Below, in pieces: positions 1 through 11,827 of a stretch of DNA of 11,827 bases. This stretch comes from Cohaesibacteraceae bacterium (GTDB lineage: Bacteria > Pseudomonadota > Alphaproteobacteria > Rhizobiales > Cohaesibacteraceae). Location of the stretch: the NCBI GenBank assembly GCA_016764535.1, contig JAESRR010000198.1:417-12243 (forward strand), given 5' to 3'. The notes under the pieces were generated by a model, which did not search any database, was not told the origin of the DNA, and was given only the letters and a program-made list of their open reading frames with translations. The first letter of the stretch is position 1, and each line of letters starts with the position of its first letter. The position numbers were made by a program, and so were the translations under genes.

Positions 1-1287
1 GGGGCAATTTTTATCCCACTGAATACGGCCTATACAGCTCAGGAAGTACGATACTTTATGGAGGATGCCAATCCCCATTTGATCGTGTGTCGCCCCCAAG
101 ACCTTGAGACAATTACCGATTGTGCCAAGGAGTTGAATATCCCTCACGTTATGACAATTGATGACCAAGACAACGGTAGCTTGATCGATGCAAAGTCCAC
201 GGCACCCATCAACAATGATACTGAACACTGTGAAGGCAGTGATACTGCATGCATTCTCTACACATCAGGTACCACTGGCCGACCCAAAGGCGCAATGCTG
301 ACCCAGAACAATCTGTTGTCGAATGCACAAACGCTTGTCGAAGCATGGCAGTTCACCGACAGGGATGTGCTGTTGCACGCCTTGCCGATTTTTCACACCC
401 ACGGTCTGTTTGTTGCAACCAACGTAACGCTGGCAGCTGGTGGATCGATGATCTTCCTGCCAAAATTCAATCTTGATCAGATGATTGAAAACCTGCCGCG
501 TGCCACAACAATGATGGGCGTACCAACATTCTACACCCGGCTGCTTTCTGATCCACGTTTTACCAAACAGCTCGCGCAGCACATACGGTTGTTTGTCTCT
601 GGAAGTGCGCCTCTGTTGGCCGAAACCCATATCCAGTTTGAAGAGCGCACCGGCCACCGTATCCTCGAGCGTTACGGCATGACTGAAACCAATATGAACA
701 CATCAAACCCCTATGAGGGCGAACGTCGCCCCGGGACTGTCGGTTTTCCGCTACCTGGTACAGAGCTCAAAATCACCGATGCCAATACCGGTGCAACACT
801 ACCCGATGGGGAAATCGGTGAAATTGAAGTTCGCGGCGCAAATGTGTTCAGTGGCTACTGGCAAATGCCGGAAAAGACTGCCGAGGAATTACGCGAGGAC
901 GGGTTCTTCATCACCGGTGACCTGGGCCGGATAGATGAAGACGGTTATGTACACATCGTCGGGCGCAACAAGGACATGATCATTGCAGGTGGATTTAATA
1001 TCTACCCCAAGGAAATTGAACTACTTCTCGATGATCAACCCGGAATTCTGGAAAGCGCCGTGATTGGCATTCCACATCCCGATTTTGGTGAGAGCGTCAT
1101 TGGAATACTGGTTGCAAATGATGGCGCATCGCCGGATCTGGATTCGATGCTCGAGGATATTGGCAACAATCTCGCCCGTTTCAAACTTCCACGATCGCTG
1201 ATTGTTGTACCTGAACTGCCGCGCAATACCATGGGCAAGGTACAAAAGAACCTGCTGCGGGATCAATATAGAAACCATTTGTCCTGA
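1..1287 (+). CDS. matB: Malonyl-CoA synthetase MatB (3' part, 5' end outside window)
   Basis: This is an ATP-dependent acyl-CoA ligase of the adenylate-forming superfamily that converts malonate, CoA and ATP to malonyl-CoA in the cytoplasm. The reading frame is open from the first base. It already encodes a family-typical stretch (GAIFIPLNTAYTAQEV) ahead of the first in-frame ATG at 58, so that ATG is internal and the gene is cut by the window edge. From comparison with MatB proteins of about 500 residues, roughly 75-80 N-terminal residues are missing. Visible motifs in order are the P-loop YTSGTTGRPKGAML, the MatB-type segments LPIFHTHGLFVATNVTL and RYGMTETNMNTSNPY, the hinge region GDLGRIDEDGYVHIVGR, and the C-terminal PRNTMGKVQKN with the catalytic lysine. 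The MTETNMNTSNP signature favours MatB over a general fatty acyl-CoA ligase. It converges on the transporter permease gene with only 15 bases between stop codons. I see no terminator there. Confidence 0.93.
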   Translation, partial: GAIFIPLNTAYTAQEVRYFMEDANPHLIVCRPQDLETITDCAKELNIPHVMTIDDQDNGSLIDAKSTAPINNDTEHCEGSDTACILYTSGTTGRPKGAMLTQNNLLSNAQTLVEAWQFTDRDVLLHALPIFHTHGLFVATNVTLAAGGSMIFLPKFNLDQMIENLPRATTMMGVPTFYTRLLSDPRFTKQLAQHIRLFVSGSAPLLAETHIQFEERTGHRILERYGMTETNMNTSNPYEGERRPGTVGFPLPGTELKITDANTGATLPDGEIGEIEVRGANVFSGYWQMPEKTAEELREDGFFITGDLGRIDEDGYVHIVGRNKDMIIAGGFNIYPKEIELLLDDQPGILESAVIGIPHPDFGESVIGILVANDGASPDLDSMLEDIGNNLARFKLPRSLIVVPELPRNTMGKVQKNLLRDQYRNHLS

Positions 1288-1302
1288 AGCCAGATCCTGA
1301 CC

Positions 1303-2076
1303 CTAACGGAACATCCGCCGCACAATGGTATTGATCCATTCCAGCGCCAGAATGACGATGGCAATGGCAATGGCAACCGTCGCGGTTTTCTCATATTGAA
1401 ATGACCGAACATAGGTCTGAATGAGAAAACCGATACCACCTGCACCGACAACACCAAGAACCAGAGATTCTCGCAAATTAAGCTCGAAGCGGAAGATCGT
1501 ATCACGCAGGATTGTCGGAGCCATTTGCGGCCAGATCCCATAACGCAGTTTTTGCAGCAGCGTCGCACCTGCACTTTCCAGAGCATCAACCGGTGTTTGA
1601 TTTACGTCTTCAATTGCTTCAGCATAGAATTTTGCCAGCATACCTGTTGCATGAAATGTAATTGCAAGAATTCCAGGCAAAGGCCCAAGACCAACAGCAC
1701 CAACCATCAACATGGCAATCAGGATCAGCGGGATAGATCGCATCAATGCCAGCAATAAACGTACCGGGCGATTGATCCATTTGGGAGAGATCGTATCAGC
1801 GGCAAGTGGTCCAAGAATGCAGGATGCAGCAACTGACCCAAAAGTCCCCAGAATTGCGATACGAAGTGTTTCCAGAATGCCCTTTTGAACTTCCGGCCAG
1901 ACACTCAAATCAGGGGGAAACATCCGGCCAAGGAAGGCGGCAAGACGCGGACCCGCTTCAACAAGGCGTGAGAGTTCAACATCACTGCCTGACCCTGCCC
2001 ACAGAATGGCAGCAGCGATCAATATACCGGTTAGCCAGCCCCTGTAACTTCGGTCATGCCTTAAGCGATCACTCAT
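1303..2076 (-). CDS. phnE: PhnE-type ABC transporter permease
   Basis: This is the integral membrane subunit of an ABC importer of the phosphonate/phosphite family (257 residues). Hydrophobic segments lie at about residues 13-29, 70-95, 104-130, 133-150, 205-223 and 231-249. The cytoplasmic EAA-like coupling loop that contacts the ATPase is at about 166-179 (ALESAGATLLQKLR). The segment LRESLVLGVVGAGGIGFL near the C terminus is typical of PhnE-like permeases. The start codon overlaps the stop of the upstream ATPase gene in an ATGA, so translation is probably coupled. It is the last gene of the four-gene minus-strand operon. The symbol gives the family only. No C-P lyase or other phosphonate catabolic gene is present, and the divergent mntR suggests that the substrate may be something else. 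Confidence 0.85.
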   Translation of the reverse strand: MSDRLRHDRSYRGWLTGILIAAAILWAGSGSDVELSRLVEAGPRLAAFLGRMFPPDLSVWPEVQKGILETLRIAILGTFGSVAASCILGPLAADTISPKWINRPVRLLLALMRSIPLILIAMLMVGAVGLGPLPGILAITFHATGMLAKFYAEAIEDVNQTPVDALESAGATLLQKLRYGIWPQMAPTILRDTIFRFELNLRESLVLGVVGAGGIGFLIQTYVRSFQYEKTATVAIAIAIVILALEWINTIVRRMFR

Positions 2077-2864
2077 CCAACAAGACGCAGGGCGTTATCT
2101 GCAACTGCTTCGGTTCCGTACACGTCCTGATACATTTCTGCAGTGAAGTCGGATGCACAGGTATCAAACGCCATTGCGCCTGCCCTTATGCCAATGATCC
2201 TGTCTGCAAAACGTTTGGCAAGATCCGGTTGGTGTGATGAAAACACCAGTGTCATATCCCGCTTCTGCCGAATTTGCGTCAATAATTTGAGTGTTTTTTC
2301 CGCACTTAACGGGTCCAGATTGCTTATGGGTTCATCTGCAAGCAACAATTCCGGTTCCTGTGCCAGACAACGGGCAATCGCCACGCGCTGCCTTTGGCCG
2401 CCGCTCAGACTATCGACGCGCTTATCAGCAAGTTCTGCGATACCCGCATCTTCTATCGCTTCATCAACAGCATCATAATCAAGTTGCGAAAATCTTCCAA
2501 ACAGCGATGCAACTGGACCTGTGTGACCAAGCCTGCCATTCATCACATTGCGTGCGACGCTGGCGCGCTCGACAAGTGCAAATTCCTGGAAGATAAACCC
2601 GGTTTTTGCCCGGTCAGTTCGAGACGGCGCCGTATGAGCATCGAGAGAATTACCCAAAACACTGACGGCTCCATTCCAGTTTCTCAATCGGCCATCCAGC
2701 AGTGCCAGCAAAGTTGACTTACCCGCACCCGATGGTCCGATAAGCGCAATTGTCGCGCCGCGTTCGACGCTAAAATCAAAACCAGTCAGAGATGGCTGAA
2801 TTACACCAGGATAGTGATGATTGACATCAGCGAGCGAGATTGCTGTACGAACGATAGTGTTCAT
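2073..2864 (-). CDS. phnC: PhnC-type ABC transporter ATP-binding protein
   Basis: This is the cytoplasmic ATPase of the same importer (263 residues, a normal length for PhnC). Walker A is at 43-50 (GPSGAGKS) and the Q-loop glutamine is near 93 (FIFQEF). The ABC signature LSGGQRQRVAIAR starts at about 153, Walker B is LLLADEP at 173-179, and the H-loop histidine is about 211 (SSHQPDL). All catalytic motifs are intact, so the pump should be functional. Its start overlaps the phnD-like stop by four bases and its stop overlaps the phnE-like start by four bases. This is the closest packing possible and argues for a stoichiometric complex. The EFALVERASVARNV stretch after the Q-loop is typical of the PhnC branch. 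The transported substrate cannot be read from this subunit. Confidence 0.9.
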   Translation of the reverse strand: MNTIVRTAISLADVNHHYPGVIQPSLTGFDFSVERGATIALIGPSGAGKSTLLALLDGRLRNWNGAVSVLGNSLDAHTAPSRTDRAKTGFIFQEFALVERASVARNVMNGRLGHTGPVASLFGRFSQLDYDAVDEAIEDAGIAELADKRVDSLSGGQRQRVAIARCLAQEPELLLADEPISNLDPLSAEKTLKLLTQIRQKRDMTLVFSSHQPDLAKRFADRIIGIRAGAMAFDTCASDFTAEMYQDVYGTEAVADNALRLVG

Positions 2865-3745
2865 TTCATAAATCCATAACGACGGGCAGCTTCGCGAATG
2901 GGTTCAAAAACTTCCGGATCTGACACTGCATATCCGTCCGGCCCGTATACATATTTAAGATATGCAGCGTTTTCCGGCTGGTTGAGAGACAACATGGCAG
3001 CAACAAAACGTGCCTGTAAATCTGCATCAATTCCGGATCTGGCAATCACAACATGAGAGGGAAGTGGTGCGGTTTCTGCGAGCCAGATCACTTCTGATTG
3101 CTGCTCCGGGGTCAATAAAAGATCGGCATACTGGCTGGCTGTAGCCGCATCAACAAGACCGGACGCCATGGCCTGCATGGCTTGCTGGTATCCACCGGCA
3201 AAGAATGTCCGGCGAAAAAAGCTGTCAGCCTTTGACGGGTCTTTGACCAGGCCCTGTTGTACAAATAAATCAAGCGGGAACAAATAACCGGATTCGGATA
3301 TCGGATCAGCGAACGCAATATCCTTGCCGCGCAATCCTTCAAGGCTGGTGATACCACTGTCCCGACGAACAAATACACGGCCCTTATATGTCGGAGCTCC
3401 GCGATAGATTTCCGACAATAACGGAACCGCGCCAATTTCTGCTTCGGCCAATACAAATGGCAATGCACCCATGAAAGAGATATCTGCATCTCCATTACGA
3501 AGGGCTTCAACCGCTGCTGCATGATCAAAGGTCACAAAGCCCTTGACCGGGGCACCAATTTTCTCTGAAAGAAAGGCGGAAATCTTCTTGATGTCGCCGA
3601 GCAGTTTATCCGGATTTTCCTGCGGGATAAAAGCCAGCGTCAGGCCCTCTCCCGCCAGAACCGGAGCTGCGACAAAACCAAACGACAGGATGATTGTAGC
3701 TGCCAGTGTCAGAAACCCCCGGCGGATCATATTAAATGTGGACAT
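2861..3745 (-). CDS. phnD: PhnD-type periplasmic substrate-binding protein
   Basis: This is the periplasmic binding protein of the PhnDCE-like importer (294 residues). The N terminus is an export signal: MIRRGFLTLAA, a hydrophobic stretch to about residue 28, and a plausible cleavage after VLA-31. The RRGFL segment resembles a twin-arginine motif. The mature part starts with LTLAFIPQENPDKLL, the usual opening of PhnD-like domains. It contains FADPISESGYLFP at about 145-157, matching the DP-S-SGY ligand-loop pattern of this family. The ATG overlaps the stop of the upstream di-haem gene (TAATG) and has a good ribosome binding site (AAGGA) eight bases upstream, inside that gene. Phosphate, phosphite, phosphonate, selenate-type oxyanions and unrelated ligands are all possible for this fold. 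The presence of mntR and a haem enzyme makes a metal- or redox-linked ligand an open possibility. Confidence 0.85.
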   Translation of the reverse strand: MSTFNMIRRGFLTLAATIILSFGFVAAPVLAGEGLTLAFIPQENPDKLLGDIKKISAFLSEKIGAPVKGFVTFDHAAAVEALRNGDADISFMGALPFVLAEAEIGAVPLLSEIYRGAPTYKGRVFVRRDSGITSLEGLRGKDIAFADPISESGYLFPLDLFVQQGLVKDPSKADSFFRRTFFAGGYQQAMQAMASGLVDAATASQYADLLLTPEQQSEVIWLAETAPLPSHVVIARSGIDADLQARFVAAMLSLNQPENAAYLKYVYGPDGYAVSDPEVFEPIREAARRYGFMK

Positions 3746-5673
3746 TAAAACATTCCTTCGGCAACAGCATCTTGCAGGGTTTTGAATTCATTCCAGGATT
3801 TTTGTGCAGCATCCCAGTCATCTTTTTTGATGTGGCTGGCGACTGAATTGAGAAGACCGGCCAGACGATAGACATCGGGTTTGGCATCAAGGTTTTTCAT
3901 GGTGCTGGCATCGGCAGCAAGATCGGGAGCAACCGTATTAATCATGATCAATGCGTGTTTGGCATCTTTCATCGGGATCAAAATATTCAGCGTTGTGGCA
4001 AAAGTTGTTAGTTCATCAAAGGCAAGACGGAACTTGGTATCAACATCATCAAACGCCTGGTAGGGCTCATCAGCACCACCAACCGTCTCGACATATTCCG
4101 TTAGATCAGCAAGTTGATCCTTTGACAGTCCGAGAGAAAAACGCGTATCAAACCAGTTCACCACGGCACCGAGAGTTGGCTGCGATCCATCGTGAAAATA
4201 CGGACCCGAAGAAGCTGTACTTAACAATGTCGGGGTATCGAATGCCTGCGCCAGCGCACCCTTGTATGCAGGTGGTTCTGTTCCAATATCATGGGCACGA
4301 CGATCCAGAAAATTGGCTGAAGGATCATGACAGGTCGCACAGGACTGACCATTCATATTTTTATATTCTGTATTGAACAGTATCTCACCACGACGCGCAG
4401 CATCACTGGCCTCATCGGTTAGATTTCCATCTGTTGTGATTTTGCTATTCGGCAAAAAGTCAAACTCACGCATATAGGCCAGAATGGCATCAAGCATGAA
4501 AGGGGTTGGTTCAGCACCGCCGAATTCGTTGACAATCACATTTCGGGTAAAGAAACGAAGGCTGCCAAAGCGACCGTCCCGACCATACGGGCCGGTCAAA
4601 CGAATACCGCGCAGGGAAGGTGTATCAAGCGAATCTGACCGGTGGTCATTGAACAGCGGGTTAAAGAAACCGCCATCAACATCGGCAGCTCCAGGCTGGT
4701 GACTAACACCCGGGATAAAGAAATTGCGATTGATATCGGAGCGATTGTGGCAAGTAGAACAGGAGACACCAAGGTTCTGCGCCACTTCACCAAATATCAC
4801 AGGGCTGTCAAACAACATATCACCATAGGCAACAAGTGGCAGGTCAGCCTCGTCAATACCGTGTCCCTCTTCAAAGTTGAGGACCAACATCGGGAACGGA
4901 TCCTGATCGTCAATTGTTCCACCTGGCGGCAGGGTGAATGCCAAATGAATACTCGCGCCACTGGCCGCGATGTTTTCAGGAGCTGCGTTAAATTCGAGTC
5001 GCGCGGTGAATGTTTCAGGCGCATAATTTGTGGCGATGTAGTCAGAGATAATCGAAAGAGCCGCGCCAAATTTCTCTGGATCGGTTTCAAGTGTCCCTGC
5101 GCCGAGCACACCGGATGAACCGGCAGCACTGTTTACATCAAGCCAGGCAAGTCCGGTTGAACGATATCCGTCCCGATCAAGAAAACGAATGCCATCTTCA
5201 AATGCCCGATAAAGCGCAGTCGCCCGCAACAATGCAGCCTTCGCCGATCCATCTTCAAGACCGTTATGAGCACGAGAAAGTTCTTCCAGCAGAGCCGTCG
5301 CCATCACCCGTGTTGTCACAGCATAAAGCGCCTGTGTATCCTTGCCAGCAAGCGCTTGTTTGATCTGCTCCACAAGAGCCGAACCGCCCGGACGTTTTGC
5401 CAGCGCATAAAATCCGCTAATAGAATCGGTGGTATTGGAGATAGGGTCAGCCCATGCGTCATTAATCTGTGACCACGGAACCGGTGTCATATTTGCCAGA
5501 AAAAGTGCCGTACGATATGCGGCGACATCCGGCTCATAGGGCGCTTGTTTTACCGCTGTTGCATATGCGCTTGTGGAAAACGCCAATGCCAGCAGCACCA
5601 TAATGGTGCAAGTGCTGAAAGAAATTACGCCGGAAAGCGCTTGTCGGGCTGAAAAATTGATATTTGTGAGCAT
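3745..5673 (-). CDS. Large exported di-haem cytochrome c peroxidase/MauG-family protein
   Basis: This is a periplasmic di-haem c-type protein of 642 residues. The start chosen is the ATG at 5673, with AGGA seven bases upstream; a GTG lies directly before it at 5676. Residues 1-39 form a Sec-type signal with a hydrophobic core (IMVLLALAF) and an AYA cleavage site. Two haem-binding motifs are visible, CSTCH at about 305-309 and CATCH at about 445-449. They are separated by the family segment DTPSLRGIRLTGPYGRDGRFGSL and followed by TPTLLSTASSGPYFHDGS, both typical of cytochrome c peroxidase/MauG proteins. The di-haem core (about 265-540) is flanked by an N-terminal, mostly helical region of about 220 residues and a helical C-terminal tail of about 100 residues. 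The protein is therefore roughly twice the usual length. It leads the operon and overlaps the PhnD-like gene by one base. Peroxide reduction or oxidation of a protein or metal substrate are both possible. Confidence 0.85.
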   Translation of the reverse strand: MLTNINFSARQALSGVISFSTCTIMVLLALAFSTSAYATAVKQAPYEPDVAAYRTALFLANMTPVPWSQINDAWADPISNTTDSISGFYALAKRPGGSALVEQIKQALAGKDTQALYAVTTRVMATALLEELSRAHNGLEDGSAKAALLRATALYRAFEDGIRFLDRDGYRSTGLAWLDVNSAAGSSGVLGAGTLETDPEKFGAALSIISDYIATNYAPETFTARLEFNAAPENIAASGASIHLAFTLPPGGTIDDQDPFPMLVLNFEEGHGIDEADLPLVAYGDMLFDSPVIFGEVAQNLGVSCSTCHNRSDINRNFFIPGVSHQPGAADVDGGFFNPLFNDHRSDSLDTPSLRGIRLTGPYGRDGRFGSLRFFTRNVIVNEFGGAEPTPFMLDAILAYMREFDFLPNSKITTDGNLTDEASDAARRGEILFNTEYKNMNGQSCATCHDPSANFLDRRAHDIGTEPPAYKGALAQAFDTPTLLSTASSGPYFHDGSQPTLGAVVNWFDTRFSLGLSKDQLADLTEYVETVGGADEPYQAFDDVDTKFRLAFDELTTFATTLNILIPMKDAKHALIMINTVAPDLAADASTMKNLDAKPDVYRLAGLLNSVASHIKKDDWDAAQKSWNEFKTLQDAVAEGMF

Positions 5674-5684
5674 CACCAGGTCCT

Positions 5685-5706
5685 AAAGTTAGCCATGGCT
5701 AATCTT
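5685..5706. promoter_or_regulatory. Probable MntR operator (22-bp dyad)
   Basis: A perfect 14-bp palindrome, TTAGCCATGGCTAA (5689-5702), is extended by two matching A/T pairs after a two-base mismatch on each side. This gives AA-N2-TTAGC-N4-GCTAA-N2-TT. From memory, the E. coli MntR box has the form AACATAGC-N4-GCTATGTT, so half-site sequence, spacing and outer A/T pairs line up closely. The site sits between mntR and the di-haem/PhnDCE operon and covers the predicted +1 and the edge of the -10 of the latter. Binding by metal-loaded MntR would block transcription. It may also autoregulate mntR. Binding is inferred; the dyad itself is directly visible. Confidence 0.72.
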
Positions 5707-5732
5707 CTATGCCACATCTAACAACTTGTAAA
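5704..5732 (-). promoter_or_regulatory. Predicted sigma70-type promoter of the di-haem/PhnDCE operon
   Basis: Reading the minus strand, TTTACA (5732-5727, five of six matches to TTGACA) is followed after exactly 17 bases by TAGAAG (5709-5704, four of six matches to TATAAT). Transcription would start near 5697, inside the palindrome at 5689-5702. That leaves a leader of about 24 bases to the ATG at 5673. The spacing is ideal but the -10 match is modest, so this is a prediction from sequence only. Confidence 0.5.
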
Positions 5733-5760
5733 GTGCCTTGTGATGTTCCAAAAGAAACAA

Positions 5761-6225
5761 ATGGAATCAAACAATGACAAACCTTCGACGCCCACAAATG
5801 CCGGTTCGACCGGATCGCCCGGAACACAGGCCCAGGCCAAGGGATTTCAGGCTGTTCGTAAAGCTCATCAAAGTGAAATCGTCGAAGACTATGTCGAATT
5901 AATATCTGATTTGATTGAACAATGCGGCGAGGCACGTCCAGTTGATATCGCCAGTCATATGGGGGTCACCCAGCCAACAGTCGTAAAAAACCTGGCGCGG
6001 TTACAAAGAGACGGTTTCATTACGCGAGAAAAATATCGTTCAATATTTCTCACCAAAACCGGTGCAGACCTCGCCAACATCTGTCGACACCGACATCGGA
6101 TCATTGTGGCGTTTCTATTGCATCTGGGGCTTGATGCTGAAACTGCTGAACATGATGCCGAGGGCCTCGAACATCATGTCAGTAATAAAACACTCGCTGC
6201 GTTTGAAGCTGCTCTTGAGAAATGA
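5761..6225 (+). CDS. mntR: Manganese-responsive transcriptional regulator MntR (DtxR family)
   Basis: This is a metal-dependent DNA-binding repressor of the DtxR/MntR family (154 residues from the ATG at 5761). After a low-complexity N terminus rich in S, T, P and G, the conserved domain starts at KGFQAVRKAH, as in the E. coli type. A winged helix-turn-helix covers about 43-100 (VDIASHMGVTQPTVVKNLARL), and a dimerisation/metal region follows. All six residues equivalent to the B. subtilis MntR metal ligands can be placed: D43 and E46 in EDYVE, H112 in RHRHRII, and E134, E137 and H138 in DAEGLEHH. Metal sensing should therefore be intact, and there is no SH3-like extension, as expected for MntR. 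In-frame upstream starts exist (GTG 5740, ATG 5743), and no start has a strong ribosome binding site, so the exact N terminus is uncertain. It is divergent from the di-haem/PhnDCE operon, with the operator between them. Confidence 0.9.
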   Translation: MESNNDKPSTPTNAGSTGSPGTQAQAKGFQAVRKAHQSEIVEDYVELISDLIEQCGEARPVDIASHMGVTQPTVVKNLARLQRDGFITREKYRSIFLTKTGADLANICRHRHRIIVAFLLHLGLDAETAEHDAEGLEHHVSNKTLAAFEAALEK

Positions 6226-6247
6226 TGCTATCCGACACGGCAATTGT

Positions 6248-7075
6248 TTAAAACATCAAGGCTCTTAATGCTTCGGACAACGACGTGCGTGGTTGCCATC
6301 CTGTTAGGTCACTTAATTTGCGATGATCAAGCCATAATGTGCTGATACGTGACTGTGGATCTGTCTCAACAATATCACGGTCTTCACCAACCAGTTCAAG
6401 AATGGTCTGACACAGCTGAAATATCGATATGCCCTCGCCCGACCCGACATTAAACACCTCACCGGAACATTCAGAATCAAGAACCGCTTCTATTGCGTCC
6501 ACCACATTGCCAACATAGATAAAATCCCGGACCGGTTTGCCATCAAATATTTGTACCGGACCGTCACCGCCCAGTTGCGCCTGCACATCCGACATCACGG
6601 TCTGACTGGATTGGCCAGGGCCAATTACATTGGCAAGGCGTAAAACCACGCCACCACTATCAATAACTCTTTTTTCGCAGGACAATTTAAGGCGCGCATA
6701 GGGCTCACTGGAAAGATTTTTTTCATTTTCCCGACGAGCCGATTGAAAAATATCACCATATACAAGGGCACTGGACATATAGACAAGCCTGCATTCCGCA
6801 TGTGCTATACAATGCTCCAGCACACGATGCGCATCATCGTGATACAAATCAGGATTTTGCGTCACCTCCCCTACATTGTTACATTCTGCCAAATGCACCA
6901 GATAATCATGTCGTCCGACATGGAGATAATCCTGCACCATGGATGTATCCTCCAGCCCGGCATCCCGGCGACAATAAGCTGTGACATTGTGCCCGGCTTC
7001 ACGCAACTGACGCACAACATATTGCCCAATGAACCCGCTTGAGCCCGTTACAGCGATATCCAGTTTTTCCAACAT
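6248..7075 (-). CDS. NAD(P)-dependent sugar-nucleotide epimerase/dehydratase (extended SDR)
   Basis: This is an extended short-chain dehydrogenase/reductase likely to act on a nucleotide-activated sugar in the cytoplasm (275 residues). The Rossmann glycine motif TGSSGFIG is at 10-17. The catalytic serine region is YMSSALVYGD (about 99-108), and the Tyr-x-x-x-Lys pair is YARLK at 126-130. RDFIYVGNVVDAI (about 183-195) and FNVGSGEGISI (about 208-218) are typical of the family's substrate domain. The start at 7075 is preferred because GGGAGA lies just upstream and the Rossmann strand begins almost at once. A longer frame starting at 7216 would overlap the upstream gene by about 120 bases. It lies 19 bases after the FlaA1/CapD-like gene, so they are probably co-transcribed and work on the same glycan precursor. 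The exact substrate cannot be told. Confidence 0.85.
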   Translation of the reverse strand: MLEKLDIAVTGSSGFIGQYVVRQLREAGHNVTAYCRRDAGLEDTSMVQDYLHVGRHDYLVHLAECNNVGEVTQNPDLYHDDAHRVLEHCIAHAECRLVYMSSALVYGDIFQSARRENEKNLSSEPYARLKLSCEKRVIDSGGVVLRLANVIGPGQSSQTVMSDVQAQLGGDGPVQIFDGKPVRDFIYVGNVVDAIEAVLDSECSGEVFNVGSGEGISIFQLCQTILELVGEDRDIVETDPQSRISTLWLDHRKLSDLTGWQPRTSLSEALRALMF

Positions 7076-7094
7076 TTCCAAATCTCCCGCCACG

Positions 7095-8357
7095 TCAAAG
7101 CCTTTCATCAAGGTTGAGATCACTGTCCCGATGGGTTTGTAGGAAGCCTGGTTCCACATGCGCAATAATATTTTTAAGCCGATCCTTATCAAGCGGAGCA
7201 TTGGCTGTACCATCAAGAATCAACTGCAATTGCAACAATGCTTCCTCAATCCTTTTTGTCTGGGCAGGCAAATAAACCACGGCTTTCAAGCTCTCCAGAC
7301 CAAACTCGATTATGGTTTCTTCTTCAGTAGAGAACTCTTCATATGGTTTTTCTCCGGCAGTATTGAGCGGCGTCACCAAAAGTGGCCAGCGTCCCTGTTG
7401 CCGCTCCTGCTCAACTGAACGGCAAGCGAGAACCTCATCATCATACAATGCCGGTTCATAACCATGATGTCGTAAAAATCCCTCCGCCACATCCTGCATC
7501 AGGATTAAATGATCTTCCGGATTTAGCCGGGGAATGGCGATGGTTTGGTCAGGGGCAAGAAAAGCGGCAAGGATGCATATCTCGCCGGACTCTTCCAGAG
7601 ATACAAAATAACGTCTCGTATCAGCCGGTACAGCAAGCGGCTCGCCACGCTCAAGACGATATTGAAATGCCTGCGGCAGCGAGCCGTTGGAAAACGCCAC
7701 ATTGGCAAACCGGGCTGATGTTTTTTCACACCCAAGCGCCTGGGCACCGGCGGAGTGGAACAACACATGCTCCATCACCCGTTTCGAGGCGCCCATCATC
7801 GATGCTGGATTTGCTGCCTTGTCTGTTGAAACGGTAAACAACCGACCTTTAAACCCGGTCTCCTTCAACCAACCGATCAAACGAGCCTGTTTGGTCAAAT
7901 TGGTTTCAAACATTTGCAACGTCGAGAATGGATCTTTTTCCGAGCGCACATGTTTCAGGGCTGCGAAATTCAGAACTGCATCATATCCGGGTTGGCTCTT
8001 TATAAAATGACCCATTGCCGCAGAACCATAGTCAATCGGCAAAGTCTGGAAATCGTTCAAAGTCCAGCGGTCCGGCTGGGAACGCATCTGGCGCACAAGT
8101 TCTGCAAGACCATTTTCATTGTGATCAACCACATGCAGGGCTGCAGGGCCGAACCCGGCGATCTGCATCAATGTGTGCGACCCAATTGATCCGGCTCCAC
8201 CAATCATCAAAATACGTTTGCCGCAGATTACAGCGTTCAATCGATCCGACTGGTCGGCAACATCTTTTGCAAACAGCGATATGTCACGGCCGGTCGCAAG
8301 TTTTTGCAATCCGCCGTCATTACTCTGTCGGGTCATCATCTTGTCACTGGACATCAT
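7095..8357 (-). CDS. FlaA1/CapD-type polysaccharide biosynthesis dehydratase (soluble form)
   Basis: This 420-residue protein is of the CapD/FlaA1/PseB group, which contains UDP-GlcNAc 4,6-dehydratases and C5-epimerases used for surface glycans. After an N-terminal stretch with TGRDISLF, the Rossmann motif GGAGSIG is at 53-59, the NAD-contact segment VVDHNENGL near 77 and NFAALKHV at about 130-137. STDKAANPASMMGASKR spans 177-193; this family replaces the usual SDR tyrosine with methionine ahead of the lysine. RFANVAFSNGSLPQAFQYRL and RRYFVSLEES follow, matching the family's conserved block. It lacks the membrane domains of full-length CapD proteins, so it should be cytoplasmic. The start (ATG 8357) has GGGAGA five bases upstream. 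The roughly 120 residues at the C terminus are less conserved to my eye. It forms a pair with the downstream SDR gene, and no transferase or flippase gene is nearby. Confidence 0.83.
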   Translation of the reverse strand: MMSSDKMMTRQSNDGGLQKLATGRDISLFAKDVADQSDRLNAVICGKRILMIGGAGSIGSHTLMQIAGFGPAALHVVDHNENGLAELVRQMRSQPDRWTLNDFQTLPIDYGSAAMGHFIKSQPGYDAVLNFAALKHVRSEKDPFSTLQMFETNLTKQARLIGWLKETGFKGRLFTVSTDKAANPASMMGASKRVMEHVLFHSAGAQALGCEKTSARFANVAFSNGSLPQAFQYRLERGEPLAVPADTRRYFVSLEESGEICILAAFLAPDQTIAIPRLNPEDHLILMQDVAEGFLRHHGYEPALYDDEVLACRSVEQERQQGRWPLLVTPLNTAGEKPYEEFSTEEETIIEFGLESLKAVVYLPAQTKRIEEALLQLQLILDGTANAPLDKDRLKNIIAHVEPGFLQTHRDSDLNLDERL

Positions 8358-8418
8358 GTATGTCTCCCATCAGCATCATTGTCACCTGATACAGGATAAC
8401 AAAATTGACAGCCAAACC

Positions 8419-9816
8419 CTATCTCAATCCATCCACACTGGAAGGTTCCACGCGCTCAAAACAATTGATCCGCGGACACAAACGACAACCCGGACCAATG
8501 CGGGCAATATTACCGCTGTCATTGAGATCCAAACCATCGAAATAGACAATCTTGCGCGCATGAATAATGTCACAGCCAAGGCCAATGGAAAAGTGCCGTT
8601 GCGGCGCGCCATAACGTGCTTCACCCTTTGTCACCGAACGGGCAATACAACAAAACGTGGTTTGATCGGGCATTTGCGACAGCTGCGCTGAAATCCGGCC
8701 AGCGTTTAAAAAAGCTGTGTAGACATTCCATTTGGGGCAGGCCCCGGTATGTCTGGGAATATGAATGCCTGAGAGAGAAAAGCGTTTGGATATATTACCT
8801 GCAATATCGGTGCGAATGAGGTGAAACGGTACACCCTGCGCGCCAGGTTTTTGAAGATTTGTAAATCTGTGACACACCTGCTCAAAACTGGTTCCATATT
8901 TGTGCGCCAAAAAATCAATATCATAGCGATGCAATTGTGCGTCATCCAGAAAAGCTTCATACGGCATCAACAATGCAGCAGCAAAATAGCTGGATAGTGC
9001 AGATCGTGCCAACGCATCTATTTTGGGATGGCCAAATTGCCCCCGCGAAACCAGCGCATCAATCTCGATAGAAGCAACGCGCAGTCCCAGATGTCTGGCG
9101 ACTGAAAACCGCCTTGTTGAGGGTGTAATTCCAGTGCGGAACCGCAGGATATCATCATCCGGCAGGCTCAAACTCAAATGTGGTTCGTCCCCGGCAACGG
9201 AGTAATCTTCAACCACCTCGACACCAAACACATTATACAGCCAGGATTCCATAGCGCGATCCGGACCATACTGGTCAAAATCCATCTCCATGCGCACACG
9301 ATCCGCCGCAAGTTCAAGGCTGGCAAAATAATTGGCCCGTTCCTGAATGAAATCAGAGACCGGTTCCAGTAGAGATCGGTGAGAAATCGGTTCATCTGCA
9401 TTGATCTGTGATACCGACGCTCCATCCAGGTTTCCGCCCGATTGGCGCATTTTCAATATCTGGTCATAAAGCTGAACAATGGTACGCGCGACAGTCGGGT
9501 TAGACGCCACAATGTCCTTTACATCCTGATTGGTGATATCGCTGTCAAGAAATGTGTCATCGCTGTAAACTTCCATAAGATCACCAGCGAGCCGCGCATC
9601 ATTATTTTCCTGAATATCTGCAACGTCAATATTGAAGATACCAGCCAGTTTTAACAGTATTTGTACCGTCAGATTACGCCGGTTATGTTCGATCAAATTG
9701 ACATAACTGGGTGAAACTCCCAGCAATACTGCCAGTTCTTTCTGTGACATCTTGCGGGCGCGGCGCAATCTGCGCACTTTGCCGCCAAACTGGATCTGAT
9801 CCGCTTTACCTGCCAC
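8419..9816 (-). CDS. ScfR-family acyl-CoA-responsive regulator (RamB/PrpR/PccR-like)
   Basis: This is a transcription factor of the short-chain fatty acyl-CoA regulator family, whose members control glyoxylate shunt or propionyl-CoA genes (465 residues from GTG 9816). An XRE-type helix-turn-helix spans about 11-66 (MSQKELAVLLGVSPSYVNLIEHNRRNLT). A middle region related to the ImmA/IrrE fold follows, in which I see no HExxH zinc site. The C-terminal domain carries C360 (HTGACPKW) and C444, C447 and C452 in CRLCPRINC. In M. tuberculosis PrpR such cysteines hold an Fe-S cluster. The frame extends to a TTG at 9837, but GTG 9816 has GGGAG six bases upstream and is preferred. It is divergent from a small gene and aceA, so aceA is its likely target. 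The intervening TTTACA repeats are likely operators. The two sugar genes follow after 61 bases. Confidence 0.86.
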   Translation of the reverse strand: MAGKADQIQFGGKVRRLRRARKMSQKELAVLLGVSPSYVNLIEHNRRNLTVQILLKLAGIFNIDVADIQENNDARLAGDLMEVYSDDTFLDSDITNQDVKDIVASNPTVARTIVQLYDQILKMRQSGGNLDGASVSQINADEPISHRSLLEPVSDFIQERANYFASLELAADRVRMEMDFDQYGPDRAMESWLYNVFGVEVVEDYSVAGDEPHLSLSLPDDDILRFRTGITPSTRRFSVARHLGLRVASIEIDALVSRGQFGHPKIDALARSALSSYFAAALLMPYEAFLDDAQLHRYDIDFLAHKYGTSFEQVCHRFTNLQKPGAQGVPFHLIRTDIAGNISKRFSLSGIHIPRHTGACPKWNVYTAFLNAGRISAQLSQMPDQTTFCCIARSVTKGEARYGAPQRHFSIGLGCDIIHARKIVYFDGLDLNDSGNIARIGPGCRLCPRINCFERVEPSSVDGLR

Positions 9817-9837
9817 CAAACGCTCCCGTCTAAACAA

Positions 9838-10011
9838 AATAATTTACACGATTTACAAAACCACAATACAATTTACAAATCACTTTACAACATGACATCT
9901 CGCCTGTCTGAATTCAATTGCATCCGGACCACAAATTTTACAATATGACGGAGTAGTCAATTATTTACAAATATTCAAGTCAACCAACATCAGGGAAATA
10001 ACGAGGACATT
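9838..10011. promoter_or_regulatory. Divergent regulatory region with six TTTACA elements (candidate ScfR operators)
   Basis: This AT-rich region separates the ScfR-like gene from the small gene and aceA. Six TTTACA elements all point the same way, starting at 9843, 9852, 9872, 9884, 9937 and 9964. The pair at 9872 and 9884 reads TTTACAAA-N4-TTTACAAC. As I recall, the R. sphaeroides ScfR regulator PccR uses TTTGCAAA-N4-TTTGCAAA, so this differs mainly by G to A. A minus-strand promoter fits as TTGTAT (9871-9866), 17 bases, TGTAAA (9848-9843), which would start the regulator mRNA near 9836, just before its GTG. For the plus strand, TACAAT (9939-9944) is a good -10, but the TTGCAT upstream is spaced only 15 bases. 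GAGG at 10003-10006 is the ribosome binding site of the small gene. Both promoters overlap the repeats. Confidence 0.62.
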
Positions 10012-10257
10012 ATGAGTGACATGGAACACACACAGATCGGACCTTCAGGACAGGAAACCGAGTGCATTACCATTGTTGCTCGCGATAGCGCGGCAGCAAC
10101 AAAAGAATTTCACAAACGTGGCCTGCAAAGGGCCGGATATTCAATTGCTTCCAAGGTCGTGCGTCATACTTTCGCGTTTATTGATGAGAACGGCATAAAC
10201 CAGTCGTTGTTTGGCGGCGAAACCGTCTACGCAGCGACCTACAGTCGCGCCATCTAG
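10012..10257 (+). CDS. Small protein of unknown function upstream of aceA
   Basis: This 81-residue protein has a good ribosome binding site (GAGG five bases before the ATG) and fills the space between the operator region and aceA. I cannot assign a function. The sequence reads as a compact alpha/beta fold: a hydrophilic N terminus, a strand ECITIVARD, a helix with AAATKEFHKRGLQ, a strand YSIASKVVRHTFAFI, then GINQSLFGGETVYAATYSR. There is no signal peptide, membrane segment or cysteine pair. From general memory, short proteins of similar make-up (AR-RGL-GY, then LF-GE--YAAT at the end) occur near aceA in other alphaproteobacteria, but I cannot verify this here. Its position directly behind the presumed ScfR operators suggests co-regulation with isocitrate lyase. 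A role as modulator of AceA or of the regulator is only a guess. Confidence 0.72.
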   Translation: MSDMEHTQIGPSGQETECITIVARDSAAATKEFHKRGLQRAGYSIASKVVRHTFAFIDENGINQSLFGGETVYAATYSRAI

Positions 10258-10265
10258 CGCTTTTT
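10247..10265 (+). terminator. Weak terminator-like hairpin at the end of the small gene
   Basis: A four-pair GCGC/GCGC stem (10247-10250 with 10257-10260) with a six-base loop is followed directly by TTTTT (10261-10265). It overlaps the stop codon of the small gene. The stem is very short for an intrinsic terminator, so at best it gives partial termination before aceA. Confidence 0.25.
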
Positions 10266-10280
10266 AATCGCAACAACTCC

Positions 10281-10317
10281 GGGGGTATTGGTCGGCCGGA
10301 CCCTGGCCGATACTCCC
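10281..10317 (+). promoter_or_regulatory. Imperfect 13-bp hairpin in the aceA leader
   Basis: GGGGGTAT (10281-10288) pairs with ATACTCCC (10310-10317) through eight contiguous pairs including one G-U. Inside, CGGCC (10293-10297) pairs with GGCCG (10305-10309) around the loop GGACCCT. A four-base bulge (TGGT) lies on the 5' side only. No T-run follows, so it is not a standard terminator. It may be a processing or mRNA-stability element, or part of a regulatory leader, since it lies 91 bases before the aceA start. The remainder of the gap (10318-10408) is A/C-rich, and I see no convincing promoter in it. Confidence 0.5.
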
Positions 10318-10408
10318 TCTCTTGCGTCAATCCCAAACTCAAATCACCAATCAATCCACCACATACGCATTCATTTGTGTGTGAGCACCAAAACTATGGA
10401 TCTAGACC

Positions 10409-11695
10409 ATGAACCAAATGGATCGTAATTTTTTCGCCGCCCCTGACTGGGCTCCCGATCGCTGGAAGAACATCTCTCGTGATTATACCCAAAAAGATAT
10501 TGATGAACTAAAGGGTTCATTGCCTATCGCCATGTCCCTGGCCGAAAACGGTGCCAAACGCTTGTGGGAACTCCTGCACAAGGAGGACTTTGTTCCCACC
10601 CTTGGTACATTCACCGGCAATCAGGCTGTTCAACAAATCAAGGCTGGTTTGAAAGCCATTTATCTTTCTGGCTGGCAGGTTGCAGCAGACGCCAATAATT
10701 CCGGCAACATGTATCCAGATCAAAGCCTCTATCCTGCCGACAGCGTTCCATCAGTAGTGAAGCGGATCAACCGCGCCCTGCAACGCGCCGATCAGATCCA
10801 GACCATGGAGCAGCGCCAGGGTATTGAGACAACCGATCTTGATTTCTTCGCACCGATTATTGCCGACGCCGAAGCCGGGTTTGGTGGTCAGCTAAACGCT
10901 TTTGAATTGATGAAAGCGATGATCGAAGCCGGTGCAGCAGCAGTACATTTTGAGGATCAACTAGCGTCAGAAAAGAAATGTGGCCATCTTGGCGGCAAAG
11001 TTCTGGTTCCAACCCAACAGTTTATTCGCACACTGAATGCAGCCCGCCTCGCTGCCGACATTTTGGATGTTCCAACACTGATCATGGCCCGGACCGACGC
11101 GGAAGCCGCGCGTCTTGTGACCAGTGACGTCGACGAACGTGACCGTCGTTTCCTCACCGGCGAACGCACATCGGAAGGCTTTTACCGGATGACCGGCGGT
11201 CTCGATTGTGCCATTGCCCGGGGCATCGCCTATGCACCCTATGCCGACCTTATCTGGTGTGAAACCTCAACCCCGGATCTGGCTCAGGCAAAACGATATG
11301 CCGAGGAAATCAGGAAAGTACATCCAGATCAAATGCTGGCCTATAATTGCTCGCCATCATTTAACTGGGCCAAACATCTAGGCGTTGATCAGATGAAGAA
11401 ATTCCAGGCCGAGCTTGGTGCCATGGGGTATAAATATCAGTTCATCACTCTCGCCGGGTTCCACAATACCAGTTACACCACGTTCAAGCTGGCACAGGAT
11501 TATGCGGAAGATGGCATGGCGGCCTATTCCCGTCTGCAACAGGCAGAGTTTGCGGCAGAAGCAACAGGCTTTTCGGCGACACGACACCAGCGTGAAGTTG
11601 GAACCAGCTATTTTGATGCGGTTTCCCTTGCCATCTCCCAGGGCCAGTCCGCAACAACTGCAATGAAAGATTCAACCGAAACAGCTCAGTTCTAA
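10409..11695 (+). CDS. aceA: Isocitrate lyase
   Basis: This is the glyoxylate-shunt enzyme that cleaves isocitrate to glyoxylate and succinate in the cytoplasm, allowing growth on acetate, fatty acids and other C2-yielding substrates. The 428-residue length fits the short bacterial type. The catalytic loop KKCGH is intact at 189-193 ([19 protein letters not shown]). Other family landmarks are [12 protein letters not shown] (about 85-96), [12 protein letters not shown] (about 149-160), AAAVHFEDQ (about 177-184), [12 protein letters not shown] and the late YNCSPSFNW. The ATG at 10409 has only a poor GGA upstream, and a second ATG follows at 10418, so the exact start is slightly uncertain. The gene follows the small unknown gene after a 151-base leader with a hairpin. 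It is probably controlled by the divergent ScfR-like regulator. The glyoxylate-shunt partner malate synthase is not in the window. Confidence 0.97.
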
Positions 11696-11703
11696 AAGAA
11701 CTG
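11687..11703. repeat. Perfect inverted repeat across the aceA stop codon
   Basis: CAGTTCT (11687-11693) and AGAACTG (11697-11703) are perfect complements around an AAA loop. The aceA stop codon TAA starts at 11693 inside the structure. There is no T-run on the + side. It may be a 3' stability element or chance. Confidence 0.4.
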
Positions 11704-11720
11704 AAAAGAACAAAAGGAAT

Positions 11721-11779
11721 TGCCGCATCGGATTTACCGGATTGAGCGCGCCAGAATTTGTCAATCCGCCGATACGGCA
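11721..11779. repeat. Long imperfect inverted repeat downstream of aceA
   Basis: GCCGCATCGG (11722-11731) pairs with CCGATACGGC (11769-11778) with a single C/A mismatch, and the flanking T/A (11721/11779) also pairs. After an asymmetric internal loop (seven bases against one), GGATTGA (11739-11745) pairs perfectly with TCAATCC (11761-11767). The terminal loop is 15 bases. That is about 17 pairs across 59 bases, well above what chance usually gives. The single mismatch would become a G-U pair in a minus-strand transcript. It could be a structured 3' UTR, a small RNA domain or a REP-like palindromic unit. Confidence 0.55.
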
Positions 11780-11780
11780 T

Positions 11781-11798
11781 CTCTTCAGACCGGAAGAG
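11781..11798. repeat. Short perfect hairpin CTCTTC/GAAGAG
   Basis: CTCTTC (11781-11786) and GAAGAG (11793-11798) form six pairs around the loop AGACCG. It starts one base after the preceding inverted repeat, as the middle element of three consecutive stems after aceA. Confidence 0.4.
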
Positions 11799-11801
11799 CG
11801 A

Positions 11802-11827
11802 AGGGTCGTGCAATTATGCGCGGCCCT
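11802..11827 (+). terminator. Terminator-like 11-bp stem at the window edge
   Basis: AGGGTCGTGCA (11802-11812) pairs along its whole length with TGCGCGGCCCT (11817-11827) around a four-base ATTA loop. The two non-Watson-Crick pairs are both G-U on the plus strand and would be A/C mismatches on the minus strand, so a plus-strand RNA is favoured. Stem size and loop fit an intrinsic terminator for aceA or for a small RNA behind it. The window stops exactly at the end of the stem, so the T-run that would decide this cannot be seen. Confidence 0.5.

Follow-up and report, generated by a model that had tools for sequence, protein, structure and literature searches.

Why should genes that read as a phosphonate importer, headed by the gene for a di-haem peroxidase-like protein, lie back to back with the gene for a manganese sensor? 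The question is raised by the window (the whole stretch of alphaproteobacterial DNA analysed here, 11,827 nucleotides), in which mntR is transcribed divergently from an operon whose minus-strand order is di-haem gene, phnD, phnC and phnE, with successive overlaps of 1, 4 and 4 bases (Table 1). The initial annotation had described an mntR gene with a complete metal site, divergent from four minus-strand genes with overlapping junctions, the first of them for a di-haem protein, and all of this was borne out. Its interval (2073 to 6225) left phnE outside, so the full unit runs from 1303 to 6225. Because gene order and promoter box are kept in relatives, the association of the five genes is, on comparative grounds, more than chance.

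Table 1. Features of the divergent mntR and di-haem-phnDCE unit, in window positions
Feature	Position	Strand	Remarks
mntR	5740..6225	+	161 aa; DtxR-family Mn sensor, six Mn ligands
Di-haem CCP/MauG-like gene	3745..5676	-	643 aa; PF03150 and two CXXCH
phnD-like gene, binding protein	2861..3745	-	PF12974
phnC-like gene, ATPase	2073..2864	-	PF00005
phnE-like gene, permease	1303..2076	-	TIGR01097
Candidate MntR operator TTAGCCATGGCTAA	5689..5702		Perfect palindrome, exact match to box
Candidate -35 hexamer TTTACA, operon promoter	5727..5732	-	TTGACA in relatives

The mntR product passes the NCBIfam equivalog model for MntR (NF008273, 201.9 bits against a cut-off of 153), and its best PDB match is 2h09, an E. 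coli protein described as MntR. Residues D50, E53, H119, E141, E144 and H145 align onto D8, E11, H77, E99, E102 and H103, the residues with which Bacillus MntR binds its metal, and this DEHEEH set is kept in 34/34 module rows. A TTAG-N6-CTAA box lies in the divergent promoter of all 34 rows with mntR examined, preceded 29-30 bases upstream by TTGACA in 33 of them (TTTACA in the window), and four carry a second box further upstream; these rows amount to at most 33 distinct loci, since L003 and L090 are one place, and several of the plasmids are near-identical in that stretch. A repressor bound at the box would lie across the start region of the promoter that serves the operon. Within the window, the box with up to two mismatches has 2 matches against 0.28 expected. 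With one mismatch allowed, the pattern is not rarer in the organism's own genome than a reversed control, whose matches are more numerous, so that the weight of the box lies in its position and its conservation. Since a conserved box stands in the divergent promoter, the operon is very probably controlled by MntR.

Conservation of mntR beside the operon in relatives, on which the initial annotation made its reading depend, was seen in 21/21 genomes, 10/10 plasmid regions and both genome-contig loci, with one exception, the genome G124. The family sample consisted of 394 genomes from the family of Candidatus Halocynthiibacter alkanivorans (G386, locus L003). The di-haem protein is found at E 1e-100 or better in 21 of these, its gene being flanked in every case by mntR and, at its other end, by phnD; one of the two contig loci is also among the 21. 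Full-length members of the PhnD clade (E below 1e-100) occur, among 389 family genomes, in the same 21 and no others; two partial copies covering residues 151-293 (2.6e-59 and 1.1e-57) are present in G726, and the next relatives in the 389 genomes score 1.7e-24 and weaker. In a sample spread evenly over the class, the di-haem protein has a match at 1e-60 in 7/385 genomes, with PhnD beside it only in the organism's own genome and in G124, while the other five matches are confined to the core. In G124 the operon is present, but there is no MntR match in the genome and no box in the 400 bases upstream.

Opened plasmid regions from Pontibrevibacter, Phaeobacter, Salipiger, Pseudosulfitobacter, Martelella, Labrenzia, Roseibium and Leisingera carry all five genes in an unchanged order, as do those from Ruegeria and Leisingera aquaemixtae, and mntR is present in all ten opened regions with the full operon. 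The plasmid collection holds 72 records that match the di-haem protein, 43 of them over at least 80% of its length. The accessions of 42 of these 43 coincide exactly with those of the 42 records in which a PhnD of 60-80% identity occurs, and the best one after these among the plasmid matches listed is at 31.7%; in the 43rd record, NZ_CP045626, the neighbouring gene is out of sight because the di-haem match touches the start of the record. The di-haem gene is adjoined by mntR in at least 29 of the 43 plasmids (27 among the 60 rows listed, plus two opened regions). Judged from these relatives, the cassette is mobile and conserved, and lies under a likely MntR operator.

The description of the remaining genes as a PhnD-PhnC-PhnE-type importer holds at the level of families but not, for PhnC and PhnD, at that of equivalogs. 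PhnE scores 260 bits against TIGR01097, over its equivalog cut-off of 216.7, whereas PhnC falls under that of TIGR02315 (226.5 bits, cut-off 266.1). The PhnD-like protein matches PF12974 (177.1 bits, cut-off 27) and TIGR01098 (138.7 bits, cut-off 112.05), but stays below the PhnD equivalog TIGR03431 (138.1 bits, cut-off 261.1). Its structure model (pLDDT 87.3) has ArrX, AioX and PtxB as nearest folds. The STS-H motif, by which phosphite-binding proteins hold the oxyanion (PMC5700983), is absent together with the Tyr cap from all 54 PhnD-clade sequences; these have S150-E151-S152 and Y186 in 54/54, which puts a Glu inside the anion pocket, and an Arg-Arg pair within the first 35 residues (leader), also in 54/54. 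The module thus shares with the PhnD, PtxB and HtxB importers the fold, the phnD-phnC-phnE gene set, the family-level profiles and Tyr120 (Y94 of PtxB), but it differs in the lost phosphite motif, in the invariant pocket residues Glu151, Tyr186 and His231, in its added di-haem partner and in the replacement of phosphate or phosphonate control by MntR. Because the pocket lacks the phosphite motif, a metal is favoured and an oxyanion disfavoured: this binding protein is very probably mislabelled as one for phosphonate, and the importer seems likely to carry a metal rather than a phosphorus oxyanion. The initial annotation had left manganese, a metal complex and an oxyanion side by side as cargo; the lost motif tells against the last of these.

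The pocket bears some resemblance to that of transferrin. In an unguided alignment, Tyr120, Tyr186 and His231 fall on three of the four iron ligands of the N-lobe (Asp63, Tyr95, Tyr188 and His249); Asp63 itself is unmatched, pairing with M92, and in the C-lobe only two of these three residues pair, which makes two of four ligands. A two-lobed binding-protein fold is common to the PhnD-like protein, transferrin and the ferric-binding proteins. Unlike transferrin, the PhnD-like protein has a bacterial ABC partner, shows no counterpart of the Arg/Thr anion site in the alignment, and has no match to the Pfam transferrin profile at E up to 10, either in the window protein or in four relatives. Comparison by hhalign with transferrin gave a probability of 3.9, and melanotransferrin matched at E 0.0066.

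Which metal might be carried is suggested by what else occupies this slot. MntH (Nramp) and SitABCD are known targets of MntR or Mur. On other plasmids the same box precedes either an Nramp gene or oxidase-ZIP genes in the same slot; the former case is Paracoccus marcusii (L024), where the Nramp gene is divergent from an mntR of the same type. Since Nramp is a known family of manganese importers, this is the best indirect evidence for manganese, which we consider on balance the probable cargo. The module itself differs from MntH and SitABCD in that its transporter is unrelated to Nramp, its binding protein belongs to another family than SitA, and its operon includes a redox enzyme.

Replacement of mntH/sitABCD by the module, a possibility raised by the initial annotation, is weakly supported. 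Nramp is found above cut-off in 67/394 family genomes and a SitA-like protein (Pseudovibrio query, 1e-50) in 160/394. One of the 21 module genomes has Nramp, six have SitA and 14 have neither, against 160/373 with neither among the other genomes (Fisher p=0.04; Nramp singly p=0.23, SitA singly p=0.36; completeness of the genomes unstated). Among four module genomes checked singly, Nramp occurs in G124 only and a ZnuA-family protein in all four; read by eye, that of the organism's own genome (87% complete) contains a His-rich loop of the kind found in zinc proteins, and Pseudovibrio has a Sit-like operon in addition to its ZnuA-family protein.

The di-haem protein matches PF03150 (CCP_MauG) at 36.5 bits, over a cut-off of 25.6, and its two CXXCH motifs, C306/C309/H310 and C446/C449/H450, are invariant across 48 aligned sequences. 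It was rejected as MauG or MbnH proper, scoring 44.9 bits where TIGR03791 demands 443.85 and 42 where TIGR04039 demands 362.85. Residues 262-634 of the window protein form a core related to a Bradyrhizobium CCP, with helical parts on either side; the structure model has a mean pLDDT of 67.6 and is poor in the core. In Bradyrhizobium the gene for a distant relative of the core adjoins one for an EfeO/M75 lipoprotein. At E up to 10 the M75 profile PF09375 did not match the window protein, and hhalign gave no match between its helical parts and that EfeO protein. The role of the enzyme may be Mn(II) oxidation, maturation of the binding protein or removal of peroxide.

We propose that the cassette is a metal importer, repressed by MntR and coupled to a redox step, with manganese as its most likely cargo; we regard this reading as evenly poised. 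It possibly works as follows. Mn-loaded MntR on the box would block the promoter, and scarcity of manganese would switch the unit on, so that both the di-haem protein and the importer are produced. A transition metal would be held in the binding protein by Tyr120, Tyr186, His231 and a carboxylate, for which Glu151 is the first guess; being like that of transferrin or the ferric-binding proteins, such a ligand set would fit a hard trivalent ion. The redox partner would be the periplasmic di-haem enzyme, which in the simplest case would use H2O2 or some other acceptor to oxidise Mn(II) to Mn(III), and PhnC and PhnE would then carry the metal inward. Manganese uptake helped by the di-haem enzyme is the most likely function, and the system is probably a novel route of uptake for manganese (or a trivalent metal). 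That the enzyme oxidises manganese to Mn(III) is put forward tentatively, and the complete scheme of a plasmid-spread, Mn-repressed Mn(III) importer, with oxidation by the di-haem protein, capture by Tyr/Tyr/His/Glu on a PhnD fold and import by PhnCE, is rather speculative. Several observations count against the main reading: the incomplete match to transferrin, the box pattern that is not rarer than its control, G124 with the operon but neither MntR nor box, the 7/21 module genomes that have Nramp or SitA as well, and the 9/22 that have PhnJ elsewhere. For Pseudomonas putida GB-1, a link between Mn oxidation and raised intracellular Mn is reported (PMC3798386).

Two other accounts of the enzyme, both improbable in our judgement and to the same degree, keep manganese as cargo. 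In one, the enzyme would be a maturase that completes the metal site of the binding protein by oxidising one of its side chains. The precedent (PMC3912023) is CorA, a copper protein with kynurenine by its site; its gene shares a transcript with that of CorB, a di-haem peroxidase-like protein suggested by the authors to form that kynurenine. There, and in MopE/SACCP and MbnP/MbnH, a di-haem CCP-like enzyme is co-transcribed with a metal-repressed metal-binding protein (PMC3912023), as proposed for the module, but the metal and the fold of the binding protein are different and the module has an ABC importer in its operon. The weak matches to the MauG and MbnH models (44.9 and 42 bits) and seven invariant or nearly invariant Tyr residues in the PhnD clade are in keeping with maturation; against it, those scores lie far under the cut-offs, and kynurenine chemistry is disfavoured because the clade has no invariant Trp (W221 is kept in 48/54). 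In the other account, PhnDCE would import Mn(II) while the enzyme, as a cytochrome c peroxidase, clears H2O2 as long as Mn-dependent defence is weak, one switch thus serving two ends. Shortage of manganese and peroxide stress coincide in many bacteria, and the enzyme does fall in CCP_MauG; but its one-to-one pairing with the PhnD clade in genomes (21 and 21) suggests a physical partnership, and the Tyr-Tyr-His-Glu set would fit a trivalent ion better than Mn(II).

Slightly less probable again is import of ferric ions through transferrin-like ligands, with MntR repressing the importer within the balance of manganese and iron. Fe(III) is the usual ion at Tyr-Tyr-His sites, and iron proteins have this ligand set; set against this are the Mn-type MntR that always lies beside the unit in the 34 rows with a regulator and the Nramp gene that holds the same slot elsewhere, and no iron regulator was noticed in the opened regions. 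Import of phosphonate, phosphite or another oxyanion as annotated, with mntR a neighbour of no functional weight, is very improbable: the PF12974 match, the PhnE score, the nearest folds and the presence of the C-P lyase PhnJ elsewhere in 9/22 module genomes agree with it, but the phosphite motif with its Tyr cap is lost throughout the clade in favour of a Glu in the anion pocket, PhnD and PhnC miss their equivalog cut-offs, no annotated phosphonate gene lies beside the operon in the ten opened plasmid regions, and PhnJ, unmatched in 13/22 module genomes, the organism's own included, has no obligate tie to the module since it occurs in those nine only.

Redox-coupled metal uptake as proposed for the cassette has parallels for iron: Fet3-Ftr1 and EfeUOB are oxidase-coupled or peroxidase-coupled uptake systems, in which a redox enzyme is likewise tied to a metal transporter, although enzyme, binding protein and transporter are all different from those of the module. 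If true, an Mn(III) importer would be the manganese counterpart of oxidase-coupled iron uptake, and whether bacteria oxidise manganese for uptake would become directly testable. The annotation 'phosphonate transporter' in many marine Alphaproteobacteria would then denote a metal importer, and readings of phosphonate use in the sea would need correction. MntH and SitABCD, neither of which showed in 174/394 sampled genomes of the family, would also be joined by a further architecture.

The oxidase-ZIP form of the slot was seen at two loci, L023 and L025, where a short multicopper oxidase and a ZIP-like protein are encoded divergently from mntR behind the same box, the ZIP-like match being slightly under the Pfam cut-off in a scan of L025. 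On the Mn(III) reading, such a pair would be a second form of this uptake. Two further plasmids, pDSHI03 of Dinoroseobacter shibae and pP88_b of Phaeobacter inhibens, retain mntR next to a short leftover piece of the di-haem gene.

At one genome-contig locus (L051, G124:C384) the di-haem-phnDCE operon is present and mntR is absent from the locus; no match to MntR was found anywhere in that genome (G124), and upstream of the operon there no copy of the TTAG-N6-CTAA palindrome, the candidate MntR operator, was found. On Dinoroseobacter shibae pDSHI03 and Phaeobacter inhibens pP88_b, mntR is retained and the di-haem gene is reduced to a remnant that covers residues 39-95 at 40% identity, with no match to PhnDCE near it in these plasmid regions (L021, L022).

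In two other plasmid regions, L023 and L025, the slot divergent from mntR is filled by another oxidase-plus-transporter pair. The multicopper oxidase is short (332 aa in L025), the ZIP-like transporter beside it in these pairs has 393 aa, and the TTAGCC box is common to the module and both loci. Relatives of the module proteins occur elsewhere as well (see table), and the genome bearing the two partial PhnD copies (G726) yielded no match to the di-haem protein. Within the window, Pfam and NCBIfam searches at E 0.001 returned no match for an 81 aa ORF.

Features located in the window and in the compared regions
Feature	Location	Strand	Remark
Short multicopper oxidase and ZIP-like transporter genes	L023:3453-5629		divergent from plasmid mntR
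Short multicopper oxidase and ZIP-like transporter genes	L025:3495-5671		divergent from plasmid mntR
Di-haem gene remnant	L021:5571-5846; L022:5571-5846		annotated hypothetical; mntR kept
EfeM/EfeO (M75) lipoprotein paired with relative of di-haem core	L020:7027-9185		Bradyrhizobium plasmid
Partial module PhnD copy	G726:C212:14383-14811		residues 151-293
Partial module PhnD copy	G726:C31:5524-5952		residues 151-293
RamB-like regulator	window 8419-9837	-	flanks 81 aa ORF
81 aa ORF	window 10012-10257	+	between RamB-like regulator and isocitrate lyase
Isocitrate lyase	window 10409-11695	+	flanks 81 aa ORF

The cassette is carried by conjugative or mobilizable plasmids in L012-L016 and L027, where its neighbours include lspA, lnt, DUF411, ZIP, SCO, PCu(A)C, P-type ATPase and L,D-transpeptidase genes; the genes around it form a shared metal-related region.
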